64,000 bases of DNA from Lachnospiraceae bacterium (GTDB lineage Bacteria > Bacillota > Clostridia > Lachnospirales > Lachnospiraceae): NCBI GenBank assembly GCA_011959805.1, contig BLMC01000005.1, positions 1 through 64,000 on the forward strand. The letters are read 5' to 3'. Below are positions 1 through 64,000 of the stretch, one piece after another. Numbering within the stretch: position 1 is the first letter of the stretch; every line of letters starts with the position of its first letter. The translations under genes were made by a program, and so were the position numbers. The notes beneath the pieces are model-generated. The model made no database searches. It was given only the letters and a program-made list of their open reading frames with translations, and was not told the origin of the DNA.

Positions 1-72
1 CAAGCAAGCTTGCATCGGATTTCTTGACCTTTTGACCCTGGTATCATGTAATATATTTAGTAACAGAAAACA

Positions 73-108
73 ATACACAGCAGGGGCATATGTTCTCCTG
101 CTGTGTAT
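73..108. promoter_or_regulatory. Intercistronic stem-loop upstream of malF
   Basis: A perfect 12-bp inverted repeat (arms 73-84 and 97-108, 12-nt loop) ends 26 bp before the malF start. No T-tract follows, so it is not a typical terminator. By analogy with other maltose operons, where the binding-protein gene precedes malF, it may stabilise or process an upstream binding-protein mRNA. That upstream gene is outside the window, so the role is inference. Confidence 0.5.
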
Positions 109-134
109 CACCACATGATAATCTGGAGGAAACC

Positions 135-1538
135 ATGAAGGAAAATCGAATTGCCGGATTTTTTAAAGAAGTAGGGAACGCTTTTGGATTAATCGGAACA
201 GCATTTTCAAAAGGTGACTGGAAGACAAAACTTTCTTTTATCATTATGGGATTTGGCTCGCTCATGAGAAAGCAGTTTGCCCGTGGAATTGCATTTCTTG
301 CTGTTGAAATTCTCTACATATGGTATATTGTGTCCTTTGGTGCAGGCTATATCAAGGATTTCGGAACGCTTGGTGTTGTTGCGACGCGCGAGGAGCCTGC
401 ATATTTTAATGGAATGGAAATCGGAAAGACAACAATACTTGGTGATAACAGTTTCTTGATTTTGTTGTTTAGCGTAATGACGATTTTTATTACTGTTTTA
501 TTCATTATTATCTGGTATATCAATATTAAAAATAATTATGAGTCTCAGTTAAAGTTAGAGGCAGGGAAAAAGCTTCCAACAAACAAGCAGGATTTAAGCA
601 GCTTGTTAGACCATAATTTTGACAAGACACTTCTTATAATTCCTGTGCTTGGCGTATTTATTTTCGTCGTAATACCGATTGTCTTTATGATTCTAGTTGC
701 ATTTACCAACTATGATGCAAATCATCAGCCACCTACCAATCTATTTTCGTGGGTAGGATTTGAAAACTTTAAGAATCTGCTTTCCATCGGAGGTGCAGGC
801 TTTGGTTCAACATTCTTTACTGTTTTAGGATGGACTTTAGTATGGGCATTTTTTGCAACGTTCCTCAATTATTTTGGAGGCATGGCGGTTGCAATTTTAA
901 TAAATAAAAAAGGGATTAAATTCAAGAAATTATGGAGAACGATTCTGGTCATGACAATTGCGGTTCCGCAGTTCGTTTCCCTTCTCTACATTGGAAAGAT
1001 GTTTGCAAAAGATGGCTTGATTAATGGTTATCTGATGAAGTGGGGAGTGATTGACAGCGCGATTCCATTCTGGACTGATCCAACACTTGCAAAGATTATG
1101 ATTATCGTAATTAATGTGTGGGTTGGTATACCCTATGTAATGTTGATCGCCACAGGTCTTTTAATGAATATTCCTGAAGATTTATATGAAAGTGCACGTA
1201 TTGACGGTGCAAATCCATGGCAGATGTTCATAAAGATTACCCTGCCATACATGCTTTTCGTGACAGGCCCTTATCTGTTGACATCATTTACAGGAAATCT
1301 AAACAATTTCAACGTGATCTATTTGCTCAATACTGGTTCTCCGTTGAGTACAGAGTTGACTGGTGGTGCGGGACGAACGGATTTATTGATCACATGGCTG
1401 TACAAGTTGACTGTCAATGATACGAATTACCGAATGGCAGCCGTTATCGGTATTATGGTATTTGTGGTGACGGCAGTGATTTCGCTGGTGGTATACAATA
1501 TCTTACCTTCAGTAAAGGATGAGGAGGGATTCCAATAA
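135..1538 (+). CDS. malF: Sugar ABC transporter permease, MalF type
   Basis: A 467-aa polytopic inner-membrane permease that would form the translocation pore for maltose/maltodextrin or a related oligosaccharide with MalG and an ATPase. It has the long N-terminal extension with extra membrane segments typical of MalF, several hydrophobic helices, and the EAA loop (YESARIDGANPW, near residue 352) that contacts the ATPase. The start at 135 is chosen because GGAGG lies 8 bp upstream; the same frame is open back to 90 but without a ribosome binding site. Its TAA stop overlaps the malG ATG (TAATG), so the two are translationally coupled. Substrate is inferred from the neighbouring amylase; a related oligosaccharide is possible. 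Confidence 0.85.
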   Translation: MKENRIAGFFKEVGNAFGLIGTAFSKGDWKTKLSFIIMGFGSLMRKQFARGIAFLAVEILYIWYIVSFGAGYIKDFGTLGVVATREEPAYFNGMEIGKTTILGDNSFLILLFSVMTIFITVLFIIIWYINIKNNYESQLKLEAGKKLPTNKQDLSSLLDHNFDKTLLIIPVLGVFIFVVIPIVFMILVAFTNYDANHQPPTNLFSWVGFENFKNLLSIGGAGFGSTFFTVLGWTLVWAFFATFLNYFGGMAVAILINKKGIKFKKLWRTILVMTIAVPQFVSLLYIGKMFAKDGLINGYLMKWGVIDSAIPFWTDPTLAKIMIIVINVWVGIPYVMLIATGLLMNIPEDLYESARIDGANPWQMFIKITLPYMLFVTGPYLLTSFTGNLNNFNVIYLLNTGSPLSTELTGGAGRTDLLITWLYKLTVNDTNYRMAAVIGIMVFVVTAVISLVVYNILPSVKDEEGFQ

Positions 1539-2389
1539 TGGCAAGTAAGAAAAAGATTACAAATATAATTATTTATATTATATTGGTACTAGTTAGTATT
1601 ATCTGGCTGTTTCCGTTTGTGTGCCTAGTGTTGCAAAGTTTCCGCTCCTATAACGAGATGGGCGGCGGTATGGTCGACTATGTCATTCCTAAGAAATTTT
1701 CCTTGGATTCATACAGATTTCTCTTTGATCCGAGCAGCAATTTTGTAAACTGGTACAAAAACACATTGGTTATTTCAATTTTCGTGACAATTGGACAGAC
1801 AATATTTGTGCTTTGCACCAGCTACGTGCTTTCAAGAATGCGTTTTAAGGGACGTGAACTCTTGATGAGATTCTGGCTAATCCTTGGTATGTTCCCTGGA
1901 TTTTTAAGTATGATTTGTCTCTATTTCCTATTGAAGCAGTTTGGCCTGACACAGGAAGGCGCTGTTCCGGGATTGATTTTAATCAGTGTTGCAAGTTCTG
2001 GTATGGGATATTACATCTGTAAAGGTTTCTTTGACACGCTTCCAAAGGCATTGGACGAGGCGGCAAGAATTGACGGTGCGACAAGAGCACAGATTTTCTT
2101 TGGTATGATTATTCCTCTGGCAAAGCCGATTATTATTTATCAAGCGCTGGTTGCATTTATGGGACCTTGGTGTGATTATGTGTTTGCTTCCTATGTGGCA
2201 TTCGGTAACAGTGCAAGTTACAATGTTGCTGTAGGTTTGCAAAGATGGTTGTTTACAGGTGACTATCAGGGATACTTTACAAGATTCTGTGCCGGCGGTG
2301 TGTTGGTTGCAATACCAGTTACAATTTTGTTCATGTGTCTGCAAAAGTATTATGTAGAAGGTGTAACTGGCGGTGCTGTAAAGGGTTAA
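1538..2389 (+). CDS. malG: Sugar ABC transporter permease, MalG type
   Basis: A 283-aa permease, partner of the preceding MalF-like protein. It begins with a hydrophobic helix after a short Lys-rich N-terminus and has the EAA motif LDEAARIDGATRAQ around residues 171-184, as expected for the ATPase-coupling loop. Length matches the MalG/MdxG family (about 280 aa). It overlaps malF by one base. No ATPase follows, so the energising subunit is probably a shared MsmK/MalK encoded elsewhere, as is common in Firmicutes. Confidence 0.85.
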   Translation: MASKKKITNIIIYIILVLVSIIWLFPFVCLVLQSFRSYNEMGGGMVDYVIPKKFSLDSYRFLFDPSSNFVNWYKNTLVISIFVTIGQTIFVLCTSYVLSRMRFKGRELLMRFWLILGMFPGFLSMICLYFLLKQFGLTQEGAVPGLILISVASSGMGYYICKGFFDTLPKALDEAARIDGATRAQIFFGMIIPLAKPIIIYQALVAFMGPWCDYVFASYVAFGNSASYNVAVGLQRWLFTGDYQGYFTRFCAGGVLVAIPVTILFMCLQKYYVEGVTGGAVKG

Positions 2390-2740
2390 GGCGAAATTAT
2401 GATTTTTCAATTGATTGTCGATGTCCTATTGGTTAGAGCTACACTTGGTTTTGGACTGAGAAATGGAATTGACTGGCAGAGAGGTTGTGGAAAATCATAG
2501 GGTGAAAGCTACCTGAGAGAGTATGGTCTCAATGAAGAAAAAGAAAATAAATAAGTACGTTGGAACGACTCCTGTTATTATTATAACAGGAGTCGTTCTG
2601 GAATAATGTGTAAAATTCTAAGAAACGATACAATTTAAGAATACAATCAGCATTCTTGTTGTGGATTGTAAATCAGTTCTGTTGACATACAATCAATTTG
2701 TATATTTGCAATAAAAAATAGGGAAATGAGAGGGATAGAT
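2390..2740. other. Gene-poor spacer between malG and the amylase
   Basis: About 350 bp. It holds one short open frame directly after malG (2399-2500, 33 codons beginning MIFQL) with only a weak ribosome binding site, which I do not call as a gene, then the terminator at 2563-2598. A TTGACA hexamer at 2682-2687 precedes the amylase gene, but no good -10 lies at the right distance. Confidence 0.4.
2563..2598. terminator. Terminator of the malFG operon
   Basis: A perfect 15-bp inverted repeat (2563-2577 with 2584-2598) and a 6-nt loop. There is no long T-run after it, so termination efficiency is uncertain; it could also be an mRNA-stabilising hairpin. Confidence 0.6.
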
Positions 2741-4468
2741 ATGCATAAAAAGTTTGGAAAGCATTTATTGAGTGTCACAATGTCAGCGTTGGTAGCATTG
2801 AATTTTTGTAGTTGTGGTAGCACAGAAGGTGTAACAGCACAAGAAATGGAACCTGTTGTGGAAGATAATACTTCTGACTTGGAAACAGATATCACAGAAT
2901 CTGACGAGGAAGAGGATACAGAGGAAAGTATGGAAATTGTCGGTGCAATTCCATATGATTATGAACAGGAATTAAATATAATTGATGATAATTATAGAAA
3001 TTATTATGAGATTTTTGTTTATTCTTTCTATGATTCTGATGGAGATGGTATTGGAGACTTAAACGGCGTTATAGAGAAATTGGATTATATTGAGGAAATG
3101 GGCTTTAATGGAATCTGGTTAATGCCAATTATGCAGTCTACGACGTATCACAAGTATGATGTTGTGGATTACTGTTCTATCGATGCTGAGTATGGTACGA
3201 TTGAAGATTTTGAAAATCTAGTGCAAGAGTGCCATGAAAGAGGGATTCGTGTTGTGATTGATTTTGTAATTAATCACTCCTCATCACAGCATCAATGGTT
3301 TGTGGATGCATGTGACTATTTGAGAACGCTTCCAGAAGGGGAGGAGCCAGATTTGGATGTGTGCCCTTATGTGGATTACTATCATTTTGCAGAGGAGCAG
3401 GTTAACGGAACTTATTATCCAGTTAGTGGAACAAATTGGTATTATGAAGGAGGATTTTGGTCAGAAATGCCTGATCTTAATCTTGCAAGTGATACACTCC
3501 GAGAAGAACTGGAAGCAATATCTAGTTTCTGGATTGATATAGGCGTGGACGGATTTAGAATGGATGCTGCCTTGCACTTTGAGGAAAATGACACGGAGTT
3601 TAATACGGAAACACTTGACTGGTTGTATAGCTATTGCACAGAATTAAATCCTGATTTTTATATGGTGTCAGAAGTGTGGGCAAGCAAATCAATAATAGCA
3701 GATTATTATGCAAGTGGAACACCCAGCATGTTTAATTTTGATACGGCTGACGCGGAAGGAAAACTGATTAAAACGGCGAGGGGCAATTATAAAGCAGCGA
3801 ATTTTGTAGAGAACATGGTGGGGTATCAGACAGATTATGCAGACCAAAATCCAGAGTATATCGACGCCCCTTTTATTTCTAATCATGATATGGGACGTGT
3901 AGCCAATAGTCTTATGAAGGATGCAAATGATATGAAGATGGCAAGTGGTCTTTTAATGACAATGAATGGTAGCCCGTTTGTGTATTATGGCGAGGAGATT
4001 GGAATGTCAAGCTCTGGAAAAAAAGATGAGAATAAACGTTTGCCAATGATTTGGTCAGACACAGACACTACAGGCATGACAAATGGCCCTGTAGATGCAG
4101 ATAAGGATATTGTCAGTGCGTTTGCAGGGGTTGAACAGCAACAAAAGGACCCATACTCTATCTTAAATTATTACAAAAGAGCTGTGCGACTTAGAAATGA
4201 GAATCCTGAGATTGCGCGGGGAGAAATTGAGATTGTTGAAGAATTGACTGAGGGAAATCAGGCAGTGATTACAAAGACTTATGAGGATAGCACAATAGCG
4301 ATTGCGTATAACACATCAGATGAAGTGATCGCGATTTCTCTTGAAGAAACTATGCTTGCAGATATGGAACTCTATGGATATCTTACGCTAAACGGAGAAG
4401 TGGTCGAACTTGACACAGGAGTGTTGTCAATGCCAGCACAGTCTATATGTATTCTAAGAACCGAGTAG
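2741..4468 (+). CDS. Secreted GH13 alpha-amylase family lipoprotein
   Basis: A 575-aa glycoside hydrolase family 13 enzyme expected to cleave alpha-glucans outside the cell. The N-terminus carries a signal peptide ending in a Cys-Ser-Cys-Gly stretch, a plausible lipobox, then a very acidic Asp/Glu/Thr linker (about residues 40-72). The TIM-barrel signatures are present in order: DFVINH (about 173), GFRMDAALH with nucleophile Asp275, acid/base Glu311 in MVSEVW, and NHDMGR with Asp383. The C-terminal beta-domain is present. The ATG at 2741 has AGAGGG 6 bp upstream; the in-frame ATG at 2726 has a poorly spaced site. It probably feeds the neighbouring oligosaccharide transporter. Its stop codon lies inside a hairpin. 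Confidence 0.87.
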   Translation: MHKKFGKHLLSVTMSALVALNFCSCGSTEGVTAQEMEPVVEDNTSDLETDITESDEEEDTEESMEIVGAIPYDYEQELNIIDDNYRNYYEIFVYSFYDSDGDGIGDLNGVIEKLDYIEEMGFNGIWLMPIMQSTTYHKYDVVDYCSIDAEYGTIEDFENLVQECHERGIRVVIDFVINHSSSQHQWFVDACDYLRTLPEGEEPDLDVCPYVDYYHFAEEQVNGTYYPVSGTNWYYEGGFWSEMPDLNLASDTLREELEAISSFWIDIGVDGFRMDAALHFEENDTEFNTETLDWLYSYCTELNPDFYMVSEVWASKSIIADYYASGTPSMFNFDTADAEGKLIKTARGNYKAANFVENMVGYQTDYADQNPEYIDAPFISNHDMGRVANSLMKDANDMKMASGLLMTMNGSPFVYYGEEIGMSSSGKKDENKRLPMIWSDTDTTGMTNGPVDADKDIVSAFAGVEQQQKDPYSILNYYKRAVRLRNENPEIARGEIEIVEELTEGNQAVITKTYEDSTIAIAYNTSDEVIAISLEETMLADMELYGYLTLNGEVVELDTGVLSMPAQSICILRTE

Positions 4469-4542
4469 AGAAGATTTATCTTCTTCCTACTCGCGCGCTG
4501 GGCACCCGTCAGTTTTTGCTGACAAATTTCACTTGGGTGCCC
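4462..4542. repeat. Intergenic palindromic repeat, copy 1 (overlaps amylase stop)
   Basis: Two hairpins in a row: CGAGTAG/CTACTCG (4462-4468 with 4487-4493), whose left arm contains the amylase TAG stop, and GGGCACCC/GGGTGCCC (4500-4507 with 4535-4542) enclosing a GTCAG/CTGAC stem. The same modules recur near 16.8, 19.6 and 32.6 kb. Confidence 0.7.
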
Positions 4543-4557
4543 GTGTTCATAAAAAAG

Positions 4558-4594
4558 AAAGAAGCGAGGAGTCTTTAGACTTTTTCGCTTCTTT
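4558..4594. terminator. Bidirectional terminator, amylase / InlB-repeat gene
   Basis: Stem AAAGAAGCGA (4558-4567) pairs with TCGCTTCTTT (4585-4594). A-rich and T-rich flanks on both strands suit the two convergent genes. Confidence 0.65.
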
Positions 4595-4610
4595 GTGTTT
4601 AAGATACAAT

Positions 4611-6308
4611 TTAGTATTTGATACTTAGATTAACCTTTGCACTGACTGGTATGGATATTTTTTTATCTGTGTCAACAATAACAGGAAGGTAGATCATTTC
4701 TGAATTATTTTCATTTATTAGATATACATATGCGAGTTGTCCAGGTTGTGCATCAGGAAGAGATACTACAATACAGATGTTGGTATTAATTGCTCCCGGT
4801 TGTGTAAATATAATCTTTTTTTCATGAATAAAAGGATTTGTGTCTGTATTGCAAGCGTAACTGAAATCTGTTCCTACAAAACGAGAGTTGTCTACATCAC
4901 TGTAGAAGATAAAACTTGCATCTACCCCATAGGATACTTCAAGTGCAATTCCTTGTCTTGCATTGAGCATTGCTATAGGAGCAGCATCTACATAACACTG
5001 TAGACCTTCTGCCGTAACTTGTAAAACAGGGCTTCCTGGTTGTGCCAAGTCCTGTGAGTTGAAGAACGCAAGTTTGTTAGTGATATCTGTCCAACCAGAT
5101 AGTTGTGGCTCTTTTAAATTAGTGGTTTTTATGGGATTCTGTATATTTGGCAAGTTGGACGGAATCCAGTTAGCGTATAGTATGACATCATAGGAAGGCA
5201 TGACGTAAGAAATCGATGATTGGGAGTAGAGGTTGCCGTCAGAAGAGTTCCATCCTGTAAAAGCAAAGCCAGGTACAAAGCCAGCATCAATTGTAAGTTT
5301 TGTACCTGGGTCATAGGAACCAGATTTATTTGTGAGTGCAAAACTTCCAATTATAGTTAATTTCTTTTTTGTAGATTCAGAGCTGCCTGACACAAAATAA
5401 GCATGAATAGAATGATTTTCATTTACATTATGGAAGGTATAAGAAGACACTGCGCCAACATTATTTCCATCAACTGCAACATAATTGATACGATATCCTT
5501 CAGAAGGTTTGATTGTATAAGTTTTGCTGTTACCACGTTTTACAGAACGGTTTCCAGAATCAGAGATGGACCCACCGGCGGCAGCATTTGCTGTAATGAC
5601 ATAGGAATTGTTAGATCCTGAATGAACAGTAACATGTTGCTTTGCAGTCTTGGTTATTTTGTCCTTTTCAGTACCTTCTGAAAAAGTGATTGTAACAAAG
5701 TCTGTTCCAACAGACAATTTTTCTGGACTGATTTTATAGTTTGTAATGTTTCGCCATCGGTTATCAGAGTAAAATGCACTTACTATCATACCACTTCTGT
5801 CAAACGATTCTCCGTCGGAATAACTGGTTTTATTAGGTGCTTTTTTAATGACAATTTCTGTAAGTTTGTGTGACAATTCTGGACCAGAAGACACTCCTTT
5901 TAAGGAGAGTTTCATACTCTTTGCAGTTGCATTGTAGGCGGTGATTTCATATTCTGTGTAGTTTCCACCAGTCAGAGGATCATAATATTCGTCTATAGTG
6001 ATTGTGTGTGCTTCTCCCTGCTTGGGTTTCTCAGATTTTTTCTGAGTAATGCGTGTACCATAACAATCGTAATAGGTGATTGTGATTGGTGCAATGTAAT
6101 CGATTGGTGTGTTTGCAGATATCTTAGAGTTCAAAATAGATACTTCTGTTTTTGGGGGTGTATCAGGTGCTGGTTCTTCTGCTTTGGGGACCTCGGCTGC
6201 CCTTACAGACAAAACTTCAAAACCTGAGAGGAACAAAAATATACAGACAAAAATTTTTGCAAGTGTGTAATAAATGGGGTATTCTGTGTTTTTTCGGTAT
6301 CTGGTCAT
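4611..6308 (-). CDS. Secreted protein with Ig-like and InlB B-type repeats
   Basis: A 565-aa exported protein. A basic N-terminus and hydrophobic segment (about residues 14-36, ending VRAAE) form a signal peptide. A short Pro/Glu/Thr linker follows. About residues 148-230 resemble a bacterial Ig-like fold (KTSYSDGESFD followed by a VTVHSG end). Two InlB B-type repeats follow at about 232-305 and 313-383, the second with GFAFTGWNSSDG. The C-terminal 170 residues are a beta-rich region I do not recognise. There is no LPXTG anchor or C-terminal membrane helix, so it is probably released or bound non-covalently. Function is likely adhesion or wall association; the ligand is unknown. Confidence 0.75.
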   Translation of the reverse strand: MTRYRKNTEYPIYYTLAKIFVCIFLFLSGFEVLSVRAAEVPKAEEPAPDTPPKTEVSILNSKISANTPIDYIAPITITYYDCYGTRITQKKSEKPKQGEAHTITIDEYYDPLTGGNYTEYEITAYNATAKSMKLSLKGVSSGPELSHKLTEIVIKKAPNKTSYSDGESFDRSGMIVSAFYSDNRWRNITNYKISPEKLSVGTDFVTITFSEGTEKDKITKTAKQHVTVHSGSNNSYVITANAAAGGSISDSGNRSVKRGNSKTYTIKPSEGYRINYVAVDGNNVGAVSSYTFHNVNENHSIHAYFVSGSSESTKKKLTIIGSFALTNKSGSYDPGTKLTIDAGFVPGFAFTGWNSSDGNLYSQSSISYVMPSYDVILYANWIPSNLPNIQNPIKTTNLKEPQLSGWTDITNKLAFFNSQDLAQPGSPVLQVTAEGLQCYVDAAPIAMLNARQGIALEVSYGVDASFIFYSDVDNSRFVGTDFSYACNTDTNPFIHEKKIIFTQPGAINTNICIVVSLPDAQPGQLAYVYLINENNSEMIYLPVIVDTDKKISIPVSAKVNLSIKY

Positions 6309-6397
6309 AATATCTCCTCCCTAAAAATTTGTGAAATAGTTACACTTTCAGTATACGTTCTTTTGGCAAAAAAAGCAACGGATGTGATTTTGCAATC

Positions 6398-6426
6398 TTG
6401 TATTTTTTAAAAAAGTATATTATAGT
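6398..6426 (+). promoter_or_regulatory. Sigma-A-type promoter for the phosphatase gene
   Basis: TTGTAT (6398-6403), 17-bp spacer, TATAGT (6421-6426), about 95 bp before the start codon. Confidence 0.5.
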
Positions 6427-6520
6427 ATTTATGTAGTTGTCATATTATAGACGCTCTGAGTTTTTGTATCTAATGTTATAAGAAGATTTGGAGAGGTTAT
6501 ATATGTGTATGGAGGAAGAA

Positions 6521-7132
6521 ATGAAGCTATATTTGATACGCCACGGAGAAACAGACTGGAATGTAAAAAGACGTTTTCAAGGAAGATCAGATATTCCTTT
6601 GAATGAGGAAGGGCGTAGGTTAGCACGTATAACAGCTCAGGCGTTGATGCATGTTCCGTTTAATAAAATCTATACAAGTCCATTAAAGAGAGCGTATGAG
6701 ACAGCAATGATTATAAAGGGTGATCGAAATATTCCTGTGATTGAAGAACCGCGGATTATTGAGATTAGCTTTGGAGAGTATGAGGGGCTTTGTTGTGGGA
6801 AGGATAACTATAATATTCCCGACCCTGCATTTATGAATTTTTTTGACAAACCAGAGGCTTATATACCGCCAAAGGGTGCTGAAAGAATAGAGGAATTAAA
6901 AATAAGAACTGGTGATTTTTTGCAGGAAATCGTGCATAATAAGAATATGGAAAATGATACAATATTGGTGTCGACACATGGGGCTGCACTGCGAGGACTT
7001 CTATCCAATATACGCAGGATTGGGATAGAAGACTTTTGGAGAGGCGGTGTGCACAAAAATTGTGCAGTTACAATCGTGGAAGTAAATCATGGTCAAACAT
7101 TAATAATGGAAGAGGGAAAAACATATTATTAG
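6521..7132 (+). CDS. Histidine phosphatase (phosphoglycerate mutase-like)
   Basis: A 203-aa member of the histidine phosphatase superfamily. The catalytic RHGET motif is at residues 6-10, followed by N/R contacts (DWN, QGRSDIPLNEEG), SPLKRAYETA, the acid loop (FGEYEG) and the second catalytic His in VSTHGAALRGL. Size and motifs fit a cobalamin-pathway CobC-like or general phosphatase rather than a glycolytic mutase; the substrate cannot be read. The ATG at 6521 has GGAGGAAGAA directly upstream and gives the family's usual MKLYLIRHGE start; upstream ATGs at 6503 and 6488 are alternatives. The next gene follows 28 bp later and is likely cotranscribed. Confidence 0.85.
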   Translation: MKLYLIRHGETDWNVKRRFQGRSDIPLNEEGRRLARITAQALMHVPFNKIYTSPLKRAYETAMIIKGDRNIPVIEEPRIIEISFGEYEGLCCGKDNYNIPDPAFMNFFDKPEAYIPPKGAERIEELKIRTGDFLQEIVHNKNMENDTILVSTHGAALRGLLSNIRRIGIEDFWRGGVHKNCAVTIVEVNHGQTLIMEEGKTYY

Positions 7133-7160
7133 AAATAAAACGAAAGAAGGCGTCACAATT

Positions 7161-7460
7161 TTGGAAAATGAGTATAGCAAGGTAAAAGTGAACAATGAGA
7201 TAGATTTTTGCTCTGTTATAGATTCAGAGACAAAAACAATATTAGAAAAAGCGTTTATGAAAGCAAGAGTTTCTTATTTTCTCAGATGGGAAAAACCTGG
7301 ATTTTTTTCAAAAATCTTTGGTGGAGGAAAAGTCAGAATTGTATTTTGTATCAATTCTGCGCAACTTGAGACAGCGGAAGAAGTTTTAGAAACACTTGAA
7401 GAAGTAGAGGGTGATATAAAGATGTTGCGAACAAAGTCAAATAATAAGATTGGATTTTAA
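7161..7460 (+). CDS. Small hypothetical protein (TTG start)
   Basis: A 99-aa protein I do not recognise. It reads MENEYSKVKVNNEIDF at the start, has a Gly-rich turn (FGGGKVRIVF, about residues 54-63) and a helical C-terminus, and no signal peptide. A TTG start fits because AAGAAGG lies about 10 bp upstream and no in-frame ATG is suitably placed. Context: last gene of the phosphatase transcript, ended by the terminator at 7469-7508. The compact alpha/beta pattern suggests a soluble domain; no function is proposed. Confidence 0.6.
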   Translation: MENEYSKVKVNNEIDFCSVIDSETKTILEKAFMKARVSYFLRWEKPGFFSKIFGGGKVRIVFCINSAQLETAEEVLETLEEVEGDIKMLRTKSNNKIGF

Positions 7461-7468
7461 AAAAGAAA

Positions 7469-7508
7469 AAGAAGTGAATTAAAAAAAGAAAAATTCACTT
7501 CTTTTTTT
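7469..7508 (+). terminator. Rho-independent terminator
   Basis: Stem AAGAAGTGAATT (7469-7480) with AATTCACTTCTT (7492-7503), then seven T. The repeat motif ATACACATG begins right after the T-run. Confidence 0.8.
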
Positions 7509-7560
7509 ATACACATGAATACCCAGCGCATGAGTAGAAGAGCTTTCTATTCGATGGCGT
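7509..7560. repeat. Intergenic palindromic repeat, degenerate copy
   Basis: ATACACATGAATACCC directly after a terminator T-tract, then a GAGTAGAAGAG/CTTTCTATTC remnant of the family hairpin. Confidence 0.45.
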
Positions 7561-7625
7561 AACTCCATATCAGGAAGCATGTCATCAAAACGGTGCATGG
7601 GGTAGAGAAGATAAATCGGAAGCTT

Positions 7626-9029
7626 TTACTTGATTGGAGGAGTATTTTTAGAAGGATTTGATTCTTCTGGTGATTCAGGATCATATTCCTCATCGGAAAC
7701 ATCTTCCGCATAATAATCATTGTAAAATTCTTTTTCGGAAATTTCTTCACTAAAATATTCGTCGTTAATGTTTTCCTCATAATATTGTGCATCGTTAGTG
7801 TTTTCTTCATAAAATTCTGCATCTGTTGTCTCTTCTTCACTAAAGTACGTTTCATCGGAATATGTCTGGTCAATATATGCTTCATCTGGGTAGTCTTTTT
7901 CAGCATAGATTTCTTCGGAATAAGCTTCGTTTGGATATTCTGTTGTATTGGGATAGATTTCTTCGGAATACTCTTCATCTGGATAGTCTTCTTCAGGGTA
8001 TTCTTCGTCAGAATAATCCTCTTGATTATATTCCTCGTCATAGTAATCTTCTTGCTCATATTCCTCATCAGAATAGAGTTCATCTTCGTAGTCTTCTTCC
8101 TCTGTATCAGCTGAACCAACATCTTTCCGAAAGAAGCTGTATACAGAATAGCAAATCAACGCTAACACAGCAAAAATAGCAATTGCTAATACAACAACAA
8201 CGGGTGTTCCAAGCAAACTTGAAGAAGCTTGAGAGCTGTTTTCTTCGGAATCCTCCTCTGTGTGGAGGTCTGTTGTTGTATCGTTGGCAGAGTCTTCAAG
8301 AAAATCTGTGTCTTCATCAGGTATAACAGTGTCAGAGGGAGAGGGTGTTATTGTAACAGAAGAATCTGTGTCGTTTAAAGGTGTGTCTGACAAAAATTCT
8401 GCGGAAACATATGCAGAGTTGCCAGAGTATTGAATCTGAAACCAATTATCCGCAGTTTTCCCAGTCACAGTGACTTCTTGTCCGTATTTTAGTGTACCTA
8501 ATTTTTTGTGGTTTTTGGATGGCCCGCTGCGCACATTTAAACCAGTTTTTGTTGTTGCATAATATGTCCCACTCATAGGTGTCACATCAAAACTATCCTT
8601 GTTAGAAGGATTTTCAGAAGACGTGGGGGGGTTGGTGGAAGGTTGTTCTGGTGGCGCTACAGTCGTAGTATTGGGGGGAGGTGTCGTTTCTGTATTGGTC
8701 GTACCAGTAGAAGGAACCTCAACAGGTGACTGGGATTCTCCTGGGTTAGGAGTAACAGAAGAGTCAGATGAAGGGGTATCTACAGGTGTAGTTTCTATCG
8801 GAATACTTTCTACCGGAATACTTTCTGTCGGAAGGCTTTCTGTTGGAAGATTTTCTGCCGGAAAGTTTTCTATAGGTTTGCTTTCTGCCGGTAAATTCTC
8901 TGAGGGGCTACTTTCTGCCGGCGGGGTATTGGACTCTGACGCCAGTGTTGGCAGCGGGGTTACACAAAAGAGCAGCGCCACAGTTGTGTATAAAATTATT
9001 TTTTGCGTTTTGAATAATCTTTTTTTCAC
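7626..9029 (-). CDS. SH3-domain membrane protein with acidic Tyr-rich tail
   Basis: A 467-aa exported, membrane-anchored protein. Order: signal peptide (about 1-30, LPTLASES); a Pro/Ser/Thr/Glu region with degenerate 5-residue repeats (PTESL, PVESI); a bacterial SH3 domain at about 153-217 (GLNVRSGPS, W, YVSAEFL) that would bind cell wall peptides; a Ser/Asp/Glu linker; one membrane helix at about 274-298; then about 165 residues composed largely of Asp, Glu and Tyr in repeats such as SDEEYPEEDY. Topology puts the SH3 domain outside and the acidic tail inside. The tail's role is unknown; it could bind cations or basic proteins. No catalytic domain is visible. Confidence 0.8.
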   Translation of the reverse strand: MKKRLFKTQKIILYTTVALLFCVTPLPTLASESNTPPAESSPSENLPAESKPIENFPAENLPTESLPTESIPVESIPIETTPVDTPSSDSSVTPNPGESQSPVEVPSTGTTNTETTPPPNTTTVAPPEQPSTNPPTSSENPSNKDSFDVTPMSGTYYATTKTGLNVRSGPSKNHKKLGTLKYGQEVTVTGKTADNWFQIQYSGNSAYVSAEFLSDTPLNDTDSSVTITPSPSDTVIPDEDTDFLEDSANDTTTDLHTEEDSEENSSQASSSLLGTPVVVVLAIAIFAVLALICYSVYSFFRKDVGSADTEEEDYEDELYSDEEYEQEDYYDEEYNQEDYSDEEYPEEDYPDEEYSEEIYPNTTEYPNEAYSEEIYAEKDYPDEAYIDQTYSDETYFSEEETTDAEFYEENTNDAQYYEENINDEYFSEEISEKEFYNDYYAEDVSDEEYDPESPEESNPSKNTPPIK

Positions 9030-9346
9030 GAAAGGAATCCTCCTTGTACTTTATTATTGCTGTTCAAAAGAATAAAAGCAGTTAAAAACGTGTATTAAAT
9101 TTGAACAGAAATAGATTGTGGTATCATAATATTGTCTATAGTATATCATGCCCGAAGAAAAGATTATATATAAAAAATAAAAAATTTTTATTGACAATTT
9201 ATTGTAGATTTACTAGTATAATAAAATATGAATATTTTCGAGAAGGAAGTGCCAAAGAGGTATATTCGTCGGCGGTGATTTGTCCTTTGCTGTAGAAGAT
9301 TGTGTCTGCAGGAAAGGATTTTTTATAATTGGAAAGGAGTAAAAAT
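9030..9346. other. Divergent spacer before valS
   Basis: About 317 bp between the SH3 gene (minus strand) and valS. The only feature I can support is the promoter at 9191-9219; about 125 bp of leader follow with no T-box GGTACC core and no strong hairpin. Confidence 0.5.
9191..9219 (+). promoter_or_regulatory. Promoter of valS
   Basis: TTGACA (9191-9196), 17-bp spacer, TAGTAT (9214-9219); an overlapping TATAAT at 9217-9222 would give a 20-bp spacer. Confidence 0.6.
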
Positions 9347-12001
9347 ATGGGCAAAGAGTTGGCAAAGACTTATGACCCACATGGTCTGGAGGATAGGATT
9401 TATCAAAAGTGGATGGAACGAAAGTATTTTCATGCAGAAGTTGACAGGAGCAAAAAACCGTTTACAATTGTAATTCCGCCTCCTAATATTACGGGACAGC
9501 TTCATATGGGACATGCACTTGATAATACAATGCAAGATATACTGATTCGTTTTCGGCGGATGCAGGGATATAATGCACTTTGGCAGCCGGGAACAGACCA
9601 TGCTAGTATTGCTACAGAAGTCAAAATTATTGAGAAGCTGAAAGAAGAGGGAATTGACAAGCATGACTTAGGAAGAGAGAAATTTCTCGAGCGCGCTTGG
9701 GACTGGAAAAAAGAATATGGTGGACGGATTATTAGTCAGCTAAAAAAGTTGGGTTCTTCGTGTGATTGGGATAGGGAACGCTTTACAATGGATGAGGGCT
9801 GTAACAAGGCTGTGACAGAAGTGTTTTGTAAGATGCACGAAAAAGGGTATATCTATAAAGGCGCAAGAATGATTAACTGGTGTCCTATATGTAACACCTC
9901 AATCTCAGATGCGGAGGTTGAGTATGAAGAGCAGGCAGGACATCTGTGGCATATTAAATATCCTGTATTAAATAACGATGGCACAGAATCAGGAGAGTAT
10001 CTAACATTTGCAACGACACGACCTGAAACCATGTTGGGAGATACTGCGGTAGCAATTCACCCAGAGGATGAGCGATATGCGCATTTGCGTGGAAAGAAAT
10101 TGATGCTTCCTTTGATGAATCGTGAGATTCCAGTGGTGGAAGACACATATGTTGATATGGAGTTTGGGACAGGCGTAGTAAAAATTACACCTGCGCATGA
10201 TCCAAACGATTTTGAGGTTGGCAAGCGGCATAATCTCCCGCTTGTTAATATTATGAATGATGATGCGACGATTAATGAAAATGGTGGCAAATATGCAGGT
10301 ATGGATCGCTATATGGCAAGAAAGGCGATTGTCGAAGAGCTTGACGCGATGGGATTGCTTGTGAAGGTGGAGGATTATAGTCATAATGTTGGCACGCATG
10401 ACCGCTGTAAGACAACAATTGAGCCGCTTGTAAAACAGCAGTGGTTTGTTAGAATGGACAAGCTAATTCAACCGGCGGTGGAAGCAGTAAAAAGCGGCGC
10501 AATACGATTGATACCCGAGCGAATGGAAAAGACATACTATAATTGGACGGATAATATTAAAGATTGGTGTATTTCCAGACAACTCTGGTGGGGACATCGG
10601 ATTCCGGCTTACTATTGTGATGGATGTGGTGAGATTATTGTTGCAAAGGAGATGCCAGAAGTTTGTCCAAAGTGCAGCAGCGCGCATTTTACACAGGACC
10701 CAGACACCCTTGACACATGGTTTTCTTCTGCGCTCTGGCCGTTCTCAACACTTGGATGGCCTGATAAAACAGAAGAATTAGACTATTTCTATCCAACAGA
10801 TGTGCTTGTGACAGGATATGATATTATCTTCTTCTGGGTGATTCGTATGATTTTTTCGGGCTATGAACATATGGAAGAAAAGCCATTTCATACAGTGCTG
10901 TTTCATGGATTGGTGCGGGATGCACAAGGTCGTAAAATGTCAAAATCTCTTGGAAATGGTATTGACCCACTTGAGGTTATTGAACAGTATGGTGCAGATG
11001 CACTCCGAATGACATTGATTACAGGAAATGCACCTGGAAATGATATGCGTTTTTACTATGAACGAGTGGAGGCAAATCGAAATTTTGCCAATAAGATTTG
11101 GAATGCGTCTCGTTTTATTATGATGAATATGGAGGGGAAAACTGTAACAGACGCTTCGGATTCTCTCGAGCCGGCAGACCGCTGGATTTTATCAAAGCTC
11201 AATCGTCTGATAAAAGAGGTTACTGACAACATGGAGAGTTTTGAATTAGGGATTGCTGTTCAAAAAATCTATGATTTTATTTGGGATGAGTTCTGCGATT
11301 GGTATATTGAGATGGTTAAGCCTAGATTGTATAATTCTAATGATATGTGTTCCCAAAATGCAGTGTTGTGGACTCTAAAAACAGTGTTGATTGATGCGCT
11401 GAAACTTTTGCATCCGTACATGCCATTTATCACAGAGGAGATTTTCTGTACCCTTCAGTCTAAGGAAGAGTCCATTATGATTTCAAAGTGGCCAGAATAT
11501 ACAGAGGCGCGCAGTTTTATAAAGGATGAGAAAGATATTGAGATTATTAAGGAGGCTGTGCGGGGAATCAGAAATGTTCGTACAAAGATGAATGTAGTAC
11601 CTTCCAAAAAAGCACATGTCTTTGTTGTATCTGATAAAGCAGAAATTAGGAATACATTTTTAGAAGGAAAGCTTTTCTTTGCATCACTTGCCTATGCATC
11701 TGATGTGGATATTCAAGATAACAAGGATGGAATTGCAGAAGATGCAGTATCTGTTGTGATTCCCAATGCAAATATTTATATTCCTTTTGCGGAGTTGGTT
11801 GACTTAGCACAGGAGATTGCGCGCTTGGAAAAAGAAGAAAAGCGTCTGGACAATGAGCTTGCACGTGTAAATGGCATGTTGAACAATGAAAAGTTTATGT
11901 CAAAGGCACCAGCGACAAAGATTGCAGAAGAGAGGGAGAAATTAGCAAAATATGTACAAATGAAGGAACAAGTTGCAGAACGGCTTGCGCAATTGAGGTA
12001 A
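9347..12001 (+). CDS. valS: Valyl-tRNA synthetase
   Basis: An 884-aa class I aminoacyl-tRNA synthetase that charges tRNA-Val. The HIGH-type motif (HMGHA, about residue 51) and KMSKS (about 529) are intact, with the large editing insertion between them. The tRNA-binding anticodon domain is followed by the valS-specific C-terminal coiled coil ([15 protein letters not shown]). Length is normal for bacterial ValRS. The start at 9347 has AAAGGAG 5 bp upstream. There is no T-box leader, although valS is often T-box controlled in Firmicutes. The next gene starts 56 bp downstream. Confidence 0.97.
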
Positions 12002-12057
12002 ATCGTGTTACAATAAAGACATAAGAGGGCGGTTTATGCCTTCTCGGAGGTGAGCAG

Positions 12058-13443
12058 ATGGTTAATGTCAAATCTTATGTCAGAATAGCAGATGATAAAA
12101 CTGAAGCGTGGCTTTACTTGTGCGCGCCCGAAGAAGGCACAAGGTACGAGAAGCCTGAGATTATACGATATCTTCAACTAAACGGGGTAGTTGCAGGTAT
12201 CAATGAGTCGCATGTTGCGGCGATGTGTAAGAAACAAATCTATGAACGTGAGGTAAAGATTGCATCTAGTGAAAAAGGAGATCCAGGAAGTGTAGGGCGA
12301 TTTGAGTTTTTCTTTAACACAGAAAAACCAAAGCCAGAGATTCGCAAGGATGGTACAGTGGACTACAGGAGTATGTCTTTGATACAGAATGCTGAGGAAG
12401 GACAATTGCTTGCAGTATATCATCCAGCGATTCAGGGTACTGCTGGAAGGGACGTTACGGGTGCGGTCGAAAAGGCGAATACATATAAGGAGCTTCGACC
12501 ACTCACTGGAAAGGGCATCAGCAACGAGGAAGATCCAAACAAGTATTATGCAGCAAAATCAGGTAAAATTGAGTATGATGGCGATAATAAATTGTCTGTG
12601 GTAGAGGTATATGAAGTACAAGGTGGATGTGACTATGCAAATAATGCACTTGTTGATTTTAACGGGGATGTTATTATTCATGGAAATGTAGAGGCAGGAG
12701 TTACGATTCATGCTGGAAAGAGCCTTACGGTTGATGGTGTAGTAGAGTCAGCGAACATAACAGCAGGAGGTACAGTCTGCCTGAAACGCGGTATGCAAGG
12801 GGCAGGAAAAGGAGCAATTGTTGCTGGAGGAGACATTTTCACAGAATTTATTGAATATGCAAATGTTAGTGCTGGCGGAAGCGTTCAGTCAAATGTTATT
12901 TTGAATTCAAAGGTTACTGCGGGTGATCAGATTACACTTACAGGAAAGAAAGGGTTGATTGCCGGGGGATATGTGCACGCAATGATGGGAGTTAGCTGTC
13001 AGAACGCGGGCAATATGTCTGAGATTAAGACAGGAATTCATGTAGGGGTAATGCCAGAGATTATGGAGAAACGCATAGAAATGAATGAGCAGTACAATAA
13101 GCTCAATCAGGAACTCGATGAAGTGGCATCAGGAATGGCAAAGATTTTGAGAGTTAGACAACAGACAGGGGAGCTTAATGAACAGTTGCAGGCACATCTC
13201 AATGATCTTAAAGTCAGAAAAAACCAGATTTATGTGAAGTGCATGACGGCAAAGAGACAGGCCGACGAGCTAGAGAATACAATATTGAAATCAAGAGAAG
13301 CCAAGATTAAAATTAGCGGAAATATTTATAAAGGTACTGTGATTAGTATTGATGATAACAGGATGGTCATTAATCGTGATACAAGTTTTATGGAGTATTC
13401 TGCGCAGAATGGTGTGATTGTCGGGACAGTAGTGGTTATTTAA
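12058..13443 (+). CDS. FapA-family (DUF342) protein
   Basis: A 461-aa cytoplasmic FapA/DUF342 protein. The N-terminal half has the family's charged domain; the middle (about 200-330) is a right-handed beta-helix of short repeats (DFNGDVIIHGNVEAG, LTVDGVVESANITAGG, GGDIFTEF), followed by a coiled-coil (about 338-430) and a short beta-strand end. FapA proteins have been linked to flagellar assembly and surface-related processes, but their biochemical role is not established. GGAGG lies 5 bp before the ATG. It follows valS closely and ends at a strong terminator (13481-13512). The sigma-D-like promoter at 18.6 kb suggests the organism is or was motile. Confidence 0.8.
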   Translation: MVNVKSYVRIADDKTEAWLYLCAPEEGTRYEKPEIIRYLQLNGVVAGINESHVAAMCKKQIYEREVKIASSEKGDPGSVGRFEFFFNTEKPKPEIRKDGTVDYRSMSLIQNAEEGQLLAVYHPAIQGTAGRDVTGAVEKANTYKELRPLTGKGISNEEDPNKYYAAKSGKIEYDGDNKLSVVEVYEVQGGCDYANNALVDFNGDVIIHGNVEAGVTIHAGKSLTVDGVVESANITAGGTVCLKRGMQGAGKGAIVAGGDIFTEFIEYANVSAGGSVQSNVILNSKVTAGDQITLTGKKGLIAGGYVHAMMGVSCQNAGNMSEIKTGIHVGVMPEIMEKRIEMNEQYNKLNQELDEVASGMAKILRVRQQTGELNEQLQAHLNDLKVRKNQIYVKCMTAKRQADELENTILKSREAKIKISGNIYKGTVISIDDNRMVINRDTSFMEYSAQNGVIVGTVVVI

Positions 13444-13480
13444 AATGCTATTGTACATTCCATTATAAGTTTAAGGCATA

Positions 13481-13512
13481 AAAAGGTTCGCGCCCAGGGG
13501 CGGGCCTTTTTT
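13481..13512 (+). terminator. Rho-independent terminator of the valS-fapA unit
   Basis: AAAAGG (13481-13486) pairs with CCTTTT at 13505-13510 around a GC-rich inner stem; six T end at 13512. The repeat motif ATGCACATG starts at 13513. Confidence 0.75.
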
Positions 13513-13650
13513 ATGCACATGACACCCAGAGAAAAAATATCAACAGAGCTAACGTGTACCTGGTACACGAGTAAAGAGAAGGAAACTTTTTTGCTGGATT
13601 GTATGTAAGCATTTAATACAAATGTGTCAGCGAAAACTAACAAATGTTCA
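13513..13650. repeat. Intergenic palindromic repeat copy
   Basis: Begins ATGCACATGACACCC directly after the terminator, then GTGTACCTGGTACACGAGTAAAGAG (in part a palindrome) and a GTGTCAGCGAAAACTAACA segment similar to the GTCAG/CTGAC module of the other copies. Confidence 0.55.
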
Positions 13651-13712
13651 ATGTGCGATGAAAGGAAGATGGAACTTCTCTATTTGATGATGCTCTATAT
13701 AGAGGAAGAACT

Positions 13713-15101
13713 ATGAAAGAACATCTAATACAAAGTTATATTGCAGCGGAACAATTTCTAGCGGAAGTTCCAAAGTTTACAAAAAAGAACCCTCTGGAAG
13801 ATACGAAAGGATTTTATGAATTTATACAGAATTGTGAAGATGGAAAATACTGTGAAGAACGTTTGGGGAAGATTATTCATGTAGCAGGAACCAATGGCAA
13901 AGGGTCTGTATGTGCTTATTTGCAGAGTATATGTACGAAATGTGGTTATCGAACAGGTATGTTTACTTCTCCTCATCTGGTAACAACGCGAGAAAGATTT
14001 TCTATCAATAAAGAAATTTTGTCCGAGGAGGAATTTGTGGAAGCATTTCACTGGCTAGCAGATCAAGTTACAGCATATCATGCAATTCAGCCAGATTATA
14101 ATCCAACGTATTTCGAGCGATTATTTTTTATGGGAATATATGTATTTGCGAAGGCTCAAATTGATATCTTAATCTTGGAAACAGGGCTTGGAGGACGTTT
14201 GGACACGACAAATATAATAAAAAATCCTATTTTGACAGTGATTACAGAGATTGGTATGGACCACATGGAATATCTTGGAAATACAATTGAAAAGATAGCA
14301 GCTGAGAAGGCGGGCATTTTAAAACCCGGAGTGACAGTCATATTTTCGGATAGAAAAAAGACGGCTTCGGCAGTTATCTGTAAAAAAGCAGAGGAACTTG
14401 GCTGCAAATGTTATGCAGTGTCAGAAAATGACTATAAAATCAATGAAATTCAGAAAAAATTCATTGATTTTTCTGTTGCCAGTCGTTATTATGATTATGG
14501 TAGACTGTTCATCAGGACAACAGCAGTCTATCAAGTAGAGAATGCAGCAATCGCAATTTGCGCTTCCGAGTTATTAAAGAGAGAATGTGGTTTTGAGAAG
14601 ATTACCACAGCATCTATTAAAATTGGGATTGAAAAGATGTATTGGGCTTGCCGAATGGAGGAAGTGCAGCCAAGAGTATTTATTGACGGTGCACACAATG
14701 AAGATGGAATTGCGGCATTTGTGCAATCGTTAAGGCAGGCACCATATGATACAGATAAGAAAAATGAGTTTGATAAGCGGTGTGTGCTTATATTTTCTGT
14801 GGTGAAAGATAAACAATATGATAAAATGATAGAAATGCTTTGTGGGCTTTCTATGGTTACGGATTTTGTGATTACACAAATTCCGGGGGAGCGGGGAGCT
14901 AATTTGGCAGAGCTGAGGAGTATATTTGGTAAGTGTGCTGGCAAGAATGTGCGGGGAATATATACTTATGAAAAAATAGAAGATGCAGTTGCATTTGGTT
15001 TGTCAATCAAGGAAAAATTCGGCAGAGTATATATTGTTGGGTCGCTGTATCTGGCGGGAATTGTGGAGGATTTATTTGCTAGTAGCAGTGGAACGACGTG
15101 A
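13713..15101 (+). CDS. folC: Folylpolyglutamate / dihydrofolate synthase
   Basis: A 462-aa Mur-ligase-family enzyme that adds glutamate to folates (and, if bifunctional, to dihydropteroate). The ATP-binding P-loop HVAGTNGKGS is at about residues 55-64, with the family TSPHLVTTRERFSIN motif, the central GLGGRLDTTN segment and the C-terminal domain with DGAHNEDGI. Length is somewhat over the usual 420-440 aa. The ribosome binding site is weak (GAGGAAGAACT). A 49-aa ORF and a TPR protein follow closely on the same strand. folA lies elsewhere in the window (31 kb). Confidence 0.92.
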   Translation: MKEHLIQSYIAAEQFLAEVPKFTKKNPLEDTKGFYEFIQNCEDGKYCEERLGKIIHVAGTNGKGSVCAYLQSICTKCGYRTGMFTSPHLVTTRERFSINKEILSEEEFVEAFHWLADQVTAYHAIQPDYNPTYFERLFFMGIYVFAKAQIDILILETGLGGRLDTTNIIKNPILTVITEIGMDHMEYLGNTIEKIAAEKAGILKPGVTVIFSDRKKTASAVICKKAEELGCKCYAVSENDYKINEIQKKFIDFSVASRYYDYGRLFIRTTAVYQVENAAIAICASELLKRECGFEKITTASIKIGIEKMYWACRMEEVQPRVFIDGAHNEDGIAAFVQSLRQAPYDTDKKNEFDKRCVLIFSVVKDKQYDKMIEMLCGLSMVTDFVITQIPGERGANLAELRSIFGKCAGKNVRGIYTYEKIEDAVAFGLSIKEKFGRVYIVGSLYLAGIVEDLFASSSGTT

Positions 15102-15127
15102 TTCATGGCGGCGTTTGGAGGAGTATT

Positions 15128-15277
15128 ATGATAGATTTTGAAGAAGAGTTAAAGAAATTTCATCCCAGCCTAGAAATCGAGGATGTGGAGGATGCAATAT
15201 ATAATCAAGATGTGACAGACCTTGCAGATGTTTTGGTAAAACTTGTCAAGGAATCGAAAGAATCAGAAGAAGAGTAG
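15128..15277 (+). CDS. 49-aa acidic hypothetical protein
   Basis: A short gene between folC and the TPR gene. It encodes 49 residues rich in Glu and Asp (starting MIDFEEELKKFHPSLEIEDV), predicted helical. GGAGGAG lies 5 bp upstream of the ATG, spacing to folC (26 bp) and to the next gene (11 bp) is operon-like, and the reading frame is compact, so I consider it real. It is not a recognised family. Confidence 0.65.
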   Translation: MIDFEEELKKFHPSLEIEDVEDAIYNQDVTDLADVLVKLVKESKESEEE

Positions 15278-15288
15278 GAGAGCTTGAG

Positions 15289-16680
15289 ATGTATTGCTTT
15301 AATTGTGGATGTTTGTTGTCGGAGAAGGATTTTTGTACTGGGTGCGGCGCAGATGTAGTATTGTATAAAAAGATTATGTATGCTGCCAATCGATTTTATA
15401 ATGATGCGCTGGATAAAGCGAAAGTGAGAGATTTGTCGGGTGCAGTTTTAAGTCTGCGCCAGTGTCTAAAATTAAATAAATATCATATTGATGCGAGAAA
15501 CTTACTTGGACTGGTATATTTTGAGCGCGGAGAAGTAGTAGCGGCGTTAAGTGAATGGGTGATGAGTAAGAACGTTCGAGGTGAGAAAAATATTGCGAAC
15601 GATTACATAGATATGATACAGAATAATCCTGGAAGGCTAGATTCCTTTAATCATACGATTAAGAAGTATAATATGGCGCTAAATTACTGTCAGCAGGGCA
15701 GCCTTGACTTGGCGGTGATACAACTTAAGAAAGTGGTTTCAATGAACCCGCGACTTGTGCAGGCAAGACAATTGCTGGCGCTTTTGTATTTGAATACGCA
15801 AGAGTGGGACAAGGCTAAAAAGGAGCTTGATAAAGCTCTCAGTATAGATACAAACAATACAATTACGCTGCGCTACCTAAAAGAAGTTGAGGAAATGACA
15901 CCCGCAGATGAGGAGCGTGTGCGCAAAAAGAAAGAAGCTGTGGTTTACCAAAGTGGCAATGAGACAGTAATCCAGCCAGTTGGGAAGAAAGACAGAACTG
16001 CTTTTCAGACAGTAGTAAATATGTTGATTGGTGTGGCAATCGGTGTGGCAAGCGCATGGTTTTTAATTCTTCCGTCAAAGATACAAAAAGCACAAACAGA
16101 AGTCAATGAGAAGTACAAAGTGGTGAGTGAACAGTTGGATGCAAGGACTGTACAGATTGATGAATTGACTGCGCAGATTAAAGAACTGACACAAGAGAAG
16201 GATTCTTTGACAAGCAGCTTAACAGAGGCTCAAGCAAATAAGGTACAGTTGATGGCAAATACACAGCTGATTGAAGCGGTCCTAATGAATATGAATGGAA
16301 CAGGAGATGAGATGGCTGTGGCAGAACTTTTAGAACAGATTGATGCAGAGTATCTCCAAAATGATGCCACAGATAGTTATAAGGCACTCTATGAAGCTCT
16401 TCGCAACGACGTCAGTAAAGTCGTGGCCAGAAAAAGTTATAACATAGGTTACGATGCGTACCGGTCGGAGGATTATGATACTGCTATCAAGAATCTTGAA
16501 CGAGCTTATGCATACGACCCAACAAATGGCGAGGCGTTATATAATCTTGGAAACTCGTACAATAAAAAGGGGAATCTGGACAAGGCAGTTGAAATATACG
16601 AGCAGGTAGTGGAACTTTTTCCAAATACAGCAAAGGCAAGAAAGTCCCAGAGCTACATAAAAGAAATCAAAGGTGAATGA
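15289..16680 (+). CDS. Zinc-ribbon, TPR-repeat membrane protein
   Basis: A 463-aa protein. It starts with a CxxC...CxxC zinc ribbon (Cys3, Cys6, Cys16, Cys19), then a cytoplasmic block of TPR-like repeats (about 25-205), one membrane helix (about 242-262), a coiled coil (about 265-330) and a second TPR block (about 380-455, SYNIGYDAYRSEDYDTAIKNLERAY). TPRs flank the membrane on both sides, suggesting a scaffold that links cytoplasmic and extracellular partners. No enzymatic motif is visible. It is probably cotranscribed with folC and ends at the terminator at 16700-16736. Confidence 0.75.
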   Translation: MYCFNCGCLLSEKDFCTGCGADVVLYKKIMYAANRFYNDALDKAKVRDLSGAVLSLRQCLKLNKYHIDARNLLGLVYFERGEVVAALSEWVMSKNVRGEKNIANDYIDMIQNNPGRLDSFNHTIKKYNMALNYCQQGSLDLAVIQLKKVVSMNPRLVQARQLLALLYLNTQEWDKAKKELDKALSIDTNNTITLRYLKEVEEMTPADEERVRKKKEAVVYQSGNETVIQPVGKKDRTAFQTVVNMLIGVAIGVASAWFLILPSKIQKAQTEVNEKYKVVSEQLDARTVQIDELTAQIKELTQEKDSLTSSLTEAQANKVQLMANTQLIEAVLMNMNGTGDEMAVAELLEQIDAEYLQNDATDSYKALYEALRNDVSKVVARKSYNIGYDAYRSEDYDTAIKNLERAYAYDPTNGEALYNLGNSYNKKGNLDKAVEIYEQVVELFPNTAKARKSQSYIKEIKGE

Positions 16681-16699
16681 TTGTACACCATAGAGATAC

Positions 16700-16736
16700 A
16701 AAAGAAGACATACCAGAAAGGTACGTCTTCTTTTTT
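16700..16736 (+). terminator. Rho-independent terminator
   Basis: AAAGAAGAC (16701-16709) pairs with GTCTTCTTT, then a T-run ending at 16736; followed at once by the repeat motif ATGCACACGG. Confidence 0.8.
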
Positions 16737-16920
16737 ATGCACACGGACGCGGAAAGGCAATATGCAGTGAAAGCTGCTTGCATCCGGCGCGAGTAGGGAA
16801 GATAAACCTTCCCTACTCGATTGCACACAGGCGTCTAAAGGAAAAATGTCAGCAAAGACTGACAGGTGCCCGGCAGGCAAGTAGTGGAAAATAAACCTTC
16901 TACTTAATTGCACACGCGGG
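16737..16920. repeat. Intergenic palindromic repeat, longest copy
   Basis: About 185 bp. It contains ATGCACACGGACGC, a hairpin of GAGTAGGGAAG and CTTCCCTACTC around ATAAAC, GATTGCACACAGGCGTC, a TGTCAGCAAAGACTGACA stem, GGTGCCCGGC and a second degenerate AAGTAG...CTACTT hairpin with GATTGCACACGCGG-like end. It appears to be two copies arranged head to tail. Confidence 0.75.
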
Positions 16921-16990
16921 TAAAGAGAAAAAGCTATTATATGGCGCAGAAATAGAAAGACAAAATATATTTTAGAATGGAGGGGCATGA

Positions 16991-17308
16991 ATGGAACAAA
17001 ATATGGAGGAATATGCAATTATTGATAACTATCTATGCATAAAAATGCCACAGGAAGTAGATCATCACGGTGCAGCTGGCATTCGAGAGTGTGCAGACCG
17101 ATTGATTTTGGATGATAAAGTAAAGAATATTGTGTTTGACTTTGAAAACACAACTTTTATGGATAGCTCTGGTCTTGGAATTATTATAGGGCGGTATCGT
17201 AAAATCTCCTGTTTTGGTGGAAAAGTGTATGCGATAAACACAAGTGAACGCATCAATAGAATTTTAAAGGCATCTGGAATGTCAGCGATTATAGAAATTC
17301 TAGCGTAA
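16991..17308 (+). CDS. spoIIAA: Anti-sigma F factor antagonist (STAS domain)
   Basis: A 105-aa STAS-domain anti-anti-sigma factor. The phosphorylated serine is expected in MDSSG (Ser59, matching B. subtilis Ser58). When dephosphorylated in the forespore it binds SpoIIAB and frees sigma F. Length is slightly short of the usual 115-118. GGAGGGG lies 5 bp upstream. It is the first gene of the conserved spoIIA operon, 35 bp before spoIIAB. Confidence 0.92.
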   Translation: MEQNMEEYAIIDNYLCIKMPQEVDHHGAAGIRECADRLILDDKVKNIVFDFENTTFMDSSGLGIIIGRYRKISCFGGKVYAINTSERINRILKASGMSAIIEILA

Positions 17309-17343
17309 GGAGTTACTAATTTAAGAAGGGAATAGGATTTTAT

Positions 17344-17838
17344 ATGGAAACTTTAAAGAATCAAATTTGTATGGAATTTGAGGCCATATCAGAAAATGAA
17401 AGATTGGCAAGAGTTGTGATTGCTGCATTTCTTGCCGGAATCGATCCAACAATCGATGAGTTAGAAGATGTGAAGACAGCGGTGTCGGAGGCTGTCACAA
17501 ATGCAATTATACATGGTTACAAGGAACGTGGTGGAAAAGTGATTCTGCGTGCGACTATTTCTGCGGATGGCGAACTTGCAGTTGATATTATTGACCATGG
17601 AGTAGGGATTATAAATGTAGAACAGGCAATGCAACCACTTTTTACAACGGGTACACCGAACGAGCGATCGGGTATGGGATTTTCATTTATGGAAGCATTT
17701 ATGGACAGATTGGATGTGGAGAGTCGTCCAGGAGAAGGAACTTGTGTACATATGTGGAAACGTTTTGAAGAGAGAAAACCAGTTGAAACAAAACCAATTC
17801 TCCAAGCAGCAGTGTGGAATAGAAGTGGTAGGGAATAA
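17344..17838 (+). CDS. spoIIAB: Anti-sigma F factor / serine kinase
   Basis: A 164-aa GHKL-type serine kinase that phosphorylates SpoIIAA and holds sigma F inactive. The N-box (SEAVTNAIIHGY, about 49-60), G1 box (DHGVGI) and G2 box (SGMGFSFMEAFMD) are all present. The protein is about 20 residues longer than the B. subtilis form, with a basic C-terminal tail. It sits between spoIIAA and sigF, 3 bp from the latter. Confidence 0.92.
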   Translation: METLKNQICMEFEAISENERLARVVIAAFLAGIDPTIDELEDVKTAVSEAVTNAIIHGYKERGGKVILRATISADGELAVDIIDHGVGIINVEQAMQPLFTTGTPNERSGMGFSFMEAFMDRLDVESRPGEGTCVHMWKRFEERKPVETKPILQAAVWNRSGRE

Positions 17839-17841
17839 CAT

Positions 17842-18558
17842 ATGGAAGAAAAGGAGCTTTTTATTCGGGCACAGAGAGGAGATAAGGAAGCAAAAGAACT
17901 ACTTTTTCATAAGAATATAGGTCTTGTGCATCATGTGACAAAACGTTATCTTAACAGAGCTGGAATTGAGACAGAGGATTTATTTCAGATTGGATCGATG
18001 GGGCTTATTAAGGCAATTGAAAAATTCGATGTCGATTATGGAGTATGTTTTTCAACGTATGCAGTACCCGTGATTGTAGGAGAAATTCGGAGGTTTTTGC
18101 GGGATGACAGTATTATAAAAATCAGTAGAAGTATCAAGGAAAATGGAAAGCAGATAAGCTGGATTCGGGAGGCATTCTGGCAGAAAATGGGCAGAGAGCC
18201 AACAATTTCAGAACTTGCACAGGATTCTGGAATTGCTGTGGAGGATATTATAACAGCGCTTGAAGCGTGTCGAGAAGTAGAGTCAATCTATAAGACTGTA
18301 TATTCAGATGATGGAAATGAGACACTTTTGGTAGACATGCTTGGAAGAGAAGGTGAGAGTGATGAAATTGTGAATCGAGTGCTTCTGGAAAAGTTACTTA
18401 GTGTTCTTGACGAGCGCGAGAAGAATTTAATCTGGTTGCGGTATTTTGAGAATAAAACGCAGATGCAGGTTGCCGGAGATTTAGGGATGAGTCAGGTTCA
18501 AGTCAGTCGCATGGAGAAAAAAGTGCTACTTCGATTAAGACAGGAAGCGATGGCCTAA
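17842..18558 (+). CDS. sigF: Sporulation sigma factor F
   Basis: A 238-aa sigma-70 family factor with regions 2 (GLVHHVTKRYLNRAGIETEDLFQIGSMGL-type core), 3 (SRSIKENGKQISW) and 4 (ENKTQMQVAGDLGMSQVQVSRMEKK helix-turn-helix). Order and spacing with spoIIAA and spoIIAB identify it as the early forespore sigma factor. Its presence argues that the organism carries a sporulation programme or descends from a spore former. Confidence 0.93.
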   Translation: MEEKELFIRAQRGDKEAKELLFHKNIGLVHHVTKRYLNRAGIETEDLFQIGSMGLIKAIEKFDVDYGVCFSTYAVPVIVGEIRRFLRDDSIIKISRSIKENGKQISWIREAFWQKMGREPTISELAQDSGIAVEDIITALEACREVESIYKTVYSDDGNETLLVDMLGREGESDEIVNRVLLEKLLSVLDEREKNLIWLRYFENKTQMQVAGDLGMSQVQVSRMEKKVLLRLRQEAMA

Positions 18559-18610
18559 TAATACAAATTTTCTTCGACTAAGATAAATAGGATTCATTAC
18601 AGAACACTAT

Positions 18611-18637
18611 TAAGTTTGGTAGGAAAAATGCCGATAT
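18611..18637 (+). promoter_or_regulatory. Sigma-D / FliA-type promoter
   Basis: TAAG (18611-18614), 15-bp spacer, GCCGATAT (18630-18637). This matches the motility sigma factor consensus TAAA-N15-GCCGATAT in all but one base, and lies about 72 bp upstream of the DUF6033-like gene. Confidence 0.65.
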
Positions 18638-18709
18638 TAAGAATAACTGGAAATATAGGGAAAGGAATTCCTATATGTAAAATAGATTATTTTATAAAGA
18701 AAGGCTGGT

Positions 18710-19549
18710 ATGAAAATGAATGGAGTCAATTACAGTTCACTTTTGAACAATACAGGAATTTTTTCAAATCAAACAAATAAGGATGAGGCAGCTTTTACAG
18801 GGACCATCACAGGAACAAACAAAAAAGTACCAAAGCAAAAAACTGCGGCGGATAATAGGCAGTCAAATGTGGACAGAGATACATTTGAGTATAGTGGACA
18901 GACAAGAGAAGTAACGGCAGGATATAGCAGACCAAAGCGTACAGAGTCTTCTGAGTACAAGGCATTGGATTCCAATGGTATCCAAGAAGGCATTCAGCTA
19001 AGTGATGCTGCGAAGGATTTGCTCTCAGAGCTAAGAGAAAAATATGGAAATATGGACATTGCTGTGGCAGAGTGGTCTTCAGATGAAGAGCAGGATTATT
19101 ATGCAAGCCTTTCGGATAAGGATTACAGTGTATTAATCAATCCAAAACTTCTTGAGAAGATGGCAACAGACCCAGCAGCAAGAGAACAATATGAGAAAAT
19201 TCTCAGTGGTGCAGGAGACAAATTTGATACGATAAAGGAAGAACTTGGCGACGATGCAGATAAGATTCAAGGATTTAGCATTACATTGGACAAGGACGGA
19301 AATGTTTCCTACGCAGTAAAACTTCTAAAAGATATGCAGGAGAACAGTAATAAGGCTGATAAAAGGCAGCAAGAGCGTCTGGAGGAAAAGCGGGCTGAGC
19401 GGAAAAAAGCCGAGGAGGATCGGGTTGAGAAGATTACTGAGAAGAAGCAGGAGACTGAAAAGATAGAAGCTTCTTCTATAGAGGAATTAATTAAAAAGAT
19501 TAAGGAAAAACTTCATCCAGAACAGGTAGAGACTTCAGAAGAGATGTAG
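18710..19549 (+). CDS. DUF6033-like protein
   Basis: A 279-aa protein resembling Lachnospiraceae DUF6033 proteins: a Ser/Thr/Asn-rich N-terminus without a classical signal peptide (about 1-80), a conserved core (about 95-215) with LSDAAKDLLSELREKYG and DYSVLINPKLLEKMATDP, then a long Lys/Glu/Arg helix (about 215-270). Family function is not established. The N-terminal MNGVNYSSLL style resembles secreted flagellar axial proteins, and the gene has a near-perfect sigma-D promoter, so a motility role is a reasonable inference. It ends at the terminator at 19571-19599. The ATG at 18716 is an alternative start. Confidence 0.6.
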   Translation: MKMNGVNYSSLLNNTGIFSNQTNKDEAAFTGTITGTNKKVPKQKTAADNRQSNVDRDTFEYSGQTREVTAGYSRPKRTESSEYKALDSNGIQEGIQLSDAAKDLLSELREKYGNMDIAVAEWSSDEEQDYYASLSDKDYSVLINPKLLEKMATDPAAREQYEKILSGAGDKFDTIKEELGDDADKIQGFSITLDKDGNVSYAVKLLKDMQENSNKADKRQQERLEEKRAERKKAEEDRVEKITEKKQETEKIEASSIEELIKKIKEKLHPEQVETSEEM

Positions 19550-19570
19550 ATAAACAATAAATTGATTAAA

Positions 19571-19599
19571 AATGGCAGATTATAAGTCTGCCATTTTTT
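19571..19599 (+). terminator. Rho-independent terminator
   Basis: AATGGCAGA (19571-19579) pairs with TCTGCCATT (19587-19595), T-run to 19599; the repeat motif ATGCACATGGGCACC begins at 19600. Confidence 0.8.
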
Positions 19600-19695
19600 A
19601 TGCACATGGGCACCTAAGTGAAATTTGTCAGCAGAAGTCGACGGGTGTCCGCCGCACGAGTAGGGGAAGTAAAATTCCCTACTTGATTGTACATA
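19600..19695. repeat. Intergenic palindromic repeat copy
   Basis: ATGCACATGGGCACC, a GTCAGCAGAAGTCGAC module, GGGTGTCCGCCGC, then CGAGTAGGGGAAG/TTCCCTACTTG and GATTGTACATA; same order of modules as the copy at 16.8 kb. Confidence 0.7.
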
Positions 19696-19718
19696 GCATC
19701 TAGCGTATTGCTTTCTTA

Positions 19719-19746
19719 TTGCCTTTTTGTATAGAGATGATATAAT
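19719..19746 (+). promoter_or_regulatory. Putative promoter upstream of trkA
   Basis: TTGCCT (19719-19724), 16-bp spacer, TATAAT (19741-19746). Transcription from here would carry both 65-bp repeats in a roughly 290-nt leader. Confidence 0.5.
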
Positions 19747-19788
19747 ATACGTGGAAGTGTAACGATGTTTGTTATGCAGAAAGGTAAT

Positions 19789-19918
19789 GTGAAATTTTAA
19801 TTTCACCTATCCTGATTTGTATGCCCACAAAAGCGGGCAGATGAAAGTTAGTGTGAAATTAAAATTTCACCCATCCTGATTTGTATGCCCGCCAAAGCGG
19901 GCAGATGGGAGTTAGTGT
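19789..19918 (+). repeat. Tandem pair of 65-bp structured repeats
   Basis: Copy 1 at 19789-19850, copy 2 at 19851-19918. Each has a GTGAAATT/AATTTCAC hairpin, then a stem CCCATC/GATGGG (19870-19875 with 19904-19909 in copy 2) enclosing the conserved loop CTGATTTGTAT and a GCCCGC-CAAA-GCGGGC hairpin (19887-19902). Copy 1 is more degenerate. A third copy lies at 35076-35140. Confidence 0.75.
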
Positions 19919-20046
19919 GCATTTTTAATTTAGAATTGAAAATGTTTTATAAATCGTATTCTCTTGGAGGAATGATGGAGCAAAATAAAAGATGCATTAT
20001 AGTATTTTGAGAGAATGTGAAGTCCAAAATAGGAGGAGCAGATGAC

Positions 20047-21408
20047 GTGAAAATAGTGATAGCAGGGGATGGAAAAGTAGGTGCGATGTTGACAAAGCAG
20101 CTTTCTGTGGAGGGATATGATCTTACTTTAATAGATGCGAACCTGAAAGTGCTGGAATCTACAGAAGAAAGATACGATATTATAACTGTGCAGGGAAACT
20201 GTGCATCTATGGAAATATTGGAGAGAGCTGGAATTAAGGAGGCGGACTTGCTTATCGCAGTGACAGATGCAGATGAGATTAATCTGCTCTGCTGTATGAC
20301 AGCGCATGGAATTAATCCTGACATACATACAATTGCCCGTATTAGAAATCCAGAGTATACAGATCAAATCTATAAGATGCGCGAGCTTTTTGCGCTTTCC
20401 ATGATGATTAATCCAGAACGGCAGGCGGCTGTTGAAATTGAGCGGCTGTTGAAATATCCGGGATTCTTAAAGCGGGATACTTTTGCAAAAGGCAGAGTGG
20501 AGATTGTGGAACTTCGTGTCGACGCAGGACATAAACTGTGCAATATTGCATTGAATGATTTGTATAATATTGTGAAGTGTAAAATTTTGGTGTGCGCTGT
20601 AATTAGAAATGGAAAGGCAGTTACTCCAGGTGGTGATTTTGTATTGTTGGCGGGAGATCGAATTTTTGTGACAGCACCGACAAATGTATTGACAACACTG
20701 CTTAGAAATTTGGGCATTATCACACATAAGGCGAAACGTGTTATCCTGTGTGGAGGAGGGCGCGTGAGTTATTATTTAGCACAAATACTTATTAAAAATG
20801 GTGTAGGGGTTCAAATTGTAGAACAAAATTATGACAAATGTGTCCAACTTTCGGATTTACTTCCAAAAGCGACCGTGATTCATGGAGACGCCACAAAGGA
20901 ATTTTTGCTAGATAATGAGGGAATCTCTAACTGTGATGCCTTAGTTACGCTTACTGGCGTGGATGAGATGAATATTATTATTTCTTTATATGGAAGTAGC
21001 TGTAAGGTTCCCCAAGTGATTACAAAACTTGGAAGACTCGAGAATAATACAATTTTGGATGCACTTCCTCTGGGCAGTATTATTAGTCCCAAAGAATTAA
21101 GCTGCAATAATATAGTGCAGTATGTGCGCGCTATGAAAAATCAGACAGGAGCAGCACTTACAGTATATACCATCGCCGATGGACAGGCGGAGGCAGTAGA
21201 ATTTATAGTGGACCAAAATACACTACATTGTGGGGAACCACTCAAGAAACTTAAAATTAAAAAAAATGTGTTGGTGGTGTGTATTATGCACGGTGCACAG
21301 CTTGAGATTCCAAATGGTGAATCCAGCTTTAAACGAGGTGATACTATTATTGTAGTGACGATTGCGGATCGAGTAATCTACCAAATCAATGATATTTTTG
21401 AAAATTAA
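20047..21408 (+). CDS. trkA: Trk potassium uptake regulator TrkA
   Basis: A 453-aa peripheral subunit of the Trk/Ktr K+ channel, gating TrkH in response to nucleotides. It has two tandem RCK units: a Rossmann domain with GDGKVG (residues 7-12) and acidic Asp at the end of beta-2, a TrkA-C domain, then a second Rossmann domain (CGGGRVS) and a second TrkA-C domain. The last Gly of the second nucleotide motif is Ser. The GTG at 20047 is chosen because AGGAGGAG lies 8 bp upstream and MKIVIAGDG is the usual family start. trkH follows 88 bp downstream. Confidence 0.93.
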   Translation: MKIVIAGDGKVGAMLTKQLSVEGYDLTLIDANLKVLESTEERYDIITVQGNCASMEILERAGIKEADLLIAVTDADEINLLCCMTAHGINPDIHTIARIRNPEYTDQIYKMRELFALSMMINPERQAAVEIERLLKYPGFLKRDTFAKGRVEIVELRVDAGHKLCNIALNDLYNIVKCKILVCAVIRNGKAVTPGGDFVLLAGDRIFVTAPTNVLTTLLRNLGIITHKAKRVILCGGGRVSYYLAQILIKNGVGVQIVEQNYDKCVQLSDLLPKATVIHGDATKEFLLDNEGISNCDALVTLTGVDEMNIIISLYGSSCKVPQVITKLGRLENNTILDALPLGSIISPKELSCNNIVQYVRAMKNQTGAALTVYTIADGQAEAVEFIVDQNTLHCGEPLKKLKIKKNVLVVCIMHGAQLEIPNGESSFKRGDTIIVVTIADRVIYQINDIFEN

Positions 21409-21496
21409 TTTATTAAACTTAGGTATATGAAATATAGTATTGCTAAATGAGAAAAAAGGGAGAAATAAAGCATGAAAAAAGGGAGAATATGCAGTT

Positions 21497-22957
21497 ATGA
21501 ATTATAAGATGATGGGTAGATTTATAGGGCATATTCTGTTAGTGGAAGCCGTATTTATGATAGTGCCACTAGCAATCAGTCTATATCACAAAGAAAAGAT
21601 GGCAACAATTGGATTTGCCGCTAGTTTAAGTATTATATTGCTTTTTGTTTTGATTTTAAGTCTTGCGTGTAAGGGAAGTAGAAAGGGATTTAGGGCAAGA
21701 GAAGGTCTTGTGTGTGTTGGTGTTAGCTGGATTGTAATGAGTTTGTTGGGTTCACTGCCATTTTATATATCCAGAGAAATCCCTTTTTATTTGGATGCCC
21801 TGTTTGAGACTGTATCAGGGTTTACAACAACGGGTGCTTCAATTTTGCCAGAAGTTGAGAAACTTTCTTTGGGAATCCTTTACTGGAGAAGTTTTACTCA
21901 TTGGCTGGGGGGAATGGGTGTCCTTGTTTTTGTGTTGGCGGTAGGAGCATTTGGAGAGAGCAGCAAGGGGTTTACCATGCATCTTTTACGGGCAGAAAGT
22001 CCGGGACCTCAAGTGGGGAAACTTGTGCCAAAGATGAAGAAGACAGCCGAGATTCTATATTTAATTTATATGTTGCTTACTGTTGTAAATATTGTCTTTT
22101 TACTATTTGGCGGTATGCCATTGTTTGATTCTATCTGTACCGCATTTGGCACCGCTGGGACAGGAGGGTTTGGGATTAAAAATGACAGTATTGCAAGCTA
22201 TAGCCCATATATTCAAAATGTCTGTACTGTTTTTATGTTGCTGTTCGGTGTAAATTTTAGCTGTTATTATCTGCTTTTGTTACGTCAGTTTTACAGTGTG
22301 TTTAAGGACGAGGAATTGCGACTTTACTTAGGAATTGTACTTGGAAGTATTGTGCTAATTACGCTCAACCTTAGAGGATTTTATGGGACTTTGGAAGAGA
22401 CTGTACGTCATGCGGCATTTCAAGTGGCAAGTATTGTGACAACTACCGGATTTGCTACGACGGATTTTGATTTGTGGCCGAGTTTCTCAAAAGCTATTAT
22501 ATTGGGATTGATGGTAATTGGTGCGAGTGCGGGAAGTACAGGGGGCGGATTTAAGTGCGCGCGGGTTCTAATTGTAGTGCGAAGTCTTCGCAGAAATCTG
22601 CGACGCGCAATATCACCACAGAAAGTACAGGTTGTAAGAATTAATAACCATATGATTGATGAGAAAGTGCTAGAAAATACCAATGCCTATCTCTCTGCAT
22701 ATGTGATTATTTTATTTGCTAGTTTTATTTTGGTATCGATTGACCAATTTTCAATTACAACCAATATTACAGCAGTGTTATCTTGTTTTAACAATATTGG
22801 TCCTGGACTTGAGGCGGTGGGTCCTACCTGCAATTTTGGAGATTTTAGCTGGTTGTCAAAGTTGGTGTTAATCGTGGATATGCTTGCAGGTAGACTTGAA
22901 ATTTTTCCAATATTAATTTTATTTTCCAGAAGTACATGGGGACATTTAAAAAATTGA
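21497..22957 (+). CDS. trkH: Trk potassium uptake channel TrkH
   Basis: A 486-aa polytopic K+ channel of the TrkH/KtrB family. The four selectivity-filter loops are readable: SGFTTTGASIL, GTAGTGGFG, TTTGFATTDF and NNIGPGLEAVGP, each followed by a membrane helix. It follows trkA, its regulatory partner. Its 3' end overlaps the convergent PHP gene by 12 bp, so there is no room for a terminator between them. Confidence 0.95.
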   Translation: MNYKMMGRFIGHILLVEAVFMIVPLAISLYHKEKMATIGFAASLSIILLFVLILSLACKGSRKGFRAREGLVCVGVSWIVMSLLGSLPFYISREIPFYLDALFETVSGFTTTGASILPEVEKLSLGILYWRSFTHWLGGMGVLVFVLAVGAFGESSKGFTMHLLRAESPGPQVGKLVPKMKKTAEILYLIYMLLTVVNIVFLLFGGMPLFDSICTAFGTAGTGGFGIKNDSIASYSPYIQNVCTVFMLLFGVNFSCYYLLLLRQFYSVFKDEELRLYLGIVLGSIVLITLNLRGFYGTLEETVRHAAFQVASIVTTTGFATTDFDLWPSFSKAIILGLMVIGASAGSTGGGFKCARVLIVVRSLRRNLRRAISPQKVQVVRINNHMIDEKVLENTNAYLSAYVIILFASFILVSIDQFSITTNITAVLSCFNNIGPGLEAVGPTCNFGDFSWLSKLVLIVDMLAGRLEIFPILILFSRSTWGHLKN

Positions 22958-23743
22958 GAAGATATGCCCGACGCTGTCTGTGGGGATTGGAGTATTGTTT
23001 CTGTCAAAGATATAGACAGGCAGATGGTTCGTAGTTCCTTCTTTCCACGCAAGATGTTCTGGTGGAACATGAAGGGAAAAGCCACTTTTGCGCTTGATTC
23101 GGGTTGTGTAGTCTGTGATGCTATCTAAAGGAGTGTCAAATGCCATGCCGTAGATACAGCCATTGTCTGTCTTGCCAACATGATGGATATCTGAGCCGGC
23201 AGTCATGGTAATTTGATGTTCCTTAGCATAGCGGTATGCTAGGCGATTCTGTTCATGGGGATTGCCGCAGTTTGCCACTTCAAAAGCATCACACTGATGT
23301 GGATGCACATAAACTTCAGACAAATATCCTCTTTCTCGGAAAGGATGTGCTTGCACGACAAGTCCACCGTCTGCCTTGATTTTTTGATAGTGGGTAATGT
23401 GATCCCAAGTCATCATTTCAGGGTGGTCTTTTAACCATTTTTTGTCAAGTCCGTAAATTAGAAATTCATCTCCATTAAAGCGACACTCCCATGCGAAAAA
23501 TACTTTGAGTCCTTGTCGGTCTCCTTCTGCTTTGGCATCTTCATAGCCGCTACAGAAGATGTCTACACGCTCTTCCCACGGCAAATTTTGGGGGACACAA
23601 CAGTTGCCATTAAAGAAATGGTCTGTGACAATAATACCATCATAACCAAGATTTTTATAGAAAGAAATATATTCGGAACCTGTACTTTTGGCACATGCAC
23701 TGGCAGCAGTTGTATGTAGATGGGTTTCATAAATGTAAGACAT
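22946..23743 (-). CDS. PHP-domain metal-dependent phosphoesterase
   Basis: A 265-aa PHP-superfamily hydrolase. Metal-binding motifs are readable: HLHTT at residues 8-12, DGIIVTDHF, WECRF, AHPF (about 138) and AGSDIHH (about 199-205). Such enzymes hydrolyse phosphate esters (histidinol phosphate, nucleotides, short oligonucleotides); the substrate here is not determined. It is convergent with trkH and divergent from the decarboxylase gene, and looks like a single-gene unit. Confidence 0.82.
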   Translation of the reverse strand: MSYIYETHLHTTAASACAKSTGSEYISFYKNLGYDGIIVTDHFFNGNCCVPQNLPWEERVDIFCSGYEDAKAEGDRQGLKVFFAWECRFNGDEFLIYGLDKKWLKDHPEMMTWDHITHYQKIKADGGLVVQAHPFRERGYLSEVYVHPHQCDAFEVANCGNPHEQNRLAYRYAKEHQITMTAGSDIHHVGKTDNGCIYGMAFDTPLDSITDYTTRIKRKSGFSLHVPPEHLAWKEGTTNHLPVYIFDRNNTPIPTDSVGHIFSIF

Positions 23744-23818
23744 ATGTAAAATACCTCCTAAAATATTGTTTCAAAAAGATATTATAACATAAAGTTTGCA
23801 GAAAGGGAATCAAAAGCA

Positions 23819-25267
23819 ATGGAACAAAACAGAACACCGCTTCTGGATGCAGTGACAAAATTTATTGACAAGAAGCCGGCGTATTTTATGGTGCCTGGAC
23901 ATCGATTGGAAAAAGGAATCAGTTCACACTGGACAGACAAAGTTGGAGAGAAGATTTTTGCGTATGATGTGACAGAGACGCCGTTTACAGATGATTTACA
24001 TTGTCCCCAAGATGCAATCGATAAAGCACAGAAGTTGCTTGCGGCACTTTATAGAGCTGACCAGAGTTTTTTCTTGGTAAATGGAAGTACATGTGGCAAT
24101 GAAGCAATGATTCTTAGTGCAGCGTTTGAAGGGGAAAAGATTATGGTCGCCAGAAATGCCCATAAGTCTGCGATGATGGGATTAATTTTGTCTGGGGCAA
24201 AGCCTGTGTATGTGATGCCAGAAGTAATTTGGGACTGGGGGATACAGGGGGAGATTACAGAGAATTCTGTCAGAAAGGGATTAGAAGAAAATCCTGATTG
24301 CAAAGCAGTATTCTTAGTAAATCCAAGTTATTATGGGGTGTGTTCAGATTTGGAAGCGATTGCCAAGGTTTGTCATACATATGAGGCTCTTTTGCTTGTG
24401 GATGAGGCACATGGAGGACATTTGTATTTTCATGATGTGCTTCCAACGGGAGCACTTGAGGCAGGTGCTGATGTTTGTGTGCAAAGTATGCATAAAGTGA
24501 CAGGTGCTTTGACACAGAGTTCTGTATTACATATAAAATACCATGGCGTAGGCAGTACAATACTAGAGCGGATTGCACAAAATCTACAGCTTGTACAAAG
24601 TACAAGTCCAAGTTACCTTTTGTTGACATCACTTGACTGTGCGCGGTATGAGCTTGCGTTACATGGAACAGAAATGATGGAGAAGGCGTTGTCTCTTACT
24701 GCTTATGCAAAAAAAAAGATTGTGGAAATTCCGGGATTTCGTTGCATGGAAGGCAGTCAGGTTGACAACACGCGCCTTGTACTTTCTGCGTGTGAGATTG
24801 GGCTGACAGGGTATGCCCTAGAAAAACTGCTCTCTGAAAAGTATGCGGTTTATGTGGAACTTTCAGATCAAGAAAATGTACTTGTGATTGTTACCTATGC
24901 AAATGAAAAGCAGGATTTGGACAGACTAATTACAGCATGTGCTGAAATTAGCAAAGCCTATATAGGAAATGCTACTTTACGCAGAGAAAATAGGTGTCTA
25001 TTGTTTCCACAGCTACCACAACAGGTTATGACACCACGCAGTGCTTATTTTGCTAAAAAAATATTTGTAGGTTGGCAAGAGGCAGTTGGACGAGTGTCCG
25101 GTCAAATGATTGCGCCATATCCGCCAGGGATTCCTGTGTTATATCCTGGTGAACGAATCACGCAGGAAGTGTGGGCGTATATTGAACATTTTCGTAGAGA
25201 AGGACGCCATATGCATGGTGTGGACAAAGAAGGAAAACTGGAGAAAATACAAATTATACCAGAGTAG
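23819..25267 (+). CDS. Orn/Lys/Arg decarboxylase (short form)
   Basis: A 482-aa PLP enzyme of the group III amino-acid decarboxylases, producing a polyamine or diamine precursor from Arg, Lys or Orn. The PLP aspartate and His (LLVDEAHGGH) and the Schiff-base lysine (Lys226 in SMHKVTGALTQSS) are present, and the C-terminal domain retains PYPPGIPVLYPGE. Length matches the compact Firmicutes SpeA/YaaO form lacking the N-terminal wing domain. The substrate cannot be decided from sequence alone. Confidence 0.88.
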   Translation: MEQNRTPLLDAVTKFIDKKPAYFMVPGHRLEKGISSHWTDKVGEKIFAYDVTETPFTDDLHCPQDAIDKAQKLLAALYRADQSFFLVNGSTCGNEAMILSAAFEGEKIMVARNAHKSAMMGLILSGAKPVYVMPEVIWDWGIQGEITENSVRKGLEENPDCKAVFLVNPSYYGVCSDLEAIAKVCHTYEALLLVDEAHGGHLYFHDVLPTGALEAGADVCVQSMHKVTGALTQSSVLHIKYHGVGSTILERIAQNLQLVQSTSPSYLLLTSLDCARYELALHGTEMMEKALSLTAYAKKKIVEIPGFRCMEGSQVDNTRLVLSACEIGLTGYALEKLLSEKYAVYVELSDQENVLVIVTYANEKQDLDRLITACAEISKAYIGNATLRRENRCLLFPQLPQQVMTPRSAYFAKKIFVGWQEAVGRVSGQMIAPYPPGIPVLYPGERITQEVWAYIEHFRREGRHMHGVDKEGKLEKIQIIPE

Positions 25268-25356
25268 AACGACAAAATAAAATGAATAGTATTGTCAATA
25301 CAGATTTTTACAAGAGCTTTTAGTGCATTGTTTAGGTTGTGGGAGAAAAAGTAGAC

Positions 25357-25385
25357 TTGACAAGAATTGTGTTATGGCTGATAAT
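25357..25385 (+). promoter_or_regulatory. Ferritin gene promoter
   Basis: TTGACA (25357-25362), 17-bp spacer, GATAAT (25380-25385), 34 bp before the start codon. Confidence 0.7.
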
Positions 25386-25418
25386 AGACGAGTAGATTTT
25401 ATAGGAGGAGGCGAAAAA

Positions 25419-25928
25419 ATGAATGAAAAGATAGCAGCGTTGTTAAATGAACAGATTAACAAGGAATTTTATTCTGCATATCTGTATCTTGATATAGCAA
25501 ATTTTTATACAAAAAAAGGACTGGATGGATTTGCCAATTGGTATGAAGTACAGGCGAAGGAAGAGCAGGATCATGCAATGTTGATGTACCGATATTTACA
25601 CAATAATGATCAGGAGGTTACATTGGAGGCGATTGCAAAGCCAGACGTAGTATTTGAGACTTTGATTGATCCACTCAAAGTTGGACTTGCACATGAGCGT
25701 TATGTCACATCACTGATTAACACAATCTATGATGTTGCGCAGGAAGCAAAGGATTTTCGGACGACGCAGTTTTTGGATTGGTTTGTCAAAGAACAGGGCG
25801 AGGAGGAAAAAAATTCTATGGATCAGATTACCAAAATGGAACTTTTTGGTGACGATGCACGCAGTCTGTATATGTTAAACAGTGAATTAGGAACGCGGGT
25901 ATACACGGCTCCATCGCTGGTAATATAA
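25419..25928 (+). CDS. Ferritin-like iron storage protein
   Basis: A 169-aa non-haem ferritin that would oxidise and store iron as a 24-mer. The ferroxidase ligands are readable: Glu in NEQINKEFYSAYLYLD, ExxH in AKEEQDHAM and the EQGEEEKNSMDQI helix. AGGAGG lies 9 bp before the ATG at 25419; the frame is open upstream to 25323 but there is no matching ribosome binding site and the added residues are not ferritin-like. It has its own strong promoter. A DtxR/MntR-like repressor gene lies 3 kb downstream. Confidence 0.93.
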   Translation: MNEKIAALLNEQINKEFYSAYLYLDIANFYTKKGLDGFANWYEVQAKEEQDHAMLMYRYLHNNDQEVTLEAIAKPDVVFETLIDPLKVGLAHERYVTSLINTIYDVAQEAKDFRTTQFLDWFVKEQGEEEKNSMDQITKMELFGDDARSLYMLNSELGTRVYTAPSLVI

Positions 25929-26013
25929 TATTGTGTACTTGTGTTGACAGATCCAAGAATGAATGTATAGTACAATTTTAGAAATAAAGTTTGGATTATT
26001 TTTTTATACTTAT

Positions 26014-26059
26014 AAAAGCAGGGAGATAACTGGTTTTTAAGACCGCTCTCTGCTTTTTT
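26014..26059 (+). terminator. Rho-independent terminator after ferritin
   Basis: AAAAGCAGGGAG pairs with CTCTCTGCTTTT, ending in a T-run at 26059; the repeat motif ATACATATATTGACGC follows directly. Confidence 0.7.
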
Positions 26060-26200
26060 ATACATATATTGACGCAGAGGAAATATGTTATTGTATGACA
26101 CATCGGCGGCATGGCGAGTAAGAAGAAATAACTTTTCTTGCCTGATTGTACACAAATATCCAAAAGAGAACTGTCAGATATCGTTGACAGAGATGTTACT
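26060..26200. repeat. Intergenic palindromic repeat, degenerate copy
   Basis: Starts after the terminator T-run, contains GGCGAGTAAGAAGAA/TTTTCTTGCC and GATTGTACACA, then CTGTCAGATATCGTTGACAG, the same module order as better copies. Confidence 0.55.
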
Positions 26201-26328
26201 CATTTTTTAACAAGTGGAGGTAAAAAACTATGGTTGCTATATTCCCTTCTTGATGATATAATGTCAGAAGCCAAAAGAAAATAATTTTCAAAAAATTATA
26301 GGGAGCTATTTCTTTAATGAAACATAAT

Positions 26329-26516
26329 TTTATCTTAGTCGGGGAAAGACTTCCGTTTCTACCAGTGGTGAGAACAATACAATTTTGTCTCAGTGGGTGT
26401 GTAATCTTTGACTGAGATAAACCTCTGGCAGGATTGTAGGTGCACGAGTTGGTTTTGCGTCAGCAAAGTTGACGCGCACGCTATAACAAAAATGCCAATA
26501 ATATTCTTAAATTTAC
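26329..26516 (+). repeat. Long-range-stem structured element, copy A
   Basis: TTTATCTTAGTC (26329-26340) pairs over its whole length with GACTGAGATAAA (26410-26421), enclosing a TGAGAACAA/TTTGTCTCA hairpin. Downstream, the element shares AATGCCAATAATATT-type sequence with copy B (48065-48212). A 51-bp palindromic insert (26431-26481) of the post-terminator repeat type interrupts copy A. Confidence 0.65.
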
Positions 26517-26540
26517 ATACGGAAAGTAAGGCGCATACTT

Positions 26541-27275
26541 ATGAAGGTTGTAATCTGCGATGATTGTATTGAAGACTTACAAATGATAGAAACTCTACTT
26601 GAAAAATATGAGAAATCGGCTCTGGATATTGGCTTTGCCGTTGAGAAATATTTGGATGCTACTATATTGTATGATAGAATTTTGGCGGGGGAGCAGGCAG
26701 ATATTTATATATTGGATATGATTATGTCTGACAGAACAGGACTAGATATTGGCAGTTTGATTCGCAAAGCTGGTAGCGACGGAGTAATTATTTATATTAC
26801 TTCTTCTGATGATTATGCACTGGAGGCTTACGGGGTTCATGCAGCGCGGTATTTATTAAAACCGGTTAGTGAGGAAAATTTTTTTGAGGCCATAGATTTG
26901 GCACGTTCCTATAGTAGAATTTATAAGGAACATTTATTTTTAATTAAGACAAAGAAAGGCACTATATCAGTATCGTATTCTCGAATTGAATATATTGAGA
27001 ATTATTCTCGGACTCTAAATGTTTGTTTGGATGATGGAGAAAATATTAGGAGTATTTTTATCCGAAAATCATTTGACGAGGAAATTCGAGAAATAGCAAA
27101 GGACAGGAATTTTTTGCAGGTACATAAATCCTTCCTTATTAATATGAAACACGTCAAGAGATTGGAACAAGGTGAGATTGTAATGGAGAGCGGAAAAAGG
27201 ATTCCGATTAGTAAAACCAGAGCTACGGATGTAAAAAGGACATACTTGCAGTTTCTTTCTGAATGCTACAGGTAG
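26541..27275 (+). CDS. LytTR response regulator (AgrA/ComE type)
   Basis: A 244-aa response regulator. Receiver domain at 1-125 with the acidic pair (CDDC, residues 6-9), phosphoacceptor Asp59 in YILDMI and conserved Lys in LLKPV; LytTR DNA-binding domain at about 140-240 (SRIEYIENYSRTLNV, FLQVHKSFLINMKHVKRLE). It is followed 12 bp later by its likely sensor kinase. It probably binds direct repeats near promoters, but no target is visible. Confidence 0.88.
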   Translation: MKVVICDDCIEDLQMIETLLEKYEKSALDIGFAVEKYLDATILYDRILAGEQADIYILDMIMSDRTGLDIGSLIRKAGSDGVIIYITSSDDYALEAYGVHAARYLLKPVSEENFFEAIDLARSYSRIYKEHLFLIKTKKGTISVSYSRIEYIENYSRTLNVCLDDGENIRSIFIRKSFDEEIREIAKDRNFLQVHKSFLINMKHVKRLEQGEIVMESGKRIPISKTRATDVKRTYLQFLSECYR

Positions 27276-27287
27276 GGGGCGAAAAGT

Positions 27288-28607
27288 GTGAACTACAAAA
27301 ATATTTCGTATCTAATTAGTCATATCTTTTTAATGCTGTTTATGTATTTGTTTATAGTGCATCGTTATTCCAAAAAGAAGACAGCAGGTTTGTGTATTAC
27401 TTCCTTCTTAATTTTGAGTTCGACAGATTGTTTGAAATTGAACTTTTTTCCAGAGAGTCAGATGTGTTATTTTTGGGTGACGATTTTTCAGATATGTGTG
27501 ACACAGTTTACGGGGATATATATTGCAAAGTATCGAGATAGTAAGCTCTTATTCGTAGGACTCAGTGCTTCCAACTATGTTATAGCAGGGAGTGTTATGG
27601 CCACAATTATATATATTTGGACGCAAAATATGGTGCTTTCCATGACAGGAAGCATTGGGGTTCATATAGCTATTCTTTTGATATTGTATATCCGAATCAG
27701 AGCTATCTGGTTTCGATTTCAGGAACGAGAGACAGAGAAAGGCTGGTGGGAGTTGTGTTTAATACCAGTGTTTTTTTATTGTGGTTTCTGTACACTGGCA
27801 TTTTTTCCAATTAAGCTTGAAGAAAATCCACAGAATATTTTAGCGGTAATATTATTTCTTATTACAATGTTTGTCTCTTATGTGGTTGTGCTACGATACT
27901 TGGAAAGTGAGTCGGAGCGAACAAGTATCTACTGGAAAAATGTGTTTTTTGAATCCTATGTTAAAGGGTTGGAAGACCAATATAGTTTGGTAGAACAGTC
28001 TGAGCAAAATTTGAAAATACTACGTCATGATATGCGTCATTATTCTGGCATGATCGATGCTCTTTTGAATCAAGGGGCTTATGATGAGATACGAAATGTC
28101 ACTGCACATATTCAGGCAGTATCAGATGAAAATAAAATAGTTAAATATTGTGAGAATTTAATGGTGAACTCAATTATTACGCATATGATGGAAAAAGCAC
28201 AGCAGCATGATGTTACTGTGCAACTTGAGGCGATTGTTCCACGAGATGTTCCATTTAATAACTATGAGTTTGCAGCGGTGATTGCCAATCTGATTGAGAA
28301 TGCAGTACGTTGTGTAAGTGAATTTCAGATAAAAGAAAAATGTATAAAGACAAAAATAGAATGTGATATGGGACATGTATTAATTCATGTGCAAAATACA
28401 TATGAAAAGGAAATTATATTAGATTCCGTGACAGGACTTCCAAAGAGTCAGGCAGGAGAAGGACATGGTTTAGGAATGCAAAGTGTCCAGACATTTTCGG
28501 ATAAGATTGGAGGAAATATAGGCTGTTATTGCGAAGAAGGTATTTTTCACATTTTGTTGTTTGCAAAAATTGATGGAAAAAGAGGGAAAGGAATGACAAG
28601 AGCATAA
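27288..28607 (+). CDS. GHKL sensor histidine kinase (AgrC type)
   Basis: A 439-aa membrane kinase. About six hydrophobic helices occupy residues 1-205, followed by a dimerisation helix with His247 (LRHDMRHYSGMI) and a GHKL ATPase domain with N-box NLIENAVRC and G-box GEGHGLGMQSV. The architecture matches peptide-sensing kinases such as AgrC. No agrB/agrD-type processing enzyme or propeptide is present in the window, so the ligand is unknown. Confidence 0.87.
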   Translation: MNYKNISYLISHIFLMLFMYLFIVHRYSKKKTAGLCITSFLILSSTDCLKLNFFPESQMCYFWVTIFQICVTQFTGIYIAKYRDSKLLFVGLSASNYVIAGSVMATIIYIWTQNMVLSMTGSIGVHIAILLILYIRIRAIWFRFQERETEKGWWELCLIPVFFYCGFCTLAFFPIKLEENPQNILAVILFLITMFVSYVVVLRYLESESERTSIYWKNVFFESYVKGLEDQYSLVEQSEQNLKILRHDMRHYSGMIDALLNQGAYDEIRNVTAHIQAVSDENKIVKYCENLMVNSIITHMMEKAQQHDVTVQLEAIVPRDVPFNNYEFAAVIANLIENAVRCVSEFQIKEKCIKTKIECDMGHVLIHVQNTYEKEIILDSVTGLPKSQAGEGHGLGMQSVQTFSDKIGGNIGCYCEEGIFHILLFAKIDGKRGKGMTRA

Positions 28608-28670
28608 ATTTAATAAATGAATATTCTTTGGGAACTGTTACGAATTGTTTGATGAGACTGTCATGAATTG

Positions 28671-28699
28671 TTGATATTTGGTGTATTATGTGATATACT
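28671..28699 (+). promoter_or_regulatory. Promoter of the DtxR/MntR-like gene
   Basis: TTGATA (28671-28676), 17-bp spacer, TATACT (28694-28699). The roughly 75-nt leader contains a CTTCTAA/TTAGAAG hairpin. Confidence 0.6.
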
Positions 28700-28778
28700 T
28701 GGCAATAATTATTAGGAACTGTGAGTTTCTTCTAACTGACAAAAATTAGAAGCCGTACTGGCTGAGTGGGAGAGAAAA

Positions 28779-29150
28779 ATGATAGTAAATGAGTCTGCTG
28801 AGAATTATCTGGAAACGATATTGATATTAAGCAAAAAGCTTCCAGTTGTGCGTTCGGTTGATATTGCAAACGAGCTTGACTTTAAGAAATCAAGTGTGAG
28901 TATTGCAATGAAAAATCTGCGGGAAAAAAATTATATTACAGTTACAGATGCAGGTTTTATTTATCTTACAGAATCTGGCAGCAGGATTGCACAGATGGTG
29001 TACGAAAGGCATGAATTTATTTCTGATTGGCTAATAAAGCTGGGGGTTTCTTCCGATATTGCCGCTGAGGATGCATGCAAAATAGAGCATATATTAAGCC
29101 AAGAAAGTTATGATGCAATCAAAATGTTTGTAAAGGAACATCTACAATAA
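28779..29150 (+). CDS. DtxR/MntR-family metal-dependent repressor
   Basis: A 123-aa regulator with an N-terminal winged helix (SVDIANELDFKKSSVSIAMKNLREKNYI, about 28-56) and the dimerisation helices of the DtxR/MntR family (HEFISDWLIKLGV, EDACKIEHILS), which carry metal ligands. It lacks the SH3-like third domain, like MntR. It may sense Mn or Fe. Targets are unknown; the ferritin gene nearby is a natural candidate. Confidence 0.82.
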   Translation: MIVNESAENYLETILILSKKLPVVRSVDIANELDFKKSSVSIAMKNLREKNYITVTDAGFIYLTESGSRIAQMVYERHEFISDWLIKLGVSSDIAAEDACKIEHILSQESYDAIKMFVKEHLQ

Positions 29151-29162
29151 TTTTCTATTTTT

Positions 29163-29215
29163 ATGTACACGGGCGTTCGTTAGCGAAAACTAATGGACGC
29201 CCGTGTGCGTGAGCA
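29163..29215. repeat. Intergenic palindromic repeat, short copy
   Basis: ATGTACACGGGCGT starts a 10-bp perfect stem ACACGGGCGT/ACGCCCGTGT enclosing TTAGCGAAAACTAA; a reduced version of the family. Confidence 0.65.
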
Positions 29216-29267
29216 AAAAGATATATTAAGAAATTGGTACTAAAATACTGCTCAAGTATGATTCTTG

Positions 29268-29318
29268 TTTCCAAACTGTTTAAAATGTGTTAGAATAACA
29301 ATAATAATAGTTTGGAAA
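29268..29318. promoter_or_regulatory. Inverted repeat before the beta-CASP nuclease gene
   Basis: TTTCCAAACT (29268-29277) and AGTTTGGAAA (29309-29318), 31 bp apart, just upstream of the start at 29344. The intervening region contains TAGAAT at 29291-29296, a possible -10. Could be an operator or a leader hairpin. Confidence 0.4.
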
Positions 29319-29343
29319 GTAAGAACATAAAGGAGGAATTTGT

Positions 29344-30939
29344 ATGAAACTTACCTTTGTAGGAGCGGATCATCAGGTAACAGGAAGCTGTCATTTTATG
29401 CAGGCGTGCGGTAAGAATATTCTTGTGGACTGTGGTATGCAGCAAGGATCTAATCCCTTTGAGTGCTGTGAGTTACCTGTTGATGAGGCACAGATTGACT
29501 ATGTATTTTTGACCCATGCGCATGTAGACCATTCGGGAAATCTTCCATTGTTGTATGCAAGGGGCTTTCGCGGACAGGTATATACGACGGAGGCATCTGC
29601 GGATTTATGTTCCATTATGTTGCGTGACTGTGCACATATTCAGATGCAAGAGGCAGAGTGGAAGAACAGAAAGGCAAAAAGACATTCTGGACTTGAATTG
29701 GTCGAGCCAGCATACACGATGGAAGATGCCGACGGCGTGATAAAAAATATTGTTCCATGCGCCTATAATAAGAACATTGAGATTAGTGCAGGGATTTGTA
29801 TTCGATTTACAGATGTGGGACACTTGCTTGGTTCTGCAAGTATTGAGGTTTGGTTGACCGAGGATGGCGTAACAAAGAAAATTGTCTTTTCAGGTGATAT
29901 TGGCAATAAAAATCAGCCGTTAATTAAAGACCCAATCTATACTAAAGAGGCAGATTATGTTGTCATGGAGGCCACATATGGGGATCGGTATCATCCAAGA
30001 CAGAAGGAAGGGTATGTGTCAGACCTTGCAGAAGTGATTAATCGGACTTTTGCAAAGGGTGGAAATGTTGTTATTCCCTCTTTTGCGGTGGGTAGGACAC
30101 AAGAAATTCTATATTTTTTAAGGAAGATCAAAGCAGATAAAATGATACCCAATTTCCCGCGGTTTGAGGTATATGTGGACAGTCCGCTTGCTGTGGAAGC
30201 CACGGGAGTATTTCAGAAAAATATATATACCTGTTTTGATGAGGAGGCAATGGAGTTGGTGAACAAAGGCATTAATCCATTGAACTTTCCAGGACTAAAG
30301 CTTGCCATTACCAGTGAGGAATCGAAAGAGATTAATTTTGATATGACGCCGAAAGTGATTATTTCTGCGAGTGGTATGTGTGAGGCAGGAAGAATTCGAC
30401 ATCATTTAAAACACAATCTTTGGAGACCAGAGTGTACAATTCTCTTTGTAGGATACCAGGCGGCAGGTACACTCGGACGTATTCTAATAGAAGGTGCAGA
30501 TGAGGTTAAACTTTTTGGCGAGGCTGTGGAAGTTAGAGCGAAGATTACACAATTGCCAGGACTTAGTGGCCATGCGGATAAAGGGGGCTTGATTGAGTGG
30601 GTAAATGCCTTTGAGAAAAAGCCTGACAAAGTATTTATTGTGCATGGTGAAGATACTGCTTGCAGTCTGTTTGCAGATTGCTTGAGAACAGAACATGGGC
30701 ATGATGCATATGCGCCTTATTCGGGTACACGCATTGATCTTATTACAGGAGCTGTTGAGTTTGAGGCTTCTCCGGTTGCAGTCAAGAAACGTCTGCGCAG
30801 TGTATCAGATGTATTTGCTAGACTGTTGGCGGCTGGACAGAGATTGATTGCGGTTATTTACAAGAATGAAGGTAAGCCCAACAAAGAGTTGGCAAGATTT
30901 GCAGACCAGATTAATTCTCTTGTAGATAAATATGATTAA
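29344..30939 (+). CDS. Beta-CASP metallo-beta-lactamase fold hydrolase
   Basis: A 531-aa MBL-fold protein of the beta-CASP/RNA-specificity type, expected to process RNA. Zinc motifs: THAHVDHSG (about 59-67), DVGH, FSGDIGN; beta-CASP motifs: SFAVGRTQEILY, ISASGMCEAGRIRHHL and LSGHADKGGL. The C-terminal RMMBL domain is followed by about 65 extra residues. Similar to archaeal CPSF-like and bacterial YSH1-type proteins rather than to RNase J. AGGAGG lies upstream. folA follows 21 bp later. Confidence 0.87.
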   Translation: MKLTFVGADHQVTGSCHFMQACGKNILVDCGMQQGSNPFECCELPVDEAQIDYVFLTHAHVDHSGNLPLLYARGFRGQVYTTEASADLCSIMLRDCAHIQMQEAEWKNRKAKRHSGLELVEPAYTMEDADGVIKNIVPCAYNKNIEISAGICIRFTDVGHLLGSASIEVWLTEDGVTKKIVFSGDIGNKNQPLIKDPIYTKEADYVVMEATYGDRYHPRQKEGYVSDLAEVINRTFAKGGNVVIPSFAVGRTQEILYFLRKIKADKMIPNFPRFEVYVDSPLAVEATGVFQKNIYTCFDEEAMELVNKGINPLNFPGLKLAITSEESKEINFDMTPKVIISASGMCEAGRIRHHLKHNLWRPECTILFVGYQAAGTLGRILIEGADEVKLFGEAVEVRAKITQLPGLSGHADKGGLIEWVNAFEKKPDKVFIVHGEDTACSLFADCLRTEHGHDAYAPYSGTRIDLITGAVEFEASPVAVKKRLRSVSDVFARLLAAGQRLIAVIYKNEGKPNKELARFADQINSLVDKYD

Positions 30940-30960
30940 AACGGTTGGAGGACAAACAAT

Positions 30961-31452
30961 ATGAATTTGATAGCGGCTGTGGACAATAATTGGGCGATTG
31001 GTTATCAAAGTAGTCTGTTAGTACGCATTCCAAATGATCAGAAGCGGTTTCGCGAGATGACAGAAGGAAAGGTAATTGTCATAGGTAGAAAAACTTTGGA
31101 GACGTTTCCGCAGAAACAGCCGCTAAAAAATCGTGTAAATATTGTTTTATCACGCAATAGACAATATCCGATGAAAGATGGCGTTGTTGTTGCTTCGATA
31201 GAACAACTTTTGGAAGAACTGAAAAAGTACAATGATAAACAGATTTATGTAGCTGGGGGAGCGACAGTGTATGAACAACTCCTTCCTTACTGTGATACCG
31301 CATATATTACCAAAATAGACTATGTATATCAGGCAGATGTGTATTTTCCAAGACTTGATAACTTGTCAGACTGGGAATTGATTGAGGAAAGTGATGAGCA
31401 GACTTATTTTGACCTGACATATTTTTTTCAGAAATATATACGGAAATGTTGA
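30961..31452 (+). CDS. folA: Dihydrofolate reductase
   Basis: A 163-aa DHFR that regenerates tetrahydrofolate with NADPH. Readable motifs: MNLIAAVDNNWAIGY, the acidic Asp in RIPNDQKRF, VIGRKTLETFP (NADPH phosphate contact) and YVAGGATVYEQLLPY. Length is typical. It follows the beta-CASP gene by 21 bp and is likely cotranscribed with it. Confidence 0.95.
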   Translation: MNLIAAVDNNWAIGYQSSLLVRIPNDQKRFREMTEGKVIVIGRKTLETFPQKQPLKNRVNIVLSRNRQYPMKDGVVVASIEQLLEELKKYNDKQIYVAGGATVYEQLLPYCDTAYITKIDYVYQADVYFPRLDNLSDWELIEESDEQTYFDLTYFFQKYIRKC

Positions 31453-31476
31453 CTTTTGTGTTTTATCGTATAATAA
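31449..31476 (+). promoter_or_regulatory. Possible ilvE promoter
   Basis: TTGACT (31449-31454) overlaps the folA stop; TAATAA at 31471-31476 gives a 16-bp spacer, within a TATAATAATAA run. Confidence 0.4.
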
Positions 31477-31541
31477 TAAAAAGTTAAGAAGTACAAGAGA
31501 TTTTAAGTGATTATTTCTATAAACAGGAGGAGAAAGCGAAA

Positions 31542-32567
31542 ATGGAGAAGAAAGATTTGGATTGGTCCAGTCTTGGTTTTGGTTACAGACAGACTGAGAA
31601 AAGATATGTGACAAATTTTAAGAATGGAACTTGGGATGAGGGAGGTCTTACGGAAGATGCGAATATTGTTCTAAATGAGTGTGCAGGGGTTTTGCAATAT
31701 GCACAAACTTGTTTTGAAGGCTTAAAAGCATATACAACACAAGATGGAAAGATTGTGGTGTTTCGGCCGGATTTGAATGAGCAGCGTATGCATGACAGCT
31801 GTGTGCGTCTTGAGATGCCACCACTTCCAGAAGGGCGTTTTGTGGAAGCTGTTAAACAGGTAGTTAGAGCAAATGAGGCATATGTTCCTCCCTATGGTTC
31901 TGGAGCAACCCTCTATTTGAGACCATATATGTTTGGCACAAATCCTGTAATCGGTGTAAAACCAGCAGATGAATATCAGTTTAGAATCTTTACCACTCCT
32001 GTTGGACCTTATTTTAAAGGCGGTGCAAAACCTTTGACAATCAGAGTGAGTGATTTTGATCGAGCAGCACCAAACGGAACAGGTCATATTAAAGCGGGCC
32101 TAAATTATGCGATGAGTCTGCATGCAATTGTAACTGCACACCAGGATGGATTCGATGAAAATATGTATCTTGATCCGTCATCACACACCAAGGTAGAGGA
32201 GACAGGCGGTGCAAATTTCCTTTTTGTGACGAAGGATAATAAAGTTGTCACCCCAAAATCAAGCAGTATTTTACCTTCGATTACACGCCGTTCACTAATG
32301 GTTGTAGCAAAGGAATATCTTGGATTAGAAGTGGAAGAGCGGGAAGTATTCTTTGATGAAGTGAAAGATTTTGCAGAGTGCGGACTTTGTGGAACGGCGG
32401 CGGTGATTTCTCCTGTAGGAAAGATTGTAAATAAAGAGGAGGAGATTTGTTTGCCATCTGGTATGGAGGAAATGGGTCCTATTACCAAAAAACTTTATGA
32501 TACATTGACTGGAATTCAGATGGGACGTATCGAGGCGCCAAAAGGATGGATTGTGGAAGTTTTATAA
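31542..32567 (+). CDS. ilvE: Branched-chain amino acid aminotransferase
   Basis: A 341-aa fold-type IV PLP transaminase (BCAT group), interconverting Val/Leu/Ile and their 2-oxo acids. Readable: CFEGLKAY, RMHDSCVRL, LYLRPYMFGT, IKAGLNYAMSL with the PLP lysine, and EETGGANFLFV. AGGAGG is 12 bp upstream. A hairpin terminator follows immediately. Confidence 0.93.
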   Translation: MEKKDLDWSSLGFGYRQTEKRYVTNFKNGTWDEGGLTEDANIVLNECAGVLQYAQTCFEGLKAYTTQDGKIVVFRPDLNEQRMHDSCVRLEMPPLPEGRFVEAVKQVVRANEAYVPPYGSGATLYLRPYMFGTNPVIGVKPADEYQFRIFTTPVGPYFKGGAKPLTIRVSDFDRAAPNGTGHIKAGLNYAMSLHAIVTAHQDGFDENMYLDPSSHTKVEETGGANFLFVTKDNKVVTPKSSSILPSITRRSLMVVAKEYLGLEVEEREVFFDEVKDFAECGLCGTAAVISPVGKIVNKEEEICLPSGMEEMGPITKKLYDTLTGIQMGRIEAPKGWIVEVL

Positions 32568-32571
32568 TAAA

Positions 32572-32610
32572 ATCGAGTAAGGAATGTTTATCTTCCTTAC
32601 TCGATTTTTT
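32572..32610. terminator. Bidirectional terminator made of a repeat hairpin
   Basis: ATCGAGTAAGG (32572-32582) pairs with CCTTACTCGAT (32595-32605), then a T-run. The hairpin is the same CGAGTAGGGAAG-type module found in the intergenic repeats. It also covers the 3' end of the convergent TetR gene. Confidence 0.8.
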
Positions 32611-33247
32611 ATATATAAGGCATTAGTGACAAATAACTGAGTGTTCCAGGAGAAACCTCGGTTCCTTTTTCTAATAAGGAGATAAGCCCCTGCAAAGTTT
32701 CTGCTATTTCTTGAGGCGTAGATGGAATCAAGGTATTGTCCAGTTTGACAGCAATTACAATCAATGCGATTTCAGCGAGTGCACCAGGAGAATTAAAATG
32801 GATTTCACCTTTTTCGATGCCTTGTTTGATAATTTCTGTCAGGTCAGATTTTAGTTCTGACACAACATGTGACAGATATTTCTGATGCAGAAATGCTAAA
32901 TCCTGCGCACTGACATTATCTGTAGAGTGGTCATTTTGCTTGATAAAGGCAGTGGAAGAATTTTGGCATGCCTGAAATAACATTGCCATGCGCGTAAAGG
33001 GAGAGACTTCTGTCTGTGTGGCAAGGTTTTTAGCTGTAAGCAGCGGTTTTTCGTAACTGCGTTCTATCAGAGAGTCTAAAATTGATTCTTTGGAAGGAAA
33101 ATAGTAATAAATACTACCTTTTCCAATACCTGCCTTTTGCGCAATCTCACTGACAGAAATATTCTGTATTTTCTTTTCTTCCAGAAGTTGCTGGAGCGCG
33201 TCTAATATCAAGTTATACTTTTTCTCGCTTTTTTTAATATCGGGCAT
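32609..33247 (-). CDS. TetR-family transcriptional regulator
   Basis: A 212-aa TetR/AcrR repressor. The N-terminal helix-turn-helix is clear (SVSEIAQKAGIGKGSIYYYFPSKESIL, about 25-51); the C-terminal ligand-binding domain is not assignable. It is transcribed divergently from the five-gene set at 33.6-38.6 kb, and two near-identical palindromes lie in the shared region, one over the -35 box of the divergent promoter. It therefore probably represses that set, and perhaps itself, until a small molecule (for example an acyl compound) binds. Confidence 0.88.
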   Translation of the reverse strand: MPDIKKSEKKYNLILDALQQLLEEKKIQNISVSEIAQKAGIGKGSIYYYFPSKESILDSLIERSYEKPLLTAKNLATQTEVSPFTRMAMLFQACQNSSTAFIKQNDHSTDNVSAQDLAFLHQKYLSHVVSELKSDLTEIIKQGIEKGEIHFNSPGALAEIALIVIAVKLDNTLIPSTPQEIAETLQGLISLLEKGTEVSPGTLSYLSLMPYI

Positions 33248-33608
33248 GGATAATGCTCCCTTTCCTTTTTATGATTAAAATATTGATGACTACAGCGAAA
33301 AATAGATGAGCGTAACCACAGGGATTGTACAAAAGGTGTGGGTTAGACTCAATTTATGGGTAATTAATATAAGTATATCACAATTTTATTTGGGGAACAA
33401 TGACAAAAGTGTCACAAAAAGATACAAAAATCAGGCATAATTTTTGGGGAAAATATACTTGACCGACGGTCGAAAAATATGGTAGGATAAAAGAAATTAA
33501 AGCCGACTGATGGTCGAAAAGTGTCGAATAACAAAGTTGTTCACACAGCCGCAGTCAACTTCAGTATACTTTTCAATTTTAAATAAGGATATAATATGGA
33601 GGAAAGAT
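33248..33608. other. Divergent control region, TetR / SCP2-like gene
   Basis: About 360 bp. Contains the promoter and two operators listed below; the rest is AT-rich with no gene. TATAAT at 33589-33594 lies too close to the ribosome binding site to serve as the main promoter. Confidence 0.5.
33459..33515 (+). promoter_or_regulatory. Promoter with two TetR-type operators
   Basis: TTGACC (33459-33464), 18-bp spacer, TAGGAT (33483-33488). Operator 1 GACCGACGGTC (33461-33471) is a perfect palindrome overlapping the -35 box. Operator 2 GACTGATGGTC (33505-33515) is centred 44 bp downstream, about four helical turns, on the same face. Both are followed by GAAAA. Confidence 0.7.
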
Positions 33609-34043
33609 ATGACATACGCAGATTTTTTTTATGAAATTAAAGGGAAATTTATGGGAGCAGATGTAAGTGATATTCATGAGCATTTGGCTTATCAGTTTAA
33701 CATTGAGGACGAGGAAGCAGGGGGCGCATTCTACGTAGAGGTTAAGGATGGGGTACTCTATGTGGAGCCATATGAATATTATGACCGCGATGCAATGTTT
33801 ATCAGCACACCGGAAGTATTCCGCAAAATTGCAGCTGGCGAGATGGACCCTGTGTGGGCGTTTACGACACAAAAACTTCGAGTAGAGGGAAATATTGATA
33901 AGGCGCTGAAGTTGAACGATATTATTCAACGCAAGAAGAAAGAGCAGAAGAAGGAAGCAAAAGAGGCAAAAAAGGCCGAGAAAGAAGCAAAGAAAGCTGA
34001 GAAGGAAGCTGCAAAAGAAGAGAAAAAGGCAGAGAAGAAATAA
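33609..34043 (+). CDS. SCP2-like sterol/lipid-carrier domain protein
   Basis: A 144-aa protein. Residues 1-105 resemble an SCP2 sterol-transfer fold (FNIEDEEAGGAFYVEVKDGVLYVEPY, VWAFTTQKLRVEGNIDKALKLNDI), a hydrophobic pocket that can hold lipids or acyl chains. Residues 110-144 are an extremely Lys/Glu/Ala-rich helix. GGAGGAAAG lies just before the ATG. It is the first gene after the TetR-controlled promoter, so it may carry the hydrophobic substrate or product of the downstream enzymes. Confidence 0.7.
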   Translation: MTYADFFYEIKGKFMGADVSDIHEHLAYQFNIEDEEAGGAFYVEVKDGVLYVEPYEYYDRDAMFISTPEVFRKIAAGEMDPVWAFTTQKLRVEGNIDKALKLNDIIQRKKKEQKKEAKEAKKAEKEAKKAEKEAAKEEKKAEKK

Positions 34044-34097
34044 TATTCACAACAGCAAATAACACTATAATTTCAGTGCAGTGTGGAGGCGCAGACA

Positions 34098-35060
34098 ATG
34101 GGAATTATGAAAAAAGCGATGGCGTGTGCAGGCGTTCTTGCTGCTGCGAGCATCGGAGAAACCGCATATTTTTATAGGCGGACAATGAAACGAAACAATG
34201 CGAAGGTAGAGCGGACCATCAAGATGTCCGGTACAGACTGGAGTCAATATGCACCGATGATGCAGGAACGAAAGGCATTTATGCTTGAGCAGAACCATAA
34301 AGATATCACCCAGACCTCATTTGATGGACTTAAGCTTCATGCGACATTTTTTCCAGCAATTAATGAGGCGCAAGACAGAAAAAAGGTTGCCATTTGTTTT
34401 CATGGATACACAAGTCAGGGAATGTCAGACTATATTGGCTTGTCAGGATATTATCTCAACAAGGGATATGCCATGCTGTTGCCAGATGCAAGAGCACACG
34501 GCACAAGCGAGGGCGAGTATATTGGATTCGGCTGTTTAGATAGAAAAGATGCACTTGTATGGATTGATTGGGTAGTAAAAGAGCTTGGAGAGGATGTCGA
34601 AATTATATTGCATGGAACATCGATGGGGGGTGCAACGGTGTTGATGGCGAGTGGGCTAGATTTGCCTGCGCAAGTAAAGGGAATTGTATCTGACTGTGGA
34701 TTTACCTCTCCTAAGGAAGTCTTTACACATGTGTTAAATACGATGTATCATCTGCCAGCGTTTCCGGTGATACCAGGCGCAGATGTAATCAATAAAAAAC
34801 TTGCTGGCTATGGCATGGATGAGTGTAATGCAAAGCGCGAAGTAGCACATGCAAAAGTTCCAATCTTGTTTATTCATGGTTCCAATGATACTTTTGTTCC
34901 AGCACACATGTGCGATGAAATTTATGACTGTTGTACATCCCCGAAAAGAAAACTGATTGTTGAGGGTGCTGCACATGCAGAGAGCTACTATAAGGACACT
35001 GAAAACTATGAGAGAGCATTGGATGAGTTTTTTGATTCATTGGCGGTGCAGAATGATTAG
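34098..35060 (+). CDS. Membrane-anchored alpha/beta hydrolase
   Basis: A 320-aa alpha/beta hydrolase. A basic/hydrophobic N-terminus (MGIMKKAMACAGVLAAASIGETAYF in part) suggests a signal anchor. The oxyanion region FHGYTSQG, nucleophile elbow GTSMGGAT, catalytic Asp in HGSNDTFVP and the final His in GAAHAESYY complete the triad. Such an enzyme could release a thioester product or hydrolyse an ester. It lies 54 bp after the SCP2-like gene; the start at 34098 has GGAGG 8 bp upstream. Confidence 0.85.
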   Translation: MGIMKKAMACAGVLAAASIGETAYFYRRTMKRNNAKVERTIKMSGTDWSQYAPMMQERKAFMLEQNHKDITQTSFDGLKLHATFFPAINEAQDRKKVAICFHGYTSQGMSDYIGLSGYYLNKGYAMLLPDARAHGTSEGEYIGFGCLDRKDALVWIDWVVKELGEDVEIILHGTSMGGATVLMASGLDLPAQVKGIVSDCGFTSPKEVFTHVLNTMYHLPAFPVIPGADVINKKLAGYGMDECNAKREVAHAKVPILFIHGSNDTFVPAHMCDEIYDCCTSPKRKLIVEGAAHAESYYKDTENYERALDEFFDSLAVQND

Positions 35061-35075
35061 AAATAGAGGGAGATA

Positions 35076-35140
35076 GTGTGAAATTAAAATTTCACATATC
35101 CTGATTAGTACGCCCGCCAAAGCGGGCAGATGGGAGTTCG
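35076..35140 (+). repeat. 65-bp structured repeat, third copy, at a start codon
   Basis: Same GTGAAATT/AATTTCAC and GCCCGC-CAAA-GCGGGC stems as the trkA leader copies. Its outer stem strand GATGGG and the following AG contain the GGGAG ribosome binding site of the condensation gene, whose ATG starts at 35142. Confidence 0.75.
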
Positions 35141-35141
35141 T

Positions 35142-36542
35142 ATGAAAACAAGAAAAGGATATAAGACATACCCGTTGACAGCTGCACAAAAGTACCATTT
35201 TTATTATGCAGATTACTGTCCAGGAAAAGAAATTCTCAATGTCGGTAGCAGTCTTACAATTGATTTTGAGTTGAACGTTGATGAGCTTAGAAAGGCGATT
35301 TACAAAGCGTATGAGCGCAATGAGTCTATGCGTGCAAGACTTGTGTTTGATGAAAAAGAGAAAACATGGTATCAATATATTGTGGACAAAGAGGAGCGAG
35401 AACTCGAGTTTGTGGACTTCACAGGTAAGACTATGGAGGAGGCAGAAGCCGAGATGACAGCATGGACGCGCATTCCATTTGGTCAGGATGAGCCAATGAA
35501 CAAAATTGTCATCATTAAAACCCCAGATAATTTTGAGGGGATGTTTATTGTGGGCGATCATAGATTTCTCGATGCGCAATCTTTGATTGGTTTTATGAAG
35601 GATGTTATTGAGCTATATTGTAACGCAAATTTTGAGAATGTACCTTATCCAGCTGATACACGTTCTTATATCGAGCAGATTGAAAAGGATTTTGCATATG
35701 AAGCTGGAAGCAAAGCACAAGCAAGAGATCGGGAATATTTTCACAAGATGTTTGAAGCACCAGAACCTATTTATAATGGCATTGAAGGAAGAAAGAGACT
35801 GGACGATGCAAGGCGCGCGACAAAGAATCCAAATCTTCGGGCGGCACCTACTGGTTCAGATAGCTTTATAGCGGATATTGATATTTTCCATCTGGAAGGA
35901 GAACCAACAGCGCGGTTAATGAAATTTTGCGAGGAGCAGCATATTTCATTGCAATGTTTGCTCATTATGGGAATACGCACATATCTGCAAAAGATGAACA
36001 ATTGCGAGGATGTTTCTATGATGGTTGCATATGCCCGTAGAGCGACGCTGTTAGAGAAAAAATCGGGCGGTACTCGTATCCATAGTTTCCCGTTCCGAAC
36101 AATTATTTCTGAGGACAAGACCTTTTTGGAGGGCATCCTAGAAATTAGAGATAAGCAAAATGAGATTTTCCGCTATGTAAATTTTGATCCAGTGGAGTGT
36201 ATGAATTATAAGAAAGAAGTATATAAAACGCCGCTTGGTATGGGATATGAGACAGTAGCGCTCACATATCAACCTGCGACATTACGCGAGAAGGGATTAG
36301 TTGACTTAGGTGACATTCAGTACAAAACAAAGAGATATGGAAATGGCTATTATGCAGATGGACTCTATCTGACAGTAATGCACAGACCAGAGGACAATGG
36401 TTTGGATTTTAGTTTTGAGCATCAGGTAAAAGCATACAGTAGAGAAACGCTGGAACTGTTTTATTACTATATGTGCAAGATTATGTTTAAGGGAATTGAA
36501 AATCCAAATTTGAAGATTGGTGCTGTGATAAAATTAATTTAA
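35142..36542 (+). CDS. Condensation-like acyltransferase (stand-alone C domain)
   Basis: A 466-aa protein with the fold signature of CoA-dependent acyltransferases / NRPS condensation domains: an N-terminal YPLTAAQKYHFYYAD opening and LRKAIYKAYERNESMRARLVF, then a degenerate HHxxxDG motif reading DHRFLDA (His140, Asp144). The second, catalytic His is kept; the first is Asp. Length equals one C domain. It is followed by a free carrier protein and an AMP ligase, so it probably joins an acyl or aminoacyl thioester to an acceptor. GGGAG before the ATG is inside the 65-bp repeat. An upstream in-frame ATG at 35130 lies within the repeat and is less likely. Confidence 0.78.
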   Translation: MKTRKGYKTYPLTAAQKYHFYYADYCPGKEILNVGSSLTIDFELNVDELRKAIYKAYERNESMRARLVFDEKEKTWYQYIVDKEERELEFVDFTGKTMEEAEAEMTAWTRIPFGQDEPMNKIVIIKTPDNFEGMFIVGDHRFLDAQSLIGFMKDVIELYCNANFENVPYPADTRSYIEQIEKDFAYEAGSKAQARDREYFHKMFEAPEPIYNGIEGRKRLDDARRATKNPNLRAAPTGSDSFIADIDIFHLEGEPTARLMKFCEEQHISLQCLLIMGIRTYLQKMNNCEDVSMMVAYARRATLLEKKSGGTRIHSFPFRTIISEDKTFLEGILEIRDKQNEIFRYVNFDPVECMNYKKEVYKTPLGMGYETVALTYQPATLREKGLVDLGDIQYKTKRYGNGYYADGLYLTVMHRPEDNGLDFSFEHQVKAYSRETLELFYYYMCKIMFKGIENPNLKIGAVIKLI

Positions 36543-36667
36543 GAATACCATTTGTATTTTTACTAAAAAAATGACCAAGTAAGATTTTGATTCTGGTCAT
36601 TGATAGAAGAATTTGGTAAACTAAAAAAGACTTCAAGAGTCTATTACAAAGAAAGGTAGGGTTCATA

Positions 36668-36889
36668 ATGTTTGAAAAATTAGCAGACATCATCACAAAT
36701 TATGTCGAGGTAAAGAAGGAAGATATCAAACCAGAGTCACGATTTATGGAGGATTTAGGATTTAGTTCTTTTGACTTTATGAGTATGCTTGGTGAGGTAG
36801 AAGAAGAGTTGGATATTGAAATCAATCCTGAAGAAGCGGCGGACATTCGCACTGTTCAGGAAGCAGTGAATTATCTGGAGAAATTGTAA
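36668..36889 (+). CDS. Acyl/peptidyl carrier protein
   Basis: A 73-aa carrier protein. The phosphopantetheine attachment Ser is Ser34 in DLGFSSFDFMS, where the usual DSL reads SSF. Net charge is strongly acidic and the four-helix pattern fits ACP/PCP. AAAGG lies 8 bp upstream. Position between the condensation-like protein and the AMP ligase indicates that it carries the intermediate of that pathway; it is too divergent to be the housekeeping fatty-acid ACP. Confidence 0.85.
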   Translation: MFEKLADIITNYVEVKKEDIKPESRFMEDLGFSSFDFMSMLGEVEEELDIEINPEEAADIRTVQEAVNYLEKL

Positions 36890-36899
36890 AATAAGTAGC

Positions 36900-37004
36900 G
36901 AAATTGTGCAATATGAATGTATGTGTAGGGAATTGTTTTGATTAGATAGTAATTATTTAAGGTATTTTTAAACGTTCTCTAAAACAGCAATATTGCACAA
37001 TTTC
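36900..37004. repeat. 105-bp element bounded by 15-bp inverted repeats
   Basis: GAAATTGTGCAATAT (36900-36914) and its perfect reverse complement (36990-37004) bound about 75 bp of AT-rich sequence between the carrier and ligase genes. It could be a MITE-like insertion or a long leader hairpin. No clear target-site duplication is visible. Confidence 0.55.
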
Positions 37005-37082
37005 TTTATAAAGAAGAATTAATACAATTATTAGACACTGTAATAGGATAAAGTTCCGATAACAGAGAGAAAGGATAATAAT

Positions 37083-38621
37083 ATGAATGAGATTTATCAT
37101 ACAATACGAGCGCTGCTGGTGGCCGCAGAGCAAAACTTCGGTGTGCAAGATGCGTTCCGCTACAAGGTGAAAGACAGCGGGGACGGTGGCAAGAAGGAAG
37201 TAAAAGTTGAGGCAAAGACTTACACACAGTTTAAAAATGATACAGAGTGTTTTTCCGCTGTGCTTGCCGCAATTGGAGAGCAGGGAAAGCATATTGCAGT
37301 GATTGGTCCCAACTCTTATTCGTGGGTGGTTGCATATTTTGGTATAGTGGATAGTGGAAGTGTTGCAGTGCCGCTCGATGCAAATTTACCAGATGAGGAT
37401 TTGTGCGAGTTGATTAATCGTGCAGATGTGACAACGCTTGTCTACGACGAAACGAAATCCGGCGTGGCACAGATGGCAGAAAAGTGTTGTGAAGGACTAA
37501 AACATATAATTTGTACTGGGGAGCCACAGGGAGTTAGCAGTGGATTATCGATGTGGAAATTGATTGGTGAACAGAGTGCAGGCTTTGATTATACACCTAA
37601 GCCGGAAGAGCTTGCAACCATTATGTATACTTCTGGTACAACGGGAAAGAGCAAGGGTGTTATGCTTACCCATAGAAATCTCGCGGAAAATGCGACTTGC
37701 CTCGATATGGGATTAGAGTCAGGAATCGTAATCTTATCTGTTCTTCCAGTACATCATGCGTACTGCCTTAGCATGGATATTCTAAAGGGAATTTCGATAG
37801 GTTCTGTTATCTGTATTAATGATTCTCTGTTGCGCGTAGCAAAAAACATCAAGCTTTTTGAGCCTAATATGATACTAATGGTTCCCCTAATGATTGAGAC
37901 ACTTGCTAAAAAGCTTGAGGAGGCAGCATGGATTCCGGCACCACTTGTCAAGGCCAAGGTGTTCGGTAAGCAGTTTCATACAGTGTGTAGTGGAGGTGCA
38001 TATCTCAATCCAGCGTATCTTGAGATGTTTAAAAAGTATGGTATTACCATTTGGCAAGGGTATGGTATGACAGAGTGTTCGCCAGTTATCAGCACCAACT
38101 ATGGTAATTTTATGAAAGATGGTTCTGTGGGTAAATTGATGCCTAACTGTGAGGCAAAAGTGGTGGACGAGGAACTTTGGGTAAAAGGTTCAAGTGTGAT
38201 GCAAGGTTATTATAAGATGCCTAAGGAGACAGAGGAGACGCTCACTGACGGGTGGTTAAGGACTGGTGATCTCGGCTATGTGGACGAGGATGGATTTATC
38301 TTCTTAACCGGGCGCAAGAAGAATCTGATTATCACGCCAAACGGTGAGAATGTATCGCCAGAAGAAATTGAGAATAAGCTTGGAGAGAACCGTCTTGTAC
38401 AAGAAGTGCTTGTGCGTGAAAGTGAAGGTACAATTGAGGCAGAGATTTTCCCAGATTACGAATATGCTGGTAAGAAGAAAATTAAGGATATGCAAGGTGA
38501 GTTGCAAAAAATTATTGATATATACAATAAAACGGCACCGCTTTACAAGAGAGTGTTTAAATTGAAAGTGCGTGAGACTGAGTTTGAGAAAAACACGACA
38601 AAAAAGATTAAGCGGTTTTAA
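37083..38621 (+). CDS. AMP-dependent synthetase/ligase
   Basis: A 512-aa adenylate-forming enzyme. Core motifs: YTSGTTGKSKG (about 181-191), QGYGMTECSP, the TGD motif in RTGDLGYVDEDGFIFLTGRKKNLI (about 393), and the C-terminal catalytic lysine region NTTKKIKRF (Lys508). The hinge and the GRKKNLIITPNGENVSPEEIE stretch look more like acyl-CoA/acyl-ACP ligases than classical amino acid adenylation domains, so a fatty or aryl acid is the likelier substrate. It probably loads the adjacent carrier protein. Substrate-code residues were not extracted. Confidence 0.85.
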   Translation: MNEIYHTIRALLVAAEQNFGVQDAFRYKVKDSGDGGKKEVKVEAKTYTQFKNDTECFSAVLAAIGEQGKHIAVIGPNSYSWVVAYFGIVDSGSVAVPLDANLPDEDLCELINRADVTTLVYDETKSGVAQMAEKCCEGLKHIICTGEPQGVSSGLSMWKLIGEQSAGFDYTPKPEELATIMYTSGTTGKSKGVMLTHRNLAENATCLDMGLESGIVILSVLPVHHAYCLSMDILKGISIGSVICINDSLLRVAKNIKLFEPNMILMVPLMIETLAKKLEEAAWIPAPLVKAKVFGKQFHTVCSGGAYLNPAYLEMFKKYGITIWQGYGMTECSPVISTNYGNFMKDGSVGKLMPNCEAKVVDEELWVKGSSVMQGYYKMPKETEETLTDGWLRTGDLGYVDEDGFIFLTGRKKNLIITPNGENVSPEEIENKLGENRLVQEVLVRESEGTIEAEIFPDYEYAGKKKIKDMQGELQKIIDIYNKTAPLYKRVFKLKVRETEFEKNTTKKIKRF

Positions 38622-38673
38622 TATGAGAATAGTAATGGAACATACAAGCCAAAAATAATATCGAAAAAAATAC

Positions 38674-38702
38674 TTGCAATGATTTTTCGCTTGTGCTATT
38701 CT
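38674..38702 (+). promoter_or_regulatory. Promoter of the T-box leader
   Basis: TTGCAA (38674-38679), 17-bp spacer, TATTCT (38697-38702), about 50 bp before the first T-box stem. Confidence 0.6.
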
Positions 38703-38750
38703 AAGAGCAATAAAAATTTTGGAATAAAAATGATATACATTTCAAAAAAT

Positions 38751-39026
38751 GCGATGAAAGAGACTCTTGTCAATGAAAACGACAGGAAGATGGCGTCACT
38801 GACTGAGAGCGCTGTCCGCGGAAGTTGACGAAGGGAACACTCTGGAGCAGATTGCTCGAAAAAGTACAAGATAGATAGTGCTTTAGTAGGACAATACGTG
38901 AGCGTGCGTTAAACGTAAGAGAGGATATAACATCAAAGTATTTTGGTGTTTTGTCAATGCGGGTGGTACCGCGGGTATAGTTCAATTATCCGTCCCGGAA
39001 TACATTTTGTATTCCGGGATTTTTTG
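38751..39026 (+). promoter_or_regulatory. T-box riboswitch, Asn-type specifier
   Basis: A transcription-terminating T-box. Stem I opens at GCGATGAAAGAG; the specifier strand reads GGGAACACTCTGGAGC (38833-38848), in which the codon before ACTCTGGAGC is AAC (38836-38838, Asn). GAA (38835-38837, Glu) overlaps it. The conserved antiterminator core GGGTGGTACCGCGG is at 38961-38974, and the terminator stem CCCGGAATAC/GTATTCCGGG ends in a T-run at 39020-39025. Uncharged tRNA-Asn should allow read-through into aspS-gatCAB, which together make Asn-tRNA. Confidence 0.88.
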
Positions 39027-39060
39027 ATGCACACAGGTATCCATAGAAAGTTTTTTGTAA
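39027..39060. repeat. Truncated post-terminator repeat
   Basis: ATGCACACAGGTATCC starts directly after the T-box terminator T-run, matching the 5' end of the intergenic repeat family; no further modules are recognisable. Confidence 0.45.
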
Positions 39061-39124
39061 TCTTTTGGTTTTTATGTTGCGAAAAGATTGCAAAAGCAAT
39101 GGAATTTGTTGAGGAGGATATGAA

Positions 39125-40861
39125 ATGTACAGAGACATTACAATGAAAGAAATTAGCGAACAGTATATCGGTCAAATGTTACAGGTAGCAGGCTGGGTAG
39201 AAAACATTCGGGATCACGGTGGTGTGTCATTTGTTGACTTGCGCGATATGTATGGTGTATTGCAGGTGGTTATGAGAGACACGACACTCTTGGAGGGCAT
39301 CACTAAAGAAATGTGTCTCTCGATTGAGGGACTTGTGGAGAAGCGTGACAAGGACACTTACAATCCAAAAATTCCGACAGGGACAATTGAACTTGAAGCA
39401 AAAAAAGTAACAGTTCTTGGAAAAGTATATCAACAGCTTCCGTTTGAAATTATGACATCAAAGGAGACGCGCGAGGAGATACGACTAAAATATCGTTATT
39501 TAGACCTTAGAAATAAAAAGGTAAAAGATAATATAATTTTTCGTTCGCAAGTTATTAGTTTTCTGCGACAGAAGATGACAGAGATGGGATTTTTGGAGAT
39601 TCAAACCCCAATTTTGTGTGCGTCGTCGCCAGAGGGCGCAAGAGATTATATCGTTCCTTCCAGAAAATATAAAGGTAAATTTTATGCGCTTCCGCAGGCA
39701 CCACAGCAGTATAAGCAACTTTTAATGGCTTCCGGCTTTGACAAATATTTTCAGGTTGCACCATGTTTTCGTGATGAGGATGCGCGTGCGGACCGTTCGC
39801 CAGGTGAGTTTTATCAGCTTGATTTTGAGATGAGTTTTGCAACGCAGGAAGATGTGTTCAAGGTAGGAGAAGAGGTGCTCTCAGCGACATTTGAGAAGTT
39901 TGCGCCAAAAGGCTATACGATAACAAAGGCACCTTATCCAATTATTAGTTATAGACAAGCGATGATAGAATTTGGTACAGATAAACCAGATTTAAGAAAC
40001 CCACTGCGTATTCTTGATGTGACAGGCTTTTTCCAAAAGTGTTCTTTTAAACCTTTTATTGGTAGGACAGTGCGAGCAATCAAAGTGCACGCTGAGATGT
40101 CAAAAGGTTTTCATGAGAAGCTGTTGGATTTTGCGACTAGTATGGGAATGGGTGGTCTTGGATATCTTGAGATTGCGGAAAATATGACATACAAAGGACC
40201 GATTGATAAGTTTATTCCAGATGAGCAGAAACCAGAACTTGCCATGCTTGCAGAACTGGAAGTGGGAGATACAATTTTCTTTATCGCGGATAAGGAGGAG
40301 CGTGCAAATTATTATGCAGGGCAGTTGCGTATTGAGCTTGGCGAGAAACTTGACCTATGTGAAAAGAATGCATACCGTTTTTGCTATATCAACGATTTTC
40401 CAATGTTTGAGCGGGACCCTGAGACAAAGCAGATTGGTTTTACACACAATCCATTTTCGATGCCGCAGGGAGGGTTTGAGGCGTTGAACAGTGAGAATCC
40501 TTTGGATATTCTAGCGTATCAATATGATATTGTGTGTAATGGTGTAGAGCTATCAAGTGGTGCTGTCAGAAATCATGATATGGAGATTATGGTGAAGGCG
40601 TTTGAGATTGCTGGATATGATAAGAAGACATTACAAACAAAGTTTGGGGCACTCTATCAGGCATTTCAATTTGGGGCGCCACCACATGCAGGCATGGCAC
40701 CGGGAATTGACAGAATGCTTATGCTGTTGAAAAATGAGGAAAATATTAGAGAAGTAATTGCTTTTCCAATGAGTGGTTCGGCGCAAGATTTGATGTGCAG
40801 TGCACCAAATAATGTTACAGAACAACAACTGCGAGAAGTGCATATTAAGGTTCGGGATTAA
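39125..40861 (+). CDS. aspS: Aspartyl-tRNA synthetase, probably non-discriminating
   Basis: A 578-aa class II synthetase of bacterial type: N-terminal OB-fold anticodon domain (1-105), motif 2 ([24 protein letters not shown] in part), GAD insertion and motif 3 ([13 protein letters not shown]). It sits directly upstream of gatCAB under an Asn-specific T-box, so it most likely charges both tRNA-Asp and tRNA-Asn with Asp, the latter then amidated by GatCAB. AGGAGG lies 8 bp before the ATG. Confidence 0.96.
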
Positions 40862-40935
40862 GATTGTATTTTAGAAAAATAGAGAGAGGAAAAGCAATAA
40901 ATGAAAAGAAGTGTGATAAGAGCAGGAGGTTGGAT

Positions 40936-41229
40936 ATGGCAAATGTGATTACGGACGAGACAATTGAATATGTGGGAATTCTTGCTAAACTTGCGCTCTC
41001 AAAGGAGGAGAAGGAGCAGGCGAAGAAGGACATGAACAGAATGTTGGATTATATTGACAAGTTAGCAGAGCTGGACACGACGGGGATTGAGCCAATGTCG
41101 CATGTATTTCCGATACAGAATGTATTTCGCGAGGATATTGTGACAAATAGCGATCAAAGTGAAAATACTTTGAAAAATGCGCCTGGCACAAAAGATAATA
41201 TGTTCATGGTGCCAAAAACGTTTGAGTAA
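40936..41229 (+). CDS. gatC: Asp-tRNA(Asn)/Glu-tRNA(Gln) amidotransferase subunit C
   Basis: A 97-aa GatC, the small subunit that wraps and stabilises GatA against GatB. Conserved features: [21 protein letters not shown] at the start, [22 protein letters not shown] in the middle and REDIV near the end. The ATG at 40936 has AGGAGGT 6 bp upstream; the frame is open upstream but the extra residues are not GatC-like. It lies 74 bp after aspS. Confidence 0.95.
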
Positions 41230-41264
41230 ACGTTTGAAAAGATAAAAATGAATGGGGGAATATA

Positions 41265-42713
41265 ATGGAGATTTTAGCATACAGCGCCGTAGAATTATCT
41301 GCGGCAATTAAGGAGGGTAAAGTTACCGCAGTTGAGGCGATGGAGGCAGTGCTTGCACAGATTGACGAGAGAGAAAATACAGTGAATGCTTACGTGACAA
41401 TTGATAGAGAACAAGCGCGAAAGGCCGCTGCTATTACGCAGGAAAAGATTGAAAAAGGCGAACTTACAGGATTGCTTGCCGGGGTTCCTGTCGCTATTAA
41501 GGACAATCTGTGCACAGAGAAAATGCGCACTACATGTTCCTCGAGAATATTGGAAAATTTTGTTCCAACTTTCTCGGCGGAGGCGGTCATCAATCTTCAA
41601 AAGGCGGGGGCAGTGATGATTGGAAAGACCAATATGGATGAGTTTGCAATGGGTTCTACAACCGAGACTTCTGCATATGGAGTAACTAGAAATCCATGGA
41701 ATATAAACCATGTTCCGGGCGGTTCTTCAGGAGGTTCCGCGGCAGCAGTGGCAGCGAAAGAATGCTATTTTGCATTAGGCTCTGACACAGGGGGGTCTAT
41801 TAGACAGCCGGCATCTTTCTGTGGTGTGGTCGGAATGAAACCCACATACGGAACGGTTTCGCGTTATGGTTTAATCGCATACGGCTCCTCGCTTGACCAG
41901 ATTGGGCCATTGACAAAAAACGTGACAGACTGCGCGGCTGTTCTGGAGGTTATTGCGTCCCATGACCCAAAGGATACCACTTCTATAAAAAGAAAAGACA
42001 CGAATTTTACAGCAGCTTTAGTGGATGATGTAAGAGGTATGAGAATCGGTATTCCAAGAGATTATTTTGAGGAGGGAATTGACGTTGAAGTAAAAGATGC
42101 AGTGCTTGCAGCGGCAAAGGTACTGGCGGCAGAGGGTGCGATTGTTGAGGAGTTTGATTTGAGCCTTGTCCCGTATGCGATACCGACCTACTACACAATT
42201 GCAGCGGCCGAGGCAAGCTCGAATTTGGAACGCTTTGACGGTATCAAGTACGGTTATCGTGCAGCGTCGTTTGAGGGACTTCACGATATGTACAAGAAAA
42301 CACGTTCCGAAGGTTTTGGCGCAGAGGTAAAGCGCAGAATTATGCTTGGTTCGTTTGTGTTAAGTTCTGGGTATTACGATGCTTATTATCTTAAAGCCTT
42401 GAAAGTAAAGGCAATGATAAAAAAAGCTTTTGATGAAGCCTTTGTAAAATATGACTTGATTCTTAGTCCTGTCGCGCCAACTACTGCGCCCAAGTTGGGT
42501 GAAAGCTTGTTAGATCCATTGAAAATGTACCTTGGAGATATTTATACAATCTCAGTAAATCTGGCGGGATTGCCCGGGATTTCGCTACCATGTGGAACCG
42601 ATTCAAAAGGGCTGCCAATCGGGTTGCAGCTAATTGCAGATAGCTTTCAGGAAAAGAAGTTAATACAGGCAGCATACACCTATGAACAAGTATGTAATAA
42701 GGAAATGAGGTGA
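41265..42713 (+). CDS. gatA: Asp-tRNA(Asn)/Glu-tRNA(Gln) amidotransferase subunit A
   Basis: A 482-aa amidase-signature enzyme that releases ammonia from glutamine (or asparagine) for transamidation. The Ser-cisSer-Lys triad is readable: Lys in VAIKDN, GGSSGGSAAAVAA and GSDTGGSIRQPASFCG. Length is typical. It starts 35 bp after gatC and ends 4 bp before gatB. Confidence 0.97.
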   Translation: MEILAYSAVELSAAIKEGKVTAVEAMEAVLAQIDERENTVNAYVTIDREQARKAAAITQEKIEKGELTGLLAGVPVAIKDNLCTEKMRTTCSSRILENFVPTFSAEAVINLQKAGAVMIGKTNMDEFAMGSTTETSAYGVTRNPWNINHVPGGSSGGSAAAVAAKECYFALGSDTGGSIRQPASFCGVVGMKPTYGTVSRYGLIAYGSSLDQIGPLTKNVTDCAAVLEVIASHDPKDTTSIKRKDTNFTAALVDDVRGMRIGIPRDYFEEGIDVEVKDAVLAAAKVLAAEGAIVEEFDLSLVPYAIPTYYTIAAAEASSNLERFDGIKYGYRAASFEGLHDMYKKTRSEGFGAEVKRRIMLGSFVLSSGYYDAYYLKALKVKAMIKKAFDEAFVKYDLILSPVAPTTAPKLGESLLDPLKMYLGDIYTISVNLAGLPGISLPCGTDSKGLPIGLQLIADSFQEKKLIQAAYTYEQVCNKEMR

Positions 42714-42717
42714 GAGA

Positions 42718-44148
42718 ATGGCGAAACAGTATGAGACTGTGATTGGTCTGGAAGTTCATGTGGAGCTTGCGACAAAGACAAAGATATTCTGTGGCTGTTC
42801 CACAGCTTTTGGCGGGGCACCAAATACCCATACTTGCCCTGTTTGTACAGGTATGCCAGGTTCGCTTCCAGTGTTGAATAAACAAGTGGTAAACTATGCG
42901 ATGGCGGTTGGACTTGCTACGAATTGTACAATTACGCAGTATTGTAAATTTGACCGGAAAAATTATTTTTATCCAGATAATCCACAGAACTATCAAATCA
43001 GTCAGCTTTATTTGCCAATTTGTAGAAATGGGCGTGTGGAGATTGAGACTTCCGAGGGAAAAAAGATGGTAGGTATCCATGAGATTCATATGGAGGAGGA
43101 TGCCGGAAAGTTGATTCATGACGAATGGGAGGATTGCTCGTTGGTGGATTATAACCGCTCTGGCGTGCCGCTGATTGAGATTGTGTCAAAGCCTGACATG
43201 AAAAATGCGCAGGAGGTTATTGCATATCTCGAAAAGCTGCGCATGATTGTACAGTATCTTGGTGCTTCGGACTGTAAGTTAAATGAAGGCTCCATGCGTG
43301 TGGATGTGAATCTTTCTGTCAGAGAGGCTGGCGCAGAGACATTTGGAACACGTACAGAGATGAAGAATCTTAACTCGTTTCGGGCAATCACTCATGCGAT
43401 TGCGAGTGAGCGCGAACGACAGATTGAGCTGCTTGAAGCAGGGCAGTTGGTGATACAGGAGACAAGGCGTTGGGATGATGTAAAGGAGTATTCCTATGCG
43501 ATGCGCTCAAAAGAAGATGCGCAGGACTATCGTTATTTTCCAGACCCAGATTTAGTGCCAGTTTATATTAGTGATGCGTGGCTGCAGCAGGTTAGGGATA
43601 ACCAACCCGAATTTCGTGAGGAGAAGATGGCACGCTACAAAAAAGAGTTTGATATTCCAGAATATGATATTGGAATTATTACAGACTCTAAGCACTTGGC
43701 AGACTTGTTTGAAGAGACTGTGGCAATTTGTAGTCAACCCAAAAAAGTGTCAAACTGGCTGATGGGTGAAACACTCCGACTATTAAAAGAAAAGAACATG
43801 GACCCAAAGGATATTATCTTTTCACCAAAAAATCTAGCAAAGTTAATTGAATTAGTGGATAGTAAGGCGATTAATTCCACAGTAGCGAAGGAAGTATTTG
43901 AGGTGATGTTTGACAAAAATATTAATCCTGAAAAATATGTGGTGGAGAAAGGCTTAAAAACAGTAAATGACGAAGGTGTACTCCGAAAGACTGTCGAGGA
44001 GGTTCTTGCGTTAAATCCACAGTCTGTGGAAGATTACCGAAACGGTAAGGAAAAAGCGATTGGATTTCTAGTGGGACAGACCATGAAGGCAATGAAGGGA
44101 AAAGCGGACCCAGCTATGGTAAACAAGGTACTCAAAGAGTTGTTATAG
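42718..44148 (+). CDS. gatB: Asp-tRNA(Asn)/Glu-tRNA(Gln) amidotransferase subunit B
   Basis: A 476-aa GatB, the kinase/transamidase subunit that activates the tRNA-bound side chain. It opens with YETVIGLEVHVEL, has the conserved zinc-type Cys residues (FCGCSTAFG, NTHTCPVC), the DYNRSGVPLIEIVS motif and the C-terminal YqeY-like tail (GKADPAMVNKVLKELL). It closes the aspS-gatCAB operon. Confidence 0.97.
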   Translation: MAKQYETVIGLEVHVELATKTKIFCGCSTAFGGAPNTHTCPVCTGMPGSLPVLNKQVVNYAMAVGLATNCTITQYCKFDRKNYFYPDNPQNYQISQLYLPICRNGRVEIETSEGKKMVGIHEIHMEEDAGKLIHDEWEDCSLVDYNRSGVPLIEIVSKPDMKNAQEVIAYLEKLRMIVQYLGASDCKLNEGSMRVDVNLSVREAGAETFGTRTEMKNLNSFRAITHAIASERERQIELLEAGQLVIQETRRWDDVKEYSYAMRSKEDAQDYRYFPDPDLVPVYISDAWLQQVRDNQPEFREEKMARYKKEFDIPEYDIGIITDSKHLADLFEETVAICSQPKKVSNWLMGETLRLLKEKNMDPKDIIFSPKNLAKLIELVDSKAINSTVAKEVFEVMFDKNINPEKYVVEKGLKTVNDEGVLRKTVEEVLALNPQSVEDYRNGKEKAIGFLVGQTMKAMKGKADPAMVNKVLKELL

Positions 44149-44191
44149 AACAGAATTATGGTCTAAAAAATTATAGATTTTTTACACAAAG

Positions 44192-44241
44192 AGTCATATT
44201 CCAACATAAACTATAATAAACTTATAGATTGGAATATGACT
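44192..44241. promoter_or_regulatory. Inverted repeat abutting the DUF4474 start codon
   Basis: AGTCATATTCCAA (44192-44204) and its perfect complement (44229-44241), 24-nt loop. The right arm ends one base before the ATG and contains the only ribosome-binding-like GGAA. It lacks a T-run, so it is not a normal terminator for gatB. Confidence 0.5.
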
Positions 44242-44242
44242 T

Positions 44243-45178
44243 ATGTATTTCTTCTTAATCATTTTGTTACTTGTTGCACTTTTTTGCAGTGTCTTTTTTC
44301 ATTTTCGGAAAAAGAAAATTATCTGCAAGATTCAATGTATGGACAAATGCCAGAAATGCTGCAAGGTAGGGGAGCTTGTTAAGCCGTTTGGCTATTGTTT
44401 CCATGATGAGTGTGGCTTTTTTTCAAGCACACTAGACGCATGGCAGAGAGAGGCAGGCTATGCATGGATTTATGATTATATGGCGCCTCGCTTTCAGATG
44501 GTTTTTGATTCGTTGCCAGTCTATTTTGACTATGAAGGTAAAACTTGGCTGATTGAGTTCTGGAAAGGACAGTATGGAATCAATGCTGGTGCTGAAATCG
44601 GTATCTATCATGCGGATAGGATTCTTACGCAGAAGGAGTACAAGACGACGCGATTTGAGGCGGCATCAAACGCAGAATTACTGAATTGCTCATTTGTACT
44701 GTGCGGAAAAAATGGCAACTGTGTCAAAGTTGCACAAAATCACTGGTGGCTTACAGCGTTTTTTACGGGCAGCTTTGTATGGCCAGAGGATTTGTGCATG
44801 AAAGCAACAATACGATTTCACGACAAAAAAATGCAGTTTGCTTTTATCAGTGGGCTGCGTAGAGCAGGATGTGCAGAGCAGGATTTTTCGGTTAGCGGAT
44901 TTTGTGTAACAGTTCATTTCAGCCGTACACGCAAGGTACACTACAAGCTATGTACACGCTTCTGGCGCCGTTTCTCACAGTGGAAAAACAAGATTTTCTG
45001 TAAATTGTATCTGTGGATAACAAAGCCGTTCCAATGTACAGAAGATAGAGTTTTGTGCTTGTACTATTTTATTCCAGGAGCATTTCGCTGTCTGCTTCGG
45101 ATGCGCCGTTTCAACAAGCGTTGTCATCGCAAAGAACAGTATTGTCATAAACGTTGCTGTAAGAAGGGACGTCTGTGA
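44243..45178 (+). CDS. DUF4474 membrane protein, Cys-rich
   Basis: A 311-aa protein. One N-terminal membrane helix (about 3-22) is followed by a Cys cluster (CKIQCMDKCQKCC) and a DUF4474 domain (about 50-235) with FFSSTLDAWQREAGYAWIYD, LPVYFDYEGKTWLIEFWKGQYGINAGAEIGIY. The C-terminal 70 residues are very basic and Cys-rich. DUF4474 function is unknown. Its stop overlaps the GTG start of the following phosphoesterase gene by 4 bp, so the two are coupled. No proper Shine-Dalgarno is visible outside the hairpin at its start. Confidence 0.75.
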   Translation: MYFFLIILLLVALFCSVFFHFRKKKIICKIQCMDKCQKCCKVGELVKPFGYCFHDECGFFSSTLDAWQREAGYAWIYDYMAPRFQMVFDSLPVYFDYEGKTWLIEFWKGQYGINAGAEIGIYHADRILTQKEYKTTRFEAASNAELLNCSFVLCGKNGNCVKVAQNHWWLTAFFTGSFVWPEDLCMKATIRFHDKKMQFAFISGLRRAGCAEQDFSVSGFCVTVHFSRTRKVHYKLCTRFWRRFSQWKNKIFCKLYLWITKPFQCTEDRVLCLYYFIPGAFRCLLRMRRFNKRCHRKEQYCHKRCCKKGRL

Positions 45179-46020
45179 GTGTTTCATCGCGGTTGGGGCA
45201 TGCTTTTCGAGATGCCCCAATCTTACCACTCACATATCGTTCGCGATATGTTTTGATGAGTGATTGTCACAGAGGAATTGGCACCTCCTCCGACAATTTT
45301 TTAAAAAATCAACACTTATTTTTAGCGGCGCTGAAACATTATTACAGAAGAGGATTTACGTATATTGAGCTTGGGGATGGCGATGAACTCTGGGAAAACC
45401 GCAACATGAAAACTATTGTTGAGGTGCACGACGAAGTTTTTGCGATGTTTGCGCAGATGCACAGGCAAAACAGATTGTACCTTATCTATGGCAATCACGA
45501 TATGATAAAAAAGAAAAATAAATTGCAACTTCCATATTCTTTTTACGAGGGAATTATTTTGAGTCCACCTAACATGCCGCAGCGCGCACTGTATCTGACA
45601 CATGGGCATCAAGCAAGTCTGTTTAATTCTACTTTTTGGCGTGTGGCGTGTTTCTGTGTTCGGTATTTGTGGAGTCCGCTGGAAAATCTGGGTGTACTTG
45701 ATCCGACCAGCGCGGCAAAAAACTATCGTGTGAAGAATAAATGTGAGACACGGTTGAGTGACTGGGCATCTGAAAATAGACATATTTTGATTACAGGGCA
45801 CACGCATCGCCCAGTGATGCCAGGTGAGCCTTCGTTTTATTATAATACAGGTAGTTGTGTTCATCCGCATTGTATTACCTGTATTGAGGTGGAACAAGGT
45901 GCTATGACGCTTGTGAAGTGGAGCATGAGTGCCCGCGCAGACAGTACATTGTATGTAGCGCGCGAGCGAATTTCTGGTTTTGTGCCATTGCTGTCCAATA
46001 GTTCATTTGTTGATTTTTGA
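45175..46020 (+). CDS. Calcineurin-like metallophosphoesterase
   Basis: A 281-aa metallophosphoesterase. Metal-binding motifs in order: MSDCHRG (about 29-35), LGDGDELWE, GNHD and GHTHRPV. The arrangement resembles the UDP-diacylglucosamine pyrophosphatase (LpxH) branch, but a Gram-positive has no lipid A, so the substrate is probably another pyrophosphate or nucleotide. Starts with GTG within the last codons of the DUF4474 gene, implying coupled translation and a shared process. A strong terminator follows. Confidence 0.85.
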   Translation: MSVSSRLGHAFRDAPILPLTYRSRYVLMSDCHRGIGTSSDNFLKNQHLFLAALKHYYRRGFTYIELGDGDELWENRNMKTIVEVHDEVFAMFAQMHRQNRLYLIYGNHDMIKKKNKLQLPYSFYEGIILSPPNMPQRALYLTHGHQASLFNSTFWRVACFCVRYLWSPLENLGVLDPTSAAKNYRVKNKCETRLSDWASENRHILITGHTHRPVMPGEPSFYYNTGSCVHPHCITCIEVEQGAMTLVKWSMSARADSTLYVARERISGFVPLLSNSSFVDF

Positions 46021-46033
46021 AATCTTGCAATAA

Positions 46034-46096
46034 AAAGTAAAAGTGTTTCTAGTCATCGCAACATTGCAGATAATTGGAAACACTTTTACTTTATTA
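46034..46096 (+). terminator. Rho-independent terminator
   Basis: A 16-bp perfect stem AAAGTAAAAGTGTTTC (46034-46049) with its complement at 46077-46092, then a T-rich stretch. Confidence 0.8.
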
Positions 46097-46204
46097 TTAG
46101 ATGTTTGTTAGGAATACGTATATATATGTGGCTGTAATGTTAAAAGTTTACTTTGGCGCTGTGATGTGTTATATTATTTGAAAAAAGGCAAAGGCAAGAA
46201 GTCA

Positions 46205-46708
46205 ATGAATACCTATCTTATTTTAATAGCACGTTATAGTCCGTTGTTTGTAAAACAAGATTTATTTTTGGATATAGAGAAGAATCTTGCACAGTTTGGG
46301 ATATGGTCACAAGCCGCCTACCGTGTTTTCCAGGAAAATAAATCTGCGCAAAATAGTCTATATTTTCATCATAGTTATGCACAGTCAGAGATACCAATAG
46401 GACAAGAATATGATGCAATTGCATATGGTAAAAACTACAAAATACAGTCCGATTCTATATTAAAATGTCAATCTAAGATTTTATGTTTTTTTACAGCTTA
46501 TAAAACACAACCATCAGACCATACGATACGGGGACATCACGAACTTAGTTTAATTCAATTTAACTCGGGAATCCCGCCTTTAGTAAAAGAGCTGTATGAA
46601 ATTAAAGAACGAAAACCTATTCCAGTATCAGAACAGAACCATATTTACTTAGGTTCTGAGAATAAATTGAGAGAGCTTGTCGAAGAACAAAAAGAAAAGT
46701 CCTATTAG
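46205..46708 (+). CDS. Hypothetical protein upstream of dprA-like gene
   Basis: A 167-aa soluble protein I do not recognise. It opens MNTYLILIARYSPLF and ends in a Glu/Lys-rich helix; no signal peptide, membrane segment or known catalytic motif is visible. The start at 46205 is chosen as the first ATG near a weak purine-rich site; the frame is open upstream to 46166. It lies about 100 bp before the DprA-like gene on the same strand. Confidence 0.55.
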   Translation: MNTYLILIARYSPLFVKQDLFLDIEKNLAQFGIWSQAAYRVFQENKSAQNSLYFHHSYAQSEIPIGQEYDAIAYGKNYKIQSDSILKCQSKILCFFTAYKTQPSDHTIRGHHELSLIQFNSGIPPLVKELYEIKERKPIPVSEQNHIYLGSENKLRELVEEQKEKSY

Positions 46709-46807
46709 AGAATTGAGACTTTTAAGGGAAAGATTCGGATTTATTTTGATTATAGATTGTATTGATGTAATCCGATGAAAAAATAATTGTGGCAATGAAT
46801 TAAGGAG

Positions 46808-47563
46808 ATGGTCAAAATCATTTGGCAGTATTGTATCAAACAAACAGAGATAAAAAGTAAGGAATATCCTCAGCGTTTGCATTCTATTACAAGAGCACCA
46901 CATTGTCTGTATTACAGAGGAAATATTCATATCATCAATCAAAAGTATAGTATTGCAGTAATTGGTAGTAGGCGTATGTCAGAAAATGGGAGAACACTTG
47001 CTTATCAGATTGGATATGCACTCGGCAAAAGTGGGATTAATGTGGTAAATGGACTTGCAATTGGATGTGACACGCATGCGATATATGGAGCGCTTGCGGC
47101 AGGTGGAACATGTATTGCAGTGATGCCTTGTGGATTAGAACAGATTGTGCCATATTCCAATATTCATCTTGCAAAAAAGTTGTTGTTAAATGGTGGTTGC
47201 CTAATAAGTGCATATCCGCCTATGACATCTGCACAGAGATATCAGTATGTGGAGCGTGATTGTTTACAGAGTGGAATTAGTGATGGTGTTCTAGTAATAG
47301 AGGCAAACTGTGATAGTGGAACAATGCATACTGTCCGATATGCTATAAATCAAGGGCGTCATCTGGCTTGTATCGATAGTCGTCTAGTGCAATATCAATC
47401 TGGAAATCAATGGATTGAGGGGCAACCAAATGCTTGTGTGATAAGCGAAATTGGGGATTTGGATTGTTTTATTGCAAAGATACAGCAAGAAATTGTTTAC
47501 AGGCAGATAACGTTGGACACTGTTGCGAACTTTTGCGATGTTTCAGAGATTGACAGCGTGTGA
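46808..47563 (+). CDS. DprA/Smf-like DNA-processing protein, short form
   Basis: A 251-aa protein with the DprA Rossmann core: YPQRLHSITRAPHCLYYRGN (about 19-38), IAVIGSRRMSENGR, NVVNGLAIGCDTHAIYGALAAGGTCIAVMPCGLEQIVPYSN and SGTMHTVRYAINQGRHLACI. DprA loads RecA on incoming single-stranded DNA. It lacks the N-terminal SAM domain and the C-terminal DML1-like winged helix of full-length DprA. AAGGAG abuts the ATG with almost no spacing, so the start is uncertain. It could be a second, specialised DprA copy; defence-associated DprA-like proteins are an alternative. Confidence 0.8.
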   Translation: MVKIIWQYCIKQTEIKSKEYPQRLHSITRAPHCLYYRGNIHIINQKYSIAVIGSRRMSENGRTLAYQIGYALGKSGINVVNGLAIGCDTHAIYGALAAGGTCIAVMPCGLEQIVPYSNIHLAKKLLLNGGCLISAYPPMTSAQRYQYVERDCLQSGISDGVLVIEANCDSGTMHTVRYAINQGRHLACIDSRLVQYQSGNQWIEGQPNACVISEIGDLDCFIAKIQQEIVYRQITLDTVANFCDVSEIDSV

Positions 47564-47664
47564 CAAATAAAATATAGTTTCTGTAAAAGGATTATTCACA
47601 ATAGTGGAAAACTCGAAAAAAATTATTATGATAAGGATAACAGAAGAATAATTGACTTTGTAAG

Positions 47665-47693
47665 AAAAAGGATTGATTTTTTCAATCCTTTTT
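47665..47693 (+). terminator. Terminator after the dprA-like gene
   Basis: AAAAAGGATTGA (47665-47676) pairs with TCAATCCTTTTT (47682-47693), followed by TGTG. Confidence 0.75.
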
Positions 47694-47754
47694 GTGTTAG
47701 GGTACTTCCTTCATTCATCGTGTCGTCGGAGTGTCATACGATAGCATACAAAAA

Positions 47755-47825
47755 AGCAGGATACGGGAGTCGAACCCGCCTCCTCGGCTTGGGAAGCCGA
47801 TGTACTACCGATGTACTAATCCTGC
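47755..47825 (-). tRNA. tRNA-Gly (anticodon CCC)
   Basis: Read on the minus strand the sequence folds into a cloverleaf: acceptor GCAGGAT/ATCCTGC, D arm GTAC-ATCGGTA-GTAC, anticodon stem TCGGC/GCCGA with loop TTCCCAA (anticodon CCC, reading GGG), T arm GCGGG-TTCGACT-CCCGT. The discriminator is U, as usual for bacterial tRNA-Gly. CCA is not encoded. Confidence 0.95.
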
Positions 47826-47926
47826 AAAGCAAATATAGTATACCATGAAAATTAAAGAAATTGCAACCCCTAAAAGATTAAAAAAACATAAAATACATAG
47901 AGTAAGTTAGTTGCTTTTCACACCCA

Positions 47927-48212
47927 CGCCAAAGTAGTGGGAATCATGCGCCAAAATGCTAAAAGCTTTAGCATTTTGTGTGCAAAATCTGTTATAATTC
48001 ACACCTGAGGAACCTATAGGCTGATAAAAACTGGCATGGGTGTGAATTGTAACGTAAGTTACTGTTTATTTCAGTCGGAGAAGACGTCCGCTTCTATCAG
48101 CAGTGAGAAAACTACAATTTTGTCTCGATAGGAGTACAATTCTTGATTAAAATAAGCCTTTGGCACATTACAACAAGAATACCAATGACATTGTTAAATA
48201 GTCAATGACATT
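47927..48212 (+). repeat. Structured non-coding element, copy B, with hairpin cluster
   Basis: A 12-bp hairpin CAAAATGCTAAA/TTTAGCATTTTG (47952-47978), a stem AATTCACACC/GGTGTGAATT (47996-48005 with 48039-48048), then the element shared with 26.3 kb: TTTATTTCAGTC (48065-48076) pairing with GATTAAAATAAG (48145-48156) with one mismatch and G-U pairs, a GAGA/TCTC hairpin inside, and an AATACCAATGACATTGTT end. This may be the remnant of an IS200/IS605-type transposon end or its guide RNA, but no tnpA/tnpB is present. Confidence 0.55.
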
Positions 48213-48302
48213 TCCTTAAGAAATTAGATGAAAGCTGAATTATTATAATAAAAATAAATGGTTTTAGAATAGACTGAAGATGAAATAGACAGTTCCTAAG
48301 TA

Positions 48303-48331
48303 TTGCGAAAATAAAAGGGAATGTGTATACT
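48303..48331 (+). promoter_or_regulatory. Promoter of the DUF4132 array
   Basis: TTGCGA (48303-48308), 17-bp spacer, TATACT (48326-48331), about 90 bp before the first array gene. Confidence 0.65.
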
Positions 48332-48419
48332 ATGTTTAGAGAAATATTGGATTTTGAATAGAAATTACAGAAAATTCTATATAAAATGCGTTATAAATAA
48401 ACATAGGAGGTAAATTATT

Positions 48420-51400
48420 ATGACTGTGACATCAGACAACAAATTAATTGGCAGGATGCTTGATCTGCTAAACAAGTTAGGTATTTCACAGCGCGACTGT
48501 GACTTGGCAGAGAAGTATTTGCGCGAGGAAGTAGAGGATGAGGTTTTAGACAAATTTGTACGAAAAGATTTAAGTGTGCCATCTCGCAATCTATATTCTG
48601 AGGCATGGACAATTACAAGACAAGTAAACAAAACTAACAATCGAGCGGTATTTGTGCGTTTTTTTAATATAATTTTTGCGATTGGTCATGGCACAGGACA
48701 TCGTTTATTCTGGTATGAGGCGTTAAATATTGAGGAATATGCACTTTATAAAAAGATGGTTACATACATGTCGGGAGTAACAGAAGATGAAGAAAGTTTT
48801 TTTCAGTATAATGAGTATAGTCAATTAATGAAGATGGCACAGCACAATCCACAAAATCTGATAGAAGTCATTCCTTATTTAAAGGAGGAATCAGAATTGT
48901 ATGCGGCGGCAGGGCTGGCAATGTATTTTTGCAGAAAATACGAAAATCCTGGCACAGTGGAAGCAGAAGACGAGGCATATATGGCGGAATATGAGGACAT
49001 TGTACTAGAATGTTTTGATAGCTGGCTTGCAGGATTAGGCTGTGCTGCGCATGAGAAAGTAATATCAACTTTGCGGGAGAAAAAGCAGGCGGGCGATTTC
49101 ATTGGCAGGATTGAGCATACAAGTATGAAGATGGAGCAGCAGCGGACATTTTGTTTTCTGTGCACATTTGCATATCTAAATTTTCAGCTTTCTGATGTGC
49201 TGTTGGCGCTGATTCAGACATGTGCTGCTGTAAATGCGGAATTGATGCTTTTTTCCATACGTCATGTATTTATCGGGGACAATGGATGCAGAACTCATTT
49301 TGCTTTTCGTGGAATGGACTATGATGAATTGTTCCATATTGAACCAACTTTGTATATTTGTGCGGCAGCAAAAGACAATTATGACAAGATTTTAATTAGA
49401 CAGTTAGAAAAAAATCAGGAAAGTTATAAAAAGGTTATGGAGCGGGAAAAATGCCAGGAACTGGTTCATATTTATATGCGCGCTTGGAGGAATGGGATTC
49501 CGTGTGTTGTGTCCGAAGTTACGGAGGATGTACTTATTACACTAAAAGATGTTATGCAGAAGGCAAATCCTGATTTATATGAGCAAGTAGTGCGAAATGC
49601 AACACCCGATTATGAGCCAGTTATAGAATTTCTTGTGGCACCCACTCCCCATGCAGAGTTGGCAAAGGAGTATTTGCTTGGAAACTGTAAAGTTTCCGAT
49701 TTATATCCTTATGATAGAGAGTTTGGTGATGGTTTTGAAGATGGACTTTATCATGTAAATAAAATATTAAAAAAATTTAAAAAGCATAGCAATAATGAAG
49801 CATTTATCGATCGGTGTTGTGTATTTTTAATTTTGAGGAAGTTTCCGCATATTGAATATGAGGTGCAAGAGTGTAAAGGTGAGAAAGGATTCCGTGAATT
49901 TTTTGCAAATCTGGACAAGCAAGAGTTGGACCTTGTACATCAATTACAGGCATTTGCTTTATTATATAAAGAAAATCTTCGATATGATAATAAAATAAAA
50001 TTGCTTAAAAAGAGTGTTGAAGAAAAATTTACAAAGTATTTACAGGAAAATAGAGAAGAAGCCATACGAATGTTTGCAAAGGCAGACGCAGAAGCACGTT
50101 GCCTTGGTCTGTATCTTTTTGAAAAGGACCCACAATTTTACAAGCAAGAAATTCTAAACTACACAAAGGATAGCTCGAGTCTTGTTCGGCGTGAACTTGT
50201 CCGTATTATTGGCAGTCATAGAGAATGGGAAGAAGATGTCAAGACAATGTTAAATGGAAAGAAAGCATCAGAGCGGGAACTGGCAATTTGGATCCTATTA
50301 AGATGGCAGGAAAAAGGCGCGGATTATCATGAGTTGCTCTCTTGGGCGCTTGAGAACGAAAAGAGTGGCAAATTGGTGACATTGTTGGAGAAAGTGCTAA
50401 AAATACAGGAGAAAGATCAGTCTAAGAAATCAGTTACCAAGGAAGAATTGGTAAAACAATTACATCAGGGAGGAAGAAAAAGAACACTTGCATGGGCGTA
50501 TGAGACCCCATTTTCACCTGTGCATAAGACAGATGGAAGCATTGCAGACGAGGAGTATTTACAGGCAATTTTCTTGTGTTATGCGGCGCAGATACAACGC
50601 GGAATGAACGAGAATGTACAGCTTCTTGCGGCCGATTTGAATGTGGACGAATTTGCAGTTTATGTCAATGAATTGTTTGACAAATGGATTGCGCAGGGGG
50701 CAGAGGCGAAAAAAGATTGGGTGCTTTTTGCGGCGTCGATTCATGGCAAGGAAGATATAGTACCAAAGTTATATCATCAAATCCAGGAATGGACGAAGGT
50801 GTCGCGAGGAGCGATTGCGGCGGAAGCGGTAATGGCACTTGCGCTCAATTCATCTCCCAATACGCTGTTACTGGTGGACAGCATTGCGCGAAAATTTAAG
50901 CATAAGCAGGTGAAGGGTGGTGCGTTAAGAGCACTTGATGAGACCGCTAAGATGTTAGGGATTAGCCGTGAAGCGCTTGATGACCGTATTGTGCCAGATT
51001 TTGGTTTTGACAAGAACATGCAACGGACTTTTGATTATGGAGCACGTATTTTCAAAGTAACACTTACATCAGCGCTTGACTTTGAAATATTTGACGAATC
51101 TGGAAAAAAATTAAAAAATTTGCCTTCGCCAGGAAAAAAAGATGATGAAAGTAAGGCGGTAGATGCATATGCGGCATTTAAAGAAATGAAAAAACAGATA
51201 AAAGCGGCGATTACAAGTCAGAAGGAGCGCCTTGAACATGCACTTTCTATAAAGCGGGAATGGAGTACAGATGCATGGACAAATTTATTTGTAAAAAATC
51301 CATTGATGCATCAATTTGCAATTGGGTTGATATGGGGTATTTATGAAAGTGGAAAACTGGTTCAAAGTTTTCGTTATATGGGAGATGGTTCTTTTAACAC

Positions 51401-51986
51401 GCAGGATGGAGATGCGTATACACTACAAGAGGGAGTAAACATTAGTTTAGTACATCCAGTAGAACTTTCTGAGACAGAAAAAAAAGCATGGAAAGAACAG
51501 CTTGCAGATTATGAAACCATACAGCCAATTGAGCAGCTTGACAGGGATGTTTATCGTGTGATGGAGGATGAAAAGGATACAAAGTGTATGGAGCGCTTTG
51601 GAGGATCTGTGTTGAATGATTTCGCACTAGATAGTAAATTGGCGAATCTTGGTTGGTATCGCGGTGTTATCGGGGACGCAGGAAGTTATAACACATATCA
51701 CCGTAAAGATGCAGAGGTTAATATGGGTGTGGAGTTACATTTTTCAGGTAGCTGTGTAGGTTGGCATCAAGGAGATGTGACAGTGTATGATGCCAGATTT
51801 TATGAAGCGAAGTCGATTGGATATGGCAGCTATGGGTATGTGGATGCGGACAAGAAAGAGGCCTTTTTACTACAAGATGTGTCGCCAAGATATTTTAGTG
51901 AGATAGTGCGGCAACTTACAAAGGCAACTGCATCAAGCGATGAGCAAGATACAGATTGGAAGAAAGAAGCAGGACTGACACAATAA
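48420..51986 (+). CDS. DUF4132 protein, array member 1
   Basis: A 1188-aa soluble protein. N-terminal helical region (1-70, starting MTVTSDNKLIGRMLDLLNKLGISQRDCDLAEKYL), a long helical solenoid with HEAT-like pairs around 540-660 (SSLVRRELVRIIGSH, SERELAIWILLRWQ), a conserved block beginning GGRKRTLAWAYETPFSPVHKTDG (about 681), a second HEAT-like segment near 800-860, then the DUF4132 core (about 870-1170) with NLFVKNPLMHQFAIGLIWGIYE and FRYMGDGSFNT. E. coli YehI/MolR belong to this family; its biochemistry is not established. No catalytic motif, membrane helix or signal peptide is visible. AGGAGG lies before the ATG. Confidence 0.85.
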   Translation: MTVTSDNKLIGRMLDLLNKLGISQRDCDLAEKYLREEVEDEVLDKFVRKDLSVPSRNLYSEAWTITRQVNKTNNRAVFVRFFNIIFAIGHGTGHRLFWYEALNIEEYALYKKMVTYMSGVTEDEESFFQYNEYSQLMKMAQHNPQNLIEVIPYLKEESELYAAAGLAMYFCRKYENPGTVEAEDEAYMAEYEDIVLECFDSWLAGLGCAAHEKVISTLREKKQAGDFIGRIEHTSMKMEQQRTFCFLCTFAYLNFQLSDVLLALIQTCAAVNAELMLFSIRHVFIGDNGCRTHFAFRGMDYDELFHIEPTLYICAAAKDNYDKILIRQLEKNQESYKKVMEREKCQELVHIYMRAWRNGIPCVVSEVTEDVLITLKDVMQKANPDLYEQVVRNATPDYEPVIEFLVAPTPHAELAKEYLLGNCKVSDLYPYDREFGDGFEDGLYHVNKILKKFKKHSNNEAFIDRCCVFLILRKFPHIEYEVQECKGEKGFREFFANLDKQELDLVHQLQAFALLYKENLRYDNKIKLLKKSVEEKFTKYLQENREEAIRMFAKADAEARCLGLYLFEKDPQFYKQEILNYTKDSSSLVRRELVRIIGSHREWEEDVKTMLNGKKASERELAIWILLRWQEKGADYHELLSWALENEKSGKLVTLLEKVLKIQEKDQSKKSVTKEELVKQLHQGGRKRTLAWAYETPFSPVHKTDGSIADEEYLQAIFLCYAAQIQRGMNENVQLLAADLNVDEFAVYVNELFDKWIAQGAEAKKDWVLFAASIHGKEDIVPKLYHQIQEWTKVSRGAIAAEAVMALALNSSPNTLLLVDSIARKFKHKQVKGGALRALDETAKMLGISREALDDRIVPDFGFDKNMQRTFDYGARIFKVTLTSALDFEIFDESGKKLKNLPSPGKKDDESKAVDAYAAFKEMKKQIKAAITSQKERLEHALSIKREWSTDAWTNLFVKNPLMHQFAIGLIWGIYESGKLVQSFRYMGDGSFNTQDGDAYTLQEGVNISLVHPVELSETEKKAWKEQLADYETIQPIEQLDRDVYRVMEDEKDTKCMERFGGSVLNDFALDSKLANLGWYRGVIGDAGSYNTYHRKDAEVNMGVELHFSGSCVGWHQGDVTVYDARFYEAKSIGYGSYGYVDADKKEAFLLQDVSPRYFSEIVRQLTKATASSDEQDTDWKKEAGLTQ

Positions 51987-52026
51987 CGAATTAACTGTAG
52001 GCTTTGATAGAAAAGGGGACGCTACT

Positions 52027-55000
52027 ATGAAATTAAATAAAAATAGTTCGCCAATTGTGGAATTGTTTGCAATGTTACCAGAGCTAAAAGTTTCAGAACA
52101 GGAATGCGAACTGGCGAAGCAGTATCTAAATGGTGAAGTAGGAGACGAGGTGTTAGACCAATTTCAGCGCATTAATTACAAATCGATAGCAGATGTACGC
52201 GATGTGCGTTATGAACTGGACAGAGTCTTCAAAAGATTGGATAGAAAGGAAAATAGAGCAGTATGTATCCGACTGTTTAATCTGCTATTTGCAATTGGAC
52301 ATGCTTCCTGTGTTGAATTGTTTTATTTTGGTGGGGCTGCTGAAAGCTCCTTTGAGCAGGCACAGGAGTGTGCACTTTACAAAAGAATTATTATATTTAT
52401 TGAAAGATGGTTTCATTCTATCAGTAAGCACACATTAGGAAGCATACGAAAAATTGCGCAAAATAATCCTGAAAATCTGCGCAAAAGTATAAACTCGCTT
52501 AGAGAGGAGGGAAGCGATTATCTGTTGATAGTATTGATAGATTACTTCTCTATGAAATACGCAGGACAGACAACACTTTTAAAAAGTAATAATCCGACTG
52601 GAAAGATTGACCTTTCTGAAGATAGGGCGCTTTTAAAAGAGTATGAAGAATACCTATTAGAACGTCTTTATGAATGGTTGCAACAGCAAGCGTGTTTTGG
52701 GCGCGACAGAATTATCACTGCAATCCGTGACAATCAATTAACAAAAGAATTACTGAAAAATACAGTATCTGGTAGCAATCCTACCAATATACAGCGCAAT
52801 GAACTTTGTCAAATCGCCAAAATGGCATACTTAAATTTCAACCTTTCTAATATATTGCGTGATATAATAAGGGTTTGTTTTGCAGTGGATGCGCAAAAAG
52901 TTCTTTTTGCTTTTAGTGAGGTTTCAGAGGAACAAATAATCGACGATTTTGATAATTTGTTTTGGGTTGAACCAGATACGTTTATTCGTTGGGCAGCAGT
53001 TGAGAAGAATTTACCAATCTTAAAAAGACAGCTTGAGAAAAATCCAAAGGAGTATTTAAAGGCGATAGAAGAAAAGGGATACATCACCTATAAAGGGTTT
53101 ATAGAAGATTGGATTGATACTATTAATGTCTTAAAAGATGTGTTGAAAGAAGAAAATCTTTCTTTGTATGAACAGATTGGTGCCGCCAAACCATACTATG
53201 AGCAAGTTCTTTGTTATTTGGTGCCAGATACTCCACACGAGGAGCAGATACGAGCATATTTGCAAGGGCAGTGCAGTATTTCAGAATTGTATCCTTATCA
53301 GAAGGCATGTAAGACAAGATATAGTTCTTATGATTTTTTAGATGGTTATCAGAAGCATTGTAATGACACCGAATTTTTTGATAGATGTAAGGCTTATATT
53401 GTATTAACTGGCTCAAAGTACACAAGAGTTGTCGATAAAAAGACAAATGAAGTAGAGCAGGTAGAGCAGTTTTTTCAATTGCTAGACGCACAAAAGATGG
53501 ATATTGTGCATCAGCTAAATGGTTTTGTAGTGTCATACAAGGCGAATGACGAATGGCGTGGTTGCAAACTGGAACCGTATGTGGAGGGTGCTGCCAATGT
53601 ATTTGCGCAGTATCTAAATAGCGAACGGCGACAGGAAGCAATTGAAGCATTTTCTAATGCTGCGGCAGAGGGACGGTATCTTGGACTGCGTGCAATGCGA
53701 AAAGATATAACACACAATAGACAAGAAATTATGCAGTATGCGTCGGATAGCGCAAAGATTGTTCGGGAAGAACTTTTTGATATTTTGTGTGCTGCAAGTA
53801 AGCCGTTAAAGTCGCACACAGGTCATATGCAAGTGGAAGATTTGCAGGACTGGTTGGAGGATATTAAAATATTATTAGAGTCAAAAAAGGCACAACAACG
53901 AGAGTTGGCGGCACATGTACTAACACATTGGCAGCAGGAGGGAGGCAATTTCAATGAACTGTTGTTACAGGCAATAAAAAAAGAGAAGAATGCCAAAGTG
54001 TTAGCGGTTCTGCAAAATGCACTTTGTATTCAAGAGGGAAGTACATCTTTTAGTCCGCTTTCCAAGGAAGAGTTTGTAAAGCAGTTAAGTAGCGGCAGTG
54101 GCAAAAAAAGTTTGGCGTGGGGATATCAAAAACCATATTTTCCAGTGCACAAAATCAATGGCGAGGAGGTTTCCGAGGCGTATTTACAGGCAATTCTTTT
54201 GTGTTATGCCTCACAGGAAAGGAATGGTATCAGCAAAAATGCACAGTTGCTTGCAGACGATTTGCACTTTGCTGAGCTTGCTCTCTATCTGAATGAATTA
54301 TTTGATAGATGGCTTGCGCAAGGCGCAGAATCTAAAAAACATTGGGTGCTTTACGCAGCGGCAATTCACGGCGGTGAAGATATCGTTCAAAAACTGCAAC
54401 ATCAGATTCAGGAGTGGCCAAAGGCAGCAAGAGGAGCGCTTGCGGTGGAGGCGGTGTGGGCGCTTGCGTTAAGCCCATCGCCACGTGCACTGTTGCTTGT
54501 GGATGATATTGCGCGAAAATTTAAGTTTAAGCAGGTGCGAGCTGCTGCAGAAGAAGCGCTTATCTTTGCAGCTTCCGAGCTTGGTATTACACGCGAAGAA
54601 CTTTCGGACCGCATTGTACCTGATTTAGGATTTGATACAAATATAGAGCGAGTATTTAACTATGGTGAACGTAAGTTTACCGTTAAGCTTTCTTTCACAC
54701 TTGACCTTGAAGTATATGATGAAAATGGAAAGAAATTGAAAAGTTTGCCTGCACCAGGAAAGAAGGATGACGAAAGCAAGGCGGCAGCGGCTTACGAGGA
54801 TTTTAAACAATTAAAAAAACAGATGAAAACGGTTGTGCGTAGCCAGAAGTCACGTTTGGAATATGCGTTGTTAGTTCGGCGGGAGTGGCTTGCAAATGCA
54901 TGGACAAATTTGTTTGTGAAAAATCCATTAATGCATCAATTTGCAGTTGGTTTAATCTGGGGTATCTATGAGAAGGGAAAATTAATACAAAGTTTTCGTT

Positions 55001-55611
55001 ATATGGAAGATGGTTCTTTTAATACGCAGGATGAGGAAGTATATACACTGCCAGAAGATGCGCATATTAGCTTGATACACCCGTTAGATTTATCTGACGT
55101 GGAGAAAACAGCATGGAAAGAGCAACTTGAGGACTATGAGATTACACAGCCAATTGTACAGCTAGATAGAATGGTTTACAACCAAACAAAAGAAGAAGCA
55201 GACAAAAAAGGAATAGAGCGTTTTGGTGGCTGCGTAATCAATGCACTTTCGCTAAATGAAAAATTAACAAGACTTGGCTGGTATCGTGGTTCTGTGCAAG
55301 ATGGAGGGGGTTTTTATACATACTATCGCGAAGATATAGAGGTTAACCTTGGCGTGGAATTGCATTTTTCTGGCACGTTTGTAGGTGATATGGATGGTAT
55401 GGTGACAATTTATGATGTGCGTTTTTACAGGCCAGGAACAATTGAGCATGGCAGTTATCTCTATGATGAAGCGGACGCAGAAAAAGCGTATTTCTTAAAA
55501 GACATTCCTAAAAGATATTTTAGCGAGATTGTATTGCAACTTGCAGATGCTACGGCGTCAAGTGTAGAGTGCGACGAAGGTTGGAAAGTAGATGCAGATT
55601 TAATAGACTGA
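52027..55611 (+). CDS. DUF4132 protein, array member 2
   Basis: A 1194-aa paralogue of member 1, starting MKLNKNSSPIVELFAMLPELKVSEQECELAKQYL. The N-terminal 650 residues are clearly homologous to the others but highly divergent; from LAWGYQKPYFPVHKINGEE onward it is strongly conserved. It carries about 13 extra residues in the HEAT-like region (after DILCAASKPLKS). Its segment just before the DUF4132 core (IVPDLGFDTNIERVFNYG) is of the same type as member 4, not of neighbours 1 and 3. GGGGA precedes the ATG; it begins 40 bp after member 1 with no terminator between. Confidence 0.85.
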   Translation: MKLNKNSSPIVELFAMLPELKVSEQECELAKQYLNGEVGDEVLDQFQRINYKSIADVRDVRYELDRVFKRLDRKENRAVCIRLFNLLFAIGHASCVELFYFGGAAESSFEQAQECALYKRIIIFIERWFHSISKHTLGSIRKIAQNNPENLRKSINSLREEGSDYLLIVLIDYFSMKYAGQTTLLKSNNPTGKIDLSEDRALLKEYEEYLLERLYEWLQQQACFGRDRIITAIRDNQLTKELLKNTVSGSNPTNIQRNELCQIAKMAYLNFNLSNILRDIIRVCFAVDAQKVLFAFSEVSEEQIIDDFDNLFWVEPDTFIRWAAVEKNLPILKRQLEKNPKEYLKAIEEKGYITYKGFIEDWIDTINVLKDVLKEENLSLYEQIGAAKPYYEQVLCYLVPDTPHEEQIRAYLQGQCSISELYPYQKACKTRYSSYDFLDGYQKHCNDTEFFDRCKAYIVLTGSKYTRVVDKKTNEVEQVEQFFQLLDAQKMDIVHQLNGFVVSYKANDEWRGCKLEPYVEGAANVFAQYLNSERRQEAIEAFSNAAAEGRYLGLRAMRKDITHNRQEIMQYASDSAKIVREELFDILCAASKPLKSHTGHMQVEDLQDWLEDIKILLESKKAQQRELAAHVLTHWQQEGGNFNELLLQAIKKEKNAKVLAVLQNALCIQEGSTSFSPLSKEEFVKQLSSGSGKKSLAWGYQKPYFPVHKINGEEVSEAYLQAILLCYASQERNGISKNAQLLADDLHFAELALYLNELFDRWLAQGAESKKHWVLYAAAIHGGEDIVQKLQHQIQEWPKAARGALAVEAVWALALSPSPRALLLVDDIARKFKFKQVRAAAEEALIFAASELGITREELSDRIVPDLGFDTNIERVFNYGERKFTVKLSFTLDLEVYDENGKKLKSLPAPGKKDDESKAAAAYEDFKQLKKQMKTVVRSQKSRLEYALLVRREWLANAWTNLFVKNPLMHQFAVGLIWGIYEKGKLIQSFRYMEDGSFNTQDEEVYTLPEDAHISLIHPLDLSDVEKTAWKEQLEDYEITQPIVQLDRMVYNQTKEEADKKGIERFGGCVINALSLNEKLTRLGWYRGSVQDGGGFYTYYREDIEVNLGVELHFSGTFVGDMDGMVTIYDVRFYRPGTIEHGSYLYDEADAEKAYFLKDIPKRYFSEIVLQLADATASSVECDEGWKVDADLID

Positions 55612-55734
55612 TAAAAATAAAATAGTATATGAAACATATGCTGATTAAATATGTGTACATATAGTGGAGAATCTGTCACAAAAGCAGATGCAAAGAAGAT
55701 TCTGAGCGTTATTAATGAAAGGTGGATTATAAGA

Positions 55735-58700
55735 ATGGAAGTAAATGCAAACGACAAACAGATCAATAATATGCTAACATTTTTGGCAAAGTGTGGTGTG
55801 TCAACACAAGACTGTGCATTAGCGGAAAGATATTTGAATCATGAAGTAGGAGAGGAGGCGTTAGAACAATTTCAACAGATAAATTTTGCAGCAATGACTA
55901 TTCCATATTCAGAGAGAGAGGCATTTGACTCCATTATGAAGGAGCTGAATAGAAGTGAAAAGCGGGCGACCTGTATCCAGTTTTTAAATGTGTTGTTTGC
56001 AATTGGTCATGGCTCTTGTAGTGCACTATTGTCTCGAATCATTATTAAGGATGCGAAGGAATGTGCACTCTACAAACGAATTGTTTTATTTATAGAATTA
56101 GGAATAGAGTACACGGGATATCTACGTGTGTATGAATTACAGATTTTGATGGAAATGGCACAAAATAACCCTGAGATATTGCGCGAAACACTAGAACCAC
56201 TTAAGGAGGAGGGCACAAAATATTATCTGATAATGCTTGCTGTGTATTTTTGCATGAAATATGGAAAAGTACGACCGCTTGACGCAGAGGATATAGAGCT
56301 TATGAAGGCATATGAAGATGAGATGTTTGATTGGTTAAAGGAATATCTTGCACAGCAAGGATGTGTCACGCAGGAGGAAATTGTAACTGCAATTCGCACA
56401 CAAAAGCTTACAAGTCAACTGCTGGATGAAGTGCGTCAGGTGCGTCAGAGCCGATTGTTTGTAGAGCTTGCCCGCAAGCAGCTCTGTTTTCTAGGGAGTA
56501 TGGCGTATTTGAATTTTATGCTTTCTAATGTGCTGTTAGATGTGCTTAGAACATGTATGGCTATGGATGCGGAGTGGGTATTATGCACGATATCTGAGGT
56601 TTCGATAGGAACGCTGGATGCAAGCCGCAGAATAAAAAGCAAAGGCGGCGACTATGACACTTTGTTTTGGATTGAGCCAGAAACTTATATTCGTTGGGCA
56701 GCAGTTGAAGAATATACGCATATCCTAGAAAGACAACTTGAGAAAAACCAAGAGAGCTATTTAAAGGCTATGGATGAAAATGGTTTTGCATCGCTGTCTG
56801 TAAAGAAAAACCGAAATCCAGGAAACATATTGTATGTGGTAAATCAGATGAAGGATGTTGTACTAAAACAAAATCCTAGTTTGTACAAACAGATTGCAGG
56901 AAACTTTAATTATGATATAGTGATTGACTATCTTGTCAAGGATACGCCACATGCAGAGCTGGCAAGAGCCTATTTGCGGGGAGAGAGTAACATTACAGAA
57001 TTGTATCCATATGTAGAGGAGTTTTCAGGAAACTATGTTTCTCATAACTATATGAAACAACAGAAAAAGCATTGTGACAACAAGGAATTTTTTAACAGAT
57101 GTAAGGCATTTATGGTATTGACTTGTTCAGAAAATACAACAGTGGTAGATGATTGTTGGAGTACAGATTCATTGGAAGAAATAGAGAAGTTTTATCAAAT
57201 GCTCTGTGATGAAAATTTAGATATTGCTTATCAGTTTAATGGTGTTGTAGCATGTTACAGTGCTTATGATAATGCAATTGGATGCTCCTTGAGTACATTT
57301 GAGGAGGGGACTGTGGATGCATTTGCACGTTATCTAAACAGCGAGCGGAGAGAAGAAACCCTTGCGGCATTTTCAGGAGCAAAGGCAGAGGGCCGCTATC
57401 TTGGATTACTTGTTATGAAAAGAGATCCAGCGCGCAATCAACAGGAGATTTTAAATTATGCGATGGACAGTTCTAAGCTGGTGCGAGAAGAACTGCTAAC
57501 TATTTTATATGCGCAAAAAGATTGGGAAAATGAAATAAAGGAACTTTTGCAAGGAAAGAAAGCTGCGCAGCGAGAGATTGCAATACAGGTATTGGCACAT
57601 TGGCAGCAGGAAGGCAGCGATTACACAGAAGTGCTTAGACAGGCGATGGAGAAAGAGAAAAATGCAAAAGTGCTGACTTTGCTGCAAAGTGTACTGAATA
57701 TACAGAAAAGCGAAGCGTCAGAGGAAACGCTCTCCAAAGAAGATTTGGTGAAACAGTTACATAAGGGCGGCAAAAAGAAAAGTCTGGCTTGGGCATATGA
57801 AAAGCCATTCTCACCAGTGTATAAAACAGATGGTTCGGAGGCTTCCGAGGAATATTTGCAGGCGGTTTTACTTTGCTATGTGTCACAGGAAAAGAGTGGT
57901 GTCAATAAAACTGCACAGCTTCTTGCAGATGATTTGCAGCCAATACAGTTTGCTGTCTATGTCAACGAATTGTTTGATAGATGGCTTGCAGCGGGTGCAG
58001 AATCTAAAAAGCGCTGGGTTTTGTATACAGCGGCAATTCATGGCGGCGAGGATATAATACAAAAGTTACAACATCAAATACAAGAGTGGCCGCAGGCAGC
58101 AAGAGGAGCGATTGCGGCGGAAGCAGTGAAGGCGCTCGCACTAAATCCTTCGCCGCGTGCGTTGTTACTTGTGGATGGGATTGCACGAAAGTTTAAATTT
58201 AAACAGGTGCGGGCTGCGGCGGGAGAGGCGCTTGCGTTTGCGGCTTCTGAGCTTGGTATTACACGCGAAGAATTATCGGATCGTATTGTGCCTGACTTTG
58301 GCTTTGACGAAAATATGGAACGGACATTTGACTATGGTGAGCGCATTTTCAAAGTACAGATTACACAGACACTTGACTTTGAAATATACGATGAAAATGG
58401 AAAGAAACTCAAAAATTTGCCAGTACCGGGAAAGAAGGATGACAAGACGAAAGCAACAGCGGCTTATGAAGATTTTAAGCAGTTGAAAAAACAGATGAAA
58501 ACCGCAGTTACCAGCCAGAAGTCGCGGTTGGAATATGCACTGTCTGTTCGGAGAGAATGGCGTACAGAGGCATGGAAAAATCTATTTGTAAAAAATCCGC
58601 TGATGCATCAATTTGCAATTGGATTAATTTGGGGTATTTATGATGGGGATAAACTAATACAGAGCTTTCGTTATATGGAAGATGGTTCCTTTAACACGCA

Positions 58701-59280
58701 GGATGAGGAAGAATACATATTGCCAGAAGATGCGAACATTAGTTTGATACACCCTATGGAACTGACCGATACAGAGAAGGCAGCATGGATAGAACAGCTT
58801 GCGGACTATGAAATCACACAGCCGATAGAACAGCTTGACAGAGCAGTTTATTATATGACAGAGGAGGAGGCAGACAAGAAAGGACTAGAACGTTTTGGCG
58901 GATATCTTATCAATGACCTTTCGCTCAATGGAAAAATGTTAGGACTTGGCTGGTATCGTGGTTCTGTGTGCGATGCAGGCGGTTTTTATACGTATTATCG
59001 CGAAGACCCGGAGGCTGGTATTGGCGTGGAACTTTATTTTTCCGGTGCTTATATCGGTTATTCTGATGGGAATGTAACAATTTATGATGTCCGTTTTTAC
59101 AAGGCGGGAACAATTGAACACGGCAGTTATATCTATGACGAGGTAGATGCAAACAAGGCATATTTCTTAAAGGATATTCCACCGCGGTATTTTAGTGAGA
59201 TTGTGTTGCAGCTTGCAAGATTAACTGCGTCTTGTGGAGAACGGAATGAAGACTGGCGCAAGGATGCGAGACTGATATAG
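55735..59280 (+). CDS. DUF4132 protein, array member 3
   Basis: An 1181-aa paralogue starting MEVNANDKQINNMLTFLAKCGVSTQDCALAERYL. The start at 55735 is chosen because it aligns with the starts of members 1 and 4 and has AAAGGTGG about 10 bp upstream; the frame is open back to 55651 but those residues have no counterpart. Domain order is as in member 1: divergent N-terminal helical part, HEAT-like repeats, conserved LAWAYEKPFSPVYKTDG block and DUF4132 core. The pre-core segment (IVPDFGFDENMERTFDYGERIFKV) matches member 1's type. The spacer to member 2 is 123 bp with only a weak hairpin. Confidence 0.85.
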   Translation: MEVNANDKQINNMLTFLAKCGVSTQDCALAERYLNHEVGEEALEQFQQINFAAMTIPYSEREAFDSIMKELNRSEKRATCIQFLNVLFAIGHGSCSALLSRIIIKDAKECALYKRIVLFIELGIEYTGYLRVYELQILMEMAQNNPEILRETLEPLKEEGTKYYLIMLAVYFCMKYGKVRPLDAEDIELMKAYEDEMFDWLKEYLAQQGCVTQEEIVTAIRTQKLTSQLLDEVRQVRQSRLFVELARKQLCFLGSMAYLNFMLSNVLLDVLRTCMAMDAEWVLCTISEVSIGTLDASRRIKSKGGDYDTLFWIEPETYIRWAAVEEYTHILERQLEKNQESYLKAMDENGFASLSVKKNRNPGNILYVVNQMKDVVLKQNPSLYKQIAGNFNYDIVIDYLVKDTPHAELARAYLRGESNITELYPYVEEFSGNYVSHNYMKQQKKHCDNKEFFNRCKAFMVLTCSENTTVVDDCWSTDSLEEIEKFYQMLCDENLDIAYQFNGVVACYSAYDNAIGCSLSTFEEGTVDAFARYLNSERREETLAAFSGAKAEGRYLGLLVMKRDPARNQQEILNYAMDSSKLVREELLTILYAQKDWENEIKELLQGKKAAQREIAIQVLAHWQQEGSDYTEVLRQAMEKEKNAKVLTLLQSVLNIQKSEASEETLSKEDLVKQLHKGGKKKSLAWAYEKPFSPVYKTDGSEASEEYLQAVLLCYVSQEKSGVNKTAQLLADDLQPIQFAVYVNELFDRWLAAGAESKKRWVLYTAAIHGGEDIIQKLQHQIQEWPQAARGAIAAEAVKALALNPSPRALLLVDGIARKFKFKQVRAAAGEALAFAASELGITREELSDRIVPDFGFDENMERTFDYGERIFKVQITQTLDFEIYDENGKKLKNLPVPGKKDDKTKATAAYEDFKQLKKQMKTAVTSQKSRLEYALSVRREWRTEAWKNLFVKNPLMHQFAIGLIWGIYDGDKLIQSFRYMEDGSFNTQDEEEYILPEDANISLIHPMELTDTEKAAWIEQLADYEITQPIEQLDRAVYYMTEEEADKKGLERFGGYLINDLSLNGKMLGLGWYRGSVCDAGGFYTYYREDPEAGIGVELYFSGAYIGYSDGNVTIYDVRFYKAGTIEHGSYIYDEVDANKAYFLKDIPPRYFSEIVLQLARLTASCGERNEDWRKDARLI

Positions 59281-59353
59281 TTTTTAGAAGCCTATTTAAA
59301 GGAAAGCGGTTTTAAGGACAAAATAGACAATATGGAAAGGGAGAGATTTTGTC

Positions 59354-62300
59354 ATGGTAATAAACACAGAGGACAAGAGAATTATAAGAATGCTGACCTT
59401 TCTGGAAAAACTGGGTATTTCTGGACCAGACTACGCATTGGCAGAAAAGTATTTGGATGGCGGAGTTGGTGACGAGGTGTTAGACCAATTCCAGAGAATT
59501 GATTTTATGGCCGTCCAAATTCCAGATGAAGTGCTGCAAGAGCTTGATGCGATTGAGTGGGATATTGGACGAGGCGAAGGGTATCCATTGTGGATACGAC
59601 TATTTAATGTGCTGTTTGCGATTGGTCATAATACGAGCAGTGTTTTGTTTTCCCATAGTTGTGTGAACGGTGAGCGCTATAAAGCGATGGTAATTTATAT
59701 AGAAAAATGTTCTGAGGAAACAGGATATCTAAATAATCATCACAGGACTTGTTTTGATATGGGTGGACTGATGCATGAGATTGATAATAAACCTGAAAAA
59801 GTACGAGAAATTATAGCACAATTAAAAAACGAGGGAGCAAAATATTATTTGTCCATTCTAGCAGCGTATTTTTATAAAAAATATACAGAATCAGGACCAA
59901 TAGCAACTGAGGACGCGGAACTGATGCAAATGTATGAGGGGGGAATGCTAGATTGTCTTGACGAATGGCTGGCGCGGCAAAACTGTCCTACACAGGAAAA
60001 AATTGTGACTGCAATCCGCACACGGCAACTTACAAAAAAATTACTTGTCAATGTAAAACCATGTAATTTTACAGACGCTGACCGCAAGAAACTTTGTTTT
60101 ATTGGCAGTATGGCATATTTAAATGTTATGCTGTCTGAAATGTTATTGGATATTGTCAGGACATGTTTGGCTGTGGATGCAGAATGGATACTTCTTGCAA
60201 TGTCTGATGCGATAGATAAATCGCCAGATGCCAAAGATAGAATTGGACAAGATTATAGTGAATTGTTTTGGATTGAACCGGAAACATATATTCGATGGGC
60301 TGCCTTTGAGATTGCATATGCGTATGCGATACGTGGATATCATAAAGAATATGTATGTTCGGTTCAGATACCAATTTTAAAGAGACAGCTTGAAAGAAAT
60401 CAGGAAGGTTATTTAAGGGCATTAGATGAAAAAGGATACACAACTCTTCTTGCAAAAAAAGGATACAGATTGGATGAAGCAATTAGTTCTATTAATGTGT
60501 TAAAAGATATATTGCAGAAGGAGAATCCGGCTTTGTATGAAAAGATAGGTGCAGGAAAGCCAAATTACGAACAAATTATTTCGTATTTGGTTCAGGACAC
60601 ACCGCACGCAGAGTTAGCAAGAGAGTATTTGCGGGGATATGGAACGATTTCGGAATTGTATCCATATGAGGAGGAATTTTCTACAGCGCATATTTTCTAT
60701 GGCTATTTGGAGAACCATAAAAAGCATTGGAAAGATATCGCATTTCTCCATCGGTGTAAGACCTTTCTCGTGCTGATTGGTTCCGACCGCACAACCATTG
60801 TTGAGAAGCGTGACAAGGAACAAACAAAACAAGTGGAACAGTTTTTCCAGATGCTTGAGAATGAGAATTTGGATATTGCCCATCAAATCAATGGTTTTGT
60901 GGCATCATATAAGGCATATAACGGCCCAAAAGGATGCACAATTAAAACATTTGTAGATGGGGCAACAAATGTATTTGCCCGGTATTTGGACAGTAAACGG
61001 CGAGAGGAGACGCTTGCAGCTTTTTCCAATGCAAAGGCAGAAGGGCGTTATTTGGCGCTGCTTGCAATGTGCAAAGACATTGCGCGAAACAAACAGGAAA
61101 TTTTAAGTTATACATCGGACAACACAAAGATTGTCAGAGAGGTACTTTTGGATATTTTATATAAACAGAGAGACTGGGAAAATGATATAAAAGCTCTTTT
61201 GGATGCAAAGAAAGCAGCGCAGCGAGAATTGGCAGTGCAAGTGTTGGTGCACTGGCAGCAGGAGGGGAGCAATTATAAAGATGTGCTTTTACATGCAATG
61301 GAAAAGGAGAAAAATGCAAAGATTCGGTCCTTGATACAAAGTACACTTAATATACAGGAGTCCGACTTACCACAACAGACGTTTTCGCAGGATGAATTGA
61401 TAAAGCAACTACATAAAGGTAACAAAAAGAAAAGTCTGGCGTGGGCTTATGAAAAGCCATTTTTTCCAGTGCACAGAATAGATGGCAAGGAGGTTTCTGT
61501 GGAACATTTGCAAGCAATTCTACTGTGCTATATTTCGCAGGAAAAAAATGGTATTAGCAAAAACGCACAAATGCTTACAAAGGATTTGCAACCTACAGAG
61601 CTTACATTTTATATGAATGAGCTGTTTGACCGATGGCTTGTGGCGGGTGCTGAGTCAAAAAGGCGTTGGGTACTTTATGCAACGGCGATTCATGGCGGGG
61701 AGCAAATGGTGCAAAAGTTACAGCATCAGATACAGGAATGGCCTCGGGCAGCAAGGGGAACACTTGCTGCGGAAGCGGTGAGAGCACTTGCTTTGAGTCC
61801 ATCGCCGCGCGCATTACTTCTTGTGGATGAGATTGCGCGCAAATTCAAGTTCAAACAAGTAAAAGCAGCCGCCAAAGAAGCGCTTGAATTTGCGGCTTCC
61901 GAACTTAATATTACACGCGAAGAACTTTCTGACCACATAGTGCCTGATTTAGGGTTTGATACAAATATAGAGCGAGTATTTAATTATGGTGAACGTAAGT
62001 TTACCGTTAAGCTTTCTCCCACACTTGACCTTGAAGTATATGACGAAAACGGAAAAAAATTAAAAAATCTGCCTGCGCCGGGAAAGAAGGATGATGAAAC
62101 CAAGGCAGCGGCGGCGTATGAGGATTTTAAACAATTGAAAAAGCAGATAAAAACTACTATTAGTAGTCAGAAAGCGCGGTTGGAATACGCATTGTCTGTT
62201 CGACGAGAATGGTCTGTGGATGCATGGAAGAATCTGTTTGTAAAAAATCCATTAATGCATCCGTTTGCAATTGGATTAATTTGGGGTATTTATGATAAAG

Positions 62301-62938
62301 AGAAGTTGATTCAGAGTTTTCGTTATATGGAGGATGGTTCTTTTAATACACATGACGAGAAGGAGTACACAATGCCAAAAGATGCGCATATCAGTATGGT
62401 GCATCCTATGGAACTTTTGGATGAGCAGAAAGCCGCGTGGAAGGAGCAACTGAATAACTATGAAATTACGGTCCCAATCGAGCAGTTGGATAGGGCAGTC
62501 TACTACAGAACGAAGGAAGAAGCAGACAAAAAGGGATTAGAGCGTTTTGGCGGGTATCTTATCAATGACCTTTCTCTAAACAAAAAATTAACTGCGCTTG
62601 GCTGGCATCGTGGTTCTGTGCAGGACGAAGGAGGCTTTTATACTTACTATCACGAAGATTTAGAGATTGATATTGGGGTGGAATTACATTTTTCAGGTGC
62701 ATACGTCGGGGGTATGAATGATAATGTAACAATCTATGATGTCCGTTTTTACAAGGCCGGAACAATTGAGCGTGGCAGTTATGTCTATGACGAGGCGGAT
62801 GCGAAGAAGGCATATTTCTTAAAGGATGTTCCACCACGGTATTTTAGTGAGATAATACTACAATTGACAAAGGTGATATCAGTGAATGCGCAGCGGGACG
62901 AAAGCTGGCGGGAACAGGCAAAGTTAATAACGCTATAA
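59354..62938 (+). CDS. DUF4132 protein, array member 4
   Basis: A 1194-aa paralogue starting MVINTEDKRIIRMLTFLEKLGISGPDYALAEKYL. The same architecture applies. It has an insertion of about 20 residues after YIRWAAFEIAYAYAI (about 320-335) absent from the others. The C-terminal third is very close to members 2 and 3 (LAWAYEKPFFPVHRIDG, NLFVKNPLMHPFAIGLIWGIYDKEK), while the N-terminal half is roughly 40 percent identical by eye. GGGAGAG lies 8 bp before the ATG; 73 bp after member 3. Confidence 0.85.
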   Translation: MVINTEDKRIIRMLTFLEKLGISGPDYALAEKYLDGGVGDEVLDQFQRIDFMAVQIPDEVLQELDAIEWDIGRGEGYPLWIRLFNVLFAIGHNTSSVLFSHSCVNGERYKAMVIYIEKCSEETGYLNNHHRTCFDMGGLMHEIDNKPEKVREIIAQLKNEGAKYYLSILAAYFYKKYTESGPIATEDAELMQMYEGGMLDCLDEWLARQNCPTQEKIVTAIRTRQLTKKLLVNVKPCNFTDADRKKLCFIGSMAYLNVMLSEMLLDIVRTCLAVDAEWILLAMSDAIDKSPDAKDRIGQDYSELFWIEPETYIRWAAFEIAYAYAIRGYHKEYVCSVQIPILKRQLERNQEGYLRALDEKGYTTLLAKKGYRLDEAISSINVLKDILQKENPALYEKIGAGKPNYEQIISYLVQDTPHAELAREYLRGYGTISELYPYEEEFSTAHIFYGYLENHKKHWKDIAFLHRCKTFLVLIGSDRTTIVEKRDKEQTKQVEQFFQMLENENLDIAHQINGFVASYKAYNGPKGCTIKTFVDGATNVFARYLDSKRREETLAAFSNAKAEGRYLALLAMCKDIARNKQEILSYTSDNTKIVREVLLDILYKQRDWENDIKALLDAKKAAQRELAVQVLVHWQQEGSNYKDVLLHAMEKEKNAKIRSLIQSTLNIQESDLPQQTFSQDELIKQLHKGNKKKSLAWAYEKPFFPVHRIDGKEVSVEHLQAILLCYISQEKNGISKNAQMLTKDLQPTELTFYMNELFDRWLVAGAESKRRWVLYATAIHGGEQMVQKLQHQIQEWPRAARGTLAAEAVRALALSPSPRALLLVDEIARKFKFKQVKAAAKEALEFAASELNITREELSDHIVPDLGFDTNIERVFNYGERKFTVKLSPTLDLEVYDENGKKLKNLPAPGKKDDETKAAAAYEDFKQLKKQIKTTISSQKARLEYALSVRREWSVDAWKNLFVKNPLMHPFAIGLIWGIYDKEKLIQSFRYMEDGSFNTHDEKEYTMPKDAHISMVHPMELLDEQKAAWKEQLNNYEITVPIEQLDRAVYYRTKEEADKKGLERFGGYLINDLSLNKKLTALGWHRGSVQDEGGFYTYYHEDLEIDIGVELHFSGAYVGGMNDNVTIYDVRFYKAGTIERGSYVYDEADAKKAYFLKDVPPRYFSEIILQLTKVISVNAQRDESWREQAKLITL

Positions 62939-63004
62939 AGAATGTCGTATATTACAAAATATCGTGTTCATTTCTATTTGAGCCGCCAAGGATAGCATGG
63001 GAAA

Positions 63005-63013
63005 TGGTATAAT
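63005..63013 (+). promoter_or_regulatory. Extended -10 promoter before array member 5
   Basis: TGGTATAAT (63005-63013), a TGn-TATAAT extended -10, in the 201-bp gap between members 4 and 5. No good -35 is visible, which extended -10 promoters do not need. Confidence 0.4.
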
Positions 63014-63139
63014 GTATCTTTTCTTATTTTGGCATAAGACAAGTAAGTATGCACTGAATGTATTTGCATAAGAACTTAAAAATTTTAGAAAAAAGCGGGG
63101 GCAGTTAGAATAGATTTCATAGTGAAAGAGGAAGAAAGT

Positions 63140-64000
63140 ATGACAATGGAAGAAAACAAACAAGTGAAAGAAATGGTTACATTTCTGGAAAAATTAGGTT
63201 TTTCCAAGCAAAATTGTGCGCTGGCGGAAAAATATTTGAGTGGCAAATTTGGAGATGCGGTACTAGACCAATTTGAAAGAATTGAATTTTCAACGATTTC
63301 ACGAGATGTGCGTAACCAAGCAAAAGATTTTATGAGAAAATTAAATAGAGAAACTAAGGATGAAACTGCGATTCGATTGTTTCGTATTTTGTATGTGGCT
63401 GGTCACAACACTTGCGCTGAAGTGCTTTGCAATTGTACACATTCGATTTTTGATGTTAAAGAAATAGAACTCTATCAAAGAATGGCTATTTATATTCATC
63501 ATTACACAAAAAATACTTATTTTGCAAGTTTGACGACATCAGCGCAGTGGAATCATCTAGTAAAGATGGCAGATAATAATCCAGAACAAATTAAGGAGAG
63601 TATTGCGCTGCTTGAAGGTGAAGGACAAGAATATATTCTTGCTGCGTTGACCTTGTATTTTAACATGAAATATCAAAATTCCAATCAAATTGCAGAAGAA
63701 GATGTGGCGCTGATGGAATTATATGAGAATACACTGCTCGACTGGTTGGATATTTGCGTTGTAAGAAAGGAATGCACCAAGCGCATGGAGTTGCGGGATG
63801 CAATTCGCAACGGACAGCTCACAAAAGAACTCATATATTATATGAAAACACAATCTATGTCAAAAAGTGAATTGCAACATTTTATTGCGGTCTGCCGCAT
63901 GGCGTACTTAAATTTTCCGCGTTCCAATACGCTCAAAAACATTGTGAAATCTTGCATGTCTATTTATACGATAGCAGCGTTATTTGCGCTTGAAAATACA
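63140..64000 (+). CDS. DUF4132 protein, array member 5 (partial, runs off window)
   Basis: An open frame of 287 codons without a stop at the window edge. It starts MTMEENKQVKEMVTFLEKLGFSKQNCALAEKYL, which aligns directly with the N-termini of members 1-4, and keeps their landmarks (VLDQFERIEF, AIRLFRILYVAGHNTC, the MKY and DAIRNGQLTKEL segments). By homology it should be about 1190 aa. GAAAGAGGAAGAAAG precedes the ATG. Whether it carries the DUF4132 core cannot be seen here. Confidence 0.8.
   Translation, partial: MTMEENKQVKEMVTFLEKLGFSKQNCALAEKYLSGKFGDAVLDQFERIEFSTISRDVRNQAKDFMRKLNRETKDETAIRLFRILYVAGHNTCAEVLCNCTHSIFDVKEIELYQRMAIYIHHYTKNTYFASLTTSAQWNHLVKMADNNPEQIKESIALLEGEGQEYILAALTLYFNMKYQNSNQIAEEDVALMELYENTLLDWLDICVVRKECTKRMELRDAIRNGQLTKELIYYMKTQSMSKSELQHFIAVCRMAYLNFPRSNTLKNIVKSCMSIYTIAALFALENT

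Follow-up and report, generated by a model that had tools for sequence, protein, structure and literature searches.

The genome of this Lachnospiraceae bacterium, a gut bacterium, carries an array of tandem DUF4132 genes that runs across the end of the window (the whole stretch of 64,000 nucleotides that was analysed). The initial annotation proposed at least five such genes. The array is real: the contig holds exactly five, D1 to D5, and D1 to D4 are complete within the window (Table 1). Past position 64000, where the initial annotation advised looking for further DUF4132 genes, D5 (start codon GTG at 63122) is completed, ending at contig base 66691 (L007:1123-4692), but no sixth DUF4132 gene follows. 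The next gene, on the minus strand, encodes a 201 amino acid protein, a putative gamma-type carbonic anhydrase judging from its sequence. The proposed length range of 1181 to 1194 amino acids holds for D1, D2 and D4 (1188, 1194 and 1194), but D3 has 1209 amino acids and comes to 1181 only if its first 28 codons, up to an internal Met, are left out. The spacers are short, as described (40, 39, 73 and 183 bp between D1-D5), and terminators are indeed absent among genes 1-4, the four spacers containing no terminator-like site; the terminator scans as a whole stand at chance level (10 sites found versus 10.9 expected; 2 found versus 4.1 expected).

Table 1. The DUF4132 array and the features just upstream of it (positions in the window; Pfam matches in residues of the full protein)
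Feature	Position	Strand	Evidence
tRNA-Gly(ccc), just upstream of the array	47755..47825	-	
Array leader, 131 bp, limit of upstream homology with sister species	48289..48419	+	approximately 83% identity to L044/L058/L076/L081
D1, DUF4132 protein, 1188 aa	48420..51986	+	ORF; PF13569 at 895-1079, E 5.6e-49; clade D1
D2, DUF4132 protein, 1194 aa	52027..55611	+	ORF; PF13569 at 901-1085, E 9.1e-54; clade D2
D3, DUF4132 protein, 1209 aa	55651..59280	+	ORF; PF13569 at 917-1101, E 8.2e-51; clade D3
D4, DUF4132 protein, 1194 aa	59354..62938	+	ORF; PF13569 at 900-1084, E 3e-50; clade D4
D5, first 293 codons of a 1189-aa DUF4132 protein	63122..64000	+	PF13569 at 897-1081, E 2.3e-54; clade D5

The DUF4132 core is confirmed in all five proteins: in a profile search PF13569 matches with 172-189 bits (cut-off 27; E-values 1.7e-55 to 3e-50). 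The reported LAWxYxKPFxPVH block is present in all five as LAW.Y..P...V, and in D4 its residues W697 and V706 are invariant across 83 relatives. The HEAT-like solenoid fares less well, with a weak HEAT_2 match in D3 (E-value 0.031) and none listed for D1, D2, D4 and D5; in a relative the E-value is 0.002. No Pfam family other than DUF4132 is over cut-off in D1-D5, D1, D2 and D5 have no NCBIfam match, and no PDB relatives of DUF4132 were found. Below cut-off, the nucleotidyltransferase-like family PF14540 matches D3 (E-value 0.051) and D4 (0.097) at approximately residues 718-818. The WGR domain (Pfam: PF05406; PMC5541211) has no match in D1-D4 up to an E-value of 1, nor in D5 up to 0.1, and D1-D5 fall outside the MolR / WGR-DUF4132 class, which is defined by a WGR domain in the same protein. 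A supposed MolR or molybdate role for DUF4132 goes back to an old gene name and to one remark in PMC8533742, according to which molybdopterin biosynthesis may involve DRA0166.

Homology with the sister species upstream of D1 stops at 48289, 131 bp before the gene, and the neighbours of the array look like housekeeping and sporulation genes. A mobile element was considered as the carrier of the array and rejected: there are no matches in 50,697 phage records, and only 20 of 72,556 plasmid records match the query, none covering more than 80% of it.

Five old lineages with a common C-terminal half

The initial annotation regarded the array as a local amplification. As a recent event this is rejected, because each of the five genes groups with orthologues from other species, forming five clades, and silent sites between the paralogues are at or near saturation. 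Values of dN/dS between 0.06 and 0.21 indicate purifying selection; for the N-terminal part of close orthologues they are 0.10-0.21. The proposed division into a shared C-terminal part and different N-terminal parts is borne out: the C-terminal half is conserved while the N-terminal half separates the paralogues, and the C-terminal 500 residues contain many residues that are invariant across 83 relatives. In sister genomes the fourth copy is shortened (677 and 643 amino acids).

Gene conversion may have homogenised the C-terminal half, although the evidence is no more than suggestive. At third positions, quartets against G006, a sister species with a similar GC3, shift to the within-genome pattern at residues 700-1010, where the D2/D3 quartets have an orthologue:paralogue ratio of 23:23, versus 116:15 in residues 0-700. 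When the comparison is limited to synonymous codons, Fisher's test gives three values, 0.03, 0.05 and 0.08, for pairs that are not independent. The same test against G024 and G001 is confounded by differing GC3.

A single MoxR chassis operon and multiple DUF4132 genes

The genome has the MoxR, VWA and SWIM genes that were anticipated near DUF4132 genes, on a different contig from the array; in relatives such genes adjoin DUF4132 genes. On the contig in question (G000:C128), one operon encodes a MoxR AAA+ ATPase, a DUF5682 protein, a MIDAS-containing VWA_CoxE protein, a SWIM zinc-finger protein and a small protein, c4; we call these genes the chassis of system A. The Pfam domains AAA_5, DUF5682, VWA_CoxE and SWIM are all over cut-off, and the ATPase and MIDAS motifs are present. 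The operon is of the YehL type in both content and homology: identity to the E. coli proteins is 48% for MoxR (YehL), 42% for VWA (YehP) and 24% for DUF5682 (YehM), and the SWIM protein aligns with YehQ over 86 amino acids only (34%). In this 431-contig assembly the array does not adjoin the chassis, whose contig stops approximately 65 bp past c4.

The DUF5682 proteins match the ChaN profile in 8 of 33 cases (best E-value 0.012; below cut-off where shown) and TraB in two (best 0.027), while 9 of the 33 also match an unrelated exonuclease model (best 0.01). On visual inspection, their H, E and G-x-H motifs align with what we take to be the pattern of the TIKI/TraB/ChaN-like superfamily. In the PDB, DUF5682 matches one ribosomal protein (E-value 1.4).

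How are the two sets of genes arranged elsewhere? We kept 70 loci in relatives, from 80 of 183 confirmed candidates, and 56 of them have at least 2.2 kb of upstream sequence. Among these 56 a SWIM gene lies upstream of DUF4132 on the same strand in 44, c4 is present without SWIM in the stretch read in three, and nine have no chassis gene upstream. The order in most is the chassis operon followed by the DUF4132 genes. In Lachnospiraceae bacterium A4 (L078), for example, the chassis adjoins three genes of the array.

The same association is seen in gene content. DUF4132 genes of the system A class, DUF5682-A, VWA-A and SWIM-A occur in an identical set of 17 of 38 congeners. DUF5682-A, VWA-A and SWIM-A have one copy in each of the 17 genomes, apart from an additional 95-residue SWIM-A remnant with stops in G029, and MoxR-A has one copy in 16, the miss being G011, where DUF5682 lies at a contig end. 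In contrast, DUF4132 genes number from one to seven matches per genome (61 in total); copy number, which the initial annotation proposed to compare, does vary. Because of this variation, and because the C-terminal regions match DUF4132, the initial annotation stands against the two objections it had named for itself: a universal and essential gene always in single copy, and C-terminal regions outside the family. In a family sample of 299 genomes, DUF4132 of this class and DUF5682-A are found in the same 13. The phylum sample includes two genomes (G337 and G481) with a DUF4132 frame of approximately 1100-1240 amino acids and no DUF5682 match; the 12-kb stretches around these frames contain no chassis genes. 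DUF4132 has multiplied in other lineages as well. A separate DUF4132 class of 1700 amino acids was considered as a companion of DUF5682-B and set aside: the two occur in 22 and 19 of the 299 genomes and overlap in three (p-value 0.15, kinship ignored).

The genome has a second system, B (G000:C1), consisting of SWIM, two tandem HEAT-type proteins (656-660 amino acids), MoxR, DUF5682 and VWA. Systems A and B share the four chassis families and a tandemly duplicated partner. MoxR, DUF5682 and VWA are 25-41% identical between them, whereas the SWIM pair has no BLAST match at an E-value of 1e-3, and the HEAT-type partner of B is undetectably related to DUF4132. Homology of the two partners was tried and dropped (hhalign probability 0.3, with an alignment of only two sequences for B). 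Of the 18 congeners that have DUF5682-B, 17 also have the system B solenoid, and 12 of these 17 give more than one match to it.

A proposed single machine with several partners

We consider it about an even bet that the five genes supply the partner component, here expanded, of a YehL-type MoxR system. On the best reading, one MoxR/VWA machine may have a set of specialised solenoids as its clients or adaptors. The VWA protein would be the adaptor with which the MoxR ring binds and remodels the C-terminal half that all the DUF4132 proteins have in common, and each long N-terminal solenoid would bind its own target. Common docking and separate targets would thus aim one ATP-driven machine at several specialised targets. 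Its job would probably be to assemble or repair cellular complexes or to remodel them under stress, which is what has been proposed for RavA-ViaA and other MoxR-VWA pairs.

Both in the array and in system B the solenoid varies and the chassis is fixed, so that it is a testable idea that the solenoids carry specificity. It is tempting to hypothesize, and we do so tentatively, one motor with many receptors: a single MoxR-VWA-SWIM-DUF5682 machine steered by a repertoire of long HEAT-type solenoids with the same docking half and different targeting halves. Unrelated families could occupy the solenoid slot (DUF4132 in A, a different HEAT family in B), and this slot alone would expand. Our literature searches did not find this stated as a general principle of MoxR systems. 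If right, the reading accounts for the way in which several targets could be served by one MoxR ATPase, and one motor with many receptors would, if true, be a general principle of bacterial MoxR systems.

Alternatively, the DUF4132 proteins might themselves be catalytic effectors, which the chassis only matures, the copies covering several substrate ranges. The many invariant C-terminal residues and the PF14540 matches below cut-off would fit, as would the description of MoxR proteins as maturation factors (PMC3893208, as far as available to us). We nevertheless find this unlikely: DUF4132 is the only Pfam family over cut-off in these proteins, D1, D2 and D5 have no NCBIfam match, there is no PDB match, and in system B the same place is filled by an undetectably related HEAT protein.

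The initial annotation likened the family to conflict or sensing systems. In a conflict or immune-type system, the N-terminal halves would recognise invaders, the C-terminal halves would deliver a killing or signalling output, and MoxR/VWA would license it. Presence is patchy and copy number variable, and the variable N-terminal and constant C-terminal halves have the expected form. PMC10910872 counts vWA-MoxR-VMAP ternary systems among conflict systems, and PMC7159879 names HEAT repeats as one of the effector-position domains of MoxR-vWA ternary systems. The bpMoxR model of ternary systems (cut-off 27) is passed by MoxR-B (29.1 bits over 54 residues) and nearly by MoxR-A (24.0). However, the low dN/dS, which even in the N-terminal part of close orthologues is only 0.10-0.21, the orthologues retained across species, the housekeeping-like neighbours and the lack of phage and of long plasmid matches all speak against the proposal. 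PADLOC gives no convincing match either: there are no families for D1, D2, D5 and the C155 protein (up to an E-value of 1) or for D3, D4, MoxR, DUF5682 and VWA (up to 0.01), and a weak Cmr3 match of SWIM (E-value 0.0086, 13.1 bits) is taken for chance. We regard a conflict system as rather improbable. Less probable still is that the copies arose by ordinary neutral duplication, or for a gain in dosage, and do not divide any labour between them: tandem duplications occur often and sister genomes have a shortened fourth copy, but orthologous lineages are kept across species at low dN/dS and the chassis genes, bar the G029 remnant, are unduplicated in 17 genomes.

Comparison with known systems

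The preferred reading, one MoxR/VWA machine with several solenoid partners, has several known counterparts. MoxR-vWA ternary systems have, in the available accounts, the same motor pair of MoxR and vWA. They also have VMAP, beta-propeller and effector modules; here no VMAP or beta-propeller gene was recognised, and the proteins scanned have no beta-propeller match. DUF4132, DUF5682, Yeh and MolR do not appear in the main text of PMC7159879. In RavA-ViaA and the other MoxR-VWA pairs of PMC3893208, a MoxR AAA+ protein works with a VWA cofactor, as here, and YehL is a named MoxR subfamily. The part of that review available to us names LdcI and Nuo subunits as clients of such pairs and does not name DUF5682, SWIM or DUF4132 partners, all three of which are present here.

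Another counterpart is the E. coli K-12 region yehF-yehH(pseudogene)-yehI-yehK-yehL-yehM-yehP-yehQ, with the same families DUF4132, MoxR, DUF5682, VWA and SWIM. Our searches found no functional paper on yehLMPQ or yehI, the yehI/molR matches listed being mostly of unrelated meaning. E. coli has the PF05406 gene yehF, whereas no WGR is found here. Its DUF4132 genes precede the MoxR gene, whereas in relatives of the present genome they follow the chassis. Identity to YehI is only 31% over 325 amino acids. In E. coli the broken yehH adjoins yehI, and the region has a further DUF4132-annotated gene in other strains; the array described here has five intact DUF4132 genes.

Extent and composition of the array

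The final 15.6 kb of the window holds four complete DUF4132 genes and a fifth that is cut by its edge, head to tail on the + strand. Since contig C5 (78168 bp) runs on past the window and the fifth gene ends at 66691, the array has exactly five members (D1 to D5); the tandem array of at least five paralogues described in the initial annotation is confirmed, with its total now fixed. PF13569 matches all five (172-189 bits), as had been claimed for their C-terminal regions. A sixth DUF4132 gene of this genome, clipped at a contig edge, groups with a separate class of approximately 1700 amino acids.

Features of the array and related stretches
Feature	Position	Strand	Remark
DUF4132 array, D1 to D5	C5: 48420-66691	+	D5 starts at 63122
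Element of approximately 146 bp	window: ~47903-48053		upstream of the array
PRTase_2-TRSP-kind gene	L007: 5613-6842 (C5: 67612-68841)		downstream of the array
DUF4132 gene, 1700-aa class	L008: 1-1029 (contig C155)		clipped by contig start; adjoins putative tatD and ksgA (by look)

The five proteins are 46-63% identical overall. In windows of 60 columns, identity is mostly 0.2-0.65 in the N-terminal half and 0.5-0.9 in the C-terminal half, and among 83 relatives the mean fraction of the top residue is 0.33-0.49 for residues 1-600 versus 0.61-0.81 for residues 601-1194 (D4 numbering). Both measures show the C-terminal half as the conserved one and the N-terminal half as the divergent one. Four congeners (L060, L062, L064, L066) have DUF4132 proteins of only approximately 800-890 amino acids, with much of the N-terminal half absent.

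Members of the PRTase_2-TRSP cluster (c3) also lie near DUF4132 genes at five further genus loci (L039, L044, L048, L058, L067), the name coming from Pfam for the L048 member and from cluster membership for the others. PRTase_2-TRSP is a family of Ter-type stress operons.

Age of the array

A tree built by a quick method, with long-branch warnings, covers 73 proteins from genus loci and selected outgroups, including partial genes down to 600 amino acids. In it, each of D1 to D5 groups with copies from other species and not with another member of the array. Across arrays the D1 type comes first and the D5 type late, with the middle shuffled: the order is D1-D4-D2-D5 in G024 and D1-D3-D5 in G001, while G004 has D4-D2-D5 and one further type. 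Among the five, silent-site distances run from 1.25 to 2.4 in the C-terminal part; in the other parts most are larger or could not be computed. The dN/dS against orthologues in the sister species (G006) is 0.06-0.21 in every window measured. The array is therefore old and under purifying selection, and a recent burst of local duplication is not borne out. G006 and G036, which are almost identical to each other in the tree, carry the fourth copy only as a fragment (677 or 643 amino acids) and have no fifth.

Multiple copies are also found elsewhere: three each in L108, L113 and L111, three in L096 (the G210 contig that holds it has four matches), and two in L114, L119, L120 and L131. The tree, in which some of these rows are long-branched, suggests that these multiplications were separate events. 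A separate tandem DUF4132 pair adjoins a fumarase C-terminal-domain gene in eight genus loci (L042, L045, L047, L052, L053, L054, L056, L059); a PF13569 search of our genome found no such pair.

A single-copy chassis and its proposed multiplying partner

Genome searches place DUF5682, VWA, SWIM and MoxR genes of these kinds on contigs C128 and C1 only, and none on the array contig. C128 carries the complete MoxR-DUF5682-VWA-SWIM operon (system A) and stops approximately 65 bp past the small-protein gene c4. In relatives, MoxR (AAA_5), DUF5682, VWA_CoxE, SWIM and often c4 are followed by DUF4132 genes. Among 70 distinct loci (from 80 of 183 confirmed candidates), 14 have less than 2.2 kb upstream; in the other 56, SWIM lies upstream on the same strand in 44, c4 is seen with no SWIM within the stretch covered in three (two being G006 and G036, whose SWIM appears in L044/L058), and nine have no chassis gene upstream. 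The MoxR, VWA and SWIM neighbors expected past position 64000 are thus missing from the array contig but present on C128 and beside DUF4132 in relatives. The downstream flank of the array aligns collinearly with that of the sister species, at 74-87% identity in each aligned piece; upstream, homology ends 131 bp before D1, near tRNA-Gly. Either this species has lost the linkage between array and chassis, or the array was misjoined during assembly (431 contigs, 86.5% completeness). The 146-bp element upstream recurs twice in G029, of the same genus (86-88% identity), and is perhaps a dispersed repeat involved in rearrangement.

Of 38 genomes of the genus, 21 have DUF4132 matches, 70 in total. 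Once the eight of the 1700-aa class and a single 47.6-bit match in G029 are set aside, 61 are left, spread over 17 genomes, 15 of which have more than one; copy number is variable across congeners (1-7 per genome), a comparison the initial annotation had proposed. DUF5682-A, VWA-A (71-100% identical) and SWIM-A occur in the same 17 genomes, one each, barring DUF5682 and SWIM genes split in two pieces in some, a partial VWA in G019 and G032, and an extra SWIM remnant (95 residues, with stops) in G029. A single MoxR-A (83-100% identity) was detected in 16 of these 17 genomes; the exception is G011, where the DUF5682 match stops no more than 3 bases short of the end of its contig.

Across 299 genomes of the family (nearly one per genus), DUF4132 is found in 34 and DUF5682 in 28. 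When frame length and score are used to separate the classes, the 13 genomes with the 1200-aa class of DUF4132 are also the 13 with DUF5682-A (p-value 5E-23, relatedness ignored). The 1700-aa class (22 genomes, one of 1487 amino acids counted) does not track DUF5682-B (19 genomes), with only three of the 299 in common. Two DUF5682 genes near the score border were assigned to B by score without context (G134, truncated) and to A with confirmation by neighboring genes (G317). Among 299 genomes of the phylum, DUF4132 is found in seven and DUF5682 exceeds the cut-off in five; MoxR-DUF5682-VWA-DUF4132-SWIM are consecutive in G400 and G439, and G337 and G481 have DUF4132 with no chassis genes within the stretch examined.

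System B, on contig C1, consists of SWIM, two tandem HEAT-type proteins (656 and 660 amino acids, 53% identical), MoxR, DUF5682-B and VWA. HEAT_2 exceeds the cut-off in one relative of this solenoid (L157, E-value 1.9E-6), falls below it in three other HEAT-type proteins shown, and has no match in the second copy of our genome; homology to DUF4132 is not detectable. DUF5682-B is single-copy in 18 genomes of the genus, and so is VWA-B. The solenoid is found in 17 of these (1-7 matches, some being pieces of one gene; more than one in 12), the exception being G030, whose DUF5682 sits at a contig start. Thus, a single-copy chassis goes together with a multiplying protein twice in one genome.

Possible function and comparison with known systems

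In the MoxR proteins, the Walker A, sensor and RRF motifs are retained, as are two acidic residues at Walker B; MIDAS-like residues are present in the VWA proteins, and two CxC-CxH motifs in the SWIM protein. Of 33 DUF5682 proteins, 8 show weak similarity to TIKI/ChaN, a signal no stronger than that of 9 to an exonuclease model. MoxR proteins generally act together with a VWA cofactor and are regarded as chaperone-like factors in maturation, with YehL among the named MoxR subfamilies (PMC3893208). With one chassis and partners alike in one half, the simplest reading would be that the common C-terminal half docks on the chassis and the differing N-terminal halves serve for separate targeting.

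A conflict role, which the initial annotation considered alongside sensing, is a less probable reading; in its favor, the system B MoxR scores above the cut-off of the bpMoxR model for ternary systems, with the system A MoxR narrowly below it. Two published observations are loosely compatible with a stress role. DRA0166 of Deinococcus, which contains DUF4132, is reported to be strongly upregulated upon DdrO depletion (PMC8533742), and a single-gene insert at a Listeria stress-islet hotspot is linked by its authors to a WGR-associated domain that may be DUF4132 (PMC5541211).

E. coli holds the same component families as system A, including yehI, so the kind is already known; literature searches found no functional paper on the E. 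coli system. In K-12 the gene beside yehI is a pseudogene, while other strains are annotated with a further DUF4132 gene there. Of 5426 E. coli genomes, 5370 match some part of this 7.4-kb region and 4057 match at least 80% of it. In subbranch L1a of E. coli ST131, the DUF4132 region is interrupted by a resistance transposon, TnMB1860 (PMC9334617). Compared with this known kind, what is new is the five-fold array, its age, its exact co-distribution with the chassis, and the rule that only the solenoid slot expands, across two families without detectable homology.
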